Assembly: GCA_017450485.1 (NCBI GenBank)
Contig: JAFSTN010000018.1
Location: 1 to 64,000, forward strand
Length of the DNA stretch: 64,000 nucleotides
Direction of reading: 5' to 3'
Origin: Lachnospiraceae bacterium
GTDB taxonomy: Bacteria; Bacillota; Clostridia; Lachnospirales; Lachnospiraceae
Program-made: the position numbers and the translations under genes
Notes under the pieces: generated by a model
The model's database searches: none
Told to the model about the DNA's origin: nothing
Seen by the model: the letters and a program-made list of their open reading frames with translations, nothing else
Shown: positions 1 to 64,000 of the stretch, piece after piece
Position numbering within the stretch: position 1 is the first letter of the stretch
Layout of the letters: each line of letters starts with the position of its first letter

Positions 1-94
1 GGCATAGGAAATCTGGAAACAGATTCCCTGAAAACGAGGGGGTATCCCCATCATGATTACAAAAATCGGCTTATTCGGTTATCAAGGTTCAAAT

Positions 95-370
95 TTATAA
101 ACAAGAAGTCACTTTGAAGTGGCTTTTGTCGGTACTATCATTACATATCTTATACACCTTATCCAGCTGATCAGCCGGAATATTCGCAAAATCTCTGCCC
201 TCCAGATGTACGTCCTCATCATCATCTCCAAACTGAAAATAGATGGCGACCTGGGTGTTCTTAAGGCCGATACCGATCCTGAGCAGATTGTGTTCTTCAT
301 CGACCATCTGCGCTCCCATATCATTTGCTTCCAGGTATGCCTGGAATAATTCCAACGATTGGCATGCCAT
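95..370 (-). CDS. YbjN-like protein, apparently C-terminally truncated
   Basis: This is a small acidic protein of 91 residues. Residues 1-75 read like the first half of a YbjN-type (putative sensory transduction regulator) domain: a leading helix, a hydrophobic strand around IYFQF, an acidic turn and a second helix ending KVYKICN. Family members known to me are about 120-150 residues and continue after that helix into another strand with a WVKF-type motif. Here the continuation is replaced by a short polar tail and a stop, so the 3' half appears lost. The remaining 94 bases to the window edge do not contain it in any minus-strand frame. It lies 24 bases after the GGDEF gene and is probably last in that transcript. 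The family assignment is by eye and moderate at best. Confidence 0.5.
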   Translation of the reverse strand: MACQSLELFQAYLEANDMGAQMVDEEHNLLRIGIGLKNTQVAIYFQFGDDDEDVHLEGRDFANIPADQLDKVYKICNDSTDKSHFKVTSCL

Positions 371-394
371 AATACTGATACCTCTCTTTCTGTT

Positions 395-2302
395 TTACCG
401 CTTTCTGCGGTCGTTTTTCATGTGCATTTCCTTCTTGATCTCATACATCAGCTTGTCTGCTTCACGGATATAATCCTGAAGTCCGGCTTCCGGACGTGAT
501 ACGGGATTGCTCACCACATAGCCGATGCTCGCCGATATATCATAAGGAGCCGACTTCTCTTTATTTGCATCATCCAGATATTTCTGTAATGAATCTTTGA
601 TATGTGCCGCTTTGGCTTCATCACAAGCGGGTGCGATGATCAGGAATTCATCACCGCCGAATCTGACCGCAATGGCACCTTCATCGATATTGGCTTTGAT
701 CGCAGATACAACTGTCCTGATCGCATTATCTCCGTGAAGATGTCCGTACTTATCATTTATCAGCTTCATGTAGTTGATATCAACAAACATGACCATGACG
801 CTGGTCTTTTTCTCAAGACTCTCTTCATACAGGGGGAGAGCTTTGTCCTCATAGCCGAAGCGGTTGAACAGCCCCGTCATCTGGTCCTTGTCATACAGTT
901 CCTTCAGTCTCAGATTCGTACGCATGTATCTGATCGACTGCTGCAGTTTCTCCATATACGGGTAAAGCATGTCATCCATGATCAGATAAGGAAAATCCGT
1001 CAGAACAACATAGCCGTAATTATATTCAAAATAATGCATCGGCAGGAAGAAGTATACGTGCTGCTCACCGTCTTTTTTATCATAGCCGGGTACTATGGAA
1101 CTGGGACTGGCTTCCAGACCGTTTACTATCTCTCCGTTTCGAAGCGCTACCAATGTCTCGATCCGGGCACTGCTGCCTTTCTCCCAGAGATCCTTCTCAC
1201 TGATCATTACATCCCGGAAAAAGCTCTCGTTTACGCAGATAAAGAACCCTTCGCCTTCAAACTGATGGTTTCTCTCATAATGGCTGCACAAGGTTTCTTT
1301 CAGGATGTCGTAGCTGGGCATCTCGGTCAGCCACTGACGCATCAATCTTTCATTCTGCTCGAGCAGCCTGGCGTCCATGCTTCTCTTATATGAATGACGG
1401 CAGTACAGGATACGCTGCGCTTCGAAGTCGATCTCACCCCTGCATCTGCAGCTCTCACCGCATGCAAAACGCGAGTGAACCATTTTCCTGACCGGCTTGT
1501 CTGTACCGGTCCCACGGATCTCGTTGAAGATGATCTCGCTTGATCTGTATCCTATCTCGCGATAATTCTGCTCCACAGAAGACAATGCGGGATAAAACAT
1601 CTTGCCCTCGCGGCAGTTATCGAAACCGGTCACTATGACCTCTCGCGGAACATCCACACCTCGCTCCTCAAGCTCCGTACATGCTGCCATGGCCATAATA
1701 TCGTTGGCACATATTATCGCATCGGGAAGCCCCCTGTCCGAATCCACGATCTTATCTATAAGCTCTGCGGTATATCTGTTGGTCCATTTACCGTATCCGC
1801 AGTCTTCATCGGTAAATGCGATGCCATGTTCCTCACACACCTCACGTGTCACACGCAGTCTCGCAATGCTGTCCACATGGTCGGGCGTACCTCCGATAAA
1901 GAATATACGCTTAACATCATGCTGTACGATCAGATGCTCAACGAGTTCCCTCATTCCCGTCTCATTGTTTACGCACACGGAATTCACACCATCGATCTCC
2001 ATGCCGATGCTGACCACCGGAATATGCTTCTTAAGTGCCGTTTTGCACAGGGAAACTGCTGTCTCTACGGAATTGAGCGCAGTCGAGAAAACTATGATCC
2101 CGTCATAATCTTCCGGGTTCATGAGTTCATAGATATTCAACTCGCCTTCGTTGAGAGTGCTGTGCTCGCTATAAGACGCATAGCTTAAGAAGACAAAGAT
2201 ATCGAAGTCTTCTTTGGCGGCGTATTCTTTTATTCCGAGTAATGCGTCATACAGAGTGTCATAATTCCACCCGTTGGCGCATACGGCGATCTTCTTTCTC
2301 AT
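395..2302 (-). CDS. Periplasmic-binding-protein-like sensor fused to GGDEF diguanylate cyclase
   Basis: The protein has 635 residues. Residues 1-285 resemble the ligand-binding part of LacI-family repressors (opening IAVCANGWNYDTL, FIGG near 135, a CANDIMA segment near 198), but there is no DNA-binding helix-turn-helix, signal peptide or membrane segment. Residues 290-465 are an unassigned linker domain. Residues 470-630 form a GGDEF domain with the metal aspartate in FVDIN and the intact motif RFGGDEF near 547-553. The RxxD inhibitory site expected just upstream is not present. Known: intact GGDEF domains make c-di-GMP from two GTP. Inferred: a cytosolic cyclase controlled by a sugar taken up by the neighbouring ABC system. 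It follows a broken paralogue by 24 bases. The GGDEF call is firm; the ligand is unknown. Confidence 0.88.
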   Translation of the reverse strand: MRKKIAVCANGWNYDTLYDALLGIKEYAAKEDFDIFVFLSYASYSEHSTLNEGELNIYELMNPEDYDGIIVFSTALNSVETAVSLCKTALKKHIPVVSIGMEIDGVNSVCVNNETGMRELVEHLIVQHDVKRIFFIGGTPDHVDSIARLRVTREVCEEHGIAFTDEDCGYGKWTNRYTAELIDKIVDSDRGLPDAIICANDIMAMAACTELEERGVDVPREVIVTGFDNCREGKMFYPALSSVEQNYREIGYRSSEIIFNEIRGTGTDKPVRKMVHSRFACGESCRCRGEIDFEAQRILYCRHSYKRSMDARLLEQNERLMRQWLTEMPSYDILKETLCSHYERNHQFEGEGFFICVNESFFRDVMISEKDLWEKGSSARIETLVALRNGEIVNGLEASPSSIVPGYDKKDGEQHVYFFLPMHYFEYNYGYVVLTDFPYLIMDDMLYPYMEKLQQSIRYMRTNLRLKELYDKDQMTGLFNRFGYEDKALPLYEESLEKKTSVMVMFVDINYMKLINDKYGHLHGDNAIRTVVSAIKANIDEGAIAVRFGGDEFLIIAPACDEAKAAHIKDSLQKYLDDANKEKSAPYDISASIGYVVSNPVSRPEAGLQDYIREADKLMYEIKKEMHMKNDRRKR

Positions 2303-2326
2303 ACAGGATCATCATATCATATCTGT

Positions 2327-3453
2327 TCAGACTTTCGTAGACCGGGTCTTCTCCAGATACATCCGTTCATCTGCCAGACGTACAACACCGTCTATATCCA
2401 TATCAGATGAGATCACAGTCTTATATACACCACAGCTGGCTGAAATGGAAAATCCCGCCTCAGCACTCTTTTCCTCCAGGATATGATTGATCCCGGATAT
2501 GATCAGATCACTGTCACATTCTCCGATGGCAAAAGCCAGCATTTCATCTCCACCGAAGCGGACACATATCGAACCCTCGGGACAGGACCTTTTAAGCGCA
2601 CCTGCCACAGCCGCGATGGCTTTGTCTCCCGCACTGTGTCCGAGAGTGTCATTGATCTTTTTGAGCTTGTTCAGATCAGCCATGATCACGCACAGATCTT
2701 TACCCTGCAACCCGGGATCATTTCGCATGTTTTCATAAGCCTCACGTGCGGCCAGACGGTTATAGAGTCCCGTAAGGGCATCCGTCTTGTACATCTCCCC
2801 GACCTTCGCGAGCATATATCTGGAGTACTGCATATTGATATATCCGCCCAGACCGGAATTAACGGTATCGGTCAGGCTCGAAGTCTTGGAGTACTCGGTG
2901 ATATCATAGCTGTCGAACTTGTAGCAGACATAACCGAATGGCTTATTCATATAATCAAGGGAATTGAAGATCAAAGGATATCCGCTCTCCATCCTTTTAT
3001 CGAATTCCGGAACCACGTCTGCCGGATAATACCGGCCATGAAATGAGGCCGTTTCACACCGTGATCCTCTATCACATGTCGGACCACTTTCTCAAAGCCG
3101 CCTGCGTAATCATAAGAGATGCTCACGCATCCGTCATATTCCCCGTCTACTACTATCACGGGAGTATTATGACCGGATGCCCGGGAAATGATCTTCTGCG
3201 ATACTTCATGGCTTTTGATCTTCTCATCCATGATCACTATGGCATCCACATGATCATACTGAATGTGATCAAAGACTGAGGTCTCTGCCGGAAGAGTATC
3301 CTCGCTCCAGTATATGTCGGAATTGATTGCATATATCCACAGCCATGCGTTTTCCAGTTTGAGCTCTTCATTGAGGATCTCTATGAAGCTCTGTATCTGC
3401 GGGTCAAATATCCTGGAAGTACACAGTGCTACGATTTTTTTATCTCGAATCAT
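2327..3453 (-). pseudogene. Broken paralogue of the binding-protein/GGDEF gene (internal deletion plus frameshift)
   Basis: Two overlapping frames hold pieces of one protein like the 635-residue neighbour. The first (3453 down to about 3040) encodes residues 1-138 of the binding-protein domain, ending at KRPHFMAG, which lines up with KRIFFIGG at 131-138 of the paralogue. It then leaves the family and stops at 2971. The second frame picks up at VVPEFDK, which matches IVPGYDKK at about residue 403 of the paralogue, and runs to 2327 with an intact GGDEF-type domain whose motif is GGDEM. About 265 codons are therefore missing and the join is out of frame. The junction lies near 3018-3036, within GCCGG and CCGGC half-sites. 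The GGDEF half could still be made only if translation restarts. A sequencing or assembly error cannot explain the missing 800 bases, though it could explain the frame change. Confidence 0.85.
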
Positions 3454-3520
3454 CGAACTGAAACCTCACTATTTGAACCGTTAGATTTTACCACATTCAA
3501 GGCTGTGTTGTCATCGTCTG

Positions 3521-3684
3521 TCAGCTTGGCTGTTTGCCGATATATGCGCTCTGCGGGAGTCTTGCTGATGATAAAGGAATCAAAAGGATGCCTGCTGCCG
3601 TCAGTCCACGAGTTCCTGATTTATATCATTGAATACGATGGTTGCTCCGGCTTCGGCATATGCGCATGCCGCGATCAGCGCAGC
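3521..3684 (-). pseudogene. kduD: kduD-type short-chain dehydrogenase remnant, three fragments
   Basis: Immediately after kduI, and overlapping its stop by about eight bases, the minus strand encodes three pieces of one short-chain dehydrogenase in family order. Positions 3684-3604 give IAACAYAEAGATIVFND and a following NQELVD, the first Rossmann beta-alpha-beta part, ending at a TGA. Positions 3602-3550 give DGSRHPFDSFIISKTPAE in another frame, a hallmark of KduD / gluconate 5-dehydrogenase. Positions 3545-3521 give AYIGKQPS and a stop in a third frame, the usual C-terminus. The start codon, the catalytic Ser-Tyr-Lys region and about 200 residues are absent. Known: KduD reduces 2,5-diketo-3-deoxygluconate to 2-keto-3-deoxygluconate after KduI. 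Inferred: this copy is dead, so the step must come from another gene. Confidence 0.85.
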
Positions 3685-4538
3685 ATATCAGTGGTAACGT
3701 TATCCATGTCGGAGAATACCTGATTCTCTCCGGCCATTCCCCAGATAAAAGTGTAATTGGATGAACCGCAGCCGCAATGTATGGACCAGCTCGGTGAGAT
3801 CACCGCCTGTTCATTGCGCATGACGATATGTCTGGTCTCATTGGGTTCTCCCATGTAATGCATGACAAAACCGTCCTGAGGAACTTCGAAATACAGATAT
3901 ACTTCCATGCGGCGGTCATGTGTATGACACGGCATCGAATTCCATACGCTTCCCGGCTCCAGATGTGTCATTCCCATAACCAGCTGACAGCTTTCAACCT
4001 GTCCGGGAAGGATATACTTGCAGATAGTACGAACATTGGACTCTTCAACCGATCCGAGATGAACCTTATTCTCATCTTTCACGATCACAACGCCATCTTC
4101 AGGGGTTCCTTCCTGTCTGATCAGTACGGTCGGGCAGGTTCTGTGTGCGGGTGTGGAATTGATATAGAACTTGGCAGGATTGGAAGCATCCTCACTCGCA
4201 AAGGAGATCTCTTTGGTTCCCATACCGAGATACATGGCTTCCCTGTGGGCTACCTTGTATGTACGTCCGTCCGCCGTGATGCATCCGTCTCCTCCGATGT
4301 TGATGACACCCATCTCACGTCTCTCAAGGAAATAATCTGCTCTGAGCTCATCCGCTGCATCCAGTTTCAGCTTCTTATTTACAGGCATGGCTCCGCCTGT
4401 GATGATCCTGTCCACATGACTGTAGACAAAGGTTATCTCATCCTTTCTGAAAACCTCGGGGATCAGGAATTCCTCCCTGAGCCTTTCGGTGTCATAGTAC
4501 TTAACATCCTTAGGTGATGCTGCTGTTCTTACTTCCAT
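3675..4538 (-). CDS. kduI: 5-dehydro-4-deoxy-D-glucuronate isomerase KduI
   Basis: KduI isomerises 5-keto-4-deoxyuronate, the product of unsaturated uronide hydrolysis, to 2,5-diketo-3-deoxygluconate in the cytoplasm. The protein has 287 residues, close to the usual 276-280. It carries the zinc-binding cupin signature: CHTHDRRMEVYLYF around residues 208-221 (two His and a Glu) and the later SIHCGCG with the third His. The start is supported by GGAGG ten bases upstream. It lies 27 bases after the DUF2264 gene and immediately precedes the kduD remnant. It receives substrate from the GH88 enzyme two genes upstream. All expected metal ligands are visible and the reading frame is intact to a normal C-terminus. 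Confidence 0.96.
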   Translation of the reverse strand: MEVRTAASPKDVKYYDTERLREEFLIPEVFRKDEITFVYSHVDRIITGGAMPVNKKLKLDAADELRADYFLERREMGVINIGGDGCITADGRTYKVAHREAMYLGMGTKEISFASEDASNPAKFYINSTPAHRTCPTVLIRQEGTPEDGVVIVKDENKVHLGSVEESNVRTICKYILPGQVESCQLVMGMTHLEPGSVWNSMPCHTHDRRMEVYLYFEVPQDGFVMHYMGEPNETRHIVMRNEQAVISPSWSIHCGCGSSNYTFIWGMAGENQVFSDMDNVTTDMLR

Positions 4539-4565
4539 TTCCTTGATTCCTCCTTTGAGTTAAAT

Positions 4566-6350
4566 CTATATGCTATACCAGTCACTCTTAACGACTGTCT
4601 TCAGTATGCTTCTGCCACGCGCGATCCGGTATTCCACGGCAGGGATCATGGTCTTGGGATACAGCAGATGTGTGTTGGGATCGGCTGTGTAGGAACGACC
4701 CGATACCTTATCTGACTGACCTTCAACAACTTCTCCGGTTACGCTGCACTCACAGAATCTGTTTGAAACGGTGCTCATGTTCTCCGAATCATCAATATGC
4801 ATATCTACATTGACCGTGTCGTCACGTCTGATGGCAAACCCGCTGTCAAGGGCAACACAATCCATATCACTGTCTATCTCATGCACACGGGTATGTCCGT
4901 CCGCGCCGGGTGTAACGGTAGTCTTCACTCTGATACCGGGATACGGACTCCATACCGAGATCACCGATGTGCCGGTTATCTCACGTTCCTCACATATCCT
5001 TCTGACATATATATATCCGTCGATCAGGAATGCCAGCATACAGTCAGGAGCGCATTCACACAGTTCATACTGTGAACGGCTCACGCTGACTCCGAACTTG
5101 GAGTCATACGCGAACTTACCGTATTTCTCCACTATATGTCCGTGACCTCTGGGGCTGTATACGCCCGGAGTATAAGCAGTTGTATGATTGCCGTAATGAT
5201 ATACGAGCATATCGGCATGCTTCATGGGACAGAGCGGATCCGTGGTGAATATGCTTCTGTCCATCTGTGCTTTGCACATATAGAACGGGTGATCCTCCGG
5301 AAGCAACAAAAAGGCAAACGTCTTCATCGCCCAATACGGCGAGCCCTGTGCATTATATCGCTCACTCATATGCAGATTCGCATAACCGTAACCGATAGTG
5401 AGCATCCCGTTACTGTCAAAGATGTCCCTCCCGAACCAGCTTCTTAAATGTTCCGTGATCAGTGCTTTCATAAAAGGCAGCGGAAACGGATTAAGACCGG
5501 CCATCAGACAGGCGGAAAAAAAACTCACCTGTGCAAAACGATATGTCAATGATCTGCCGAACGGGATCGCATCTCCGTCCTCATCAAACCAGTATACAAA
5601 CTGCCGCGCAAACTCCATGGCACGGTCCTTATATAATCTGCACCTGGCTTCGTCCTCATCCGTCATTACCGTCGAATAGACCAGACTGTAGAAATGAATC
5701 GCAAAAGAAATATAATAATCTTTCTGTCCTGAATCACCGTCACAATACCAGCCTTCACCGAGGTAAAAAGTTTCGAGGCCGTTTAAATAGTTCTCCAGCA
5801 TATCCGGACGGTATGGCATGCCCCTCTTCTTAAGTGCTATGTTTACGAGCACAGCAAAAAGTATCCAGTTGCATACCGGAAGTTCCATCTCATTGATGTG
5901 GTTCAGATAATCTGCCAGGTTCTTCTTTTCCCGTTCATCCAAAGGATCCCAGACAACCTGCGGAGCAAAGAGCATTCCGTAGGATATCGCAGCCATTTCA
6001 ACGAATCGCTGGTCAAAAGGACTGCAATCTCCCCAGTAACCCCGGGACCCGGGATCAGTGCCTTCACACAGTCCCCTGCGGTATATGCGTGCAAACTCCG
6101 AAGATACATCATCGAAGATCTTCTCTTCGTCTCGATGTGCCCACAGCGGTACCAATCCCCACAGCGGTCTGGAGAATGCTTCCATGTCAGCCGCGGATGC
6201 ATCGTAATGCGCATAAACCCTGTCGGTGTCGATCCCGGTGCAGAATGAATTATATCGGTCCTTCAGAGGTGTGAGCAGACCGAACAGAAGCCGTGCATAA
6301 TCTTCTTTGCTGCTCAGATGATCCAGATCCAGAAATTCAGTCCCCCTCAT
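4566..6350 (-). CDS. DUF2264 family protein
   Basis: This cytoplasmic protein of 594 residues matches the DUF2264 family in its opening (RPLWGLVPLWAH near 62-73), the GYWGDCSPFDQRFVEMA stretch and the CNWILFAV helix region. These are alpha/alpha-barrel features typical of polysaccharide-utilisation loci. It has no signal peptide or membrane segment. The reading frame is open to a TTG at 6380, but I choose ATG at 6350, two bases past the stop of the GH88 gene and preceded by GGGAGG. The second half (from about residue 380) is beta-rich, like the C-terminal sandwich of heparinase-type lyases. Its reaction is not established. From its neighbours it probably acts on an oligo-uronide or is a hydrolase/lyase of the same pathway. 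Confidence 0.88.
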   Translation of the reverse strand: MRGTEFLDLDHLSSKEDYARLLFGLLTPLKDRYNSFCTGIDTDRVYAHYDASAADMEAFSRPLWGLVPLWAHRDEEKIFDDVSSEFARIYRRGLCEGTDPGSRGYWGDCSPFDQRFVEMAAISYGMLFAPQVVWDPLDEREKKNLADYLNHINEMELPVCNWILFAVLVNIALKKRGMPYRPDMLENYLNGLETFYLGEGWYCDGDSGQKDYYISFAIHFYSLVYSTVMTDEDEARCRLYKDRAMEFARQFVYWFDEDGDAIPFGRSLTYRFAQVSFFSACLMAGLNPFPLPFMKALITEHLRSWFGRDIFDSNGMLTIGYGYANLHMSERYNAQGSPYWAMKTFAFLLLPEDHPFYMCKAQMDRSIFTTDPLCPMKHADMLVYHYGNHTTAYTPGVYSPRGHGHIVEKYGKFAYDSKFGVSVSRSQYELCECAPDCMLAFLIDGYIYVRRICEEREITGTSVISVWSPYPGIRVKTTVTPGADGHTRVHEIDSDMDCVALDSGFAIRRDDTVNVDMHIDDSENMSTVSNRFCECSVTGEVVEGQSDKVSGRSYTADPNTHLLYPKTMIPAVEYRIARGRSILKTVVKSDWYSI

Positions 6351-6351
6351 T

Positions 6352-7575
6352 CTACCAGTAAACCTCCCAGTCACAATCAAGGCGCGTCAGTGCTTCCATG
6401 TAGAAATAGTCTCCCCAGGAATTACACTCATCCACACCGTAATGGTTACATGTATTATAAGGCGAATGATTGGAGTATGTGCTGTGAAGGACCAGACCGT
6501 TTGATACCGAATGATCATGCACTGCACATATATCACTGACGGCTTTGATCAGCTTCTTGGCATACCCGCGGTACAGTTCAGCCATATCCTGCGGAAGATA
6601 CTTAGCCATCTCGAGCATACCGCAAGCGGCTATCGATGCTGCTGATGAATCACGCGGCTGCGGATCCTCACGGAGCTGCTCTTCTGTCCAGGAACTGAAC
6701 TCCAGATCCCAATACGGGATCAGGTTATCCGGCAGGTGCTCGAGGAAATAATCCGTCACACGGTAAAACAGCCTGATATACTCGGGATCGCGCATATACC
6801 GGTATGCAACAGCCATGCCGTATACTCCCCATGCCTGACCGCGAGCCCATGCGGAACCGTTACGGTACCCCTGACAGGTCTCTCCGTGATCAGGCAGCCC
6901 GGTCACAGGATCAAAGAAAAATGTATGCCAGGTGGAACCGTCTTCACAGATCACATTGGCTACAGCTGTATGAATATGCTTCAGCGCGATATCTTTGTAC
7001 TTCACATCTCCGGTCTCTTCGGTTGCCCAGAACAAAAGAGGAAGATTCAACAGGCAGTCTATGATCAGGCGGTAGTTCTCCTTTTGGTCCATGGGGCCCC
7101 ATGCCTGCAGAAAGCCGCCTACCGGCTGGAACCTGGTCAGCAGCTGATCGGCTGCGAGTATTGCAGCGGTTTTGGCATCTGTATTGCCGGTCAGTTTGTA
7201 TGCCGCCACGCACGACGGTGAATACAGAAATCCCATATCGTGATGATCTACGCTGATCTTCTGTCTGATCCTGTTCAGGAAACTCTGAACCTGCGCTTCT
7301 CCGGCATGAAGCAATCTGCCGGTATCTTCGGAGTCACCAGTCTGTCTGCGCTTTAAGTATTCGTAAGCCAGCCATATCTCACCGGTCCAGAATCCGTTCG
7401 TCCAGTCCGTATTCTCTGATGGTTCATAGAAATTACCGATACTGTACGCGGGCTGGAACTTTTCCGTAAAATCAGGCAGGATCCTCAGTATCTGTCTGCA
7501 CGCAAAATCAAGACCTGCCGTTATTCCGGCAGATCCGATCTCCTCATGGTTTTTCATTTTGGATATTTCAGTCAT
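6352..7575 (-). CDS. GH88 family unsaturated glucuronyl hydrolase
   Basis: The 407-residue protein removes the 4,5-unsaturated uronic acid from lyase-generated oligosaccharides by hydrating the double bond (known for GH88). Visible signatures are HHDMGFLYSPS near 110-120 (the first catalytic Asp), IIDCLLNLPLLFWAT near 170-184 (the second Asp), and ARGQAWGVYGMAVAYRY near 244-260. The C-terminus has the GDYFYMEALTRL helix. No signal peptide is seen, so it acts in the cytosol on imported oligomers. I start it at ATG 7575, because this start overlaps the upstream stop (ATGACTGA) and has GAGGAA just before it; a start 21 bases earlier is also open. Its product feeds KduI. GH105 is the alternative family, but the DHHDMGFLY motif favours GH88. 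Confidence 0.93.
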   Translation of the reverse strand: MTEISKMKNHEEIGSAGITAGLDFACRQILRILPDFTEKFQPAYSIGNFYEPSENTDWTNGFWTGEIWLAYEYLKRRQTGDSEDTGRLLHAGEAQVQSFLNRIRQKISVDHHDMGFLYSPSCVAAYKLTGNTDAKTAAILAADQLLTRFQPVGGFLQAWGPMDQKENYRLIIDCLLNLPLLFWATEETGDVKYKDIALKHIHTAVANVICEDGSTWHTFFFDPVTGLPDHGETCQGYRNGSAWARGQAWGVYGMAVAYRYMRDPEYIRLFYRVTDYFLEHLPDNLIPYWDLEFSSWTEEQLREDPQPRDSSAASIAACGMLEMAKYLPQDMAELYRGYAKKLIKAVSDICAVHDHSVSNGLVLHSTYSNHSPYNTCNHYGVDECNSWGDYFYMEALTRLDCDWEVYW

Positions 7576-8374
7576 TTTCTTCCTCATTCCGTACATACCC
7601 GTACACTTCTATCTGTGTGAGTGCCGGGAAAGGTGACGGTTCATCGGACTTTTTAAGGTTCTTTATGATCAGCTGGTCTATGACACGCTTCGTAAACCTG
7701 TACTCCTGAGCTGCAGCTGTCTTCTTAAGCGGCACCGTTTCACACGAGCCGTCCGAGAACTCAACCGTGAGCTCGGTCCAGTAATTGTCATGCGGAAAAT
7801 CCGACCTGGTATAGAACACTATCCTGTCGGTGATTATCTTCCTGCCGAACTCAAGCTTCATGGTGGCGTCTTCTCGTCTGTTGATGCCCCAGGATTCATA
7901 AGGCCATTCTCCGTGAGACAGATTGGCTCTGACTCCGTCTATCGCATTCTTGGCGGCAAATACGCTCTCACCTCTGGTCTCCACGTTTGCAGTCGCATGC
8001 GGATAGCACGGAACATCTTTATGCTGATCGGCAGGATTTAGAGCCAGGTTCCTGTATGCTTTTACCTCCTCTGGCTCTGCGACTTTCGCATACATATAGT
8101 GTCTGGTGCCGGAGAATACCTTCGGTGAACAGCTGATGCGGGCTTCGCCGAACGGTATGTCATACTTGACCGTATCCGTCACATATACGAAAGCTGCCTG
8201 CATCGCATCATCGACCTGCCAGTTGATGTGGATGTTCTTCTCTGATGTCTGAAGCTCTATCACATCGCCTTCCGCATAAGCTGCGGTATATACCAGATCA
8301 ACGAAATCCTCTCCGCTCGCCACTGCCAGTGTATTGCCGTCTTTATCAAGTACCTTTAATGATAATGTTGCCAT
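7568..8374 (-). CDS. Cytoplasmic beta-sandwich (F5/8C-like) protein of the uronide locus
   Basis: This is a 268-residue protein without signal peptide. Residues 1-105 look like one all-beta module. Residues 106-262 resemble a discoidin/F5-8C-type jelly roll: a NLALNPAD opening, FAAKNAIDG as the usual 'A.DG' turn, SWGINRREDATMKLEFGR, and a final strand ALTQIEVYGY. Known: such folds bind carbohydrates, usually outside cells. Here the lack of export signal and the placement between the permease and GH88 genes suggest binding or processing of the imported oligosaccharide in the cytosol. The call rests on fold-like patterns, not on a catalytic motif. The gene starts two bases after the permease stop region with AAAGGA before the ATG. 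Confidence 0.65.
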   Translation of the reverse strand: MATLSLKVLDKDGNTLAVASGEDFVDLVYTAAYAEGDVIELQTSEKNIHINWQVDDAMQAAFVYVTDTVKYDIPFGEARISCSPKVFSGTRHYMYAKVAEPEEVKAYRNLALNPADQHKDVPCYPHATANVETRGESVFAAKNAIDGVRANLSHGEWPYESWGINRREDATMKLEFGRKIITDRIVFYTRSDFPHDNYWTELTVEFSDGSCETVPLKKTAAAQEYRFTKRVIDQLIIKNLKKSDEPSPFPALTQIEVYGYVRNEEEND

Positions 8375-8376
8375 AT

Positions 8377-9216
8377 CTATCCTTTCAGTCCGGTGCTCGC
8401 GACACCTTCAACGAAGTAGTTCTGGAAGCACAGGAAAACGATGAGCACGGGGATCAGTGAAAGCATCGATCCTGCCATGATCAGGCCGTAATCCGATGAG
8501 TACTGGGATATGAACATTTTCAGTCCAAGCTGGATCGTTTTCTTTTCCTGGGTTTTCAGATAGATCAAGGGGCCCAGATAGTCGTTCCACGTATTCACAA
8601 ATGTGAATATGATGAGTGTGGCCAGCGCCGGTTTGGACAACGGGAGCATGATGGTACTGTATATCTTATACTCACTCATCCCGTCGATCCTCGCCGCCTC
8701 ACACAGATCATTCGGAATGCCCTCATAGAACTGCTTCATCAGGAACACGCCGAATGCCGAAAAGGCTTGCAGGCATATGATCGCTAACAGTTTATCATTA
8801 AGTCCCATCTTGCGCATCAGTATGAACTGCGGAACCATATACACCTGCCACGGCATTGCAATGGTAGCTATATATGCCAGGAACAGCCCGTTTCTGTGGC
8901 GGAATTCGAGTTTCGAGAAAGAATATGCCGCGAAACTGGACGTCACCAGCTGAAGTATGGTTACGACTATGGTCAGGAAGAATGTGTTCTCAACAAACTT
9001 CGCAAACGGGATCTTTGTCCAGATATCCACGTAGTTCGACCACTTGGGAACCTCCGGGATAAAAACGAACGGATTCATCTTGAATACTTCCCTGTCGCTC
9101 TTGATCGCCGCCGAGAACATCCACAGGAAAGGAGTGATCATGATCGCCGCGATGACAATCAGCAGAATATAAACGATGATCTTGCCGATTATGGCTTTTC
9201 TGTGTGCTGATTTCAT
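8377..9216 (-). CDS. Carbohydrate ABC transporter permease (MalG/LacG type)
   Basis: The integral membrane protein of 279 residues has about six transmembrane helices, the first at residues 12-33. The EAA loop reads EAARIDGMSEYKIYSTIMLPLSKPALATL near residues 185-212, which contacts the ATPase. The family length is 270-300. GGAGG lies seven bases before the ATG. It pairs with the MalF-type permease two bases upstream and the binding lipoprotein ahead of that. No ATPase gene is present, so it probably uses a shared MsmK/UgpC-type ATPase encoded elsewhere, as is common for CUT1 systems in Firmicutes. Confidence 0.94.
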   Translation of the reverse strand: MKSAHRKAIIGKIIVYILLIVIAAIMITPFLWMFSAAIKSDREVFKMNPFVFIPEVPKWSNYVDIWTKIPFAKFVENTFFLTIVVTILQLVTSSFAAYSFSKLEFRHRNGLFLAYIATIAMPWQVYMVPQFILMRKMGLNDKLLAIICLQAFSAFGVFLMKQFYEGIPNDLCEAARIDGMSEYKIYSTIMLPLSKPALATLIIFTFVNTWNDYLGPLIYLKTQEKKTIQLGLKMFISQYSSDYGLIMAGSMLSLIPVLIVFLCFQNYFVEGVASTGLKG

Positions 9217-9219
9217 ATC

Positions 9220-10272
9220 TTACGCCTCCTTCCTTGCCTGTCCTCTGAACTGTATGATCGTCACGATCAGTACCATCAGGAACAGTACCATGGCAACAGC
9301 GCTTGAATATCCCAGATCCCAGTCTATGAATGCCTTCTGATAGATGTAGTACACGAGAACGGTTGCGGAAACCGTAAGTTCTCCGCTTCCGCCGCCCGCC
9401 AGCATCACGGCGACATCATAGATCTTGAAGCAGTTGATCGTGAGCATGACTACCACGAAGAATGTGGTGGAGCTCAGCTGGGGCCATGTGATGTATTTGA
9501 ACTGGTCCCATGTGCCCGCGCCGTCCAGCGAAGCAGCTTCATAGAGTTCGCCGGGTATGCTCTGCAGGCCTGCCAGATAGATGACCATGTAATACCCCAT
9601 ATACTTCCATACGGAGAAAAGGATCATCGATACTACGCACAATCCGCCCGAGAACCACTGAGGCAGATTCTCCTGCGAGACATGGAAAATGGTATAAAGA
9701 ATGTTATTGATAGGTCCCTTTGACGGATGGAAAAGGAGCTTCCACACCGATGTGATCGCCACAAGCGATGCTACATAAGGGAAAAATGCCAGTGTTCTGA
9801 ATATGCCTCTGCCGATCACCTTCTGATTCAGGATGATGGCCAGAGCAAGAGAAGCGATCATGGTAAGAGGTACCGTACCGATACAGTATATGATCGTATT
9901 CTTCAGAGCGGCTTTGAAGAACGTGTCTCCGCTCAGTCTCTTGAAGTTATTGAAACCTTCAAAGGATATCGGATTCGAACCGTCCCATTTCATAAAAGCC
10001 AGCGCAAATGCGAAAACTATCGGGATCAGTGTGAATACACAGAATCCGATGAAGTTCGGCGCGATGAAAGAATACGCGATCAGATCACGCTTGGTCTGTC
10101 TGCTTATCTTTCTTCCGTTCCTGAGTTTATCGATGCTACTGTTGTATCTCGATATCTGCTGTATCAGTTTTTTCTTTACACGATCATTCTGTTCCGAACG
10201 CGCTCTGGCGATTGTTTCTTCCAGGGCGCTTTGCAGTTCTTCGATCTGTACGCTTTTTGAAGTCTCGATCAT
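9220..10272 (-). CDS. Carbohydrate ABC transporter permease (MalF/UgpA type) with N-terminal helical extension
   Basis: This CUT1-type permease has 350 residues. The transmembrane core starts near residue 65 (YSFIAPNFIGFCVFTLIPIVFAFALAF begins the first helix). The EAA loop reads YEAASLDGAGTWDQFKYITWPQL around residue 240. I place the start at ATG 10272 with GAGGA upstream, not at the TTG 15 bases earlier. The first 60 residues are a charged, probably coiled-coil segment before the usual start of such permeases (typical length about 290-310). Its role is unknown. The gene is separated from the binding-protein gene by a terminator-like hairpin that would lower its expression relative to the binding protein. 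Confidence 0.93.
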   Translation of the reverse strand: MIETSKSVQIEELQSALEETIARARSEQNDRVKKKLIQQISRYNSSIDKLRNGRKISRQTKRDLIAYSFIAPNFIGFCVFTLIPIVFAFALAFMKWDGSNPISFEGFNNFKRLSGDTFFKAALKNTIIYCIGTVPLTMIASLALAIILNQKVIGRGIFRTLAFFPYVASLVAITSVWKLLFHPSKGPINNILYTIFHVSQENLPQWFSGGLCVVSMILFSVWKYMGYYMVIYLAGLQSIPGELYEAASLDGAGTWDQFKYITWPQLSSTTFFVVVMLTINCFKIYDVAVMLAGGGSGELTVSATVLVYYIYQKAFIDWDLGYSSAVAMVLFLMVLIVTIIQFRGQARKEA

Positions 10273-10320
10273 ATGTCCTCTTTTCAACCTCTCCGGCAGA
10301 CCACCATGCCTTGATTTCGG

Positions 10321-10353
10321 TAAAAAAGGTGGGGCAGTTTCTGTCCCACCTTT
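10321..10353 (-). terminator. Hairpin with U-run between binding-protein and permease genes
   Basis: Read on the minus strand, AAAGGTGGG..CAG pairs with CTG..CCCACCTTT around a short loop and is followed by six T. It lies between the binding-protein stop (10376) and the permease start (10272). This is the usual position for a partial terminator that makes the binding protein more abundant than the membrane parts. Confidence 0.8.
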
Positions 10354-10375
10354 AATATACCGTTTGTTACTGTGC

Positions 10376-11764
10376 TTACTGAAGTGCGGATACTTCCGTA
10401 TTCATTGCAGCTATTCCGTCATCGATACTCATCTCACCGGTCATGATGGAACCGTGATAGCTGTCGAGGATGGAGTTGATCTCTGATACGTTCTCGCCGT
10501 AAGGAACTTCCAGATACAGATTGGATACGTTCAGAGCTTCCTTGGATGCATCATCTGTCGGGAATCCGTCCAAAGTTGTGATGGCAGCCTTAACCTCGTC
10601 TGTCATGATCGCAGGGAAGTTACCTGATGAAGCCATAACTGCAGCACCTTCTTCGCCGCTTACCCACTTAACGAAATCCCATGCAGCATCGGGAGTATCG
10701 GATGCGGTTGTTACAGACAGACCTGTGATGGTACCAAGTGTGGAACCGGGCTCTACACCATCTGCGTGAGGATACTTAACAATGCCCCAGTTGCCGCAGA
10801 GTGAAGAATCATACTCGCCTGATGCAAGGTTGGTCATCATGGTAGCGATGAACCATGAACCCATGTTGAGCATTGCTACATCGCCGCCCGAGAATGCTGC
10901 TGAGTAGTGCAGACCTTCTGTCTTCAGATCGGTGTACTTTCTGCAGACGCCGTCCTTCTCCTGATTCAGAACCATCTCATAATAAGGCTTCATGAAATCA
11001 TAGTTGCCGTCAAGGATGGAATGCTTTCCGTCGAGAACTGCGCAAAGCTGAACGGTTGATCTCCATGTATGATAATGAGTACCGTAAACCTGTGAACCGA
11101 AGCTTGTGTCGGTCACCTTTCTTGCAAGCTCATCATACTCATCCCATGTCATATCGTTGGTAGGATAATCAACGCCTGCTGCGTCAAAGATGTCCTTGTT
11201 GTAGAACAGAACCCAGAAATCGTTTCTGAAAGGCAGTTCATACAGTTTGCCGTCAACTACAACCTGATCGGTTGCTCCGGCATACTTGGAAAGGTCAACG
11301 CCGTCAGCCGAGATGTAATCATCAAGAGGGATGATGGCATTCTTCTGAACCAGTGTAGCATATCCGGGAACGTCTTTGATGGTAACAACGTCAAAGTCGC
11401 TGCCCGATCCTGATAACTCGGTTGCAAGAACCGTCATATAATCGGTGGAACCTAAGTCAACCATCTCGATGGTGACGTTGGGATTCTTGGCTTCGTATGC
11501 AGCCTTGATATCTCCCCAATACTGTGTGGTGCTCTCATCCCAGATAGCCCACTTCAATGTTACGGGCTCACTGGACTCCTCGGGAGCTGCCTCAGCTGTC
11601 TCTTCAGCTGCAGGAGCTTCCTCTGCTGCGGGTGCTTCATCAGCAGCAGGTGCCTCTTCCGTTACTTCTGCTGCGGGTGCGGGTGCCTCCTGTGCGCCAC
11701 ATCCTGCAAGCATAGATGTAAGCATTGTTGCACCGAGCATGAGACTGATCACTTTCTTTTTCAT
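10376..11764 (-). CDS. Extracellular sugar-binding lipoprotein of ABC transporter
   Basis: This is a solute-binding lipoprotein of 462 residues. Residues 1-22 are a lipoprotein signal with lipobox LAGC; Cys22 would be lipidated. Residues 24-67 form an unusually long Ala/Glu/Pro linker with repeated EEAPAA units, presumably a tether across the wall. The mature CUT1 binding domain starts at VTLKWAIWDE and continues with KAAYEAKNPNVTIEMVD, typical of family 1 extracellular solute-binding proteins. GGAGG lies seven bases before the ATG. It is first in the minus-strand operon and divergent from the sensor kinase gene. Its ligand is most likely an unsaturated uronic-acid oligosaccharide, inferred from the hydrolase and isomerase downstream. 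Confidence 0.95.
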   Translation of the reverse strand: MKKKVISLMLGATMLTSMLAGCGAQEAPAPAAEVTEEAPAADEAPAAEEAPAAEETAEAAPEESSEPVTLKWAIWDESTTQYWGDIKAAYEAKNPNVTIEMVDLGSTDYMTVLATELSGSGSDFDVVTIKDVPGYATLVQKNAIIPLDDYISADGVDLSKYAGATDQVVVDGKLYELPFRNDFWVLFYNKDIFDAAGVDYPTNDMTWDEYDELARKVTDTSFGSQVYGTHYHTWRSTVQLCAVLDGKHSILDGNYDFMKPYYEMVLNQEKDGVCRKYTDLKTEGLHYSAAFSGGDVAMLNMGSWFIATMMTNLASGEYDSSLCGNWGIVKYPHADGVEPGSTLGTITGLSVTTASDTPDAAWDFVKWVSGEEGAAVMASSGNFPAIMTDEVKAAITTLDGFPTDDASKEALNVSNLYLEVPYGENVSEINSILDSYHGSIMTGEMSIDDGIAAMNTEVSALQ

Positions 11765-11885
11765 GTAATTTCCTCCTTCAATTCTTTCATGAGACCCACT
11801 CCGTACAATACGTCCATGGGTATGATCTACATGAATAAAGTATCAGTTTTCGATTTTAATAAACATGAAATAATTTCCGATTATT

Positions 11886-11905
11886 TGAACTTATTTAATG
11901 AACTT
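11886..11905. repeat. Direct repeat TGAACTT, 13-base period, in divergent promoter region
   Basis: TGAACTT occurs at 11886-11892 and again at 11899-11905, in the 250-base AT-rich gap between the binding-lipoprotein gene and the sensor kinase gene. Direct repeats in such a gap can be response-regulator sites, but the period is not the 21-bp spacing usual for AraC-type dimers, so a role is only a guess. No convincing minus-strand promoter for the transporter was found, as is common for activator-dependent promoters. Confidence 0.25.
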
Positions 11906-11999
11906 GCCCGGTCATATCAGGCCGGATATGTAATATTTTTATATTTCATATACTATTTTTCATCGGACTGTTTTATGTAAAATCGTACCTGTCCCGTTA

Positions 12000-12008
12000 T
12001 GTTATAAT
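12000..12008 (+). promoter_or_regulatory. Extended -10 promoter of the sensor kinase gene; leaderless start predicted
   Basis: TGT followed by TATAAT (12003-12008) is a textbook extended -10 element. No good -35 is present 17 bases upstream. The ATG of the kinase gene begins only seven bases after the hexamer, where transcription itself should start. No ribosome-binding site fits between them, so the mRNA would be leaderless or nearly so. Confidence 0.65.
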
Positions 12009-12014
12009 GTCCCT

Positions 12015-13850
12015 ATGTATAATGAAAACACTCTCAAAGGCGGAAAAATCCAAAGACGTATAATGCTGGTGACACTCTCGAGCATTCTCGGAATGTGTGT
12101 TGTGATAGCTGCCGTCAGTTATTTCTTTTTTCATAATTATATGCAGAGCAGTCTCATCAGCTCCACCGAGTCCAATCTGAAGATGCTCGGTGATTCCGTC
12201 AACGAAAACATACAGGATGTGTTCAGGATGGCCCGCTTCTGTCAGGGCAACCCCGATATCGCAGAGTATATCAAAGCCAGTCCCGAACCGGGGTCCGTAC
12301 TCAGTGTCTCAACCTATGACCGTCTGTACGAAGAATATCAGAACAACGCGTCAAACGGATATATCCCCCGAGTGGTGATTGCCACGGAAGAGCACTATCT
12401 TCAGGCCTGTCAGACCAGTTATTCCACCTCGGTCAATCTCGCGGAGAGCATTCCCGGTCTTCCTTTCTATGAATCGATGCTGTCCGCCGATGATTATGAC
12501 TTTACTCAGGGCATGATCAATGACCCGTTCCTGCGCAGTAAGATCAGCAAATCAGTGATTCCTCTGATACGTCCCATCTCCTACCGCTTCCGCTCAAAAG
12601 CAGGCGGTTATCTCTATATGGAGATCTCGAGTGACATGATCACATCCAAGCTGTCTTCCTACTATATGGAACCCGGCAGCAGCCTGTACCTCGGAATGGG
12701 CGAGCACCTCTATCACCTCGATGATTCATCCATCTCGGAGATCGATCCGGAGTATATGGTTCTGAAAGACATTTCCGATGTGTCTGTCAGCGGGTCGAAC
12801 GTATATCGCATCGACACACCCGAAGGTAAACGTACAGTGATCGTGTATCCTCTGCTCATGAACGGATGCTTCCTTGCACAGACTGTCTCCGTACAGGAGT
12901 CGGAGCGGCAGGTACGTATCTTCCTGCTCATACTGCTGGCCATCCTCATCGGTCTGATCGCAATAGGACTGATCATGGTCAAAATGATCAACGATACCAT
13001 CCACAAGCCTCTGTCACGGATACGTTCCAAGATAAGCAGGATTTCCGAGGGAGACTTCTCAAGAGATGATTCGATAGAGGCGGATCATGAGATCGGCGAG
13101 ATCGGAAAAGGTATCAACGACCTCTCGGAAAACGTATCCAGGCTTCTGGACAGCCGTGTTGAGAACGAGAAGCAAAAGCGTGATCTAGAGTACAAAATGC
13201 TGCAGAGCCAGATCAATCCGCATTTCCTGTATAATACGCTCAATTCGATCAAAATGATGTCTCAGGCTCAGGGCGCTACCGGCATAACCGAGATGACTAC
13301 CAGCCTGGCTTCACTCCTTCGAAGCATATCCAAGGGTACTTCTCTCCTTGTTCCAATATCCGAGGAGTTATCACTGGTAAAGAATTATTTCACCATCCAG
13401 AACCTGCGTTACGGCGGAATGATACGATTAAACGTCCGGGTGGATGACGATCATATCATGGATTCACTGATACTCAAGTTCACACTCCAGCCTCTCGTGG
13501 AGAATGCGATCTTCCACGGTCTGGAGCCGAAAGGCGGAATGGGGCTGATCGATCTGCATGTATACTATGAACCGGCCGATGAGGGTTCCCACAACATCTG
13601 TATCGACGTCAGAGATGACGGAGTCGGCATACCGGCAGACAGAGCCGAGACTCTTCTCAATGACCGGGAAGGCGAAAACCGGTCCGAGTTCTTCAAAGAG
13701 ATCGGCATAAGCAATGTAAACAAACGACTGCAGTATGAATTCGGAGAACAGTACGGTCTGTTCATCGAAAGTGTCGAAGGAAAATATACCAGCATAAAGG
13801 TACTGATACCGGAAAGAAGGGAAGATGTACAAGATACTGATCGTGGATGA
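12015..13850 (+). CDS. YesM-type sensor histidine kinase
   Basis: This is a membrane sensor kinase of 611 residues. A transmembrane helix at about 18-40 is followed by an extracellular sensor (41-295), a second helix (about 298-320), a HAMP linker, and the His-kinase domain of the LytS/YesM type. The latter has the phospho-accepting His in QINPHFLYNTLNSIKMM near 400. The ATPase part has QPLVENAIFHGL (N box) and DDGVGIP (G1 box). Known: YesM/YesN pairs in Firmicutes switch on neighbouring polysaccharide uptake operons when an oligosaccharide is sensed outside. It is divergent from the transporter operon and overlaps the response-regulator gene by 26 bases. It is probably read from a leaderless mRNA. 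Confidence 0.95.
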   Translation: MYNENTLKGGKIQRRIMLVTLSSILGMCVVIAAVSYFFFHNYMQSSLISSTESNLKMLGDSVNENIQDVFRMARFCQGNPDIAEYIKASPEPGSVLSVSTYDRLYEEYQNNASNGYIPRVVIATEEHYLQACQTSYSTSVNLAESIPGLPFYESMLSADDYDFTQGMINDPFLRSKISKSVIPLIRPISYRFRSKAGGYLYMEISSDMITSKLSSYYMEPGSSLYLGMGEHLYHLDDSSISEIDPEYMVLKDISDVSVSGSNVYRIDTPEGKRTVIVYPLLMNGCFLAQTVSVQESERQVRIFLLILLAILIGLIAIGLIMVKMINDTIHKPLSRIRSKISRISEGDFSRDDSIEADHEIGEIGKGINDLSENVSRLLDSRVENEKQKRDLEYKMLQSQINPHFLYNTLNSIKMMSQAQGATGITEMTTSLASLLRSISKGTSLLVPISEELSLVKNYFTIQNLRYGGMIRLNVRVDDDHIMDSLILKFTLQPLVENAIFHGLEPKGGMGLIDLHVYYEPADEGSHNICIDVRDDGVGIPADRAETLLNDREGENRSEFFKEIGISNVNKRLQYEFGEQYGLFIESVEGKYTSIKVLIPERREDVQDTDRG

Positions 13851-15411
13851 CGAACCGCTGGCTGTGGTCGGCATCAGATCTATGATCGAATCTCTGAATA
13901 TGGATCTCCAGGTGATCGATACGGCAGGTAACGGCGAGGATGCATTAAAGAGCATGGAAAAGGAAATGCCCGATATCATTCTGACCGATATCAAGATGCC
14001 TGTCATGGACGGTCTGGAATACATCAGGACCTGCAGGGATAGATACGGGCATAATAAACCTGTGTTCATCATGCTGACCAGCTACGAAGATTTCCGTATG
14101 GCCAAACAGGCAATCACATATAATGCCATGGAATATCTGGTAAAAGTGGAACTGACCGAGGAAATGCTGCGGGATACCATGGAGCGCGCCATAGAACAGT
14201 TCGGTCTCTCGGATGACAATGCCGGAGAATCCGCGGCGACAGGCTCATCTTTCCTATACCGCATGCGCGATAAGTTTATGATCAGCCTTCTGCACGACCT
14301 GTTTGAATCCGAGGACCAGTACAGACTTCAGGCCCGGGATCTCGGTCTGGTATTCGATCACGCACAGTATATCTGCTGTTACGGCGAGATGCTTTCATCA
14401 CAGCTGTCTTCTCTTTCATATGCACAGCACAGTTCGCTCTTTTCGGGATGTGTCAGCATGATGACCAACCTGGTGGAGCGGTCTGTCCCTTGCCATATGA
14501 TCACTCTGGACAGCTCTCACTTTGCCATGATACTCTGTGACACCGATAAGCTGTCAGATCCCGCGGATCTGCTCGACAGAGTCTTTACCAGTGTGCACAA
14601 CTACTACAACATATCTGTCAGATGTGGTATCGGCATCGCCGTATCATCCCCCCTGTCGATATGCGACTCCTTCCAGTTCGCCAGATCGGCTTTCCGCAGA
14701 TGCAGTGATGACACACCCATCGTAACAACCCCCGACAAGGGAAGTACTCAGGCACACGATGCATTCAACATAACCCTCTTTAAGACAGACCTGATTCGGG
14801 CATTCGAGGAGTACGATCCCGCTCTCCTAGCAGACATCGTCTCCAGGCTGAGCGATCTGCTGAAGGAGCACCCCGGCCACTATGTCCAGGCTCTGGATCT
14901 GGCCAGCAATCTGCTGTATCTCTCCATCTCGATCCTGCCCGACGGCGAGGATATCCTGAACGAGTATTACAGCGATACTCCCGACTCATATCTGTCACTC
15001 TACCGCATGAACTCTGTCACTCAGATCATAGAATGGCTCGAGCGCTACAGTGACTGTATGTGCTGCCTGTTCGAAGACAGACGCCGCGATCACAAGAACC
15101 GTATCGTATCGGATGTAAAGAAATATATCAGTGAGCACACTCATGACAAGCTGTCCTTAAACGAGGTCGCTGCTATCTTCGGCATCAGCCCGTCATACTT
15201 AAGCCAGCTCTTCGGCAAATACAACGATACCGGTTTCAACGAATACATAAATACATGCAAGATTGAGGAGGCCAAGCGCCTCCTGCGTGCAGAGAACTAT
15301 AAAGTCTATGAAGTGGCGGATATGCTCAACTTCGGCAGCGAATTCTATTTCAGCAAGGTATTTAAGAAGATACAGGGAGTCACGCCTTCGGAATACATCG
15401 CAAAGCCCTGA
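13825..15411 (+). CDS. YesN-type response regulator, receiver plus AraC HTH
   Basis: The regulator has 528 residues. The receiver domain (1-125) has the acidic pair in VDDEP, the phosphorylated Asp in IILTDIKMP near 55, and the switch residues LTS and K. A linker domain of about 280 residues follows. Two AraC-type helix-turn-helix units fill residues 430-525 (LSLNEVAAIFGISPSYLSQLF, then YEVADMLNFGSEFYFSKVFKK). The start overlaps the kinase gene by 26 bases with AAGGGAAG ahead. It is the cognate partner of that kinase and probably activates the divergent transporter operon and the heparinase-like gene 55 bases downstream. Confidence 0.96.
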   Translation: MYKILIVDDEPLAVVGIRSMIESLNMDLQVIDTAGNGEDALKSMEKEMPDIILTDIKMPVMDGLEYIRTCRDRYGHNKPVFIMLTSYEDFRMAKQAITYNAMEYLVKVELTEEMLRDTMERAIEQFGLSDDNAGESAATGSSFLYRMRDKFMISLLHDLFESEDQYRLQARDLGLVFDHAQYICCYGEMLSSQLSSLSYAQHSSLFSGCVSMMTNLVERSVPCHMITLDSSHFAMILCDTDKLSDPADLLDRVFTSVHNYYNISVRCGIGIAVSSPLSICDSFQFARSAFRRCSDDTPIVTTPDKGSTQAHDAFNITLFKTDLIRAFEEYDPALLADIVSRLSDLLKEHPGHYVQALDLASNLLYLSISILPDGEDILNEYYSDTPDSYLSLYRMNSVTQIIEWLERYSDCMCCLFEDRRRDHKNRIVSDVKKYISEHTHDKLSLNEVAAIFGISPSYLSQLFGKYNDTGFNEYINTCKIEEAKRLLRAENYKVYEVADMLNFGSEFYFSKVFKKIQGVTPSEYIAKP

Positions 15412-15466
15412 CGGACGGGCCGGCACTCCGCAAACCCTTGACGGAACAAGCCTCACAGGAGATCAA

Positions 15467-17326
15467 ATGAACAAACAGGATTACGATACGCCTTTTCAGA
15501 ATATGCTTAAGTCATTCAACGCTGCATTGTCCGACTACAATCCGTTTCCGGGGATCATGGCCGATGCAGCTCTTATTCCCGACCGTCTTCGAAATGATCT
15601 GATCAGGGCCGGCGAAGACTGTCTGCCCGGCTCCTACATGACGATCACCGCCCGAGACTATATGAGCTTCGTCCGTACCGGAGACCGCTCTGCCTACGAA
15701 GAAAGATACTTCTCCAGGAGACACCGTTTAAATGCTCTGATCACCGCCGAAACAGCAGAAGGAAAAGGCCGCTTCATCGACGACATCATAGACGGGATAT
15801 ACTGCATCTGTGAAGAAAGCACATGGGTGCTGCCCGCACATAATACATATATCAGAGATACTCCCCAGATCATTCTCCCCGATACAGACAGGCCCGTTCT
15901 CGATCTTTTCGCATGTGAGACAGCCGCTCTGCTGGCAATGACATACTATCTGCTTAAGGACAGACTGGACACCGTATCGGAGCTTATCTGCAAACGCATC
16001 TTCAGCGAGACAGACAAACGGCTGATCACCCCTTACTTAAACGACCATTTCTGGTGGATGGGCAACGGTGATGAACCAATGTGCAATTGGACACCGTGGT
16101 GCACGCAGAATATACTGCTCTCCGCTTTTCTTCTGCCATTTGACAGTGACATACGCATGAATGTGATCAGACAGGCTGCCTACAGTCTGGACTGCTTCAT
16201 GAAGGATTACGGTGAAGACGGCTGCTGTGATGAAGGTGCACAGTATTACCGCCATGCCGGACTGTGCCTTTTCCATTGCATAGATATACTAAATCGCGTT
16301 ACAGGCGATGCATTCGGTGACATGTGGAACAGCCCCAAGATCCGAAATATCGCTTCTTATATAGTAAACGTACATGCGTGCGGAGAGTATTATGTAAACT
16401 TCTCCGACTGTTCTGCTAAAGCAGGACGCATGGGTGTCAGGGAGTTCCTGTTCGGTAAGGCCTGCCATCTCGATGCTCTTATGGAGGCTGCCGCAGAGGA
16501 TGTTTACCATGCCTTTGACTCAGGCGATCTGCTGGCGGATGAGAGTCTGAAGCTGAACCTGTTCTGCCGGATGCTCAGCATCGCTTATGCCGGAGAGGCC
16601 CTTAAGTATCACGAAGATATGTCGGATAAACCTCCGATCCTTGCCCGGGATATATACTATCCCAGCGTGGGAGTAATGGTCGCCAGAACCCCTCGTTTTG
16701 TTCTGGCTGCAAAAGCCGGGGATAATGCGGACAATCACAATCACAACGATACAGGCAGTTTCATATTGTATATGGATGATGAGCCGATGTTCGTGGATAT
16801 AGGAGTGGAAACCTATTCGCGCAAGACTTTTTCGAAAGACCGTTATGAGATATGGACCATGCAGTCGGGATATCATAACCTGCCGACTATAGACGGTCTG
16901 GATCAGAAGGACGGTGAACAATACCGTGCAACAGATGTAAACTGCGATCTGGGAGATAAGAGCAAGACGATCTCGATGCATATAGAAGATGCCTATCCTC
17001 TTCCGGACAGGCACTCAGACGGAGATCACTATATTCGCAAGATGACTCTTGATGCTTCTTCAGAAACATTTACTCTGACGGATACCACCAGCATAAACGA
17101 CGTGATACTGAACTTCATCACATATGAGCCGGTAGAGCAGACTGATTCCCCGGACACTTATATACTCGGAGATGCGGTGATCACGTTTACCGGAGCTTCG
17201 GTCATTGCAACGGAAACGCTCCCCATCACCGATGCCCGTCTTAAGCTCGCTTGGGATCATGATCTGTACCGTATCAGACTGCGCATGGAGGGTGCGGAAT
17301 TCGTCATGCGCGTGCGGTGTAAGTAA
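15467..17326 (+). CDS. Heparinase II/III-type oligosaccharide lyase, cytoplasmic
   Basis: The protein has 619 residues from the ATG at 15467, which has AGGAG six bases upstream. The open frame extends upstream into the regulator gene, but that part is only a shadow. The N-terminal half (to about 370) is an alpha/alpha toroid. The C-terminal half is the beta-sandwich of the heparinase II/III family, recognised by NADNHNHNDTGSFILYMDDEPMF around residues 417-440 (a histidine/asparagine-rich site) and the later GYHNLPTIDG. No signal peptide is present, so it cleaves oligomers after import. Lyase action would create the unsaturated ends that GH88 removes. The exact substrate (glycosaminoglycan, alginate-like or rhamnogalacturonan-like) cannot be told. 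Its end overlaps the convergent metallohydrolase gene by 23 bases. Confidence 0.87.
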   Translation: MNKQDYDTPFQNMLKSFNAALSDYNPFPGIMADAALIPDRLRNDLIRAGEDCLPGSYMTITARDYMSFVRTGDRSAYEERYFSRRHRLNALITAETAEGKGRFIDDIIDGIYCICEESTWVLPAHNTYIRDTPQIILPDTDRPVLDLFACETAALLAMTYYLLKDRLDTVSELICKRIFSETDKRLITPYLNDHFWWMGNGDEPMCNWTPWCTQNILLSAFLLPFDSDIRMNVIRQAAYSLDCFMKDYGEDGCCDEGAQYYRHAGLCLFHCIDILNRVTGDAFGDMWNSPKIRNIASYIVNVHACGEYYVNFSDCSAKAGRMGVREFLFGKACHLDALMEAAAEDVYHAFDSGDLLADESLKLNLFCRMLSIAYAGEALKYHEDMSDKPPILARDIYYPSVGVMVARTPRFVLAAKAGDNADNHNHNDTGSFILYMDDEPMFVDIGVETYSRKTFSKDRYEIWTMQSGYHNLPTIDGLDQKDGEQYRATDVNCDLGDKSKTISMHIEDAYPLPDRHSDGDHYIRKMTLDASSETFTLTDTTSINDVILNFITYEPVEQTDSPDTYILGDAVITFTGASVIATETLPITDARLKLAWDHDLYRIRLRMEGAEFVMRVRCK

Positions 17327-18095
17327 TCTCTTCCATAACTGCGGGTATCTTACATTCGATTCTGTCACCGTACTTGGCCTGCAGATAATCCTCGAATTCA
17401 TGCGGATCCGCGCTGTTATCGGCAAACATATCCCAGTGGCCCGGAATGACGATTGACGGCCCCACCTCTCCTGCCAGATCCGCGGCCTCCTGATATGTCA
17501 TATTGCCTATGCAGTTACGGCGGTACCGTACGGCATCCCGTCCGTTTATCGGAAGCAGTTCCATATCTATAGCACCGAATGCTTTTATAGCCGGAAGCAT
17601 GCCTTCATATCTGACTGTATCTCCCGCATGATGGATCCTTATTCCGTTCCATTCAACGATATACTGGAGATACGGATACAGCCCGGTCTCAGGATCTTTA
17701 TCCAGGAATTCATGCGAAGCCGCTATCGCATGGATCGTGACATCGCCCAGTTCATATGCCTCTCCTGCGTTAAGTCCGACCGCATTTTCCGGCCTTACAC
17801 CGTCCGCAAGAACAGCTTCCATATGACTGCGAGGGAAAATAAACTTCGCATCCGGATTGGTCCCGGCCCATATCTTCCAAGCATCATGATCGATATGATC
17901 CAGGTGATCATGTGTACCCAGAAAAGCATCTATCCCCTGCAGTTCTCCTGCGGGAACCGGCGGAGGCGTCTGCCTTCTCTCATCAGGACTTGCATAGTAA
18001 TCGATACACAAAGCAGTACTTCCGCACTTTATCATCAGCCCCATCTGCCCCAGCCAGCGGATGACCGCAGTTTTGTCTTTGTTATCCCGGCTCAT
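17304..18095 (-). CDS. UlaG-like metallo-beta-lactamase fold hydrolase
   Basis: This cytoplasmic metallohydrolase has 263 residues. The metal site GTHDHLDHID (HxHxDH) lies near residues 60-69, with HHAGDT near 154-159 and IPGHWDMF near 213-220. The overall layout is that of UlaG, the L-ascorbate-6-phosphate lactonase, and its many relatives of unknown substrate. It directly follows larE (TAA then ATG) in an EAL-larE-hydrolase operon. It converges on the heparinase-type gene, with a 23-base overlap of the coding ends. A lactonase role on a sugar acid is plausible but not shown. Confidence 0.85.
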   Translation of the reverse strand: MSRDNKDKTAVIRWLGQMGLMIKCGSTALCIDYYASPDERRQTPPPVPAGELQGIDAFLGTHDHLDHIDHDAWKIWAGTNPDAKFIFPRSHMEAVLADGVRPENAVGLNAGEAYELGDVTIHAIAASHEFLDKDPETGLYPYLQYIVEWNGIRIHHAGDTVRYEGMLPAIKAFGAIDMELLPINGRDAVRYRRNCIGNMTYQEAADLAGEVGPSIVIPGHWDMFADNSADPHEFEDYLQAKYGDRIECKIPAVMEEITYTARA

Positions 18096-18935
18096 TTATT
18101 TACCCGTATTCAATGTCACATTCATGCTTCCTGTGCGGTAGCCTTTCATGTCCAGAGCGACATACATGAAACCAAGTTTTCTGAATTCATCATAAACGGC
18201 GGTCCGGATCTCATCCGAAGCAAGACGCGGGATATCTGCCGGGGGAACCTCTATCCTGGCTACATTTCCGTGCATGCGCACACGTTCTTCAAGGAAGCCG
18301 TGCTCTATAAGAAACTGTTCCGCACGATCGATCATATGAAGCTTCTCTTCCGTAATCTCCTCGCCATAGACAAATCTGGATGCGAGGCAGGCATATGCCG
18401 GCTTGCTCCACGTCGGAAGCCCCATTGCATTCGATATCTGACGGATATCGGCCTTATACATCCCGGCTTCCCTGAGCGGACTTTTAACGCTGAGTTCCTC
18501 CACAGCCTTGAGTCCCGGACGATAATCTCCCAGATCATCCATATTGGAGCCCTCGGCCACGTATTCGATCCCGTTTTCGCTTGCTATCCTCTTGATCTCG
18601 GTGAAAATCCCATGCTTGCAGAAATAGCATCTGTCAGGGGAGTTATTTCGAAAGCTCTCTTCCTTTAATGGATCAACGGTACAGAGGATCTGCCTGATCC
18701 CGCGCTCTTCGCAGAAGGCCTTCGCTTCTTTCACTTCACGTTCGGGAATGGACGCATCGACTCCCGTAACCGCTATCAGCCGGTCTCCCAGTATCTCGTG
18801 TGCCACAGCTATCAAAAACGACGAATCCACACCGCCCGAAAAACCGACTGCAAGGCTTCCGTAATCCGCGATGATCTCCTTCAGGCGTTTGAGTTTATTC
18901 TCCTGATCTGCAGTCAGCTCAACATTATCACTCAT
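18096..18935 (-). CDS. larE: ATP-dependent sacrificial sulfur transferase LarE-like
   Basis: The protein has 279 residues and the PP-loop SGGVDSS near 34-40, which activates the substrate by adenylylation. It matches LarE, which builds the dithiolated nickel-pincer cofactor of lactate racemase. Cysteines in RCYFCK (about 106-111) and ACLASR (about 172-177) number three. Some LarE proteins use three Cys to hold a 4Fe-4S cluster for catalytic sulfur transfer, and others sacrifice one Cys; this pattern fits the cluster type (inference). The gene overlaps the EAL gene by four bases and is followed directly by the metallohydrolase. No larA, larB or larC is in the window, so its client is unclear. 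Confidence 0.9.
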   Translation of the reverse strand: MSDNVELTADQENKLKRLKEIIADYGSLAVGFSGGVDSSFLIAVAHEILGDRLIAVTGVDASIPEREVKEAKAFCEERGIRQILCTVDPLKEESFRNNSPDRCYFCKHGIFTEIKRIASENGIEYVAEGSNMDDLGDYRPGLKAVEELSVKSPLREAGMYKADIRQISNAMGLPTWSKPAYACLASRFVYGEEITEEKLHMIDRAEQFLIEHGFLEERVRMHGNVARIEVPPADIPRLASDEIRTAVYDEFRKLGFMYVALDMKGYRTGSMNVTLNTGK

Positions 18936-20824
18936 ATCTCCCTCTCAATACTTCCCTTACCATTCTTCTCTTTCAGGAATGCTATGAACTCGTCTTCCGG
19001 GATGGGTCTGGAGAAATAATACCCCTGTATGTACTCGATTCCCAGCTCCGACATGACATTCATCTGTTCCTCTGTCTCTATACCCTCTGCGACAATATTC
19101 ATATCCAGCTTATGCAGCAGATTCATCATTCCGGATAAAACATATTTGATCTTGTCGTTTTCAAAGAATCCCTGAGTAAATGAATGGTCAAACTTGATGT
19201 TCTTAACGGGCATGTTCACAAAGTAGTCAATGTTGGAACGGCCGGTACCGAAGTCATCCAAAGAGAAGTCTATGCCCTTCTCGATCAGCCTGTTCATATT
19301 CTTCAGCATGATGTCACGGTTCTTGGCAGCCGCGGTTTCCGTGATCTCCAAATTGATACAGCCCGGCTCTACTCCGTATTTTTCTATCATATCCGTTACG
19401 AACCTGGTAGGGTTATCAAAATCAAACTGTGCGGCCGAAATATTGACCTCGACCTGTTTAAGACCTGCCTCGAGAGCTTCTCCCTTTGCAAGGAACTCAC
19501 ACACTTTCTCAAAGACACGGATTCCCAGAGGGATGATCTGTCCGGTCTCTTCCGCGATCGGAATAAACTCGCCCGGAGGGACGATCTTGCCATCCTCGGT
19601 CCGAATGCGCACCAGAGCCTCTGCCACATCAAAGCAGAATCCTCTGACGTTATAAAACGGCTGATAGAAAACCTCCACTCTGTCAAGTCTGAGAGCCTCA
19701 TCGATCAGTTCTTTTATTCTGTTCTGGTCACGAAGCTTCTGAACCAGCTTCTCATCAGCTATCGTTATCTCCTGCTCTTCCTCAAGATAAGTATGGAGGA
19801 AGCGGAAGAATTCATCCGGGCCGCTCATCTGCGTGCTGTCAGGTATCAGGAGATAGGTTCCTTTTGCAGGCAAATCGGTCACACTGTCTTTCTGCATCTT
19901 GATATTGGCAGCTTTTTCAAACATACGCTCCTTGACATCATAGACAACGCAGAACGTATCATCATCGATACGAAAAGCAGGTTCGGGGCCGAGTGCCACC
20001 AGTGCTTTGGCGGTACGCATGACCGCCGCCTGCTCCATATTGTAATCCACATAATTGGTCAGATAATGGATCTTAGCCGTAAAAAGTGAAAATTGTTTGT
20101 CATACTTGTATTTGTCATGAACATATGCGGAAAGAGCGTTCATGGTGAAAAGGCCGGTGGGACCGTCAACATATTCGCTTGGGTTCTCCAGCTGGATATA
20201 CAGTATGACCATGCCGAAAGCCGATGCGAATCCGACCAGAAGAAGCTGAGGCTGCACAAACTGTACGGCAGCTGCCAGAAGCCATAGTCCCTGCCACAGG
20301 AGCATGGCAATGAACCTTCTTCCCGGCATATGTTTCCTGTAAGCGATCGAGGTGACTATCGTAGCCAGAATATAAACCGCAGACAGAGCGTATGCCACGG
20401 ATGTAGACGGGCCGTACGAATATACAACACGGCCCGAAGCCGTATATCCGATAGGCAGCACCAGCATCATCACCTCACCGATACCAAATATCAGATGAGA
20501 CAGGTACCTGACTATGACCGCCCACATCTTTTCCCGGGGAAGCAAACTTGTCGAAGCATATACATAGCCGAAATAGCCCTGAAGGACCAGAAGCATGATA
20601 TAGAACTTGCATACCATCTCGGTTATTGCGATACTGAATCCGCGGAACACGGACAGATTGATCAGAATGACTGACAGTATATCGAAGATCAGACAGGCAA
20701 AACACGCCAGAATGGCACGCTGAAAAAGCTTGCGGTTCATCAGATCAAGCTTTTTCTCGCGTATGAACATAACTGTGATCGTAAAGATAATAAATAAAGC
20801 ACAGCATTGAAGTTCTATGTTCAT
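18932..20824 (-). CDS. Membrane EAL-domain c-di-GMP phosphodiesterase with degenerate GGDEF
   Basis: This is a membrane protein of 630 residues. About seven hydrophobic helices occupy residues 5-215. A degenerate GGDEF domain (about 222-335) opens with DGPTGLFT and has IDDDTF where the motif should be, so it is probably catalytically dead. The EAL domain (about 375-620) keeps AEALVRI near 402, NLEITE, LDDFGTG near 523, KFDHSF, AEGIET and QGYYFSRP, which are the residues needed for Mg binding and c-di-GMP hydrolysis. Inferred: an active phosphodiesterase whose membrane part senses an unknown cue. Its stop overlaps the larE start (ATGA). A TATAAT lies on the minus strand near 20892-20887. Confidence 0.92.
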   Translation of the reverse strand: MNIELQCCALFIIFTITVMFIREKKLDLMNRKLFQRAILACFACLIFDILSVILINLSVFRGFSIAITEMVCKFYIMLLVLQGYFGYVYASTSLLPREKMWAVIVRYLSHLIFGIGEVMMLVLPIGYTASGRVVYSYGPSTSVAYALSAVYILATIVTSIAYRKHMPGRRFIAMLLWQGLWLLAAAVQFVQPQLLLVGFASAFGMVILYIQLENPSEYVDGPTGLFTMNALSAYVHDKYKYDKQFSLFTAKIHYLTNYVDYNMEQAAVMRTAKALVALGPEPAFRIDDDTFCVVYDVKERMFEKAANIKMQKDSVTDLPAKGTYLLIPDSTQMSGPDEFFRFLHTYLEEEQEITIADEKLVQKLRDQNRIKELIDEALRLDRVEVFYQPFYNVRGFCFDVAEALVRIRTEDGKIVPPGEFIPIAEETGQIIPLGIRVFEKVCEFLAKGEALEAGLKQVEVNISAAQFDFDNPTRFVTDMIEKYGVEPGCINLEITETAAAKNRDIMLKNMNRLIEKGIDFSLDDFGTGRSNIDYFVNMPVKNIKFDHSFTQGFFENDKIKYVLSGMMNLLHKLDMNIVAEGIETEEQMNVMSELGIEYIQGYYFSRPIPEDEFIAFLKEKNGKGSIEREI

Positions 20825-20923
20825 ATCATTACCTCACACCTCTCATCTTCCGGCTGTTGCTTTTTGTATCGTCTGTATTCTGTGACATTATATCATATAT
20901 ACAAGCAACGATTCTCAGGAGTC

Positions 20924-21853
20924 TCAATTCTTCTGATGTTTTCTGTACCAGACCGCCTTCCAGCTGATATTGCGCTGCATAGGAATACCTGACAGTTCCC
21001 TTATCCAGTCCGACTCCGAGCCTTCTTCCTCCATGGTCACAACTTCAATATCAGTTTTTTGCGCATCTGAGTTTATGTTCTTTGCGGCATACAGACACTC
21101 ATCAGCATGTGCCGGTTTCATACCTTTTTGGGCAATATGTGCAAGACCGGATCTCACGCCGTGGGAATATGTTGTCAAAAGCAACCGGTCGTAAATAAAA
21201 CCGCCATCGGAATCTCTAAGTGCAAGCAGCATATTCTGAATAGCAGCCAGGGTATATATCTGATTATCCTCACCCGGGCAGGTAAGCAGGAGCTGAGCAT
21301 GCGCCGTGCTGCCGCTGGCCGATCCCAACATAACCGAACGGATCATACCCGTCTTGTCAAATACGGCAGAACTCAGTTCCTGATGCATATGAGCCATATC
21401 CAGGCAGGTAAGCTCCACACCGGCATCCTCAAGGAACTCCCGGAGCCTGAGCCATAACGGAATACTGAATTCTCTCAGTCTGACAGTCTTTGCATCCTGT
21501 ACCTTTCGGCTCATCAACCTGTCAAATGTGGCATTATTAAGTATAAGTTTCTCATCTACCGATAAAACCGAAGAGCCTTCGCTGATCTCAAATCCCCTCG
21601 CCTTCAGAAATCCGCTCATTCCGTCTATGGATTCCAGATAATCGGCACAGAGTCTTGTAACCGGTCCTGTCCCAAGTACATATTCGGCCGCGGATAAAAG
21701 CCCCGTGGCTATACCCTGTCTGCGTTTTGCGGGCGGAACTGCTATCTGCAGAATATAAGCCTCTGTCCCCTCTATCCTCAGGGTTATGTATGCCCCCTCT
21801 CCGTCACTGATCCTTAATAGGCTTTCTTTATGTGCTGTTATTATAAAACTCAT
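20924..21853 (-). CDS. GNAT-fold acetyltransferase with long C-terminal region
   Basis: The protein has 309 residues from the ATG at 21853, five bases beyond the stop of the upstream GNAT gene; an earlier in-frame start lies inside that gene. Residues 30-105 contain a GNAT core: the strand AYILQIAVPP followed by the acetyl-CoA loop KRRQGIATGLLSAAEYVL (the Q/RxxGxG/A motif). Residues 120-309 are unassigned, with a possible second degenerate GNAT-like half. The substrate is unknown. It is the last gene of a tight minus-strand run behind the giant kinase-like gene and the other GNAT. Confidence 0.75.
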   Translation of the reverse strand: MSFIITAHKESLLRISDGEGAYITLRIEGTEAYILQIAVPPAKRRQGIATGLLSAAEYVLGTGPVTRLCADYLESIDGMSGFLKARGFEISEGSSVLSVDEKLILNNATFDRLMSRKVQDAKTVRLREFSIPLWLRLREFLEDAGVELTCLDMAHMHQELSSAVFDKTGMIRSVMLGSASGSTAHAQLLLTCPGEDNQIYTLAAIQNMLLALRDSDGGFIYDRLLLTTYSHGVRSGLAHIAQKGMKPAHADECLYAAKNINSDAQKTDIEVVTMEEEGSESDWIRELSGIPMQRNISWKAVWYRKHQKN

Positions 21854-21857
21854 ACGT

Positions 21858-22307
21858 CTATCTACCCGTAAACCTGAAAAACTGCTTCCCGTCATCTCCC
21901 AAAGAAATGAAACCGCACTCTGTTAAAAACATCCGCTGCTCCTCCTCAGACAGTTCCGGCTGAGGGGACGCTGCGACTCCGGTACCCGTTCCGGCCAGAA
22001 ATACATCCACATCTCCGGCAGATGCCAGTATGGAATCAGCCTTGCCTACCAGTCTCATCCCCACAGACCGTCTCCTGTATTCTTCAGGTACATACACATA
22101 TATAAGCCGGGCGTACACCTCCTTATTTACTGTCTGATCCACGAGAAACTGTACTACGCCTCTGATATCGGATGAATCGGACACAGCATCCACCGCCCCC
22201 AGAGTATAATACCCCTCTCTGTCCATATTCTCAGCAACTTTCGCCGGTAGGTCTTTAAGCAGAGGCTTAATATCATCTTTTGTCAGAGTATATATTTCTG
22301 TCTTCAT
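21858..22307 (-). CDS. GNAT-fold acetyltransferase
   Basis: The 149-residue protein has a GNAT core: ARLIYVYVPEEYRRRSVGMRLVGKADSIL around 66-94, with YRRRSVGMRL as the acetyl-CoA pyrophosphate loop. The C-terminal ECGFISLGDDGKQFFRF fits the last strands. It starts 38 bases after the giant gene and ends four bases before the next GNAT gene, so the three are likely co-transcribed, with only a weak six-bp hairpin at 22326-22343 between. Its substrate is unknown; modification of the neighbour-encoded protein is a guess. Confidence 0.8.
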   Translation of the reverse strand: MKTEIYTLTKDDIKPLLKDLPAKVAENMDREGYYTLGAVDAVSDSSDIRGVVQFLVDQTVNKEVYARLIYVYVPEEYRRRSVGMRLVGKADSILASAGDVDVFLAGTGTGVAASPQPELSEEEQRMFLTECGFISLGDDGKQFFRFTGR

Positions 22308-22345
22308 ACCCGTTCCTTCCCTAAAGAAGCTCTGCGAAGCTTCGT

Positions 22346-25300
22346 TTACTTCTTTTTCTTATTCTTTGTGTTCTTCGCAGCCTTCTTCTTTGCGGCTTCC
22401 TCTTCCTTCTTTTTCTTTTCCTCTTCCTTCCTTTTCTTTTCCTCGTCGGTTTTTTTCTTCTTGGCAGCCGCTTCTTCTGCCTTCTTCTTTCTGGCCTCCT
22501 CCTCTTTCTGCTTTTTGGCCTCCGCCTCTTCCTCTTTCTTTATCTTCTTTTCAAGTTCATCCTGCTCCTTGGCGTGCTGCCTGATCTCAACCCCCAATGC
22601 CTTATTGACTTTGGCGGCTGAACGTTTCCAGTGAGTACTTACCACATCTCCCATCACACCTACGAAATCAGGCAGATAGTCCTCATCTTTGAAATTATCC
22701 ATGTCGACGTTGGTCTTATATTTATCGGCTATGTCGGACAATACGTTGTGTGACTCTACCATATAACTGTACAGAAAATCATTCTCAGCCAGCTTCAGAT
22801 TCTTTTCGGCATTATCCAGAGCAGCCTTGTCTCCCGAGAGTTTTGCTTTGTCATACTCCTCTTCAGCCTTCCTGTATTTGACGTAAGTGTTTTTCACTGT
22901 CAGACTGGCAAGGATCCCACTGTTTTGACGTTCGAATTTCTCACGTTTTTCGGGATCTTTGGTTCCCTTAAGGTTCTTGCGGATCTCCATAGCCGCCGGC
23001 TTGCACAATACAGCGCCGATAGTGGTATTGTAAACGATGTCGGACACCTTCGTCCTGCGTGCCCGTTCCTTGTCTATATCTTTACTGACATCGGGAAGGG
23101 TTTCATATACGGAATCCAGCCCTTCAATGATTTCGGGGATATAGCTTTCGAGTACTACCATTATCTGCTCCAATGCAGCTTCATTATAGCTTTTCTGATC
23201 CATGGGACTAAGCGCACTGGAAGCCAGCTCCATCATGCGCTCCGTTTTAATAAATCCGCCGAAATCATCGGTTTCCTGACAGAGCATGATCATATCTCCG
23301 CCCATGTCTGCCATTTTCTGAGCCAGGTCAAGCGGCACCTTATTCCCGCTTTTGACCAGGCCTACGGCTTCATTGTATGCCTGCCTGATCTTCGCAGCCT
23401 TAGCTCGCGCATCCTTCGCCGTGATCTTCTCCTTAAATTTGAAATACTCGGGCATATATTCGCCTATAATGTTATCCAGCTCCTGTTTGGTACCGGCATT
23501 TGCCGCCTGAGTCATGAAAAGCCCGCTGTCACCCACGCTGTATCTTTCAGCGAACTGCTTTAAGCTCTCCTTGTTTCGGTTAAGAGGGTTTCTATGATAC
23601 ATATGAAGCTTTATAAGCGGATTGACGGAATCCTCATCCTCAGGTGCTATGTTAAGTGCGTCCATGGTATCCACCATACGGGTGGTCTTTATTGCACCGT
23701 CCTTAACCTCCTGCAGGGTGTTTTCCAGACGCTGCTGGCACTGTGAGAAATTCTGTATCTCCTTTGGCAGCTTGACTCCCAGAGACTGGGCAACGTTCAG
23801 CGCGATCAGTATCTTCTTGCCCGTATCCTCTGCAGTACCGAGCTTAAAGAGTTCATCAAGCTTGGTTATGAACTGTTTCTGCTGTACGGCAGTAAGGGGC
23901 GCATATCCCACCTTGTCCCTGGAGTCCTTTTCATCCTCAGCCGAAAGAACCAGCAGATTGTTAAATGCCTCCACGAAATGCTTTGAGCTGCTGATCACCG
24001 CAGCCGAAAGCATTGACAGGATCTGGTTGACCTTGGAATCCTTCAGTATTACGGCATTACCGTAATCCAGTATTGTGGTGTTTTCGCCGTCCACCATGAT
24101 ATTGCCGGCATGCATGTCGCCATGATGGAAGTTCGGGTCATCACCGAGTCCTATGGCCTTACTTCCAAACATCGCCTGCTCCAGCCATACATAGGCGAGC
24201 TTTGCGCACAGTTTGCCGCTCGTTATGGAAGTCCGGGATGATTCCGTCAGTTTTTTTCTCAGCTTCCAGAACTGAACCACGTTGTCTGAATTAAGCACCA
24301 TAGGTTCCCTGACCGAAGTGTCCGTATTCCTAAATGTCTTGATCGCTGTTTTTACGTCGGATTTGGCCTGGGTTATGACCTTATCAACCGTAGCTCCCTC
24401 TGCCATATCCATAACGAGGTAATGCTTCTTGGGTGCGAAATTTTCATTGATATGGACTGATTTCACATGATAGTTATCGGAACCGTCCTTCTTCTTGTTA
24501 TATTTATTCACATAGTTTTTCTGTCCCAGCTTGGCATTCTCCGCTTCATTGGTGAAATCAAACTCCTTCTCGATCTCGGAGAACTGTGCCAGGAAGCCGG
24601 ATTCCGTCACCTTGACATCATGCTTCACCAGCTTCGAACCGTATTTCTTTTCGTACGCCTTTTTCTGTTCATCCGTCATATCGGCAAACATGGCTGACAT
24701 TCGAACGAATTGCAGGTCCTTTTTCATATTGTCCTGCGCATCGGGACGAAGTATCTTGACCACCACAAATTGGGACTTGATCTTCGGACCGGTGATCTTG
24801 CACTTAAAGGTCTCCGCTACGGAAGCAGCACCCAAAGACTGTCTGTCGGAAATAGACGTAATGGCACCGCCGGAGTCCTTTATCATCTCCTTAAATACCT
24901 TGTCGACGTACTTGGGATCGATATGCGCCAGAGATGACTTGACGACTCCCAGAGCTCCCGACATCTCGGGGATAAGCATACGCTCGGGTACTCCCTGCAT
25001 CATCTTCTGCATCAGCGGTCCCGCGCCCTTCATGGTGGAGGCGAAGTATTCGCACCCCTTCTCCTTATCCGTCACATTGGCACTGTTCTTCTTCAGATCT
25101 CTGATGACATGTGACAGCATCCTGCGCCTGTCCTCTTTGGATGCGTTCTTATAGTATCCGGATATCAGAAGCTGGTTAAACCTGCCCTGACCCTTCTTGC
25201 TGTCATAGAGCAGGGACTCCTGCATATCGTTTAGCATGCCCCTTTCTTTTTGGGTCTGCTCACTTGATTTCTTCTGGAGCTCCCGTCTCTCCTTCGTGTT

Positions 25301-28300
25301 TTTGGCAGCTGCTATGCGGGCTTTCTTTTCCTCGGAATCTATCAGATTTATGAGCTCCTTCATATCGTCACTCATGAGTTCCGTTACCTCAGGGAGAGCT
25401 TCACCGTCCTCTCCCCTGTTATATACGTCGGCGGTGGCATCACTCATTACAGGCAGCATCTCCTTCTCGAAGAGCTCCATGTTAGCATCCACCTTCCCTG
25501 CATAATCCTTCAGTGCCTTGCTTACAGCTTCTGATTTTAGGAGCTTCCTGACATTCTCCTCGTTTATCTCTTTACTCTTTGATGTGCCAATAGCCTCGGA
25601 CAACGCATTTATCACAGGCATAAGGGAATTCTCACAGGCTTCAAAGAATGCTCTTTCTCCCCGGGTAGTGCCTGCTTTAAGCTCCGCAAAGACACTTGAG
25701 ACGATCAGACGCTTATCGGAGCCCTGCTTTAGAAGTGCCGCAATATCCTTCGCATGATCCGACAGCACGCTGCCGATCTTTATATCCAGCGCGCTGTCAA
25801 GCTCAGCCGCTCCGGTAAGAACGGTAATATCACCCAGAATGCTTAAGAAGCTTACGGCTTGGTCGGAGAACGTACGCTCCTCGTCCGTCTCCACCTTAGC
25901 GGCGATCTTTTTACGCATGGATGCGGCTTTCTTATCAAGCCCCCTGTGGATGCTTTCGTTGATAAGCAGGAATCTCTCGTATTCCGGAGTCATCTCCTTT
26001 CCCTTGCTTCTCTCTTCTATGGACTTTTTCTTCAAAGCCTCCTTTTCTTCCGCGGCTGTCTGCCATGCGGTCTTCTTCCAGTCGTGCTGCTCGGCTCCTA
26101 TCATATAGGTGGGTTTCTTCTCTGTTTCCGTGTATTCCGGCAACTCACCGGGTTTTATATCCAGAGTCTTCTGAAGAGCGTCAAACAGCTTATCGGACAT
26201 TCCCATGTTCGACAGTTCAAGGATGGCTTTGGCCATATCGTTTTGTTCATAAGGATCGGTGGTTCCCTTCAATCCCTCTATTATGCCCACATTTCTGTAG
26301 ATGTAATATATGCTGTCGGCACTCAGTCCCGCAAAATCATCAAAGGTCAAGTCCTCAAGTCCGGGATGCTTCTTCAGATACAGGATGCTGTACTCAGCCA
26401 TGGACCTTAAGTCCTCAAATCCCGCTTCGTCTCCCAGATCGCGGCTCAGCCATACCCTCTTGTGACTGGATCTCAGTCTGTCAAGATAATAATCCGCATC
26501 AAAGAGCTTGGATCCTTCCGTTACGATATCAGCGGTCTCCCTGGCTAACTCCTCCGGAGCGTTTACGTTGAAATACATGGACTCAAGTACATCACGAAGC
26601 TCTATGGTAGCATAACCCTCCAAAGCTCTCGCATCGATTCCGGATAGCTTAACTATCGTCTCAAGTATTCCTGCGCGGTCATTTTTCTTAAGTGCATTAT
26701 CTATGGCCTTGATCCTGCCATGGATCTCATGGGCCAGCTTCAGACACTTATCCGCCGCTGTTTTGGACTTTTTCTTGTCTATGATGTCATGTACGTCAAA
26801 AGCATATTCGGAGAGTAAGGCAATGGGGATCACGCGGAAATAATCCTCCTCCTTGCCTGTGTACTCCGACAGTATCTCGCGGCATACGGCTTCATGAGAC
26901 CTTGCCTGTTCTTCGGACAGAGTGTCAAAATCCCCGTCATTTTCAGGCTGTGTGCCCGTGTAACGGGATGTCTGCTCGGCGTATTTGCTGAGAGCTTTCA
27001 GATCCATATTCTTGTAATCGTTATATTTGACATCGCCATCTTCCCTGCTTCTGTTCATGCAGATAAGAAGGGTGTTGTAATCGTATGCAAGCAGCTTGTC
27101 CTGAGCAGTCATTTTATCGCCCTTTGCAAGAAGATTCTTTACACGCTCAAGCAGGGGCGTATCATCCTTGGTATCGGTGTAAGAATCATCCAGAGCCTCT
27201 ATCTGTTTAGCCAGTTCTTCCTTTGTTCCGCTTACGGATTGATTGTCCAATGCGTATTTTACGAACTTAGCCAGTTCATCGGTGGGCGTAAACTCAATGA
27301 TGGAGCTTTCCACGCCCGTATAGGTGATCAGCTTGTCTATCATCCTTTCACGGAGAGCGTAGGCGTCAGCCTCAGGTACATCTCCCTTAGCCAGCTTCTC
27401 ATATCCCTCCAGCAGGTATGTCAGGAGTATACGCTCCTCTGCCCGGGAGTTCTCGGCTTCTTCATACTTCTTTAGCCACTCGGCGCTTTTGGCGGTGATG
27501 ACGGGTTGTTTTTCTTTTATCTCTTTATGTATAGCCTCCCTCTTCATCCGCTTAGCGACACGCTCACGGCTCTCCTTCTCAAGCGCTGCGTCGATGTCGC
27601 GCGCTTTTTCTCCTGCCCTGCTGCTGATATCGGCCTGCTTATTCTTTAATTCGCTCCTGAATACCGCTTTTTTCTTCTCTTCCTCGAGACGCTTTTCCTC
27701 CTCAAGCTGCTGCTTTATGTGCTCACGGCTCTTCTTCTCAAGCTCTGCGTCAATATTGCGCGCTTTTTCTCCTGCCCTGCTGCTGATATCGGCCTGCTTA
27801 TTCTTTAATTCGTTCCTGAATGCCGCTTTTTTATCCTCTTCCTCCTTCTGCTCGGGCTTATTCTCTTCTGCCTTCTGCTCGGGCTCCTTCTCTATTACAT
27901 TCTGCTCGGGCTCTTTCTCTATTACATCCTGCTCCGGTTTATTCTCATCTGCTTTCTGTTCGGATTTCTTTTCTTCTGACTTATTTTCTTCGGGTACAAG
28001 TATAAGCGGAATATCCGGCTCGCCCTGAACTTCATTCCTGATTAGGTTTTCACTCTGCTCCTCATTCACTCTATTGATCAGATCCAGACTGGCAAGCTCG
28101 ATATTATCGGAAATGAGCCGCTTATCTATCTTCTCTGACGCCGCTTCGATACGCTCCTTACCGACGGGAGACTTGGCATTTACTTTGCTGCGATACCATT
28201 TAAGAAGCTTTACGGGATCGGTTTTTCTGGTGAATTCGCCTCCGGTCCTTCCCGATACCAGTCTCTTGTTCTTGCCGGTCAGACTTTTGATAAACTTCGT

Positions 28301-29746
28301 AAAGGCAGCTCCCACACTCTTTTTGCCTTCTATTCCCGCTATGCTCTTATCATTTTTGAGGGCATTAAGCTTGTCCGGAGTATTGTAAGCGTTTGTATCC
28401 TCCTGCAAGAGAAGAGCGTAGTACGGTGACGTCATCATCTCCAGCCTGCCTGTATACTCCTTCTTTATCTCCTTGAAGAGAAGGATCTTTGCATTGACCT
28501 CCTTAAGCAGATTCGAGCTTAGCACACCGGATATTCCGTTGTTCTGCTTCTGGTAAAGCAGCTCATTAAGCAGGGCATCCGCGTGTTCAGCCACACGCAG
28601 CTTATTGTACAGATTCATGAAATACTGCTGCTTATTCTGTGCGGATTTGCTGCGATTTAGGAAGTCCTCCGGCTCCTTGAACTTGAAATCGGCAGGATCC
28701 CAGCTGAGTATATCCGCAAGTATAGCCTCGATCATGTGGCACTTTGCGTCAGTACGCCCCTGCTTATTATCATCCGACGCAGACAGTCTGATGAGCATGT
28801 TGGAACCTATCTGCTTACGGTATTCCTCCTCGGTGACATTTTCTCCATCAAAATCCGTCATCCCCGCATACTTACCGTTCAGGTAACCCAAGTTCATATA
28901 TGAAGCCACGATGTTTTTTACGGCGTCATCATAGCCTGCATTTCTTTTGTTCTCATGCACCACATATTTGCTTTTGATCTCATCCAGATGCTTAAAGGCG
29001 CTCTTTTTGCTGTCCACCAGTTGTTGCTTAAGTATTCTGGCCTGCCTTACATCCTTTATCTTCCTCCGGAAGGCTTTCCTTCTGTCACCCATATCAGCCG
29101 CAAAAGGTTCTCCGCTCTTTACCGTAAGCTTCCCTGCCAGGCTAATCTCCACATTCAGCTTCTCATCCGAGATACGCTCATCTTCCACCAGATACTCAAG
29201 GTTTCTCTCTGTCTGAATTCCATGGGCTTTCACATAGGAATCCACCTTTTTAACTATGTCGCTGCACACCTGCTTTCTGGCAGGGGCATTGCCCTTTTTC
29301 TCCAGAAGATAGTTAAACGCGCTCTCTCTGACGGCGAGAAGCATGTTAATCCTGGCCCCGGGATCCTGTTCTGCCCGGTACAGCTTGATGGCATCACGCA
29401 CCTTATAGTACAGCGCAGCTCTTCCGGTATCTGCCAATGCGGTATTCAGTAATAACTCAATTTCGCCCGGTATTGCCACGGGTTCTTCATTCCGGATGTT
29501 TTGCTCCTCATCCTCTTCGTTCATATGCATGGGCATATTCTTTTCGATGTTTTTTCTGACATCTTTTATGCTTTTGGTTTTTTTATTCTTCGATTTATCA
29601 CCCGAGAGAAAATCCCGATCCGACAGGTCTGCATTGGCTCCTAAACCTGAATGGATGTTCATTCCCAGCTCTTTATTGCTTTGGGTATTAATCTCTTTAT
29701 TTTTTACGTTAAGTTCAGACAACGTTTGCTTTCTTGATTCTTTCAT
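22346..29746 (-). CDS. Giant (about 2,466-residue) cytoplasmic protein with ABC1/UbiB-like kinase domain
   Basis: Residues 1-100 are low-complexity and charged, and no signal peptide or membrane helix is seen. Residues 590-640 are a Glu/Lys/Pro repeat (EPEQ units). Residues 640-730 hold two copies of a 53-residue helical repeat. Long helical, partly coiled-coil stretches fill 730-1550. An ABC1/UbiB-like atypical kinase covers about 1590-2000: KGAGPLMQK in place of KxGQ, the Ala-rich loop SLGAASVAETFKC near 1640, the lysine in VVVKILRPD near 1662, EFDFTNEAEN near 1735, MDMAEG near 1781, catalytic HGDMHAGN near 1877 and metal-binding LDYGN near 1894. All core residues are kept, so activity is plausible. 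The last 70 residues are almost only Lys, Glu and Ala. ATG 29746 has GGAGG six bases upstream. I do not recognise the whole protein; UbiB family members are usually 400-600 residues. Confidence 0.85.
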   Translation of the reverse strand: MKESRKQTLSELNVKNKEINTQSNKELGMNIHSGLGANADLSDRDFLSGDKSKNKKTKSIKDVRKNIEKNMPMHMNEEDEEQNIRNEEPVAIPGEIELLLNTALADTGRAALYYKVRDAIKLYRAEQDPGARINMLLAVRESAFNYLLEKKGNAPARKQVCSDIVKKVDSYVKAHGIQTERNLEYLVEDERISDEKLNVEISLAGKLTVKSGEPFAADMGDRRKAFRRKIKDVRQARILKQQLVDSKKSAFKHLDEIKSKYVVHENKRNAGYDDAVKNIVASYMNLGYLNGKYAGMTDFDGENVTEEEYRKQIGSNMLIRLSASDDNKQGRTDAKCHMIEAILADILSWDPADFKFKEPEDFLNRSKSAQNKQQYFMNLYNKLRVAEHADALLNELLYQKQNNGISGVLSSNLLKEVNAKILLFKEIKKEYTGRLEMMTSPYYALLLQEDTNAYNTPDKLNALKNDKSIAGIEGKKSVGAAFTKFIKSLTGKNKRLVSGRTGGEFTRKTDPVKLLKWYRSKVNAKSPVGKERIEAASEKIDKRLISDNIELASLDLINRVNEEQSENLIRNEVQGEPDIPLILVPEENKSEEKKSEQKADENKPEQDVIEKEPEQNVIEKEPEQKAEENKPEQKEEEDKKAAFRNELKNKQADISSRAGEKARNIDAELEKKSREHIKQQLEEEKRLEEEKKKAVFRSELKNKQADISSRAGEKARDIDAALEKESRERVAKRMKREAIHKEIKEKQPVITAKSAEWLKKYEEAENSRAEERILLTYLLEGYEKLAKGDVPEADAYALRERMIDKLITYTGVESSIIEFTPTDELAKFVKYALDNQSVSGTKEELAKQIEALDDSYTDTKDDTPLLERVKNLLAKGDKMTAQDKLLAYDYNTLLICMNRSREDGDVKYNDYKNMDLKALSKYAEQTSRYTGTQPENDGDFDTLSEEQARSHEAVCREILSEYTGKEEDYFRVIPIALLSEYAFDVHDIIDKKKSKTAADKCLKLAHEIHGRIKAIDNALKKNDRAGILETIVKLSGIDARALEGYATIELRDVLESMYFNVNAPEELARETADIVTEGSKLFDADYYLDRLRSSHKRVWLSRDLGDEAGFEDLRSMAEYSILYLKKHPGLEDLTFDDFAGLSADSIYYIYRNVGIIEGLKGTTDPYEQNDMAKAILELSNMGMSDKLFDALQKTLDIKPGELPEYTETEKKPTYMIGAEQHDWKKTAWQTAAEEKEALKKKSIEERSKGKEMTPEYERFLLINESIHRGLDKKAASMRKKIAAKVETDEERTFSDQAVSFLSILGDITVLTGAAELDSALDIKIGSVLSDHAKDIAALLKQGSDKRLIVSSVFAELKAGTTRGERAFFEACENSLMPVINALSEAIGTSKSKEINEENVRKLLKSEAVSKALKDYAGKVDANMELFEKEMLPVMSDATADVYNRGEDGEALPEVTELMSDDMKELINLIDSEEKKARIAAAKNTKERRELQKKSSEQTQKERGMLNDMQESLLYDSKKGQGRFNQLLISGYYKNASKEDRRRMLSHVIRDLKKNSANVTDKEKGCEYFASTMKGAGPLMQKMMQGVPERMLIPEMSGALGVVKSSLAHIDPKYVDKVFKEMIKDSGGAITSISDRQSLGAASVAETFKCKITGPKIKSQFVVVKILRPDAQDNMKKDLQFVRMSAMFADMTDEQKKAYEKKYGSKLVKHDVKVTESGFLAQFSEIEKEFDFTNEAENAKLGQKNYVNKYNKKKDGSDNYHVKSVHINENFAPKKHYLVMDMAEGATVDKVITQAKSDVKTAIKTFRNTDTSVREPMVLNSDNVVQFWKLRKKLTESSRTSITSGKLCAKLAYVWLEQAMFGSKAIGLGDDPNFHHGDMHAGNIMVDGENTTILDYGNAVILKDSKVNQILSMLSAAVISSSKHFVEAFNNLLVLSAEDEKDSRDKVGYAPLTAVQQKQFITKLDELFKLGTAEDTGKKILIALNVAQSLGVKLPKEIQNFSQCQQRLENTLQEVKDGAIKTTRMVDTMDALNIAPEDEDSVNPLIKLHMYHRNPLNRNKESLKQFAERYSVGDSGLFMTQAANAGTKQELDNIIGEYMPEYFKFKEKITAKDARAKAAKIRQAYNEAVGLVKSGNKVPLDLAQKMADMGGDMIMLCQETDDFGGFIKTERMMELASSALSPMDQKSYNEAALEQIMVVLESYIPEIIEGLDSVYETLPDVSKDIDKERARRTKVSDIVYNTTIGAVLCKPAAMEIRKNLKGTKDPEKREKFERQNSGILASLTVKNTYVKYRKAEEEYDKAKLSGDKAALDNAEKNLKLAENDFLYSYMVESHNVLSDIADKYKTNVDMDNFKDEDYLPDFVGVMGDVVSTHWKRSAAKVNKALGVEIRQHAKEQDELEKKIKKEEEAEAKKQKEEEARKKKAEEAAAKKKKTDEEKKRKEEEKKKKEEEAAKKKAAKNTKNKKKK
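27562..27831 (-). repeat. Two-copy 159-base tandem repeat inside the giant gene
   Basis: About 110 bases at 27562-27672 recur with few changes at 27721-27831, a period of 159 bases or 53 codons. Each copy encodes FR-ELKNKQADISSRAGEKAR followed by a D-A-LEK stretch, with a Lys/Glu-rich helical filler between. The high DNA identity suggests a recent duplication, or gene conversion, within the coding frame. Confidence 0.88.
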
Positions 29747-29760
29747 CACATACCTCCGTT

Positions 29761-29952
29761 TTATCTTGACATTTTAAATGCCGTAAGGGCACTTTGCCTG
29801 ATCACAAAAAGTCCAAGTATCTCATCTTTCCCCGGCGTATCAAAAGCAGCAACATAAATGCAGCTTTCCTGCCTTATATCTGTAAAAAAATCAGGGATTT
29901 TAGGGAAAGCAGTAATCTCATGTCCCTTTGGTTGTGTAATGAAATAATCCAA
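29761..29952 (-). CDS. Small ORF upstream of the giant gene, function unknown
   Basis: A 63-codon frame with a TTG start and GGGGGAAA upstream ends 14 bases before the ATG of the giant gene, spacing that would suit a translationally linked leader gene. The product is mixed alpha/beta-like with a central hydrophobic strand (CIYVAAFDTP) and ILGLFVIRQSALTAF near the end. I do not recognise it. It could be a real small partner protein, a remnant of a longer gene, or chance. Confidence 0.35.
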   Translation of the reverse strand: MDYFITQPKGHEITAFPKIPDFFTDIRQESCIYVAAFDTPGKDEILGLFVIRQSALTAFKMSR

Positions 29953-30023
29953 TATCGTTTCCCCCGTTCAGTTCGTCGTAATCGTCTTGTTGTATCGTTT
30001 TTGGATACAGTTACACAAAATAT

Positions 30024-30033
30024 ATTGTACCAC
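30024..30033 (-). promoter_or_regulatory. Possible extended -10 promoter for the giant-gene operon
   Basis: On the minus strand TGG precedes TACAAT (30029-30024), giving an extended -10 shape, about 75 bases upstream of the small ORF. No clear -35 box is present. The Fic transcript should end at the hairpin at 30101-30154, so a promoter is needed in this gap. Confidence 0.35.
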
Positions 30034-30100
30034 ACCAGTGTTTTGTGCTGCTATTGAAGTTGTACCTGAACAATTCCTTTACTGAAACTTCCGGGCATAG

Positions 30101-30154
30101 AAAAAAGCCGGTAAATACAAGGGGTTGCACCGCTTTAATCGTATTTACCGGCTT
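30101..30154 (-). terminator. Strong Rho-independent terminator after the Fic gene
   Basis: A perfect 14-bp inverted repeat (AAGCCGGTAAATAC and its complement) encloses a 22-base loop and, read on the minus strand, ends in six T. It closes the Fic transcript and separates it from the giant-gene operon. The stop codon of the 67-residue ORF lies in its upstream arm. Confidence 0.88.
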
Positions 30155-30356
30155 ATGGAAAAGTGGAGCCGGTTGCGTTTTCGTCGAGCACCGACCCCGG
30201 ATTAAGCTTTAAATCTTTAATGCTTTCCTTCGCATATTCTTCTGATGCAAGAAAGGCATTCGGATATTTGGCAATAATCCTTTCGGCTATTTGGCTATAA
30301 ATTTTTCGGTTATTTGGCATTGACTGTAGTATCACTATCCGGATTTCAGAGCACAT
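30153..30356 (-). CDS. Small hypothetical protein downstream of Fic
   Basis: This 67-codon frame starts 17 bases after the Fic stop, with a weak AGAAG ahead of ATG 30356; an internal ATG 13 codons later is also possible. The product is hydrophilic, with an amphipathic helix (KIYSQIAERIIAKYP) and LASEEYAKESIKDLKLNPGSVL, and stops inside the terminator stem. I do not recognise it. Its position would suit a Fic partner or antitoxin, but the sequence has no Fic-inhibitor motif that I can point to. It may also be a truncated gene end. Confidence 0.4.
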   Translation of the reverse strand: MCSEIRIVILQSMPNNRKIYSQIAERIIAKYPNAFLASEEYAKESIKDLKLNPGSVLDENATGSTFP

Positions 30357-30373
30357 CTTCTGCGTAATAATTA

Positions 30374-31519
30374 TCAGATAATGAAACGGTATCTTCCTTT
30401 CCCGGCACCGGTTATCTTTTCTGTCAGATGTAATGAATACATCTTCCCCAGCAATGTAGATGCCGGCTTTTCTGTGATCTTTAATACATCAATAACATCT
30501 GCACGGCCAAATACTTTTTCAACACCAAAAGCAGCATAAAGCTTTACAATATTATCCTTTGTCCGAGATGAAATTTCTTTAGAATTTAAAGTCTCCAAAA
30601 TGTCGTTTTTATTCTCAATGTGCTGTTCAATGTGTCGTTTAATGTGTTGTTTGCCATCGGAATGTGTTGTTTCTTCCCACCTGATATGCATATACCGGTT
30701 TTTCAATTCATTGTTTTCGCCCATAAGCAGATTTCTAAGGAATGTCTCAAGAAAAGACATATCCTCATAAATGCCATTCTTCACATCACGGTAATTCGCT
30801 CTTACAAGTGAATTTCTGAAATACCAAGCATTTTTTGCAAATACATCATTAGTAACATTAAATCCCATTGACCGCAGATATTTTATAAAAAATACAGCAG
30901 TTGTCCGGGTATTGCCTTCACAAAAAATATGTATCTGCCACAGTCGCGAAACAAATCTTGCAAGGTGACTTATAATCTCACTCATCGTCAGATCCGAATA
31001 AGAAAACTCCTGCTCTGTCTTAAAATCGTAATCCAACGTCTCACGGAGTTCCAATGCTCCGCCATACATAACCGATGCCCCATCAAGTACCCACTCATCT
31101 TTTCTGATATTATAGTCTCTGATCTTACCCGCATGAGAAAAAACACCGACAAAAAGTCTTCGATGAATGGAGATGTACTGTGCCGGCGAAAAGACGAAAG
31201 AACTATCCGATAAAATCTCAGCTATGTGAACAGAAACCTTGTCTGCTTCCTCAGTTCCTTCAGGAATATGATTAGCAGACTCTTTGTAGTAGCTGTCTAT
31301 CCTTTTTTTAGCCTCGTCAATGGAGATATTACCGTCGATGTTTTCCTTCGCCGTATTAAGCAGATATTCAGAAGGACGCAGTTTATCGACATCTTGCAAA
31401 CCTACTGCAGTCTGCCATGCATATGCCTTATCTACCTTATCGGGTTCACCAAGCCGTATATATTCCTCGAAGGGATCTTTTTTCAATTCATCAAATTGCT
31501 CATTCCTTTTGTCTTCCAC
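30374..31519 (-). CDS. Fic family protein (predicted AMP transferase) with C-terminal winged helix
   Basis: Fic enzymes transfer AMP or related groups to protein hydroxyls. The 381-residue product has the Fic signature HIFCEGNTRTTAVFF near residues 228-242, a common variant of HxFxEGNGRxxR, and the upstream flap strand VMYGGALELRETLDYDF. Residues 320-381 look like a winged helix (VIDVLKITEKPASTLLGKMYSL) that may bind DNA. I use GTG 31519 with AGAGGTG just upstream. The frame stays open into the tmRNA gene, but that part only translates the tRNA-like end. The gene is more AT-rich than its neighbours and sits directly behind ssrA, both signs of acquisition. No N-terminal inhibitory motif of the (S/T)xxxE(G/N) type was clearly identified. 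Confidence 0.9.
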   Translation of the reverse strand: MEDKRNEQFDELKKDPFEEYIRLGEPDKVDKAYAWQTAVGLQDVDKLRPSEYLLNTAKENIDGNISIDEAKKRIDSYYKESANHIPEGTEEADKVSVHIAEILSDSSFVFSPAQYISIHRRLFVGVFSHAGKIRDYNIRKDEWVLDGASVMYGGALELRETLDYDFKTEQEFSYSDLTMSEIISHLARFVSRLWQIHIFCEGNTRTTAVFFIKYLRSMGFNVTNDVFAKNAWYFRNSLVRANYRDVKNGIYEDMSFLETFLRNLLMGENNELKNRYMHIRWEETTHSDGKQHIKRHIEQHIENKNDILETLNSKEISSRTKDNIVKLYAAFGVEKVFGRADVIDVLKITEKPASTLLGKMYSLHLTEKITGAGKGRYRFII

Positions 31520-31529
31520 GTAACACCTC

Positions 31530-31660
31530 TGACTATTTAATTTGTCTCTTACGGAACAAACACTTGATTTGCTGATATCAAGACCATATGACTTCTTAAC
31601 CCATTTCCTGACACCTCCGATCGATAGCGAATATGTATTCTGCCATTTTTCGGACTCCGC
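31530..31660 (-). other. Coding-like remnant between ssrA and Fic
   Basis: In the same frame as Fic but upstream of its start, the minus strand reads SIGGVRKWVKKSYGLDISKS and then a VRDK end. This resembles the short 'WV..YG..VS...I..VK' module found at the C-terminus of some Lachnospiraceae RlmD-type methyltransferases. It has no start of its own. It may be a gene remnant, an N-terminal extension of Fic, or chance. Resemblance is from memory and weak. Confidence 0.3.
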
Positions 31661-31746
31661 TTCAAATGGGTTATGAAAGCCACAAATTAAGTAAATCCGT
31701 GTTTTGAACACCTTAATGGACAGGTGCTCGTCAATACACGGTATAG

Positions 31747-32107
31747 TGGACCAGGCGGGAGTCGAACCCGCGTCCAAAAACCAATCCCCGTCTCTTCTAC
31801 ACGCTTATTCCGTCTTCATACCTGGAGAATAAGATAACGGACAAACTTTGCATCCCCGGGTTCCCGATAGTCTTAGTACCGTTTCTCGTGAACTTGCTTT
31901 ACGGTAAGCAGCCGCTGCTTTTGAACCCACACGAGTATAGCGGCGTTATCGTGAGGGCTTATCACCCGAAGGTGAGGCAGGCTTTACGCTGCTGCCAGTG
32001 CGTAATCGTTATCAGCGATTATTCTTCGGTGTCGGATTTACGAGGTGTCCACCATCCTCGGCGTGCTTCTTCCGCTTCATGATCCCTGTCGAAACCTTGA
32101 CTGGCCC
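31747..32107 (-). ncRNA. ssrA: Transfer-messenger RNA
   Basis: The tRNA-like ends pair: 5' GGGCCAG with 3' CTGGTCC, followed by the discriminator A. CCA is not encoded. The T arm GGGTTCGACTCCC and the 5' GGTTTCGACAGGGAT are diagnostic of tmRNA. The tag reading frame at 32016-31984 starts with GCT and encodes ADNDYALAAA then TAA, to which the charged alanine is added first. The length of 361 bases is normal. smpB lies 44 bases upstream on the same strand. tmRNA with SmpB frees stalled ribosomes and tags the broken peptide. Confidence 0.96.
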
Positions 32108-32109
32108 AT

Positions 32110-32133
32110 ATTATGTAAACAGATTATGTAAAC
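32110..32133. repeat. Direct repeat ATTATGTAAAC x2 just upstream of ssrA
   Basis: The 11-mer occurs at 32110-32120 and 32123-32133, a 13-base period, ending three bases before the tmRNA 5' end. On the minus strand each copy reads GTTTACATAAT, so CATAAT may serve as the -10 of the ssrA promoter. A regulatory role for the repeat itself is unproven. Confidence 0.45.
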
Positions 32134-32151
32134 CTAACTCATCTCTGAAGA

Positions 32152-32619
32152 TCAGTACAGGTTTTTTACTTTAAACTCTCTCTCGTGCTCTCTCCTTTGA
32201 TCCTTCTTAGCTATATCCTCTCTCTTATCATAGAGTTTCTTGCCCTTTGCCAGAGCTATCTCTATCTTCGCCCTGCCCTGACTGAAATATACCTGCAGCG
32301 GAACTATGGTGTATCCGTCCCTGGTCACCGCTCCGTTTAACCTGCTTATCTCGGCTTTATGCAGAAGCAGCTTCTTCGGACGCAGAGGATTCTTGTTGAA
32401 GATATTGCCCATCTCATATGGACTGATGTTCATCCCGTATGCATAGACCTCTCCGTTCTCAATACGGATGAAGGCTTCCTTGATGGAACATTTGCCCATC
32501 CGCAGGCTTTTCACCTCAGTACCGTGCAGTACTATACCGCATTCGAACTTCTCTTCTATGAAGTAATCGTGATATGCTTTTTTGTTATTCGCTACAAGCT
32601 TGGTTGATTCCGTACTCAT
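32152..32619 (-). CDS. smpB: SsrA-binding protein SmpB
   Basis: The 155-residue protein is the tmRNA partner that fills the decoding centre in trans-translation. It shows the family hallmarks [20 protein letters not shown] at the N-terminus, [10 protein letters not shown] near 32-41, and the basic tail [18 protein letters not shown] that is needed for peptidyl transfer after binding. The length is typical. The 44-base distance to ssrA on the same strand supports joint function. The terminator after secG separates it from the upstream gene. Confidence 0.98.
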
Positions 32620-32631
32620 GACTTATTTGGT

Positions 32632-32659
32632 AAAAAAAAGCTCCTGCATATGCAGGAGC
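32632..32659 (-). terminator. Terminator after secG
   Basis: The perfect palindrome GCTCCTGCATATGCAGGAGC is followed on the minus strand by eight T. It lies between secG and smpB and ends the secG transcript. Confidence 0.88.
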
Positions 32660-32675
32660 CGGAATTCAGATTCGA

Positions 32676-32915
32676 TCAGAAAACCTTGAGGTTAAGTACG
32701 ATCGCAAACACGATAAAAACAACTGCCAAAACAGTGGTAAACTTAACGAGCTTACCCTCCATGGAACGGCCCTTGTTCTTTCCCCAGTAGGTCTCTGCTG
32801 CTCCCGATATAGCTCCCAGTCCCGCTGACTTGCCTTCCTGCAGAAGTACTACTGCAACAAGAGCCAGACAGGCTATGATATATACGATAGTAAGTATAGT
32901 TCTAAGTACTGCCAT
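32676..32915 (-). CDS. secG: Preprotein translocase subunit SecG
   Basis: This small membrane protein of 79 residues has two hydrophobic helices (about 3-22 and 56-75) and the family turn VVLLQEGKSAGLGAISGAAETYWGKNKGRS between them. It is the accessory subunit of the SecYEG export channel. It is a single gene, ending at a strong terminator, next to smpB as in many Firmicutes. Confidence 0.97.
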   Translation of the reverse strand: MAVLRTILTIVYIIACLALVAVVLLQEGKSAGLGAISGAAETYWGKNKGRSMEGKLVKFTTVLAVVFIVFAIVLNLKVF

Positions 32916-33008
32916 TTCTATCCTCCATTACAAAACACAAACTATACTTTAACACACAGCCTCTCAATAATCAAGCGTTATTTGCCTGTATAATCTGCCT
33001 GCGGGTTC

Positions 33009-33707
33009 TTATTTGCCCTGTGCGATTCTTTTAAGCGCAGTCAATGCCCCGCTCTCTATGATACCCTCGCCGTGTTCACTCAGGTAAATGAGTTTTCCAC
33101 GTATATCGGTTATCACATTCGCGTAATCAAAAGCCTTCGCTGAAAGTTTATTGAAGTTCTTCCAGGAGCACCTGTTCTTGGTAACCACCAGATAGTATTT
33201 GTCGTCGGCAAATCCAAGGACAGACTTCACCTGGGCGGCCGCAAATCCATCGGCTGCAAACTCGAGGACATCACTCATGGATGCGAACTCAAATACCCTG
33301 ACATCCTCCGGCTGATCATCCGCTTCAGGTGCTTCCTCATAATACTTCTGCACTTCCGCAGGATCAGTACCGAGGAAGTTGTGCTCCTCGCCTGTCAGCT
33401 GACCACCTGCAAGAGCGGCCATCACATCCCTCATATGCTCAAGGAAACTGAGTAATCCGGTGCTTCTCTCATTGGTGATCGTGATGATCATACCGTCATC
33501 CTGAACCGGGGTGATCTGCATCGCTATACTGGGGCCGGTCAGATCATATCCGACCTCCTCATGAGCTTCCTCGATCAGCTCTCTCAGGAATCCCTCCGCA
33601 CGTTCACTGCGTTCAAATATATCTCCCATAGTCAGTCCGCGCTCATTCATATCATCGCCCGTAACTATGCATTGTATCGTATCCTGATCTATACGTCTGT
33701 ACTTCAT
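33009..33707 (-). CDS. mecA: Adaptor protein MecA
   Basis: The 232-residue protein begins MKYRRIDQDTIQCIVTGDDM at ATG 33707; ten extra upstream codons are open but lack family similarity. It has the bipartite MecA layout: an N-terminal target-binding domain (1-75), an acidic linker rich in Glu and Asp (about 115-140), and a C-terminal ClpC-binding domain (145-232) with FEFASMSDVLEFA. Known: MecA delivers proteins to ClpCP for degradation. It lies 26 bases after argJ, so it may share its transcript. Confidence 0.92.
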   Translation of the reverse strand: MKYRRIDQDTIQCIVTGDDMNERGLTMGDIFERSERAEGFLRELIEEAHEEVGYDLTGPSIAMQITPVQDDGMIITITNERSTGLLSFLEHMRDVMAALAGGQLTGEEHNFLGTDPAEVQKYYEEAPEADDQPEDVRVFEFASMSDVLEFAADGFAAAQVKSVLGFADDKYYLVVTKNRCSWKNFNKLSAKAFDYANVITDIRGKLIYLSEHGEGIIESGALTALKRIAQGK

Positions 33708-33733
33708 AAGTATCACCGCCTTTCGGCTACAAC

Positions 33734-34957
33734 TCAACTCCGATAATCCGCATTGATCTTAACATAATCATACGTCAGATCACATCCGTATGCAACTGCG
33801 CTGGCCTCTCCCATATGCATGTCCGCTATGATCTCCACATGGTCTGCGGACAGTATCTCCGTTGCTTCCTCCTCGCTGTATCCGGTTCCCATGCCATGGG
33901 TGAAGATCAGCAGTTCATGATCTCCTGTTCTAAAATACATATCGACTTTATCGGGATCAAAAGTAACCCCTGAATAGCCGAGTGCACATAATTCTCTGCC
34001 CCAATTTGCATCGCAGCCGTACATGGCAGCCTTGGTCAGGGATGAACAGATGACCGACTTCGCCAGTGTACGAGCGTGGTCCTTGGTATCGGCTCCTCTG
34101 ACTGTACACTCTACAAGCTTGGTAGCACCTTCTCCGTCGGCAGCCATCTCCTTTGCCAGATGCAGACATACCGCAAATACCGCTTCGCGGAAAAGTTCAT
34201 AGCTTGTGCCTTCGGAATCGATCTCTTTATTGCCGGCAAGTCCGTTAGCCATGATGAGCAAAGTATCATTTGTACTCGTATCACCGTCGACCGATATCAT
34301 ATTGAAGGTATCAACTACAACATCACTAAGTATCTTCTGCAGGAGCTTTTGGGAAATCGCCGCATCGGTAGTAATATAGCCGAGCATAGTACACATGTTG
34401 GGATGAATCATGCCGGAGCCTTTGGACATACCGCCTATATGGACAGTGGTTCCATCGATCTCGAGCTCATATGCGATCTCTTTCTCATGTGTATCGGTAG
34501 TCATGATCGCTCTGGCCGCCTCATTGGCTGCTTCCTCTCCTTCGCGAAGCTTCCCGGCCAGTGCCTTCGCACCCGCTTCAAGCTTCTCCACGGGAAGCTG
34601 CATCCCGATCACACCGGTGGATCCGAGAAAAACATCTTCTGTTTCCAGACCAAGTGCCTCTGCTGCAGCCTGTGCGGTATGTCTGGCGCAGTCCATGCCT
34701 TCTTCTCCCGTGCAGGCATTGGCTATACCGGAATTGACCACTACTGCCTGTGCGCGGCCTCTGTTATACACGATATCGCGATCCCATACTACAGGAGCTG
34801 CCTTGAATATATTTGTAGTAAACGTGCCGGCGGCCGTACAGGGTACTTCGGAATACAGCATTGCCATATCCGTACGTCCCTGATATTTGATACCGGCTGC
34901 ATGAGCCGCTGCTTTAAATCCTTTGGCTGCACACACACCGCCTTTTATCTCTTTCAT
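33734..34957 (-). CDS. argJ: Bifunctional ornithine acetyltransferase / N-acetylglutamate synthase ArgJ
   Basis: The enzyme of 407 residues moves acetyl from acetylornithine to glutamate in arginine synthesis. It starts with GGVCAAKGFKAAAHAAGIK, typical of ArgJ. The self-cleavage site CTMLGYITTDA lies near residues 188-198, with the Thr as nucleophile of the beta subunit. GMSKGSGMIHPNM precedes it. The C-terminus keeps NADYRS. No other arg genes are in the window, so it is separated from the usual argCJBD cluster here. Confidence 0.97.
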   Translation of the reverse strand: MKEIKGGVCAAKGFKAAAHAAGIKYQGRTDMAMLYSEVPCTAAGTFTTNIFKAAPVVWDRDIVYNRGRAQAVVVNSGIANACTGEEGMDCARHTAQAAAEALGLETEDVFLGSTGVIGMQLPVEKLEAGAKALAGKLREGEEAANEAARAIMTTDTHEKEIAYELEIDGTTVHIGGMSKGSGMIHPNMCTMLGYITTDAAISQKLLQKILSDVVVDTFNMISVDGDTSTNDTLLIMANGLAGNKEIDSEGTSYELFREAVFAVCLHLAKEMAADGEGATKLVECTVRGADTKDHARTLAKSVICSSLTKAAMYGCDANWGRELCALGYSGVTFDPDKVDMYFRTGDHELLIFTHGMGTGYSEEEATEILSADHVEIIADMHMGEASAVAYGCDLTYDYVKINADYRS

Positions 34958-34970
34958 AATCTTCTCCTCA

Positions 34971-36131
34971 TTATTTCTGATCGGACTCCTTTAGCTTGGA
35001 GTACTTCTTTACATATTTATATCGGTCTATTATAGCATCATACAGAGGAATGGGTTCCACGCCTCTGATAGTGGACACATAAGCGGCTACGGCGCCTTTC
35101 TCAAGAACCTCGGCCACACACAGTGCCTCATCATAGCTTACGCCGGTACAATACGCTCCGTCTCCCTCAACGAGTACCGCATTGCCCTTACCCATCACCT
35201 TAAAAAGTGTCGCTCTGTCAGCTCCGGCCGATACACAGCCTACTGAAGGTCCGGTTATCTGTGCCAGATCATCGAGATAAGCTTTCATCGTCTCATCGCG
35301 CTCACTCATCTTGAGTACATACGGAGTTCTGACGTGTAAGATCCACAAACCGTAAGGTTCGCCGGCCGGATCTATGCCATCGGGTATACACTGCACTACC
35401 CTGATCGGTTCCGCGCTCGTATCCTCAGACTGTACTGTATCCGTTCGTTCTTCCTGTGTGGCATCCGGGGCGTTTGTTCGTGCTTCCTGTGCGGCCTTAA
35501 ACTCCTTACGCTGCTTGAGCTGCTCTACGAGCGGCGCGCCGTCGGAGCAATAGTAGTCATATATCTTCTCGCACAGTTTCTCAAGTGTGAGTGCTATGTG
35601 AAAAGCATTATCATAGTCAGTACCCAGGCAGACCACACCATGATTTCTCATGAGCACATGGTTGGTATGAGGATTGGTCTCTATCGTATATCCGACTGCC
35701 TGACGTATCTTCTTTGATCCGTTCAAGCCATACTCGGCACACACGATCTTCGGTCCTATCAGCGATCTGATCCTGTCGGATACCCTGGGACCAAGCCTGA
35801 TATCCATGCCCAGAGCGCTGAGCGCGGATGCATATGTCTGATGGGTATGCACCACGAAGTTCACATCGGGTCTCAGGCGATAGCACTCAAGATGCACACC
35901 AAGCTCACTTGAGGGCTTAACATCACCTTCATATTTGCCGTCCATATCGGTGATCACGATATCTTCCGCAGACAGCGTATCGTAATCCCTCCCGCTCGGA
36001 GTGATAGCGATATGACCGTCATCTGTACGTGCACTTATATTCCCCCATGTCCTGACGATCAGTTTTTTATCCCGTAACTCCTTACAGGCCTTCAGAACGA
36101 GCTCACGAGCTGTGTTGATATCATAAGACAC
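34971..36131 (-). CDS. Class II aldolase/adducin protein with two aldolase-like halves
   Basis: The protein has 386 residues from GTG 36131, which has GGAGG seven bases upstream; the frame is open a further 14 codons. Residues 1-215 are a class II aldolase like fuculose-1-phosphate aldolase: GNISAR, the zinc ligands in VVHTHQTYASALS and a third His in MRNHGVVCLG. After a linker rich in Glu, Thr and Ala (about 215-255), residues 260-375 look like a second, degenerate copy (VEGDGAYCTGVSYDEALCVAEVLEKGA corresponds to the MRNHGVVCLGTDYDNAFHIALTLEKLC region) without the metal histidines. The substrate is unknown; a sugar phosphate is likely. It lies 13 bases before argJ. Confidence 0.82.
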   Translation of the reverse strand: MSYDINTARELVLKACKELRDKKLIVRTWGNISARTDDGHIAITPSGRDYDTLSAEDIVITDMDGKYEGDVKPSSELGVHLECYRLRPDVNFVVHTHQTYASALSALGMDIRLGPRVSDRIRSLIGPKIVCAEYGLNGSKKIRQAVGYTIETNPHTNHVLMRNHGVVCLGTDYDNAFHIALTLEKLCEKIYDYYCSDGAPLVEQLKQRKEFKAAQEARTNAPDATQEERTDTVQSEDTSAEPIRVVQCIPDGIDPAGEPYGLWILHVRTPYVLKMSERDETMKAYLDDLAQITGPSVGCVSAGADRATLFKVMGKGNAVLVEGDGAYCTGVSYDEALCVAEVLEKGAVAAYVSTIRGVEPIPLYDAIIDRYKYVKKYSKLKESDQK

Positions 36132-36254
36132 GGCATATCCTCCATGGCAATCCGGAACACGATGTATGATCATGTCCGCTGTTCCCGACAGACAAGTTTC
36201 AGTGTTTCAGATAGTATAACATGTTTTCATGTTTAAGGAATCTTAAGAAAACAT

Positions 36255-36268
36255 TATAATTTTATAAT
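36255..36268 (+). promoter_or_regulatory. Twin -10 boxes of the lipoprotein gene
   Basis: TATAAT occurs at 36255-36260 and again at 36263-36268. A weak -35 (TTTAAG, 36232-36237) is 17 bases before the first. The first ATG of the downstream gene follows the second box by six bases, so one transcript would be leaderless. Confidence 0.5.
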
Positions 36269-36274
36269 CTGATT

Positions 36275-37237
36275 ATGGAGTATACTGATGTCATGAAAAA
36301 AACAGACATCCATACAAAAAAGAATATAAGAAGCTGTCATCGAAAAGCCGCATTATCAGTGCTTATCCTGTCATGTCTGCTGCTCTCATCCTGTGGACGC
36401 ACGGAGCAGAAATCCGTAGAGGAGGAAGTATACGAGAGGCTGCAGGAAGCCATACCTCCGATTGAGGAAAATGCAACAGCTGACACAGGAACAGGTGACG
36501 CCGCTGATACCGATACAGCCGCAAACACCGGAGATGCCTCACAGGGCATCGGATCATCCTCGGATGCACAGACAACCGGCACCGGTACAAAAGATGATAA
36601 ACCAGTCAGTCCGACTGCCACTCCCGGCGGAGGAGTGTCCACAGCCAAGCCTGCGGAAAAGGCCAAAAATGTGAATCCCTTCCTCGGAGATACCAGCACC
36701 TCTACCATATTCAATATCAAGTTTTCCATCGAGACCGATTCCGGTGTAGCCGGTGTGACCTTCGGATCAGATGACGGTACGGAAGGCGAGTATTATCTCT
36801 TCGCTTTCGATTGCATGAAGGAGTACCCTTATCTGTATACCAGCAGAAGGATCGACGATGCGGTATATGATGAAGTCTACACTCCTTTGGACTTCATGTA
36901 TCCCAAGATGGATATGTTCACGACAGTCGAGCATATCGTGGAGATCAAGGTCAACGGTAACATCGCCACCACCTATCTCGACAGTTATAAGGTATGCGAT
37001 ACCACGCTTAAGTCTGCCAGATCCTGCGGTCAGTTCGGCACCTGGGTAATGGACGGAAACTATCACGAATACATTGATAATCTCTTCGTAGCCGAAGGTA
37101 TCGAAGGCGACGGTGAATGGATCTACTCAGATGACTTCGCCCAAACCTCCAACCTCTTCTATCCGGACCTAAAACCCAGAGCCGGAAGACTCTACGCAAA
37201 GTCCGGCTACTATACCGCCCCGCATAAGGATAAATGA
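36275..37237 (+). CDS. Lipoprotein with C-terminal LamG-like beta domain, function unknown
   Basis: The 320-residue frame has a lipoprotein signal with lipobox LLSSC (Cys about residue 40), then a Thr/Ala/Asp/Gly-rich linker (about 60-130) that would span the wall, then a beta-rich domain (140-310) with FNIKFSIETDSGVAGVTFG and YHEYIDNLFV, reminiscent of concanavalin-like/LamG folds. The first ATG is 36275; an ATG six codons later (36293, MKKTD) gives a more usual signal peptide, with GGAG 12 bases upstream. It converges on tpiA with a shared terminator. The role is unknown; extracellular ligand or glycan binding is possible. Confidence 0.78.
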   Translation: MEYTDVMKKTDIHTKKNIRSCHRKAALSVLILSCLLLSSCGRTEQKSVEEEVYERLQEAIPPIEENATADTGTGDAADTDTAANTGDASQGIGSSSDAQTTGTGTKDDKPVSPTATPGGGVSTAKPAEKAKNVNPFLGDTSTSTIFNIKFSIETDSGVAGVTFGSDDGTEGEYYLFAFDCMKEYPYLYTSRRIDDAVYDEVYTPLDFMYPKMDMFTTVEHIVEIKVNGNIATTYLDSYKVCDTTLKSARSCGQFGTWVMDGNYHEYIDNLFVAEGIEGDGEWIYSDDFAQTSNLFYPDLKPRAGRLYAKSGYYTAPHKDK

Positions 37238-37252
37238 TATATGATCACACGC

Positions 37253-37284
37253 AAAAGGGACTGCCGATACAGGCAGTCCCTTAT
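37253..37284. terminator. Bidirectional terminator between lipoprotein gene and tpiA
   Basis: AAGGGACTGCC and GGCAGTCCCTT (37255-37265, 37272-37282) enclose a six-base loop. Minus-strand reading gives TTTT after the stem, and plus-strand reading gives TTATAT. It sits between two convergent genes. Confidence 0.8.
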
Positions 37285-37301
37285 ATAATACGGTAAAAGT
37301 C

Positions 37302-38048
37302 TTATGCGTTAACAATCTGGCCAAAGTCAGCCTTCAGGGATGCGCCGCCGATGAGGCCGCCATCGATGTTGGGCTTGGACAGAAGCTCAGCTGCGTTAGC
37401 TGCATTCATGGATCCGCCGTACTGGATACGTACTGCATCAGCTGTAGCCTGATCATAGAGATCAGCGATGATCTCACGGATCATCTTGCATACTTCCTCA
37501 GCCTGATCAGCTGTAGCGGTCTCACCTGTACCGATAGCCCAGATAGGCTCGTATGCGATGACGAGAGTCTTAACCTGATCAGCAGTGATATCAGTCAGAT
37601 CCCATTTGATCTGTCTTGCGATCCACTCTTTATAGGTGCCTGCCTTACGCAGAGCAAGTGACTCGCCGCAGCACATAATGGGTGTAAGGCCTGAAGCAAA
37701 TGCCTTCTTAACCTTCTGGTTGATGAGGATGTCGTTCTCACCGAAGATGTCTCTTCTCTCAGAGTGACCGATGATAACATACTCCACGCCTGCTTCTTTA
37801 AGCATGGGAGCGGAGATCTCGCCTGTGAATGCACCCTTGTCCTCGATGTAGAAGTTCTCTGCACCTACATGTACATTAGTACCCTTAACAGCCTCAGCTA
37901 CAGGTACGATATCGATGGCCGGTACACAGTAAACCACGTCTACGGCATCATTCTTGACCAGATCCTTGAGCTCATTGCACAGAGCCACTGCCTCACTGGG
38001 AGTCTTATTCATCTTCCAGTTACCGGCTATTATTCTTCTTCTTGCCAT
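37302..38048 (-). CDS. tpiA: Triose-phosphate isomerase
   Basis: The glycolytic enzyme of 248 residues starts [15 protein letters not shown] at ATG 38048 with AAGGAG ahead. It has the catalytic Lys in GNWKMN, His in IGHSERR (about 93-99) and Glu in [11 protein letters not shown] (about 162-172), plus the phosphate loop GGSMNAANA and [10 protein letters not shown]. It follows pgk and gap in the same direction. Confidence 0.99.
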
Positions 38049-38082
38049 TATATTATTACTCCTTATTATCATTCACCATTCC

Positions 38083-38105
38083 GGAAGTTTCGTTAAGAAA
38101 CTTCC
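38083..38105. other. Perfect inverted repeat between pgk and tpiA
   Basis: GGAAGTTTC and GAAACTTCC enclose GTTAA, with no T-run at either side. A second small hairpin (AGTGC-CATT-GCACT, 38130-38143) is adjacent. In the pgk-tpiA intergenic RNA these could act as processing or stabilising structures; a weak terminator is less likely. Confidence 0.5.
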
Positions 38106-38166
38106 AGCATTTTAGTGCGTCTTCGCGAAAGTGCCATTGCACTGAGCGATTAGAGGCACTTAATTG

Positions 38167-39399
38167 CTATTTATTATCTGCAGCATATACGCCGGGCAGT
38201 TCCTTACCCTCAAGGAACTCAAGAGATGCACCGCCACCTGTGGAGATGTGGCTCATCTTATCCGCAAATCCGAGCTGGTTGCAGGCTGCTGCGGAATCAC
38301 CGCCGCCGATGATGGTAGTTGCGTCTGTCTCAGCCAGTGCCTTAGCTACAGCGATGGTACCCTTTGCCAGAGTAGGATTCTCGAATACACCCATAGGTCC
38401 GTTCCAAACAACGGTCTTTGCACTCTTAACAGCGTTAGCGAAGAGCTCCTGAGTCTTGGGACCGATGTCCAGACCTTCCTTGTCGGCAGGGATAGCTGTG
38501 GAATCAACATAGTCTACGGTGATAGGTCCGTCGATGGGATCCGGGAAGCTGTCGGCTACAGCGGTATCGATAGGAAGCAGGAGCTCTTTGCCGAGCTTCT
38601 TGGCCTTCTCCATCATCTCCTTGCAGTAATCAAGCTTCTCATCATCAACGAGAGACTTACCGATCTCATAACCCTGAGCCTTGAGGAATGTAAATGCCAT
38701 ACCGCCACCGATGATCAGTGTGTCGCACTTCTCAAGCAGGTTGTTGATAACATTGAGCTTATCGGCTACCTTGGCACCGCCGAGGATAGCTACGAACGGA
38801 CGCACGGGATTCTCAACTGCATTGCCGAGGAAATCGATCTCCTTCTGCATGAGATATCCAACTGCGTTGGTACCGCCCTTCTCGGTGATATACTTGGTAA
38901 CTACAGCTACGGATGCGTGTGCTCTGTGAGCTGAACCGAATGCATCACATACATAGTCGTCAGCCAGTTCAGCCAGTTCCTTTGCAAAAGCTTCGCCTGC
39001 TTCGGTAGGCTTGGTCTCTTCTTTTCCACGGAAACGTGTATTCTGAAGGAGAACTACATCACCATTGTTCATGGCCGCTACTGCATCGGTTGCTGCCTGA
39101 CCGGTTACATTATAGTCAGATACGAAAGTAACTTTCTTGCCCAGCTTCTCCTCAAGAGCCTTAGCTACGGGTGCAAGAGATTCCTTCTCGTTGGGGCCTT
39201 CCTTAACCTTGCCCAAGTGAGAGCAGAGGATAACCTTAGCTCCGTCACCGATCAGCTTATTGATGGTTGGAAGAGCTGCTCTGATACGGGTATCATCCGT
39301 GATCACGCCGTCCTTTAACGGTACGTTGAAGTCACATCTTACCAGCACTCTTCTGCCGGCTGCATTAAAATCATCAACGCTTTTCTTGTTTAATGCCAT
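38167..39399 (-). CDS. pgk: Phosphoglycerate kinase
   Basis: The 410-residue enzyme makes ATP and 3-phosphoglycerate from 1,3-bisphosphoglycerate. It shows [14 protein letters not shown] at the N-terminus, [15 protein letters not shown] (substrate site), the ATP-side glycines [11 protein letters not shown], and the closing GGGDSAAA and [21 protein letters not shown] precedes the ATG. It is 78 bases downstream of gap, with a terminator between. Confidence 0.99.
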
Positions 39400-39425
39400 A
39401 GTTTTATCTCCTTTTGTGATAGATT

Positions 39426-39453
39426 AAAAAGCCCGGCCCTTAACGGACCGGGC
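39426..39453 (-). terminator. Terminator after gap
   Basis: GCCCGGTCC and GGGCCGGGC pair on the minus strand around GTTAA with one mismatch and are followed by TTTTT. It sits between gap and pgk and may limit read-through into pgk. Confidence 0.8.
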
Positions 39454-39476
39454 CCTTGCTCGCCTTAATAATCGAA

Positions 39477-40493
39477 TTATTTAAGCAGGCTTCCGAAGTG
39501 CTTGATGGTACGTACCATCTGGCTGGTGTATGAGTTCTCGTTGTCATACCATGAAACAACCTGAACCTGTGTAGTGCCGTTATCAAGAGGCAGAACCATG
39601 GTCTGAGTTGCATCAAAGAGTGAACCGTAGGTCATACCAACGATATCGCTGGAAACGATCTCATCCGTGTTGTAACCGAAGGACTCGTTTGAAGCAGCCT
39701 TCATAGCGTCGTTGATCTGCTCCTTGGTAACATTACCCTCAACTACAGCAGTAAGGATAGTAGTAGATCCTGTAGGAGTAGGAACACGCTGTGCAGCACC
39801 GATCAGCTTGCCGTTCAGTTCAGGGATAACCAGGCCGATAGCCTTTGCAGCACCAGTGCTGTTAGGAACGATATTAACTGCAGCTGCACGTGAACGTCTC
39901 TTGTCACCCTTTCTCTGAGGTCCGTCAAGAGTCATCTGATCGCCTGTGTAAGCGTGGATGGTGCACATGATACCGGACTTGATGGTAGCAAGATCGTTAA
40001 GAGCCTTAGCCATAGGTGCAAGGCAGTTGGTTGTACATGAAGCAGCGGAGATGATCTTGTCATCTGCTGTCAGTGACTGATGGTTAACATTGTATACGAT
40101 AGTAGGAAGGTCGTTTCCTGCAGGAGCAGAGATGATTACGTGCTTAGCACCTGCATCGATGTGTGCCTGAGCCTTATCCTTGCTGGTGTAGAAACCGGTA
40201 CACTCAAGAACAACGTCTACATCAAGATCCTTCCAGGGAAGGTCTGCTGCCTTAGCCTCAGCATAGATAGTGATCTTCTTGCCGTCTACAGTGATGCTGT
40301 TCTCATCAAAAGATACCTTGTCTGCAAGTGCGTAACGACCCTGTGTTGAGTCATACTTAAGAAGATGTGCAAGCATCTCGGGAGAAGTCAGATCGTTGAT
40401 AGCTACGATCTCAAATCCCTCTGCGCCGAACATCTGTCTGAAAGCCAGACGACCGATACGACCGAATCCGTTAATTGCTACTTTTACTGCCAT
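39477..40493 (-). CDS. gap: Glyceraldehyde-3-phosphate dehydrogenase
   Basis: The NAD-dependent glycolytic enzyme has 338 residues. It has the Rossmann start [16 protein letters not shown], the catalytic Cys in [13 protein letters not shown] (about 150-162), the His in IHAYTGDQ, and the C-terminal [22 protein letters not shown] lies seven bases before the ATG and a good promoter is about 80 bases upstream. It starts the gap-pgk-tpiA series. Confidence 0.99.
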
Positions 40494-40569
40494 TTGAGAT
40501 TCCTCCTAGAATTATAATGAATTACGTTACGACGTAAGATACAGAATAGATTCTTGCGTCAGCGTTCCT

Positions 40570-40598
40570 ATTATAATCAATAAATCTGCGTAATTCAA
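40570..40598 (-). promoter_or_regulatory. Promoter of gap
   Basis: On the minus strand TTGAAT (40598-40593) and TATAAT (40575-40570) are 17 bases apart, about 77 bases upstream of the gap start. It is the best sigma-A-type match in this gap. Confidence 0.75.
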
Positions 40599-40640
40599 TA
40601 CGATTTCCATTAAATAACGCTTAAATCGTTAAAAAGCTTA

Positions 40641-41459
40641 TCACAGTTTAACCTGAACGGGAATCCTGGCATCATACACCGTATAATACTCAAATCCCGC
40701 ATCCTTAAGGACCTCTTCCGCACGGTCGAGTCCGCGGCCCAGATCCTCGACTTTGTGGGCATCGCTTCCGATCGTGACGATCTCACCTCCGAGCTCCTTA
40801 TATCTCCTGAGTACATCGGTGCAGGGGTTGAGCTCCTTCAGGCCGTATTTCATGGCTGCCGTATTTACCTCGAGTCCCTTTTCCAGATCTATGATGCGGT
40901 TCAGGATCTTGTCGAAGATGTCGCTGTACTTCGCATAGGAATAATCCGCATCCAGAGTCCTGCCCTTGCGAACTACATAATCAAGATGACCTACCACATC
41001 AAAGTTACTGTATGAACGCAGGTTCTCATATACTGCCTCGAAGTAGCTGCGATAGGCTTCCTCGTCGCTCCTGCCCTCGAAGTAAGCCGGATCATATACA
41101 TCGAAACCGTCCACCACATGTACGGATCCGATAATGAAATCGAAATCATGATCCTTGGCCACCTTAACATTCTGCTTTACGATATCGGGCTGAAGTCCCA
41201 GTTCGAGACCGAACCTGATATTGATATCGTTGACATACTTGTTCCTGAGAAGCAGCAGATGATACAGATATGAATCCACGTTACATTCGAAGAATCCTTC
41301 GGGCGTAGTGTCCGTCACAGGGAAATTTAAATCCATGTGCTCGGTAAAGGCGATATCTTTAAGTCCCATCCCGATCGCCTTTTGGATCATCTCCTCCATA
41401 TCGGCTTCGGAGTCTCCCGAAAAAGATGTGTGTAAATGAAAATCCGCTTTAATGCTCAT
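40641..41459 (-). CDS. PHP-domain histidinol-phosphatase family protein
   Basis: This metal-dependent phosphoesterase has 272 residues. PHP motifs are visible: ADFHLHTSFSGD (5-16), FTEHMDLNF (38-46), GSVHVVDG (113-120), GHLDYVVR, and GSDAHKVEDLG (about 233-243). It resembles HisJ/HisK-type histidinol-phosphatase, which completes the next-to-last steps of histidine synthesis. No other his genes are nearby, so the natural substrate may differ. AGGAG lies six bases before the ATG. Confidence 0.88.
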   Translation of the reverse strand: MSIKADFHLHTSFSGDSEADMEEMIQKAIGMGLKDIAFTEHMDLNFPVTDTTPEGFFECNVDSYLYHLLLLRNKYVNDINIRFGLELGLQPDIVKQNVKVAKDHDFDFIIGSVHVVDGFDVYDPAYFEGRSDEEAYRSYFEAVYENLRSYSNFDVVGHLDYVVRKGRTLDADYSYAKYSDIFDKILNRIIDLEKGLEVNTAAMKYGLKELNPCTDVLRRYKELGGEIVTIGSDAHKVEDLGRGLDRAEEVLKDAGFEYYTVYDARIPVQVKL

Positions 41460-41508
41460 ATCGTTCTCCTTTTCTGATCCGCACGATTACGGTCCTCTTT
41501 CTTAACGG

Positions 41509-42636
41509 TTAAAACGGTCTGTCGAATACCGATCCGGGGAAGCACGCAGCTTCTTTTCTCTCAAGCTCCGGAAGATCCGCTATCGCATCCTCATCTCCAA
41601 CTCCCAGCAGGTAGGCTGTAACGGGAGTGATCTCTCCGTATACCTCATCGGGGAATGTCGTGTACACTCCGTTCACTTTCGTAAAAGTGCGGAGCATTAT
41701 ATCATCCGGACACTCTTTCGACAGTGTATCATATGTCTCCTTCTCGAAGACCTCCGCGCTGGAATAGTAGTCTTCAGCACCGAACAGATGCAGCAGTTCA
41801 TGTGCAAAAACTGTAGGAGTCTCATACTCATACGTCGGGGAGTACATATCCTGAAGATACAAAAGTGTCCCCTCGTTCCAAATATAGTCTCCGTCATCTA
41901 TGAAATGAATGGATGAATAGGAGCCGCCTTCATGAGGTATCAGATACAGAAAACCTATGGAGGAAGTGTTATACTTCAGGCACAGATCGCGATAACCGAT
42001 CTCTTCCACCCACTCCAGCTCAAGCTGATCGTAATGGCGCTCTTCCTCTGTGGTGATATATGCCGGTACATCCTCATACAGACGTATACTCATCGACAGA
42101 TCGGGATCCTCGGTCCAGTCATATATGAGTTCCACATCCGTATCATAGTTTTCCTTCATATAATCCGCCACGAATCCATATGCGATATTGCAATTATTCA
42201 GGATCACCTGCTTCTCTTCCTCGGTCCAGAAATCCTCTTCCTCATTCACGAAGATACTCACCAGTACGGTAGGCTCCCATATATAGGATACAGAACCGGT
42301 ATGACGTTCTTTCCAATCCTTCTCGGTAGGATATCCGGGCAGAAACTCCTCTTCGGGCACTTCTTCCACCACCTCAGTGTTTTCATCCGCGGGTGTTTCG
42401 GTTTCTTCTTTTTCGTCTCCCGTATAAGGAACGGCCTCTGCCATATGCATATCCTCGACAGGAACGGCTTCCTCTTCGACGTCTGCCAGATCGGTATCTA
42501 TATCCTCATATCCCTCTGGTACGGGCACTTCTTCGGCAGCACAACCGGTGACTGTCCCGAGTGTCGCCAGTATCACTCCGCCTGTTACGATGGTTTGTTT
42601 GATCCTGTTCATATATTTTGCTTTTTTCGTAGTCAT
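41509..42636 (-). CDS. Lipoprotein with zinc-metalloprotease-like HExxH motif
   Basis: The 375-residue product starts at ATG 42636 with AAAGG ahead; the longer open frame runs into the divergent DAHP synthase gene and is rejected. The signal peptide ends in lipobox TVTGC (Cys about 31). An acidic linker (Glu, Asp, Val, Pro) follows to about residue 105. The domain to 365 carries AHELLHLFGAEDYY near residue 285, an HExxHxxG..D zinc-binding motif as in metzincin-like proteases, with a nearby tyrosine pair. Inferred: a surface-bound peptidase. The family is not one I can name. The gene is divergent from DAHP synthase. Confidence 0.8.
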   Translation of the reverse strand: MTTKKAKYMNRIKQTIVTGGVILATLGTVTGCAAEEVPVPEGYEDIDTDLADVEEEAVPVEDMHMAEAVPYTGDEKEETETPADENTEVVEEVPEEEFLPGYPTEKDWKERHTGSVSYIWEPTVLVSIFVNEEEDFWTEEEKQVILNNCNIAYGFVADYMKENYDTDVELIYDWTEDPDLSMSIRLYEDVPAYITTEEERHYDQLELEWVEEIGYRDLCLKYNTSSIGFLYLIPHEGGSYSSIHFIDDGDYIWNEGTLLYLQDMYSPTYEYETPTVFAHELLHLFGAEDYYSSAEVFEKETYDTLSKECPDDIMLRTFTKVNGVYTTFPDEVYGEITPVTAYLLGVGDEDAIADLPELERKEAACFPGSVFDRPF

Positions 42637-42716
42637 AAGTTGCCTTTTTATGCATATTAAACTATAATCAACGCGCAACTCATATGATAACATATATAAC
42701 TCAAAAGGAGAAATGC

Positions 42717-43745
42717 ATGTCTTTCGAATTCCACTCAAAACTCCCCTCTCCGTCCGAGATACGTGAGGGATACCCTCTCTCGGATGCGCAGAAGGAATTA
42801 AAGGCCGAGCGTGACGCACAGATATCCGATATCATCACCGGCAAGAGCGACCGTTTCCTGCTGATCATAGGTCCCTGCTCAGCCGATAATGAGGACAGCG
42901 TATGCGATTATGTATCACGCCTTGCCCGCGTTGCCGAGGAAGTAAGCGACCGCCTGATGGTCGTTCCCCGTATATATACGAACAAGCCCCGCACAACAGG
43001 TGAAGGCTATAAGGGCCTCTTCAGTCAGCCCGATCCGGAGAAAAAGCCCGATTTCCTGGCAGGTCTGATAGCCATGCGCAAGATGCATATCAGAGCGATC
43101 GCCGAATCAGGTCTCACCGCAGCTGACGAGATGCTCTATCCCGAAAACTGGGGATATGTGGAGGACATACTCTCCTATGTCGCCATAGGTGCAAGAAGCG
43201 TTGAAGACCAGCAGCACAGAATGGTCGTAAGCGGATTCGATGTGGCCAGCGGTATGAAGAATCCCACCAGCGGCGACTTCGCCATCATGCTCAACTCCGT
43301 ATATGCGGCACAGCATCCACACGCTTTCGTCTATCGCGGCTTCGAGGTACAGACCTCCGGCAATCCTCTCGCACATACCGTGCTCAGAGGCTCGGTAAAC
43401 AAGTACGGCAGATCCCTGCCCAACTATCACTATGAGGATCTGAACACACTTCTGATGCTGTATAATGAGCGCGACATCATCAATCCCGCCTGCATCATCG
43501 ATGCCAATCACAATAATTCCAACAAGGAATACAAGCAGCAGATACGTATCGTAAAGGAAGTCCTGCACAGCAGGCGTCTCAATCCCGATATACACGACCT
43601 GGTAAAAGGTGTAATGGTGGAAAGCTACATCGAAGAAGGATGCCAGAAGATCGGCGAGGGGATCTACGGCAAGTCGATCACGGACCCCTGCCTGGGATGG
43701 GAAGATTCAAAGAAGCTTATCTACGATATCGCGGAACTGGTCTGA
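42717..43745 (+). CDS. 3-deoxy-7-phosphoheptulonate (DAHP) synthase, class I
   Basis: This first enzyme of the shikimate pathway joins phosphoenolpyruvate and erythrose 4-phosphate. It has 342 residues from ATG 42717, with AGGAG six bases upstream. The class I (AroFGH) features are LLIIGPCSADN (about 49-59), PRIYTNKPRTTGEGYKGL (about 85-102), GARSVEDQQHR, IIDANHNNSNKEY (metal His) and MVESYIEEGCQ. Feedback type (Phe, Tyr or Trp) cannot be judged. It is a single plus-strand gene ending at the shared terminator with xerD. Confidence 0.96.
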   Translation: MSFEFHSKLPSPSEIREGYPLSDAQKELKAERDAQISDIITGKSDRFLLIIGPCSADNEDSVCDYVSRLARVAEEVSDRLMVVPRIYTNKPRTTGEGYKGLFSQPDPEKKPDFLAGLIAMRKMHIRAIAESGLTAADEMLYPENWGYVEDILSYVAIGARSVEDQQHRMVVSGFDVASGMKNPTSGDFAIMLNSVYAAQHPHAFVYRGFEVQTSGNPLAHTVLRGSVNKYGRSLPNYHYEDLNTLLMLYNERDIINPACIIDANHNNSNKEYKQQIRIVKEVLHSRRLNPDIHDLVKGVMVESYIEEGCQKIGEGIYGKSITDPCLGWEDSKKLIYDIAELV

Positions 43746-43765
43746 TACCGTCCGGCGATAGATAC

Positions 43766-43796
43766 AAAAAGGGCTCACCCTCTCGGGTGAGCCTTT
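43766..43796. terminator. Bidirectional terminator shared by DAHP synthase gene and xerD
   Basis: GGCTCACCC and GGGTGAGCC pair around TCTC. The minus-strand reading ends in five T and the plus-strand reading in TTT. The last codons and stop of xerD (43775-43777) lie inside the stem. Confidence 0.85.
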
Positions 43797-44659
43797 GCAT
43801 ATACTTCTCGCAAATGATTCTGATTCATATGTGCGTATATCTGTGTAGTCGATATATCCGAATGTCCGAGCATCTCCTGAACACTCTTCAAGTCCGCTCC
43901 GTTCTCAACCAGATGAGCGGCGAAGCTGTGCCTCAATGTATGCGGTGTGATATCTGCTTCGATACCGGCCTTACGGGTGTAATATTTGATCAGCTTCCAA
44001 AAGCCCTGACGGCTCATCGACTGACCGGAGCAATTGGCGAAAAGGACCTCGGATGATTTATCCTCCAGCATATTCTCACGGGTGCCGTCCAGATATCTGG
44101 CCAATGCATCATGCGCGGGCTTGCCGAAGGGTACGGTACGCGTCTTCTTGGAATCGGCCAGAACTATGGTTCCGTTGCTCATGTTTACATCGGATACCTT
44201 AAGAGTGATAAGCTCGGTCACACGAATGCCGGTAGCATACAGCAACTCCAGCATGGCCTTATCCCTGATCTCCTTGGGAGAATCTCCGGAGGGTTGGGCA
44301 AGCAGTGCATCTATCTCTTCCTGAGTCATTATCTCGGGTGCCTTCTTCTCTATCCTTGGCGCATGAAGAGATACAGATACGTCCTGCTCCACAATTTTCT
44401 GTGCCTTGAGATAATGGAAAAATGCCTTGATGGATGCGATATTTCTTGAAATTGTAGCTGCTTTGAAACCTTGTGCTGTCAGATCAGCGATATAGTCCTT
44501 AAGATCCTGTTCGGTTATGGATTGTAATGAGCTTATACCTCTGCGAGCCAGAAACTTATCGACCTTCATCAGGTCTCTGCGATAACTCATTTCGGTATTA
44601 GCTGAAGTATCCTTCGTTTCATGCATATATGCTATGAAATTCTGAATGCTTTGCTCCAT
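43775..44659 (-). CDS. xerD: Tyrosine recombinase XerD-like
   Basis: This 294-residue site-specific recombinase resembles the chromosome-dimer resolving XerC/D enzymes. The N-terminal SAM-like core-binding domain covers 1-90. The catalytic domain has Arg in YATGIRVTELITL (about 146), HTLRHSFAAHLVENG (His and Arg, about 240-254), GHSDISTTQIYAH (His and the nucleophilic Tyr, about 266-278) and a final HLREVYAKAHP. The length is normal. It is not flanked by mobile-element genes, so a housekeeping role is likelier than integrase. Confidence 0.9.
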   Translation of the reverse strand: MEQSIQNFIAYMHETKDTSANTEMSYRRDLMKVDKFLARRGISSLQSITEQDLKDYIADLTAQGFKAATISRNIASIKAFFHYLKAQKIVEQDVSVSLHAPRIEKKAPEIMTQEEIDALLAQPSGDSPKEIRDKAMLELLYATGIRVTELITLKVSDVNMSNGTIVLADSKKTRTVPFGKPAHDALARYLDGTRENMLEDKSSEVLFANCSGQSMSRQGFWKLIKYYTRKAGIEADITPHTLRHSFAAHLVENGADLKSVQEMLGHSDISTTQIYAHMNQNHLREVYAKAHPRG

Positions 44660-44703
44660 TCTAAATCTTCTTTCGTAACTATTAACTCCCGCTTTTGTCT
44701 GCT

Positions 44704-44727
44704 TTATGTCAATAAAATTATGTCAAT
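44704..44727. repeat. Direct repeat TTATGTCAAT x2 upstream of xerD
   Basis: The 10-mer occurs at 44704-44713 and 44718-44727, a 14-base period. On the minus strand each copy reads ATTGACATAA and so contains a perfect -35-like TTGACA, but no matching -10 at 17 bases was found. The rest of the 261-base gap to 44920 holds only an AT-rich hairpin at 44767-44783 (AAAATC and GATTTT) that may end the aminotransferase transcript. Confidence 0.4.
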
Positions 44728-44920
44728 CACGGGCGTCTGAAAATCATTATACGCATGCAAAAAAAGAAAATCAATGCGATTTTTTTGCTGATTCTGCGGT
44801 AAAAAAAGCAATAACGGACCGATGTACAACATATCGGCCAGTCAGTTTTTTTACGCTACTACATGTTGGGATGATCCGGCAAAAAATAACGCTGATTTTT
44901 TATACCGGATCCGGTTTACA

Positions 44921-46201
44921 TCAAACCAGCAATTTCTCCACATAAGCGAGTTTAACGCACAACGTGAAAATGTCGAGCGCCTGAGCAAGCTCATCTATCG
45001 GAGGGAATGTAGGTGCTATACGTATGTTCGAATCATCGGGGTCCTTTTTGTACGGATAGGTAGCGCCCGCTCCCGTCATGGTCACGCCGGCATCCTTACA
45101 CAATCCGACGATACGCTTCGCACATCCGGAGGGTGCATTAAACGATACGAAATAACCTCCGTTCGGATGAGTCCAGCTGCCGATCTGAAGAGGCGTCAGT
45201 TCTTCATCGAGACGCTTAAGTACAAGATCAAACTTCGGTCTGATGATCTCCGCATGCTTACGCATATGAGCGTGCATACCCTCTATATTCTTGAAGTATC
45301 TTACATGACGCAGCTGATTGAGCTTATCATGTCCGATGGTCTGGATGGTGATGAGCTTTTTAACATAAGCGAGGTTCTCCTCGGATGCGGCCAGAGCCGC
45401 GATACCGGAACCGGGGAAGGTCACCTTGGAGGTCGAGCAGAACTTCCATACCATATTGGGATTGCCGGCTTTCTTGCACTCCGCGAGTATCTCCAGGAGC
45501 TTATCCTCCTTGCCATTGTAGAGATGGTGGATGGTATATGCATTATCCCAATATATCCTGAAATCCTCGGCGGCAGGCTTAAGATTGGCAAATCTGCGTA
45601 CCGTCTCATCCGAGTACGTTACACCGGTAGGATTGGAATACTTCGGCACACACCAGATACCCTTTACAGCCGGGTCATTATTTACATACTGCTCGACCAT
45701 ATCCATATCAGGGCCGTCATCGTTCAGCGGTATGTTGATCATCTCTATGCCGAACTGCTCGGTGATCGCGAAATGTCTGTCATATCCGGGTACGGGGCAG
45801 AGGAATTTGACCTTATCAAGCTTACACCAGGGAGTGGATCCAAGTACACCGAAAAGCATTGATCTGGCCACGGTATCATACATGATATTCAGGCTCGAGT
45901 TGCCGAACACTATGATCTCCTCGGGGCTGACCTCCATCATGTCAGCCATCAGCTGCCTGGCTTCATGGATACCCGTCAGCTCACCGTAGTTTCGACAGTC
46001 GATACCTGCTTCCGAAAAGAAATCACTCTGCGGATTAAGCGTGTTGAAAAAATCGGCTTCCATATCAAGCTGCTCTTCACTGGGAAGGCCGCGAGCCATA
46101 TTAAGTTTAAGACCTTTGCCCTTTTCATCCTCATAAGCTGCGGTCAGTGCTTTAAGCTCCTGCTCGAGTTCGGCTTTAGACATTTCAGAGTATTTCTTCA
46201 T
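44921..46201 (-). CDS. Aspartate aminotransferase-like PLP enzyme (PF12897-type)
   Basis: This fold-type I aminotransferase has 426 residues from ATG 46201, with AAGGAT upstream. It shows MARGLPSEEQLD, YGELTGIHEARQLMADMM, IWCVPKYSNPTGVTYSDETV (the Asn/Pro loop near 190) and the PLP lysine in CSTSKVTFPGSG (about 255-266). The ending R-IAPTFPPIDEL is typical. It belongs to the class related to type Ic aspartate aminotransferases and not to the classical AspC. Substrate specificity is not certain. Confidence 0.85.
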   Translation of the reverse strand: MKKYSEMSKAELEQELKALTAAYEDEKGKGLKLNMARGLPSEEQLDMEADFFNTLNPQSDFFSEAGIDCRNYGELTGIHEARQLMADMMEVSPEEIIVFGNSSLNIMYDTVARSMLFGVLGSTPWCKLDKVKFLCPVPGYDRHFAITEQFGIEMINIPLNDDGPDMDMVEQYVNNDPAVKGIWCVPKYSNPTGVTYSDETVRRFANLKPAAEDFRIYWDNAYTIHHLYNGKEDKLLEILAECKKAGNPNMVWKFCSTSKVTFPGSGIAALAASEENLAYVKKLITIQTIGHDKLNQLRHVRYFKNIEGMHAHMRKHAEIIRPKFDLVLKRLDEELTPLQIGSWTHPNGGYFVSFNAPSGCAKRIVGLCKDAGVTMTGAGATYPYKKDPDDSNIRIAPTFPPIDELAQALDIFTLCVKLAYVEKLLV

Positions 46202-46273
46202 AATAAGTCGTATCCTTTCATCAAATGTATACAATTATACAATCTCAACTTTTCATATTCTAACTCATTGCAG

Positions 46274-46308
46274 AAAAAAAAACAAGGGCGGTCGTTATCG
46301 ACCGCCCT
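46274..46308 (-). terminator. Terminator after rny
   Basis: GGGCGGTCG and CGACCGCCC pair around TTAT (46286-46307). On the minus strand they are followed by TTGTTTTTTTTT. It ends the recA-recX-GH5-rny transcript or a shorter one. Confidence 0.9.
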
Positions 46309-46312
46309 CACC

Positions 46313-47860
46313 TTATTTAGCATAATCAACAGCTCTGCTTTCGCGGATCACGTTGACCTTGATCTGTCCGGGATATTCAAGCTCTTCTTCTATCTGCTTG
46401 GAAATATCACGCGCCAACAGAACCATGTCAGCATCATTGATCTGCTCAGGAACTACCATTACACGAATCTCTCTGCCTGCCTGTATAGCAAAGGACTTAT
46501 CAACACCCTTGAAACCGTTCGAGATATCCTCCAGCTGTTTAAGTCTGGTGGTATAAGTCTCAAGTGTCTCGCGTCTCGCACCGGGTCTTGCGGCTGATAT
46601 CGTATCAGCTGCCTGAACGATGCATGCGATCAGGGATGTGGGTTCACAATCACCGTGGTGTGATGCCACGGCATTGATCACGATATCCGATTCCTTATAC
46701 TTCTTACACAGGTCAACACCTAACTGTACGTGAGTACCTTCCATGTCATGATCCACTGCTTTACCTATATCATGCAGCAGACCTGCTCTCTTGGCTATAC
46801 GAACATCGAGTCCAAACTCGGAAGCCAAGATACCTGACAGGTGTGATACTTCGATCGAATGTTTAAGAACATTCTGACCATAACTCGTTCTGAACTTGAG
46901 TTTACCCAGGAGTCTGACGAGTTCGGGATGAAGACCATGCACGCCGACTTCAAGCACGGCATTGTCGCCCTCTTCCTTGATCATAGCCTCAACTTCACGC
47001 TGAGCCTTCTCGACCATCTCTTCGATCCTGGCGGGATGAATACGACCATCTACGATAAGCTTCTCAAGAGCTATCCTGGCAACCTCACGACGGATCGGGT
47101 CGAAGCCCGACAGAACGACTGCTTCAGGTGTATCATCAACTATCAGATCAACACCCGTCATGGTCTCCAGGGTACGTATGTTACGTCCCTCACGGCCTAT
47201 GATACGGCCCTTCATGTCATCGTTCGGAAGCTGTACCACGGAAATCGTGGTCTCGGATACATGGTCGGCGGCACATCTCTGGATTGCCGATATTACATAC
47301 TCTTTGGCTTTCTTATCGGCTTCCTCTTTCGCCTTTGCCTCCATCTCCTTGATCATTACCGCGGTCTCGTGTTTTACATCATCCTCTACCGCTTTCAGTA
47401 AATAATCTTTTGCCTGTTCAGAAGTAAGTCCGGAGATTCGTTCGAGTTCCTGTATGCGCTGCTCGTTAAGCTTGGACACTTCAACACGCTGCTTCTCTAA
47501 CTCGGCTTCACGTGTTGCTAGCCCTGCTTCCTTTTTCTCGATAGCCTCAGCCTTCTTATCGATGGTCTCTTCCTTCTGCTGCACGCGTCTCTCATAACGC
47601 TGTGCCTCAGCCCTGCGTTCCTTGATCTCCTTGTCGAGTTCATTCTTATTGCGAATGTTCTCCTCCTTGGCTTCAAGTAAAGCTTCACGCTTCTTGGTCT
47701 CCGCAGTCTTCAGAGCTTCATCGATGATCTGCCTTGCTCTCTCTTCGGCATTGCCCATGGTCTTCGTATCGCTCTTCTTCTTGATCGAAACAGCCGCGAA
47801 GTATGTAACGGGCACTGCGATGATGAGAGTCACGACTACCGCGATTATTACTGGCATCAT
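46313..47860 (-). CDS. rny: Ribonuclease Y
   Basis: This membrane-anchored endoribonuclease of 515 residues starts mRNA decay. One N-terminal helix (2-25) is followed by a long Lys/Glu-rich coiled coil (30-190), a KH domain with [15 protein letters not shown] (about 212-226), and an HD domain with [12 protein letters not shown] (about 360-371). The C-terminus [10 protein letters not shown] is conserved. The ribosome site AGGAGG lies in a small hairpin 11 bases upstream of the start. Confidence 0.98.
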
Positions 47861-47864
47861 CTAC

Positions 47865-47877
47865 AGGAGCACCTCCT
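47865..47877 (-). promoter_or_regulatory. Ribosome-binding site of rny inside a perfect small hairpin
   Basis: AGGAG, GTG and CTCCT follow one another on the minus strand, so the Shine-Dalgarno bases can pair with the CTCCT just downstream. The stem is five bp with a three-base loop, which is marginal. It could hinder ribosome binding until opened by another factor. Confidence 0.4.
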
Positions 47878-47942
47878 TATATTATTTTCAAAGTACAACA
47901 TATTTATATTATATAATCTGTAAACCGTTGTCAAATAAAAGT

Positions 47943-48875
47943 TTACATAAGACGAGCCAGTACAGTTTTATACCAGGCCGCCGGTTCACGCAGGTCCGAA
48001 GGCTCATATCCTCCGGTGTATTTATCACACTCCGGCACAAAAGATGCACTCGTCTCATCACGATTCGAGATGTTCCACATCATATAACCGGTGTCATTCT
48101 CATCGAGAAGCTTAAACCACTCTTCCGTCTCGGGAACGTTATGATCTCCGGCCCCGTCTGCACGGCAGGTTCCAAACTCTGTTACGAATACGGGAAGCTT
48201 ACGTGCTATCGCATCTCGATAAACCTGTCTGAGCTCATCCCGGTGAGTATCTGCATAGAAATGAAGAACATACATGAGATTATCATCTATGGTCACCGGA
48301 TCGGCACATGCTTCATTCAGTCTCTGACTCCACTTCGGAGTACCGACGAAAATGACCGCATATTTATCGTTGGCTCTGATCACGGGAATGACTTCCTCTG
48401 CATAAGCCTTGATGTCCGCCCATGTACAGTTGACATTGGGTTCATTGCATATCTCGTAGAATACATTGCCGTAAGCGGCATAAGCCGAAGATACATCACG
48501 GAAGAAATCGACCGCCATATCCTTATAGATCAGTGGATTGGAATCCTGAAGGATATGCCAGTCTATGATCACATACAATCCAAGCTCGGTAGCAAATCTG
48601 ACACCTCTGTCAACCACCTCGCGAAGCTTCGCTCTGTTCGCATCATCTCCTACACAGTAACCATCGTCTTCATCCGTATACATGGCCAGACGTATACAGT
48701 CGATATGCCACTCATCTCTCATATACTCAAGGAAATCCCTGTTTACATACTCGGGATACCAGCTGAGATTATGTGTGGAATATCCGTGCAGAGCAACCAC
48801 TGTCCCGTTGCGGTCAACAAGCTTACCGCTTCTGTCCACGTGTAGGGCTCCATATTTATCATACTTGGTCTTCAT
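47943..48875 (-). CDS. GH5-family endoglucanase-like protein, no export signal
   Basis: This glycoside hydrolase has 310 residues from ATG 48875, with GAGGATG upstream. GH5 motifs: LHGYSTHNLSWYPEYVN (about 32-48), IRLAMYT, VIIDWHIL (about 105-112), the acid/base Glu in YEICNEPN (about 140-147), HFYADTH, and the nucleophile Glu in VFVTEFGT (about 228-235). These match cellulase-type (beta-1,4-glucan or mannan) enzymes. No signal peptide is seen, unlike secreted cellulases, so it would act on cellodextrin-like oligomers inside the cell. It is inserted between recX and rny in a core gene run. Confidence 0.92.
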   Translation of the reverse strand: MKTKYDKYGALHVDRSGKLVDRNGTVVALHGYSTHNLSWYPEYVNRDFLEYMRDEWHIDCIRLAMYTDEDDGYCVGDDANRAKLREVVDRGVRFATELGLYVIIDWHILQDSNPLIYKDMAVDFFRDVSSAYAAYGNVFYEICNEPNVNCTWADIKAYAEEVIPVIRANDKYAVIFVGTPKWSQRLNEACADPVTIDDNLMYVLHFYADTHRDELRQVYRDAIARKLPVFVTEFGTCRADGAGDHNVPETEEWFKLLDENDTGYMMWNISNRDETSASFVPECDKYTGGYEPSDLREPAAWYKTVLARLM

Positions 48876-48902
48876 AAAACATCCTCGCAAACATATTATT
48901 CT

Positions 48903-49520
48903 TCAGTCAGGAATATCACGAAGTACCCGTCGTATGATATCCGCACTGTATCCCCGTCCCGTCAGATAGGTGCAGGTCTTTCTGATCGTCTCGGGGTCAG
49001 CCAAAGATGCAACAAAACGCCTCTTTTCCAAGAGACGTCTGATCTGTGCTTCCTCGTCAACTTCATCTATGGTTCCCTCTGTATCAAGCAAAACCTCGTC
49101 GATGATATCTTTGGAGATTCCCTTGGCCATCAGATCATATGTCAGACGTCGGATACTCTTGTCCTGACTGTGGCTCACGATATAGTCACGTGCATAAGCA
49201 CAATCGTCCACATATCCATATCCTACCACATAATCTATGGCATCATCTACTATATCATCGGGATATCCGCCCTCAACAAGCTTCTCTCTGAGCTTATGCT
49301 CTGTGAAACTGTGTTTCATCAGCAGATTCATGGCACGGAGGCGCGCACGCTTGGTGAGCACCTCCGTCTTGATCTGTTCGCATAACTCATCGGTAATGAC
49401 CCGGCCCTCGACTATATCATAGGTCGCCAGCTCACTCTTATAGAGGACACAGAAGACTCCTTCGTCCGTATAGATGCGATATCTGTTATTGCTTATGGGT
49501 TGTATGCGTGTGACTGTCAC
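48903..49520 (-). CDS. recX: Regulatory protein RecX
   Basis: The 205-residue protein is a modulator of RecA filaments. RecX three-helix repeats are visible: [40 protein letters not shown] and [19 protein letters not shown]. Its GTG start overlaps the recA stop by four bases (GTGA), so translation is coupled to recA and it shares the SOS promoter. Confidence 0.94.
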
Positions 49521-50593
49521 TTGTCACCGGCATTCTTCGATGCCGCAGGTGCTGAAGCGGCTGCAGGAGCAGCTGCCGGGGCAGGCTTATCTCCGTCGGT
49601 GCTTAAATCAAACAGCTCGCGAAGCCTCTTCTCGATCTCGTCACATACTTTGGGATTATCCTTCAGATACTGCTTGGCGTTCTCACGGCCCTGACCGATC
49701 TTATCACCCTCATATGCATACCATGCACCGGACTTGACTATGATGTCATTATCGGCAGCCAGATCCAGAATGTCTCCGTACTTGGATATACCCTCACCGT
49801 ACATGATATCAAACTCCGCCTCCTTGAAAGGAGGAGCGATCTTGTTCTTAACGACCTTAACTCTGGTGCGGTTACCGATAGCTTCACCGGCCTGCTTAAG
49901 GGTCTCGATACGTCTGACATCAAGTCTGACGGATGAGTAGAACTTCAACGCACGTCCACCGGTAGTGGTCTCGGGATTACCGAACATCACGCCGACTTTC
50001 TCTCTGAGCTGGTTAATGAAAACGACCGTGCAGTTGGACTTGCTGATGACAGCAGTCAACTTACGCAGAGCCTGAGACATGAGTCGCGCCTGCAGACCTA
50101 CGTGTGAGTCACCCATATCGCCGTCGATCTCTGCCTTCGGAACAAGTGCCGCAACCGAATCGACTACAACTATATCCATAGCGCCCGAGCGTACCATGGT
50201 CTCTGTGATCTCGAGAGCCTGCTCTCCGTTATCGGGCTGCGAGATGTACATATTATCAATATCCACACCGATGTTCTTGGCATATACAGGATCAAGTGCA
50301 TGCTCCGCATCTATGAAACCGGCTATACCGCCTCTCTTCTGTACCTCGGCGATCATATGCAAAGTAACGGTAGTCTTACCTGATGATTCGGGGCCGAAGA
50401 TCTCCACGATCCTGCCCTTGGGTATACCGCCCAATCCCAGAGCTATGTCCAGGCTGAGCGATCCGGTGGGAATAACCTCGACATTCATCTGTGATGCAGG
50501 ATCACCCAGTTTCATCACGGCACCCTTACCGAACTGCCTCTCGATCTGAGATAATGCTGCTTCCAATGCTTTCTGCTTCTCGTCTCTTTCCAT
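49517..50593 (-). CDS. recA: Recombinase RecA
   Basis: The 358-residue DNA strand-exchange ATPase and SOS co-protease starts at ATG 50593 with GGAGG seven bases upstream. It has the Walker A motif GPESSGKTT (about 66-74), [14 protein letters not shown], Walker [10 protein letters not shown], and the loop [26 protein letters not shown]. The C-terminal 25 residues are rich in Ala and Pro. A promoter with one LexA-type box inside and a second downstream indicates damage control. Confidence 0.99.
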
Positions 50594-50630
50594 TAAAAAA
50601 CCTCCAAAATATGAACGTATAAAGCATGGG

Positions 50631-50642
50631 GAACGTTTGTTC
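50631..50642. promoter_or_regulatory. LexA-type (SOS) box in the recA leader
   Basis: GAACGTTTGTTC fits the Gram-positive LexA consensus GAAC-N4-GTTC exactly. It lies just downstream of the recA -10 box and about 40 bases before the start codon, so LexA bound here would block transcription. Confidence 0.8.
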
Positions 50643-50649
50643 TCATACA

Positions 50650-50678
50650 AATATAAAACAAATGTTCGATTGTGTCAA
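50650..50678 (-). promoter_or_regulatory. Promoter of recA with a LexA-type box in the spacer
   Basis: TTGACA (50678-50673) and TATATT (50655-50650) are 17 bases apart on the minus strand. The spacer contains CGAACATTTGTTTT, a LexA-type box with one mismatch in one arm (50656-50668). Confidence 0.82.
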
Positions 50679-50795
50679 CACAATAATATCAAAAATGCTG
50701 AAATAATCGATACGACTCCGGCGATACGCCCCGAAACAGCGAACAACTGTATTCAGAAATCAGATATATGACTATGAACACCGTAACCATATCAT

Positions 50796-50824
50796 AAAAA
50801 AAGGGACGTGGCAATACCCGTCCC
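50796..50824 (-). terminator. Terminator after pncC
   Basis: GGGACG and CGTCCC (with GG/CC partly pairing inside) form a hairpin followed on the minus strand by seven T. It closes the yicC-to-pncC run just before the recA promoter. Confidence 0.8.
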
Positions 50825-50836
50825 ATCATGCATACT

Positions 50837-51316
50837 TTATTTATCAGTCAACTCCGCATAAAGCAATTCAAGAGCAGCATCCACGGAACTCTGCCGCACC
50901 TCTTCACGGTCTCCGGTGAACTGATATCTGCGCACACAGGCTTCTTTACCTATACAGCATCCTATGTATACGGTGCCGACCGGCTTGGTATCCGTGCCTC
51001 CATCAGGTCCGGCTATGCCAGTGATCGATACTGCTACGTCGGCATCGGCTGCTTTGGCTGCTCCGAAGGCCATCTCATATGCACACTCCTCACTGACCGC
51101 GCCATACTTTCTCAGAGTTTTTTTCTTTACCCCGAGCAACTTGCGCTTAGCTTTGTTCGCATAGGTCACGAAGCCCATCTTATAGACATCGGACACACCG
51201 GGCACACTGACCATCGTTGCGGAGAGAAGTCCGCCCGTGCACGATTCGGCGAATGTAATGCTGTACTTTTTCTTTTTAAGTATCTTTACTATATCCTTTG
51301 CGGGATCCTTACTCAT
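50837..51316 (-). CDS. pncC: Nicotinamide-nucleotide amidohydrolase (CinA C-terminal domain)
   Basis: The 159-residue protein is the stand-alone CinA-C/PncC domain, which turns nicotinamide mononucleotide into nicotinate mononucleotide in pyridine salvage. Signatures are FAESCTGGLLSATMVSVPGVS (about 22-42), the catalytic Ser in ESCTGG, SVDAALELL near the C-terminus, and ITGIAGPDGGTDTKPVGTVYIG (about 99-120). Its ATG overlaps the pgsA stop by one base. Confidence 0.95.
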   Translation of the reverse strand: MSKDPAKDIVKILKKKKYSITFAESCTGGLLSATMVSVPGVSDVYKMGFVTYANKAKRKLLGVKKKTLRKYGAVSEECAYEMAFGAAKAADADVAVSITGIAGPDGGTDTKPVGTVYIGCCIGKEACVRRYQFTGDREEVRQSSVDAALELLYAELTDK

Positions 51317-51849
51317 CAGATATCCTTTCCCATTACGCCCCAGTTCTTCACCAGGTAATCAACCAGGCTTACTATCGTAAGCACAAGTGCTATGTACATG
51401 ACCACTGTCGTGACGATCTGAATCTGCGGTATATCGGCTATCATCAGGATGACCATCGCCATCTGCGATACCGTCTTGAACTTGCCCCAGTAGCTCGCCG
51501 CTATAACCACGCCGTTATCCGAGGCGACCAGTCTGAAACCGCTTATGATGAACTCACGGGCTATGATCACGATGACTATCCATGCCGGGATACGTCCGAG
51601 CTCGATCAGTGCTATCATAGCCGAGCAGACCAGCAGTTTATCGGCCAGCGGATCCATGAACTTACCGAAGTTCGTGATCAGATTATACTTTCTCGCTATC
51701 TTGCCGTCAGCCAGATCGGTCAGGCTGGCCGCTACGAATATCGCGAGAGCGATCCATTTGTCATACGGCGTAATGTCAACGAGCATAAACACCACAAAAA
51801 ACGGGATCATAATAACTCGAAGCATCGTCAGTTTATTGGGCAGGTTCAT
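51316..51849 (-). CDS. pgsA: CDP-diacylglycerol-glycerol-3-phosphate phosphatidyltransferase PgsA
   Basis: This membrane enzyme of 177 residues makes phosphatidylglycerol phosphate. The CDP-alcohol phosphotransferase motif DLADGKIARKYNLITNFGKF, continuing MDPLADK, lies around 45-70, with both Asp pairs in place. Four to five hydrophobic helices are visible. MNLPNKLTMLRVIMIP is the usual start. It overlaps rimO by four bases (ATGA). Confidence 0.97.
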   Translation of the reverse strand: MNLPNKLTMLRVIMIPFFVVFMLVDITPYDKWIALAIFVAASLTDLADGKIARKYNLITNFGKFMDPLADKLLVCSAMIALIELGRIPAWIVIVIIAREFIISGFRLVASDNGVVIAASYWGKFKTVSQMAMVILMIADIPQIQIVTTVVMYIALVLTIVSLVDYLVKNWGVMGKDI

Positions 51850-53177
51850 TCTGTAATCTCTCCTATCAGATCATATTCTCCGGCTTCGGTGATACGTACC
51901 GTAACGATGTCACCGCTCATCCGTTCATAGTCTATCGGCATGAACACACATCCGTCCACATCGGGAGCATCTCTGTATGTTCTGCCTACATATACATCTT
52001 CTTCGGGAATGCTGCCGTCTATCACCACTTCCGTGAGCTCACCGATATGCTTCTCCGCATTATCGAGACTGACAGCCTGCTGAAGTATCATGAGTTCATC
52101 ACGTCTCTGTTCTGCGATCTCCGCGGGGATCTGTTCTTCCATCACGGCAGCCGGAGTATCCTCTTCCCTTGAATACGTGAAGACTCCGAGGCGGTCAAAC
52201 TCCATCTCATTCACGAACCGGTACAGCTCTTCGAAGTCCTCCTGAGTCTCTCCCGGGAATCCGCTGATCAAAGTCGTACGCAGTGCTATATCCGGAATGC
52301 GATCCCGCAGTCGGGAGATGATCGCACGCAGCTCACTCTGAGTGGTCCTGCGTCCCATACGCTTAAGCACACTGTCCGAAGCGTGCTGGATCGGCATATC
52401 GAGATAATGACATACCTTCGGGTTGGTCGCGATCTCTTCGATAAGGGCATCGTCGATCTCCTCGGGATAACAGTAAAGGATCCGTATCCAGCGTATGCCT
52501 TCCGTCTCTGAAAGTGCTCTGAGAAGTTCGGGCAATGCTTTACGTCCGTACAGATCCGTTCCGTACAGTGTAGTCTCCTGCGCTACCAGGATCAGTTCCC
52601 TCACACCTTGATCGGCAAGTCTGAGCGCTTCATCCTTCAGATGCTCCATCGGATATGATCTGTACGGTCCGCGCAGACTCGGTATGATACAATATGTACA
52701 GCGCTTATCGCACCCCTCGGCGATCTTCAGATATGCATAATGCAATCCCGACGAGTGCGCTCTGAGCTCAGAGCAATACGGGGGTGTATCCAGCGCATCA
52801 AAAGTATCGAAGCTTTCTCCCCTATATACCGCATCCAGGCAGTCGGCTATATGACCTATGGAAGCGGTCCCAAGCAGGGCATCCACTTCCGGGATCCCGG
52901 CTTTGATCTCTTCGCGGTATCTCTGGCTGAGGCATCCGGTCACGATCAGGCACCTGAGCTGTCCCGCCTTTTTGCGTTCAGCCATGTCACGAACGGTATC
53001 CCTGCTCTCAGCCTTGGCATCGCCGATGAAGCAGCACGTATTCACAATCACCGAATCGGCTTCATCGATATCGTCCGTGAAAGAGTATCCGCGCGCCGAC
53101 AGTTCACCGAGCATGACCTCGGAATCTACCAGATTCTTATCGCATCCGAGCGATATAAAAAATACACATCGATCCAT
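51846..53177 (-). CDS. rimO: Ribosomal protein S12 methylthiotransferase RimO
   Basis: This radical-SAM enzyme of about 443 residues adds a methylthio group to Asp88 (E. coli numbering) of ribosomal protein S12. The N-terminal UPF0004 domain has SLGCDKNLVDSE and NTCCFIGDAK. The radical SAM cluster motif CDKRCTYC lies near 145-152. The C-terminal TRAM domain ends near 440. I choose ATG 53177 (MDRCVFFISLGC), since family members begin just before this strand. No strong ribosome site is visible, and an 11-codon-longer start exists inside an inverted repeat. Confidence 0.96.
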   Translation of the reverse strand: MDRCVFFISLGCDKNLVDSEVMLGELSARGYSFTDDIDEADSVIVNTCCFIGDAKAESRDTVRDMAERKKAGQLRCLIVTGCLSQRYREEIKAGIPEVDALLGTASIGHIADCLDAVYRGESFDTFDALDTPPYCSELRAHSSGLHYAYLKIAEGCDKRCTYCIIPSLRGPYRSYPMEHLKDEALRLADQGVRELILVAQETTLYGTDLYGRKALPELLRALSETEGIRWIRILYCYPEEIDDALIEEIATNPKVCHYLDMPIQHASDSVLKRMGRRTTQSELRAIISRLRDRIPDIALRTTLISGFPGETQEDFEELYRFVNEMEFDRLGVFTYSREEDTPAAVMEEQIPAEIAEQRRDELMILQQAVSLDNAEKHIGELTEVVIDGSIPEEDVYVGRTYRDAPDVDGCVFMPIDYERMSGDIVTVRITEAGEYDLIGEITE

Positions 53178-53189
53178 ATCATAAATCGA

Positions 53190-53220
53190 CAGACCTGAAA
53201 TGCACCGCATCCCAGGTCTG
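53190..53220. other. Inverted repeat between rpoZ and rimO
   Basis: CAGACCTG (53190-53197) and CAGGTCTG (53213-53220) are perfect complements with a 15-base loop. No T-run follows. It covers the region directly ahead of the rimO start and could influence rimO translation or act as an attenuator. Confidence 0.5.
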
Positions 53221-53225
53221 ATGTT

Positions 53226-53459
53226 TTAATCCTCGTCGTTTAATATCTTGATCTTGCCGGCGTTTAGTTCTTCGATCGCTACGGACAATGCTTTTTTGCC
53301 TTCGCTGTCAACGAATGCCTCATCACCGTTGTTGATCTGTCTGGCTCTCTTGGAAGTTGCCATCACGATAGAGTATCTGGAGCTTACTACCGGCTCCTCT
53401 CCGGGTTCGACATCACTGTTTACTACCTTCATCAGGTCAGTATATGACGGGTGTAACAT
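53226..53459 (-). CDS. rpoZ: RNA polymerase omega subunit
   Basis: The 77-residue product has the RpoZ layout MLHPSYTDLMKVV, SRYSIVMATSKRARQI and a helical end. It helps assemble RNA polymerase. GAGGAGG precedes the ATG. It sits between gmk and rimO; yicC-gmk-rpoZ is a common Firmicute order. Confidence 0.95.
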   Translation of the reverse strand: MLHPSYTDLMKVVNSDVEPGEEPVVSSRYSIVMATSKRARQINNGDEAFVDSEGKKALSVAIEELNAGKIKILNDED

Positions 53460-53483
53460 AATATATCCTCCTCAATATTTGAA

Positions 53484-54107
53484 TTATATATATTCCTTCA
53501 ATTCCTCGTTTATCTTTTTCAGAAGACCGGAACTGCAATCAGGTTTGTGATGTGATGCCTCGATCAGGCCGTGCAGCTCTTCCACACACTTATCGAGATC
53601 ATCATTGACCAGCAGGTAATCGTATCTGTCTATAAACTCCGATTCCTCATAGGCCCTGTGCATCCTCTTGTTGATGGTCGCTTCATCCTCTGTGCCTCTC
53701 TCCGTAAGCCTTCGCTTCAGCTCGTGGGCACTGGGAGGTGTGACGAATATCAGTATCGCTTCGGGGAATCTGGTCTTGACCTGTATCGCACCCTGCATCT
53801 CGATCTCCAGGATGACATCCTTTCCCTGTGAGATCATCTCCTCAACATACTTGCGCGGGGTACCATAATAGTTCCCGACGAAAGTTGCGAACTCCAGGAG
53901 TTCTCCGTTGCTTATGGCTTCCTCAAAACGCTCCTTGGATACGAAGAAGTATGACTTGCCATCCACTTCTCCCTCACGGGGCTCTCTAGTCGTCATCGAT
54001 ATCGACAGCGAAAGCTCCGGACTTTCCGATACGATCTTTTTAACTATGGTGCCTTTGCCGGCGCCCGAGAAACCCGATACTACGATCAATACTCCCTTTT
54101 CAGCCAT
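53484..54107 (-). CDS. gmk: Guanylate kinase
   Basis: This 207-residue enzyme phosphorylates GMP to GDP. It has the P-loop SGFSGAGKGTIVKKI (about 12-26), the GMP-binding SMTTREPREGEVDGKSYFFV (about 38-57), and the lid region RGTEDEATINKRMHRA. I use ATG 54107; a GTG two codons earlier is also open. It ends 24 bases before rpoZ. Confidence 0.98.
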   Translation of the reverse strand: MAEKGVLIVVSGFSGAGKGTIVKKIVSESPELSLSISMTTREPREGEVDGKSYFFVSKERFEEAISNGELLEFATFVGNYYGTPRKYVEEMISQGKDVILEIEMQGAIQVKTRFPEAILIFVTPPSAHELKRRLTERGTEDEATINKRMHRAYEESEFIDRYDYLLVNDDLDKCVEELHGLIEASHHKPDCSSGLLKKINEELKEYI

Positions 54108-54118
54108 ATTCACCTGCC

Positions 54119-54997
54119 TTATTCGAGATTCTGTATCTGTTCACGTACCTTTTCTATATCTGTCTTCAGCTCTATAGCCCTGTCGGCAACCGCCAGATCG
54201 TTCGTCTTGGACAGTATCGTATTCGCTTCACGGTTCATCTCCTGGGCTATGAAATCCAGCTTCCGTCCGACCGCTCCGCCCTTGTTCAGTGTCTCTCTGG
54301 TGGCCTCGATGTGACTGCGAAGTCTGACGAGTTCTTCATCAACGCAGATCTTATCGGCATAAAGTGTGACCTCCATGAGAAGTCTGGATTCGTTGACCGA
54401 AGCATCTCCGAGCAGGTCACGGACCTTTTCCTCAAGAGACTTCTTGAACTCGGCTACGATCTCCGGGCTGCGTCCGGTGATGAAGTCCACGTTGTCGAGC
54501 ATCGATGTGAGCTTATCCTCCAGATCCCTGCGCAGGTTCTCGCCCTCCGTGGTCCGTGTCTCCACAAACTTCTCGGCTGCTCCGTCCAAAGCCTGCCTGA
54601 GGATATTCCAAAGCTCCTCCTCGTCCTGATCGGCTTCGGCCATCGTGAACACATCGGGGCATCTGGAAAGGGTCGAGACCCTCACATCATTGTCGATCCC
54701 GAAATCCTCACTCATCTGGCGCATAAATCTTAGATACTCAGCCGCCAGCTCACGGTTGTATTCAACCATGCCCTCCGTCTCGGAATGATCCTCCCAGGTA
54801 ATGAATACGTCGACCTTGCCCCGCTCGATATAGCGCTTGAGCTCAGTTCTAATCGCCGAATCGAACTGTCCCAGTTTCTTCGGCATCTTGATGTTCAGAT
54901 CCAGATACCTGTGATTAACGGATCTGAGCTCGACGGTCACCTTGCGGTCACCGGAATGAAGCTCATACCGGCCGAAGCCGGTCATACTTCTAACCAT
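54119..54997 (-). CDS. YicC/YloC-type endoribonuclease
   Basis: The 292-residue protein opens VRSMTGFGRYE and contains VELRSVNHRYLDLNIKMP, both diagnostic of the YicC family. The C-terminal DUF1732 part reads KLDFIAQEMNREANTILSK near 250-270. Known: YicC-type proteins are endoribonucleases. GGAGGGGA lies 11 bases ahead of the ATG. It is first in the yicC-gmk-rpoZ-rimO-pgsA-pncC series; the remA gene often found between yicC and gmk is absent. Confidence 0.95.
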   Translation of the reverse strand: MVRSMTGFGRYELHSGDRKVTVELRSVNHRYLDLNIKMPKKLGQFDSAIRTELKRYIERGKVDVFITWEDHSETEGMVEYNRELAAEYLRFMRQMSEDFGIDNDVRVSTLSRCPDVFTMAEADQDEEELWNILRQALDGAAEKFVETRTTEGENLRRDLEDKLTSMLDNVDFITGRSPEIVAEFKKSLEEKVRDLLGDASVNESRLLMEVTLYADKICVDEELVRLRSHIEATRETLNKGGAVGRKLDFIAQEMNREANTILSKTNDLAVADRAIELKTDIEKVREQIQNLE

Positions 54998-55097
54998 TAG
55001 AAATGTAATCCCCTCCAGAATATAATGCGATCATGATGATCAATAAATGATTATATCAAATCACCGTACTTTAAGCAAACTCTATTGATTTAATGTA

Positions 55098-55125
55098 TTG
55101 ACTTAAGCCCGCACAGTGATAAAAT
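55098..55125 (+). promoter_or_regulatory. Promoter of MATE gene; near-leaderless transcript predicted
   Basis: TTGACT (55098-55103) and TAAAAT (55120-55125) are 16 bases apart. The ATG at 55136 is only ten bases beyond the -10 box and no Shine-Dalgarno sequence precedes it, so the mRNA leader would be about 3-5 bases. Confidence 0.55.
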
Positions 55126-55135
55126 CAATATCACT

Positions 55136-56518
55136 ATGCTGAAGAATAAATACATAGGCGATAAAGCCTTCTACAAAACGGTACTCGGCATTGCGGTACC
55201 CATAATGATCCAGAATGCGATATCCAATTTCGTCGGTCTGCTCGACAATCTGATGATAGGACGGGTCGGCACCAACGCACTCTCAGGTGTTGCCATTGCG
55301 AACCAGCTCATATTCATATATTATCTGCTGGTCTTCGGTGCTGCGGCCGGCATCGGTATATTCACCGCGCAGTATCACGGTGTCAGGGATAACGACGGTA
55401 TCCGATATACATTCCGCACGAAGCTGATAGTGAACTCGATCATCACGGCTCTGTCGATCGCCATACTGATGGTATTCAGTGCTCCGCTCATATCACTCTA
55501 TCTGCGTGGCGAAGGATCGGCCGCTGATGTCGCCGATACTCTCCGCATCGGTCAGAGTTATATGCGTATCATGCTCATAGGTCTCATACCCATGGCATGG
55601 ACACAGGCCTATGCCGGCACACTGCGTGAGACCGGTGAGACCAAGGTCCCGATGTTCGCATCTTTTGCGGCTGTATTCATCAACCTGATCGGCAACTATA
55701 TCCTGATCTACGGTCACCTCGGTCTGCCTGCGATGGGTGCTTCGGGCGCGGCTCTTGCGACCGTCATCTCGAGGTTCATAGAGCTCGCGATCCTGATGAT
55801 ATACACAGGCACGCACGCAGATGCACATCCTTTCATCAGAGGTGCATTTAAGAACTTCCGCATTCCGGGGAATCTGATATCCAAGTTCATGATCAAATCC
55901 ATCCCTCTCATGATCAATGAGGGACTGTGGTCAGGCGGCATGGCTGTGCTCAACCAGTGTTACTCATACAGATCACTCAGTGCCGTAGCTTCCATCAATA
56001 TACAGAACACGCTGTATAACCTGATGGGTGTCGCTTTCCTGACAATGGGTGATGCAGTCGGCATACTCGTAGGTCAGATACTCGGTACGGGCGATATGGA
56101 CAAAGCAAAAGACCATGCGCGTAAGCTCACAGCCTTTACGGTATTCTGCGGTCTGATATTCGGACTGGGAATGATCGGAGTCAGTCCATTCTTCCCCCTG
56201 CTCTATAATACGACTGATGAGATCAGGCATATGGCAGCGAGATTCATCATGATCTCGGGTATCCTGATGCCGCTCAATGCTTACTGTCACGCGACATATT
56301 TCATCATACGTGCAGGCGGACGAACAGGTATCACGATGATATTCGACTCCTGCTTCGTATGGCTCATCTCCGTGCCGTTTGCATACTACTTAAGCAGATT
56401 CACCTCTATCGATGTGACCACGATGTTCATCGCCATATCGAGCCTGGAGCTGATCAAATGCTTCATAGGCGGCTTCATGGTGAAAAAGGGTATCTGGGCC
56501 CGGAACATCATAGCCTGA
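55136..56518 (+). CDS. MATE family efflux transporter
   Basis: The 460-residue membrane protein has about 12 hydrophobic helices. The MATE halves are recognised by AVPIMIQNAISNFVGLLDNLMIGRVGTNALSGVA (about 16-50) and the matching second-half PLMINEGLWSGGMAVLNQCYS near 262. Such carriers export cationic drugs or metabolites using an ion gradient. The substrate is unknown. It is a single plus-strand gene, convergent with rqcH. Confidence 0.94.
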   Translation: MLKNKYIGDKAFYKTVLGIAVPIMIQNAISNFVGLLDNLMIGRVGTNALSGVAIANQLIFIYYLLVFGAAAGIGIFTAQYHGVRDNDGIRYTFRTKLIVNSIITALSIAILMVFSAPLISLYLRGEGSAADVADTLRIGQSYMRIMLIGLIPMAWTQAYAGTLRETGETKVPMFASFAAVFINLIGNYILIYGHLGLPAMGASGAALATVISRFIELAILMIYTGTHADAHPFIRGAFKNFRIPGNLISKFMIKSIPLMINEGLWSGGMAVLNQCYSYRSLSAVASINIQNTLYNLMGVAFLTMGDAVGILVGQILGTGDMDKAKDHARKLTAFTVFCGLIFGLGMIGVSPFFPLLYNTTDEIRHMAARFIMISGILMPLNAYCHATYFIIRAGGRTGITMIFDSCFVWLISVPFAYYLSRFTSIDVTTMFIAISSLELIKCFIGGFMVKKGIWARNIIA

Positions 56519-56554
56519 CCTGGGCCGTCTTCCGGCTTCCACAGCATGCCGGGC

Positions 56555-58294
56555 TCACTGATCGACCGGTGTAAGCTCGCTTATCCCGGGTGCTATTGCC
56601 ATCGAATAGTTGGTATAGTACACCACGAATCCCGGCTTGGCGCCGGCGGGTTTCTTTACCTCACGTCTCTGCACATAATCTATCTCTACTTTATCCTGTG
56701 CCGATCCCTTGCAGTAATATGCCGCGGCAGCTGCTGCAAGCTCGAATACATGATCGGGGACCTCGCGTCCCTCGGTCTTGAGTATCACATGAGACCCCGG
56801 TATCTTCTTGGCGTGGAACCACCAGTCCCCTCCGTTAGCCACCTTAAAAGTCAGTTCATCATTCTGTATATTGTTCTTACCGACATAGATATGGAATCCG
56901 TCGCTTGTAACATAGTGAAAGGGTTTGCTAAGGATCCTGACCTTTTTCGCCGAACTCTTGCGTCTGATCAGTCCGCTCTCTATCAGTTCTTCCCTGATCT
57001 GTATCAGATCATCTTCACTGCGGGCGATATCGAGTGCATTAAGAACGCTCTCCAGATGTTCGATCTCCATAGACACTTCCACTGTCAATGCGGACAGAGC
57101 CTCATATGTCCTTTTCAGCTTGTTATATCTGTCATAATACTTCCGTGCATTCTGGGATGAGTTGAGTGTTTCATCGAGAGGGATCGTCTCCTCTTCACCC
57201 GTGTAGTAATTGAGGATGGTGATCGACTTATCTCCGGGTTTGGCACTGTATCCGTATGCATTCAGCAGCTCGCCCCATACCTTATATTTGTCTTTTTTCT
57301 CCGTGTCCTTCATCTGCTTAACCTGCAGATCGTATTTCCTGACATTGCGCTCGAGTGCGGTCGTCACTATATGTCGCAGATCGGATGATCTCTGACGTAT
57401 ATTGATATATGTGTTCTTCTCGGCGTAATAGTCCTGAAGCAGACGACTGATCGAATCATAGTGTCTGACCTCGCTGCCCTCATAAGAAGTCATATGCAGA
57501 GCGCAATACTCTGTCGGAGCCTCATGGTCATATATGATCTCCGGTGCAAAATCCCCGTTTTCGACTGCTTTGCTCATAGCATTTATCGAGTTATGTAAAC
57601 TACCGATCTGATCCCCATTTAAAAGATTACACCCCAGATCCGAATCGATCCCGGATGCATAACACAGTTCCTGTGCGTACTGAGGACTGATGCCGGTAAG
57701 TGACGTATACAACGCTTTATACAGAGGCATGGCTTTGGATGCAAATGTGCTCTGCAGTTCTTCACGGGTCACATTCAGGGGATCCGCTTTTTCCACCGTC
57801 TCCGGCAGAAAGTAATCCTTGCCGGGGAGGACTTCACGAACCGAGCTGACAGCCGCCGATATATGCTTGATACTGTCGATGATCATTCCTTTCTCATCTG
57901 TGAAAATAATGTTGCTGTGCTTGCCCATGATCTCTATGATCAGACGCTTCCTGCACAGATCACCCATCTCATCGCGGTGCTCCATATCGATATGCAGCAC
58001 CCTCTCGAGTCCGGGCTGTGTGATACTTAATATCCGCGCACTGCTCAGATGCTTACGCAGCAGCATACAGAAAGCCGGCGCAGTCGCAGGCGCCGGTTTG
58101 TTGGTATCAGTCAGATATACGAGCGGCAAAGTTGCCGACGCGCTGATGAGCAGCCTCTCCTGACCCGATCCGGTCTTGATCGTGAGCATCAGTTCATCCG
58201 GCTCGGGCTGCGATATCTTGCTGATGCGCCCGTCCGCCAGAGTATTATTCAGTTCGTGGCGAAGCGCCGCCACAGTCAGTCCGTCAAATGCCAT
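56555..58294 (-). CDS. rqcH: Ribosome quality-control protein RqcH (NFACT family)
   Basis: The 579-residue protein is the bacterial Rqc2 relative, which adds alanine tails to peptides stuck on 50S subunits. The NFACT-N domain begins MAFDGLTVAALRHELNNTL and includes GKHSNIIFTD. Coiled-coil segments lie near 290-440. The C-terminal NFACT-R domain has FHYVTSDGFHIYVGKNNIQND (about 455-475), DWWFHAKKIPGSHVIL and YVQRREVKKPAGAKPG. It complements the tmRNA rescue route encoded 25 kb away. It follows the flippase gene by 17 bases. Confidence 0.96.
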   Translation of the reverse strand: MAFDGLTVAALRHELNNTLADGRISKISQPEPDELMLTIKTGSGQERLLISASATLPLVYLTDTNKPAPATAPAFCMLLRKHLSSARILSITQPGLERVLHIDMEHRDEMGDLCRKRLIIEIMGKHSNIIFTDEKGMIIDSIKHISAAVSSVREVLPGKDYFLPETVEKADPLNVTREELQSTFASKAMPLYKALYTSLTGISPQYAQELCYASGIDSDLGCNLLNGDQIGSLHNSINAMSKAVENGDFAPEIIYDHEAPTEYCALHMTSYEGSEVRHYDSISRLLQDYYAEKNTYINIRQRSSDLRHIVTTALERNVRKYDLQVKQMKDTEKKDKYKVWGELLNAYGYSAKPGDKSITILNYYTGEEETIPLDETLNSSQNARKYYDRYNKLKRTYEALSALTVEVSMEIEHLESVLNALDIARSEDDLIQIREELIESGLIRRKSSAKKVRILSKPFHYVTSDGFHIYVGKNNIQNDELTFKVANGGDWWFHAKKIPGSHVILKTEGREVPDHVFELAAAAAAYYCKGSAQDKVEIDYVQRREVKKPAGAKPGFVVYYTNYSMAIAPGISELTPVDQ

Positions 58295-58311
58295 TTCACC
58301 CTGCGATCATA

Positions 58312-60060
58312 TCAATCCGATTCCCCGTCCGGATCCGTGTCCCGCCCCCGGGCGGATCTTCTGTCTGACTTCCGTGCGGAGCGCATCCTGTCTATACGCT
58401 TTATGATCTTAAACCTTTCATCATCTGTGACCAGATGCATTCTCTTTAGCCGGTTGTATATCGCTGCGCCTCTCGCGGTATTGGTCATCTCCTCTTCGCT
58501 GATCGCTCCGGACTGGACCACCGTGATCATATAGAAGACTACCGCCACTCCGACGGCAACAGCGAGACTTATGATATTGCTGTCGGAAACCATGTATATA
58601 AGATTATATATCAGCCTCGCCAGGCCGCCCATGAAAAGTGAGCAGATCGCGGGCAGCAGATATGTGTCCACGCTCTCCTGCTGGTACTTCATGGTCTTGC
58701 GCAGCGAGATCGCGTTCAATATGCACACCAAAAGGGCAAAAACTATATCAGCTATAACTATCGCATATATGCCCATTCGAGTCTGAGATAACAATATCCA
58801 CAGCACAGCCGACTGTGCCACAAGCGCGATCGCCGCATGAGTTACGGGCTTGTGAACCTGTCCGATGCTCTGCAGCACCCCGTTGGTAATGGTTGATATG
58901 CAATAGAAAATGATCGTAACGGACAGTGCCATCAGCAGCCTGCTTGCCATCACGAGTGATGATCTCTGTGGGAAGAGCAGGTTTACTATCGGTCTTGCAA
59001 GAAAAAGGAAACCAAACACACACGGTATCGCCACCAGCATGGTCACTTTGATGGCACGCCCCACTTTTCTTCTGGCATCCTTATAGTCTTTCAATGCCCA
59101 TGCACCGGCTATAGTCGGAATGATGGCACTGGACATTGCGGATGCCAGAGCCACCGGAACATTGCGGAGCACGACGGCCTTTCCGGAGTATATACCGTAT
59201 TGCATGGAAACCTGAGACTGCGAAAGCCGGGTAAGCATGGTCTTCGCATATATAGTCTGGTTGATCGCGGTCGAACAGTTATAGATAAAGGTGCTCAGAA
59301 TAAAAGGTGTAACGATGAGCAGGATGTCTTTGGCTATGTTTCCGTACGATTCGATATCCGTGGTCTTATCCGCCGCATATCTGGCCATTATCTTGCTTCT
59401 GTTGTACAGATACACACCGCCCACAAAAAGCAATGCTATAAGCACACCGCTTCCGGTACCGATAGCCGATCCGGATGCACCTCTCACAGCCTTGGTAGTC
59501 TCATCGATATCTATACCGCCGGCCATGCGTATAAACAGCAGCGCTGCTCCTATGCTGACACCGGCATTGATGATCTGCTCAAGTATCTGTGATATGGATG
59601 TTGGGACCATGGATCTGTGTGCCTGGAAAAACCCTCTGAACACACCCAGGAAACCCGACAGAAGTATGGTCGGTGCAAATATCCTGAGTACCGGAACAGC
59701 ATTATCCACAACAAGCATACCTGCTGCCACGTACGCAAACGTCGCAGCGATACCACCCACTATCGTTACATAGACCAGTGCACATCTGAATATGCGCTGG
59801 GCATTCCTGTACTCCTTCAGAGCCAGTCTCTGCGACATGATCTTGGAGATCGCAGATGGAATAGAATATGAACTTATAAGCAGGATATTCGTATAGATGT
59901 TATACGCAAAAGAATAATAACCGTTACCTTCATCACCGATGACCGCCGTCAGGGGTGCTCTGTACAGAAGTCCGATTATACGCACAACTATACCGGCTAT
60001 AGCCAGTATCCCCGCCTGCATTATGAAGTTGCTGTGATACTCTCCGTTACTGTGCTTCAT
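58312..60060 (-). CDS. SpoVB/MurJ-type polysaccharide flippase
   Basis: This membrane protein of about 582 residues, with 12-14 hydrophobic helices, belongs to the MOP flippase superfamily. It starts with the family segment FIMQAGILAIAGIVVRIIGLLYRAPLTAVIGDEGNGYY. I choose ATG 60060, 14 bases inside the DUF2130 gene, with GAGGTG upstream. The C-terminal tail is rich in Arg and Asp. The SpoVB/YtgP branch is the best guess, moving lipid-linked cell-wall or polysaccharide precursors. Confidence 0.88.
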   Translation of the reverse strand: MKHSNGEYHSNFIMQAGILAIAGIVVRIIGLLYRAPLTAVIGDEGNGYYSFAYNIYTNILLISSYSIPSAISKIMSQRLALKEYRNAQRIFRCALVYVTIVGGIAATFAYVAAGMLVVDNAVPVLRIFAPTILLSGFLGVFRGFFQAHRSMVPTSISQILEQIINAGVSIGAALLFIRMAGGIDIDETTKAVRGASGSAIGTGSGVLIALLFVGGVYLYNRSKIMARYAADKTTDIESYGNIAKDILLIVTPFILSTFIYNCSTAINQTIYAKTMLTRLSQSQVSMQYGIYSGKAVVLRNVPVALASAMSSAIIPTIAGAWALKDYKDARRKVGRAIKVTMLVAIPCVFGFLFLARPIVNLLFPQRSSLVMASRLLMALSVTIIFYCISTITNGVLQSIGQVHKPVTHAAIALVAQSAVLWILLSQTRMGIYAIVIADIVFALLVCILNAISLRKTMKYQQESVDTYLLPAICSLFMGGLARLIYNLIYMVSDSNIISLAVAVGVAVVFYMITVVQSGAISEEEMTNTARGAAIYNRLKRMHLVTDDERFKIIKRIDRMRSARKSDRRSARGRDTDPDGESD

Positions 60061-61255
60061 CAGCACCTCGCAGCTCGTCAAACTTGGCACGCATGGTAGG
60101 ATTATCCCTGGTCAGTTTCTTAACGGTCACGTCCTCGACCTTGCCCGTGGCAATGCGAAGCTGTTTGTCTGACCCCAGCAGTTCGGCTTTCACCTTCTCC
60201 AAATGCTGAATGGTCTTATCTATCTCATCGATAGCCTTGTCGAAGTGTGAATGAGCCAGATCGTAATTTCTGGAAAAATCGTTCTTGAACTTCATCAGAC
60301 TGTCTTCAAAATTCGATATATCTATATCCTGGTTACGGACTTCCGCCAATTCCCGTTTATATGCAAGCGCGTTCATGGCTGCATTACGAAGCAGCGTGAT
60401 GATGGGAATAAAACACTGCGGACGCACAACATACATTTTGTCGTATCTGTATGAAACATCAACTATGCCGGCATTATAGAGCTCGCTGTCCGCCTCCAGA
60501 AGCGATACAAGCACCGCATACTCACACTTTTTCTCAGTCCTGTCCTTATCCAGCTCTTTGAAAAAATCCTCGTTCTTATGTTTGGTAGCGGTTTCATCCA
60601 TCTCATTCTTCATTTCGAACATGATGGATATGATCTCCACCCCGTTATCGTCAGCTTCACGAAAGATAAAGTCACCCTTTGATCCGGAAACGGCATCGTT
60701 ATCTTTTTCGAAATACGCATTGGGAAATGCTGTCATACGAATACGGTTAAACTCATCCTCACAATGTCTCTCCAGACTCTCGCCCACCATCTTGGTCGAC
60801 ATACGGGCTTTCAGATCCTTATAATATCCGATAAGATCATCCTTCGCCTTGAGCTCCAACCGGTTTTTCTCCCGCTCCTGCTGAAGTGAATTCTCAAGCT
60901 TGTGTTTCTCATCCTCTATCTTCTGTGTGGCTTCCAGAACAGCTATACGCTGCCTGTCGGTGCTGCCATCCAGCCGGGACTTAAGATCACGTATCCTGTT
61001 CTCGTTCTCCGACAGTTTATCTTTGAGATCGTTTATCTGATCCTCATATTCTTCCTTGGTCTTAAGACGCACATCATTAGCCTGCGCGGTGAGCTCCAGC
61101 GCATGCTCTTTGCTCATATGCTCCTTTACTTCTGCCAGCCGTTCATTTATCTCTCTGTCGAATTCGCTCTGCCTGACCTGGGATATGATAGAAGCAAGTT
61201 CCGTATCATCTACGGTAAACACTGTCCCGCAATGCGGACATTTCAATTCGGACAT
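60047..61255 (-). CDS. DUF2130 protein with zinc ribbon, coiled coil and nuclease-like core
   Basis: The 402-residue cytoplasmic protein has a CPHCG knuckle at the N-terminus (residues 5-9), a coiled coil (about 30-155), then the DUF2130 core with GESLERHCEDEFNRI (about 160), SGSKGDFIFRE (about 190) and IMFEMKNEMD (about 210). The spacing of Glu, GD and ExK is like that of PD-(D/E)XK nucleases (inference). A second helical region follows 300. Function is unknown; RmuC-like roles have been suggested for similar architectures. It overlaps the flippase gene. Confidence 0.88.
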   Translation of the reverse strand: MSELKCPHCGTVFTVDDTELASIISQVRQSEFDREINERLAEVKEHMSKEHALELTAQANDVRLKTKEEYEDQINDLKDKLSENENRIRDLKSRLDGSTDRQRIAVLEATQKIEDEKHKLENSLQQEREKNRLELKAKDDLIGYYKDLKARMSTKMVGESLERHCEDEFNRIRMTAFPNAYFEKDNDAVSGSKGDFIFREADDNGVEIISIMFEMKNEMDETATKHKNEDFFKELDKDRTEKKCEYAVLVSLLEADSELYNAGIVDVSYRYDKMYVVRPQCFIPIITLLRNAAMNALAYKRELAEVRNQDIDISNFEDSLMKFKNDFSRNYDLAHSHFDKAIDEIDKTIQHLEKVKAELLGSDKQLRIATGKVEDVTVKKLTRDNPTMRAKFDELRGADEAQ

Positions 61256-61266
61256 ATACCTTCCTC

Positions 61267-61611
61267 TTATCTGTTACGTCTGGGATGGTTCGGAAGTATC
61301 ACAGAAGCCAGATGCCATATCTTCACTTCGTTGCCTTCCATACGGATCAGACCTTTGTCTATACCATCCTGAAGCCCCAGTTCGCCTCTTGTCAGAGCAA
61401 CAACGGTATCGGCGGACATCGTAAGCATACCGTCTCTGTCATAATAATCATAGGGTTCCACGCAGACCGCCCTCTGAGCCACTTCAATGTAGAAGCTGCC
61501 GGCACCCTCACCTACTATATTTACCTGGATGGCGATATGCTCAAATATATGTCTTGCATCGGCGTTCTCGTATGCCTCACGCGCGATATATACTACATCT
61601 TCGTATTTCAT
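61267..61611 (-). CDS. SCP2 sterol-carrier-like domain protein
   Basis: The 114-residue protein reads as one SCP2 domain: IQVNIVGEGAGSFYIEVAQRAVCVEP as the beta sheet start, then MLTMSADTVVALTRGELGLQDGIDKGLIRMEGNEVKI, typical of the family helix and last strand. Bacterial SCP2 proteins bind lipid-like ligands; the ligand here is unknown. It lies 11 bases ahead of the DUF2130 gene. Confidence 0.85.
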   Translation of the reverse strand: MKYEDVVYIAREAYENADARHIFEHIAIQVNIVGEGAGSFYIEVAQRAVCVEPYDYYDRDGMLTMSADTVVALTRGELGLQDGIDKGLIRMEGNEVKIWHLASVILPNHPRRNR

Positions 61612-61625
61612 GTGCCTCCTCTCTC

Positions 61626-62828
61626 CTATGAGTCCGTATCATCGATAGTAATGATATCTGTGAGTATATAATGGAAAAGCGGGTATGATGTATGCTCGTT
61701 CTCTACATACCCATTCCGCAGATCTATCGTATCAGTCGGATCATCGGGATCTACTCCAATGAAATTACCCTTGAAAACAGAGTCGGTGTTGCCGCGTCTA
61801 AACATATCAACGGCATTGTTCATGGCTTTCTCGGTACCGGCAGCAGCGATATGCGGGTTCAGATCCTCAATCGCCACCCAGCCGTATTCAAATCCGGCGG
61901 AAACATCCGTCCCATGGATATGTCCTGTCATGTTGGACTCTATATCACGATTCCTCATGACCGCATCGACAGCTGCAAGTATATAGGGATCCCAGCATAT
62001 CCTGGAGGTCACGAGTGAGGTGCCGGGAGCAACCTCCGACATACTCTGATTATAACCCACGAAATACACAACTCCCGTTTCGGAGGCTTCCTCACATGCG
62101 ATGGCCGGTCCTATCGTATCGGTATGCTGTGAAATGATAACACAGCCATCATCTATGAGCTGCTTCGCAGCACTCTTCTCCTGAGGATAACTGCTCCATG
62201 TATGCGTATATCTCACATGCATCACTGTGCTGGGTACGATCGAACGGGCCCCGAGCAGAAAAGCCGTATATCCGGATATCACCTCCGATGTGGGGAAGGC
62301 TGCCACGAATCCGATCCTGGCCTGATCGGGAGTTATGATCCCTTCACCTATCATCTCCCTGATCTTCATACCTGCCGCGATACCGCTCACATATCTGCCC
62401 TGATAGGCTTCTCCCTTAAAGGTATGATAGTTCTCAGGTACGGTCTGATCACTCATATCCATGTATGAAGTCTGGCAGAACTGAATGTCCGGATACTCCG
62501 GAGCAAGTTCTCTTACCAGCCCACTGTAACCGTTGAAGAATATTATCTCGCATCCTCCCTCGGCCAATTCCCGTAGAGGTTCCTCCATCTCATCATCAAG
62601 TACGTTACTGCACGTACGGATATCCACGCGATCGCCGTACTTTTTGATAAGTGCGTCACTGGCCATAGAGAAATTATACGTATATGGTGTGCTTTCATCA
62701 TTGTCATATATAAATCCGACGGTCAGATGTTCTTTGCCTCCGGTGATATTCATCAGTCTGAAAAGGCCCAGAAATGCGGCAAGCATAGCCAGACAGGTCA
62801 GCATCGTTGTTATATATATCCGCTTCAT
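61626..62828 (-). CDS. Membrane-anchored BMP-family substrate-binding protein
   Basis: The 400-residue protein has an N-terminal hydrophobic helix (5-26) without a lipobox Cys, so it is likely held by an uncleaved anchor outside the cell. The rest matches the BMP/Med (basic membrane protein, nucleoside-binding) family: VGFIYDNDES, IIFFNGYSGLVRELAPEYPDIQFC, GRYVSGIAAGMKI, IGFVAAFPTSEVISGYTAFLLGARS and FVGYNQSMSEVAPG. No transporter genes are next to it. Instead it overlaps the HD-GYP receptor gene by four bases, suggesting it serves as a ligand sensor for that protein. Confidence 0.87.
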   Translation of the reverse strand: MKRIYITTMLTCLAMLAAFLGLFRLMNITGGKEHLTVGFIYDNDESTPYTYNFSMASDALIKKYGDRVDIRTCSNVLDDEMEEPLRELAEGGCEIIFFNGYSGLVRELAPEYPDIQFCQTSYMDMSDQTVPENYHTFKGEAYQGRYVSGIAAGMKIREMIGEGIITPDQARIGFVAAFPTSEVISGYTAFLLGARSIVPSTVMHVRYTHTWSSYPQEKSAAKQLIDDGCVIISQHTDTIGPAIACEEASETGVVYFVGYNQSMSEVAPGTSLVTSRICWDPYILAAVDAVMRNRDIESNMTGHIHGTDVSAGFEYGWVAIEDLNPHIAAAGTEKAMNNAVDMFRRGNTDSVFKGNFIGVDPDDPTDTIDLRNGYVENEHTSYPLFHYILTDIITIDDTDS

Positions 62829-64000
62829 TCTCCGGCTCCTTTCTCGCTTTCCATCTGGGAAGCCTGTATCTTCTTATCCTCTTCGACACGTCTGGCTAGT
62901 TCTGCCTGAGCTTCCTCGTTTTCAGCCTGTCTGATTTCTTCACGCTTCTGAGCATAGAGCTCATCCAGGTTGATCACACCCTTTTCGATCAGGCGGAAGA
63001 ACGCATCGAGTGCATCGGGATCAAACTGTGTTCCACGCCCGCGCTGCATCTCTTTGATGACATAATCGGTATCCATATGATTGCGGTATACACGATTGGA
63101 TGTCATCGCATCGAAAGCATCCGCCACACCTATGATCCTGCCCATAAGAGGTATCTCCTCTCCTTTAAGACCATCCGGATAGCCCTTGCCGTCATAGCGC
63201 TCATGATGATATCTGGCACCGTCTGCCACATGCTCTATAAGAGTAAAGTCCTTTAGTATCTCGGCACCTCTGGTCACGTGTGATTTCATCTGAGCATATT
63301 CTTCATCGGTAAGCCTTCCGACCTTATTAAGCACGCTGTCAGGTACACCTATCTTACCGATATCATGAAGCTGCGCAGCTTTACGCAGGTTGGATATTTC
63401 TTTGCTTCTTTTCCACCACGGATAGCATTTCATCTCTTCCGCGATCATTGCCGAGTACTCGGCCACTCGCATTGAGTGCTGATGTGTGCGCACGTCTTTG
63501 GCATCGACCGCTTTTGCAATAGCCATGACGGTCTCATTTGCCATATTCAGTTTGATCTGCTGCTGATTCAGCTGTCTCTGAACTACCAGCCAGGTAAACC
63601 AGATCATGATCATTGAAAGGAGTATCAGTATATACAGCATGAATACCGGTTGTTCGAAGAGCTCGCCTTCCTTGACCAGATCGAATTTCTGCTCTTCCAG
63701 AACTTTCTCGCCGGCACTGTCGAAAATGGCCAGATGGAATGTATAATCACCTGACGGAAGATTTGTATAGATGATGTTGGTCAGATTGTTCTGGGGTATG
63801 ATGGTCCATTGCCTGTCATATCCTTCCAGATAATAACCGACATTGGGCTCCTGTATGGTATAGTTCAGTATCTCGGGTGAAAGCTCCACACGATCCACAC
63901 CCTGCCCCACCACGATAGCAGATTCACGGGAAATGGGCTGTAAAACTCCATCCAGACGGACGGATGCCATCTGCATACGGTATGAGCGGACATCACTGTT
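62825..64000 (-). CDS. Two-component-regulator-like (Y_Y_Y) receptor with HD-GYP domain, 5' end outside window
   Basis: The frame is open to the right edge, so the start and N-terminal part are missing. The visible 391 residues begin with a Y_Y_Y-type beta domain (GYYLEGYDRQWTII, YTNLPSGDYTFHLAIFD), then one transmembrane helix (about residues 120-142 of the visible part), a short coiled coil, and an HD-GYP domain: HSMRVAEYSAMIAEEM, LHDIGKIGVPDSVLNK, YHHERYDGKGYPDGLKGEEIPLMGRIIGVADAFDAMTS. HD-GYP enzymes degrade c-di-GMP. The missing part is probably an extracellular beta-propeller. The tail is Glu/Ala-rich. Confidence 0.92.
   Translation of the reverse strand, partial: NSDVRSYRMQMASVRLDGVLQPISRESAIVVGQGVDRVELSPEILNYTIQEPNVGYYLEGYDRQWTIIPQNNLTNIIYTNLPSGDYTFHLAIFDSAGEKVLEEQKFDLVKEGELFEQPVFMLYILILLSMIMIWFTWLVVQRQLNQQQIKLNMANETVMAIAKAVDAKDVRTHQHSMRVAEYSAMIAEEMKCYPWWKRSKEISNLRKAAQLHDIGKIGVPDSVLNKVGRLTDEEYAQMKSHVTRGAEILKDFTLIEHVADGARYHHERYDGKGYPDGLKGEEIPLMGRIIGVADAFDAMTSNRVYRNHMDTDYVIKEMQRGRGTQFDPDALDAFFRLIEKGVINLDELYAQKREEIRQAENEEAQAELARRVEEDKKIQASQMESEKGAGE

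What the first reader, a model, noticed from the sequence alone, without database searches (positions are those of the whole stretch)
22346..29746. Giant cytoplasmic protein built around an ABC1/UbiB-like kinase domain
Seen: one uninterrupted frame of about 2,466 residues, with Ala-rich loop, beta-3 Lys, HGDMHAGN and LDYGN all conserved at 1590-2000. Known: ABC1/UbiB proteins are 400-600 residues and usually linked to quinone or lipid metabolism. Here the domain sits in a mostly helical, Lys/Glu-rich protein four to five times larger, with no membrane helix, in a bacterium whose window shows no quinone genes. This suggests a different job, such as a toxin/effector, scaffold or defence kinase (inference).
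Basis: partly seen in the sequence, partly recalled or inferred. Interest (0 to 1): 0.75.

Follow-up and report, generated by a model that had tools for sequence, protein, structure and literature searches.

The report
Giant kinase linked to injection systems
This gut bacterium carries a giant protein built around an ancient kinase normally tied to quinone chemistry, and its relatives, companion genes and shared parts suggest it is cargo for a phage-tail-like molecular syringe, which has not been shown at the bench.

Summary
In detail: one frame of 2,466 residues (22346-29746, minus strand) with an ABC1/UbiB domain over Pfam's cut-off. Active-site residues, and the K and Q of the UbiB KxGQ element, are invariant in the homologues that cover them (22 of 22 or 23 of 23). 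It is a rare Lachnospiraceae family: 10 of 397 genomes sampled; a class-wide sample added none outside the family. A quinone role is unlikely (no UbiA here). Three lines point elsewhere. (1) GNAT genes follow it (21858-22307, 20924-21895); such genes also lie beside other giant proteins in the genus. (2) Kinase genomes have a contractile injection system (CIS) in 8 of 10 cases versus 36 of 387; tandem-GNAT genomes in 12 of 13 versus 32 of 384; here a 28-gene CIS cluster lies on another contig. (3) Kinase and other giants share modules, and one homologue also carries a calpain-type protease domain. Best reading: a modular giant CIS effector. Against: delivery is untested, the gene is not in the CIS operon, and one clade lives in genomes without a detected CIS. 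Structure prediction failed.

The parts
22346..29746 (-). Giant ABC1/UbiB-like kinase protein, 2,466 aa (ATG start; GTG at 29749 also possible)
   Evidence: orthologues L005, L006 start at the same place
29753..29757 (-). Ribosome-binding site GGAGG, 6 nt before the ATG
   Evidence: read
29615..29746 (-). Polar, Lys/Asn/Gln-rich N-terminal leader (about 45 residues); candidate packaging signal (inferred)
   Evidence: mean hydropathy -1.14; 19 non-kinase giants of the genus median -1.08 versus 0.04 in 219 controls
29234..29500 (-). Domain A (residues 84-172); lies before domain B here and after it in the L007-type clade
   Evidence: BLAST segments; no profile match in non-kinase giants at E < 0.01
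28334..28753 (-). Domain B (residues 333-472, SPYYALL motif), module shared with non-kinase giants
23690..25252 (-). Conserved kinase core (residues 1500-2020)
   Evidence: (alignment A2)
24986..25027 (-). GAGPLMQKMMQGVP: element at the place of UbiB's KxGQ; K1582 and Q1585 invariant in 23 of 23
24821..24835 (-). LGAAS, Ala-rich loop
24755..24757 (-). K1665, beta-3 lysine
24101..24124 (-). HGDMHAGN catalytic loop
24056..24070 (-). LDYGN, metal-binding Asp (DFG position)
21858..22307 (-). GNAT-like companion 1 (149 aa), starts 38 nt after the giant's stop; Pfam GNAT matches below cut-off
20924..21895 (-). Companion 2 (323 aa), GNAT-like first half with acyl-CoA motif RRQGIA and a second half conserved in the companion family; overlaps companion 1; Pfam GNAT matches below cut-off

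Best explanation
The protein is most likely a giant, modular effector of a contractile injection system (CIS). Shown: an ABC1/UbiB-type phosphotransferase domain with active-site residues conserved, embedded in a large chain with a module that recurs in other giant proteins of the same bacteria; GNAT-type genes directly downstream; and a CIS gene cluster elsewhere in the genome, with which both the kinase family and the GNAT family co-occur. Inferred: the polar N-terminal leader and shared modules mark the protein for loading; the GNAT companion acts as its dedicated chaperone/adaptor, or acylates it, before loading; the CIS AAA ATPase threads it into or onto the particle; in the recipient cell the kinase domain uses ATP to modify a protein, lipid or small molecule. 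The KxxQ element may keep the enzyme quiet in the producer, as KxGQ is said to do in COQ8 (recalled). The recipient is unknown; calpain-type protease domains in sister giants and in one kinase giant hint at eukaryotic targets such as gut protozoa (inference).
For: Kinase-positive genomes have the CIS sheath in 8 of 10 cases versus 36 of 387 others (p = 4.7e-7; leaving out the window's genus 5 of 7, p = 1.7e-4). Tandem-GNAT (E <= 1e-15) genomes have it in 12 of 13 versus 32 of 384 (p = 9e-12, and 6 of 7, p = 4e-6, without the six sampled genomes that gave alignment rows). A GNAT-type gene within 2 kb of the kinase: 12 of 16 loci in CIS-positive genomes, 0 of 6 in CIS-negative ones (counted by hand; p = 0.003; several loci share a genome). 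CIS identity in G001: sheath, tube, gp25, spike OB, Baseplate_J, Pvc16_N, DUF4280, AAA; 28 of 28 genes of that cluster match this genome's contig C21 in the same order, 37-95% identity. Shared modules: domain B in 13 kinase and 8 non-kinase giants, in nothing else of a 539-entry set (6 of those 8 were in the profile's training, found first by a kinase-only profile); L045 39-336 with G004:C51:137619 at 3e-43, L042 245-734 with G001:C4:88096 at 8e-21. L040 carries ABC1 (62 bits) and Peptidase_C2 (54 bits, cut-off 23.8) in one chain. Polar leaders; 18 of 19 giants without a strong hydrophobic stretch.
Against: No packaging or translocation evidence. In this genome the kinase is on contig C3 and the CIS on C21; of the nine CIS-positive kinase genomes whose contig numbers I have, only G328 has both on one contig, about 50 kb apart. 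Six kinase loci, one clade, are in genomes without any detected sheath. No DUF4157 or other known eCIS leader is found in the giant. It is far larger than proven payloads. Most CIS genomes lack the kinase (36 of 44), and related genomes are not independent samples.
Confidence: 0.6

Rival explanations
1. A giant kinase that stays inside the producing cell and controls CIS assembly, firing or programmed lysis, rather than being delivered.
For: Cytosolic-looking composition; genes that look like SpoIIE phosphatases, histidine kinases and response regulators (by eye) lie among the giants.
Against: Only 8 of 44 CIS genomes have it; several genomes have 2-3 divergent copies, which fits a repertoire better than a regulator; modules shared with other giants and a calpain domain in one member.
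Confidence: 0.14
2. An anti-phage defence kinase, part of a small defence island with the neighbouring Fic protein.
For: Fic at 30374-31777 matches PADLOC candidate PDC-S72 with 567 bits, next to tmRNA, a usual integration site (integration site recalled).
Against: No PADLOC match to the giant or the two GNATs; no Fic gene was noticed beside the other kinase loci, though I ran no Fic search on them; no kin in viral contigs.
Confidence: 0.08
3. A structural part of the CIS or another giant scaffold (for example an alternative tape-measure or anchoring protein), with a kinase domain as a fold relic.
For: Long hydrophilic, Lys/Glu-rich chain; helical character is by eye only.
Against: Active-site residues invariant in the 22 or 23 members that cover them, which a relic would not keep; absent from most CIS genomes.
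Confidence: 0.06
4. A quinone/isoprenoid-linked UbiB-type protein that has grown large accessory regions.
For: Membership of PF03109 and KxxQ.
Against: UbiA absent in this genome (91% complete); over cut-off in only 2 of 11 kinase-bearing genomes; far below UbiB equivalog cut-offs; companions and modules point elsewhere.
Confidence: 0.05

Closest known systems
ABC1/UbiB (COQ8/ADCK) atypical kinase family, Pfam PF03109
   Same: PF03109 over cut-off; Ala-rich loop, beta-3 Lys, alphaC Glu, HGDxHxGN, D[YF]GN, and K and Q of KxGQ
   Different: Four to five times longer; KMMQ in place of KxGQ; no clear membrane helix; no UbiA in the genome; giant-protein modules and GNAT companions
Extracellular contractile injection systems (PVC, Afp, MAC) and their payloads
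   Same: Genome carries homologues of sheath, tube, spike, baseplate, Pvc16_N and AAA ATPase genes; giants have polar N termini, in line with the N-terminal packaging regions described for payloads (PMC10097599 and PMC11297309, passages read)
   Different: Payload candidates of 600-3,500 aa with GNAT partners; partly scattered over the genome; no DUF4157 in this giant; PMC8213781 (passages) describes eCIS as depleted from mammalian microbiomes
Polymorphic toxin families
   Same: Mix-and-match modules and varying catalytic parts: five giants share about 2,000-2,400 N-terminal residues and then diverge; weak Ntox11 match in one giant of this genome, below cut-off
   Different: No Rhs, LXG or WXG family listed for the giants scanned; immunity genes were not searched for
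Toxin-activating acyltransferases of RTX toxins (HlyC type)
   Same: An acyltransferase-like gene in the operon of a giant protein (works-like idea only, recalled)
   Different: GNAT, often tandem; no RTX features looked for; acylation untested

Membership tests
ABC1/UbiB family (PF03109) | Profile match over the gathering score | tested here: met
   54 bits against 22.9
ABC1/UbiB family (PF03109) | Catalytic residues and Ala-rich loop | tested here: met
   invariant in 22 of 22 or 23 of 23 cores that cover them
ABC1/UbiB family (PF03109) | KxGQ motif | tested here: inconclusive
   K and Q invariant in 23 of 23, but the Gly is not kept (KMMQ); the motif itself is recalled
UbiB/COQ8 orthologue with quinone role | Equivalog score and quinone context | tested here: not met
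   57.4 bits against 487.55; no UbiA in the genome
UbiB/COQ8 orthologue with quinone role | About 400-600 aa, often membrane-anchored (recalled) | tested here: not met
   2,466 aa; highest 19-residue hydropathy 1.48
eCIS payload | A CIS with AAA ATPase in the same genome | tested here: met
   28 of 28 genes of the G001 cluster match G000:C21 in order
eCIS payload | Encoded in or at the 3' end of the CIS operon | tested here: not met
   different contig here; other giants of G001 lie on the same contig as the CIS, the nearest about 13 kb before its sheath gene
eCIS payload | DUF4157 or other known leader domain | tested here: not met
   no such Pfam match in the giant
eCIS payload | Hydrophilic N terminus | tested here: met
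   disorder itself was not computed
eCIS payload | Found in purified particles and delivered | not testable with these tools
   needs bench work
Known anti-phage defence system | Match to a defence model | tested here: not met
   no PADLOC match to the giant or its GNATs

The most novel reading that the evidence does not exclude
A whole class of giant (600 to 3,500 aa) injected effectors exists in Lachnospiraceae, many escorted by their own tandem-GNAT protein and sharing domain-B-like modules; ABC1/UbiB kinases, thought to be housekeeping lipid and quinone enzymes, have been turned into weapons or manipulators delivered by a contractile syringe, in one case fused to a calpain-type protease, perhaps into gut protozoa.
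Probability: 0.35. Interest if true: 0.9.

Novelty: new variant of a known kind. Interest (0 to 1): 0.75.

Why it matters
If true, it adds ABC1/UbiB kinases to the enzymes used as injected effectors, shows that contractile injection systems of gut Lachnospiraceae have a large repertoire of giant cargo, and gives a simple genomic handle (tandem-GNAT gene next to a giant) for finding more. It also makes testable how proteins of 100-400 kDa could be loaded, and what a UbiB-type kinase modifies outside quinone biology.

Tried and rejected
Quinone role: judged unlikely on UbiA absence and low equivalog scores. Phage-borne gene: no relatives in viral contigs. Defence: no PADLOC model for the giant. 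tmRNA-anchored island: the one direct-repeat search showed no flanking repeat that I could tie to the tmRNA end. A resemblance of L006:12781-14688 to the HopA1 family was recalled and found no support in Pfam or NCBIfam. A 63-aa ORF at 29761-29952 looked GNAT-like by eye but no profile supported it (one search used the wrong frame). Domain A and the middle region gave no convincing match outside the kinase family. PDB sequence search finds only weak kinase and ABC1 matches for the core and ordinary GNAT structures for the companions. Papers: the listings showed none on a giant ABC1 effector or, by title, on CIS effectors of Lachnospiraceae; the one paper holding all the words (PMC10266427) has 'contractile injection' only in a reference title (passages); I opened passages of PMC8213781, PMC9758233, PMC11297309 and PMC10097599 as well and no other listed paper. 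The library lacks most subscription papers. Biases: the loci were fetched because they held GNAT or sheath matches or lie next to these, so the adjacency counts describe selected stretches, and one gene is entered twice there (48 entries, 47 genes). L013 was left out of the tree (truncated). L006, L010/L038, L011/L039 and L014/L042 are contigs of the same length as, and taken to be the same as, those of G002, G181, G372 and G328.

Full report
1. What is there. The frame runs on the minus strand from 29746 (ATG; GTG at 29749) to 22346 and codes for 2,466 residues; GGAGG stands six bases before the ATG. PF03109 (ABC1) matches with 54 bits against a cut-off of 22.9. NCBIfam's UbiB models match the same region but far below their cut-offs. 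The genome (2.62 Mb, 49 contigs, 91% complete) has two other, partial matches over cut-off, 27.2 and 25.8 bits; the one whose frame I read, L002, looks like an ordinary Ser/Thr kinase (by eye); the other was not read.

2. A family of its own. Ten loci with homologues came from genome contigs, titled Lachnospiraceae (8) or Eubacterium (2). Frames not cut by a contig end are mostly about 2,000-2,500 aa; a few are called shorter (1,600 aa in L049, 1,068 in L047). In 397 genomes drawn from the window's family, 10 have the core at E <= 1e-20, four of them in two or three copies; in 391 drawn from the class, 2, both of the same family. Over 23 cores the Ala-rich loop, beta-3 Lys, alphaC Glu, and K and Q of the KxGQ position are invariant, and the catalytic Asp, Asn and metal-binding Asp in the 22 that reach them. 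This argues for a working enzyme. No relative was found in viral contigs.

3. Not quinones, probably. UbiA prenyltransferase (PF01040) is missing in this genome and over cut-off in 2 of 11 kinase-bearing genomes (a third has a match below cut-off), while the control rings in 14 of 14.

4. Companion genes. Two GNAT-like genes follow the giant at once: 21858-22307 and, overlapping it, 20924-21895; their Pfam GNAT matches are below cut-off, but relatives of them elsewhere pass it. Homologous or related genes, many with a second conserved half, lie within 2 kb of the kinase in 12 of 22 loci. A profile of them (A3) finds many more in the genus: 4 matches in this genome, 19 in G001, 20 in G004, weak single-domain GNATs among them. 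Reading those places showed such genes next to other giant proteins of 600-3,500 aa, four of these in this genome (G000:C31:9794-19186; G000:C48 at 47437, 71903 and 77192); a fifth giant there, C48:62890, has none directly beside it. In the stretches fetched, 34 of 48 GNAT-type entries lie within 110 nt of an ORF of at least 600 aa on the same strand, against 84 of 322 other entries of like size; the stretches were chosen for GNAT, kinase or CIS matches. 34 of 48 keep the R/QxxGxG/A acyl-CoA motif in their first 125 residues, so some companions may be enzymes and others degenerate.

5. The injection system. In G001 the row of giants and GNATs ends about 13 kb before a sheath gene, and the genes between and after include Pvc16_N, DUF4280, sheath, tube, gp25, spike OB, Baseplate_J and an AAA ATPase. 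The sheath is found in 7 of 7 genomes of the genus. All 28 genes called in G001:C4:136-172 kb match this genome's contig C21 in the same order, at 37-95% identity. Across the 397 family genomes the sheath occurs in 44. Kinase-positive genomes: 8 of 10, others 36 of 387 (p = 4.7e-7). Tandem-GNAT genomes: 12 of 13, others 32 of 384 (p = 9e-12); the exception, G045, is 60% complete. All 12 belong to the 17 genomes whose sheath is at least 64% identical to the query; none of the other 27 has the GNAT at that threshold. These are raw Fisher tests without correction for kinship; without the window's genus the kinase test gives 5 of 7, p = 1.7e-4, and without the six sampled genomes that supplied A3 rows the GNAT test gives 6 of 7, p = 4e-6.

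6. The exception that fits. Six kinase loci (L007, L008, L009, L012, L038, L041; L012 and L038 are 97% identical over most of their length) lie in genomes with no sheath match, and none has such a GNAT gene nearby; in the tree of 22 cores they form one group with full support. GNAT near kinase is 12 of 16 loci in CIS-positive and 0 of 6 in CIS-negative genomes (p = 0.003; several loci share a genome). With the midpoint root the CIS-less group is nested inside, which would suggest one loss; the root is not established. What the kinase does there is unexplained, and it is the main result against my reading.

7. Shared modules. Kinase giants share parts with non-kinase giants: L042 245-734 with G001:C4:88096 (8e-21), L045 39-336 with G004:C51:137619 (3e-43), L040 557-696 with the calpain giant G001:C4:83090 (2.5e-20). 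That last match is a protease domain: L040 has Peptidase_C2 at 569-819 (54.2 bits, cut-off 23.8) and ABC1 at 1655-1932 (62.4 bits) in one chain. A profile of window residues about 340-466 made from kinase giants only finds several GNAT-linked giants (best single domain 1.3e-11); after one round of iteration it hits 13 kinase and 8 distinct non-kinase giants, one of them in this genome, and nothing else in a set of 539 entries. Six of the 8 and nine of the 13 were in the iterated profile's training, so only the others (G004:C51:137619, G001:C4:125357; L012, L041, L042, L045) are fresh finds of that step. Five giants share about 2,000-2,400 N-terminal residues and then diverge, the pattern of polymorphic toxins. 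Two non-kinase giants carry calpain-type domains (9e-12 and 1.4e-27) and one giant of this genome a sub-threshold Ntox11 match. Ten of the 12 giants scanned have no Pfam match at E <= 0.01. The window's own N-terminal and middle parts, apart from domain B, matched no non-kinase giant convincingly.

8. How it may work. The giants have polar N termini (median hydropathy of the first 45 residues -1.08 in 19 giants, 0.04 in 219 other called proteins of at least 250 aa), a trait also used to predict eCIS payloads (PMC11297309, passages), whose N-terminal regions serve as packaging domains in PVC (PMC10097599, passages). The simplest model: the GNAT binds or acylates the giant, the AAA ATPase loads it, the syringe delivers it, the kinase acts in the recipient. 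Shown: domain, conserved active site, companions, co-occurrence, module sharing. Inferred: loading, delivery, activity, target. Size is a real difficulty: PMC10097599 reports delivery of a 170 kDa payload, while this protein would be about 280 kDa (my estimate).

9. Verdict. I file the protein as a member of the ABC1/UbiB kinase family in the wide sense, not as a UbiB orthologue, and as a candidate, unproven CIS effector. Structure prediction could not be completed, so no fold comparison was made.

Noticed in passing
window 30374-31777 (-): Fic/DOC protein with a very strong match to PADLOC defence candidate PDC-S72 (567 bits); the called frame begins inside the tmRNA 3' end (31746-32107), so its true start is later.
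   Followed up: partly
window 29761-29952 (-): 63-aa ORF just before the giant, looks GNAT-like by eye; no profile or BLAST support.
   Followed up: yes
window 27562-27844 and 27819-27980: Inside the giant: a 124-nt duplication at 93% identity and a 27-nt repeat array in the charged linker, signs of recent growth of the linker.
   Followed up: no
L040:880-8055: A kinase giant that also carries a calpain-family protease domain (Peptidase_C2, residues 569-819, profile from position 41 on).
   Followed up: partly
L021:1013-4951 and L082:5090-9226: Giant proteins with calpain-family (Peptidase_C2) protease domains near GNAT-type genes.
   Followed up: partly
L138:192-6503 (G000:C48:77192-83503): Giant of this genome with a sub-threshold Ntox11 match (22.8 bits, cut-off 25).
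   Followed up: no
L014:13179-14933 and L043:3222-4994: GH3-family gene near two kinase loci of one genome (Pfam for L014; L043 grouped with it by BLAST).
   Followed up: no
L008:3-9572 and L010:2610-7814: Giant proteins without a convincing Pfam domain directly upstream of the kinase in the CIS-less clade; they share about 119 C-terminal residues.
   Followed up: no
L088, L089, L100, L084: Genes that look like SpoIIE phosphatases, histidine kinases and response regulators are interspersed among the giants (by eye).
   Followed up: no
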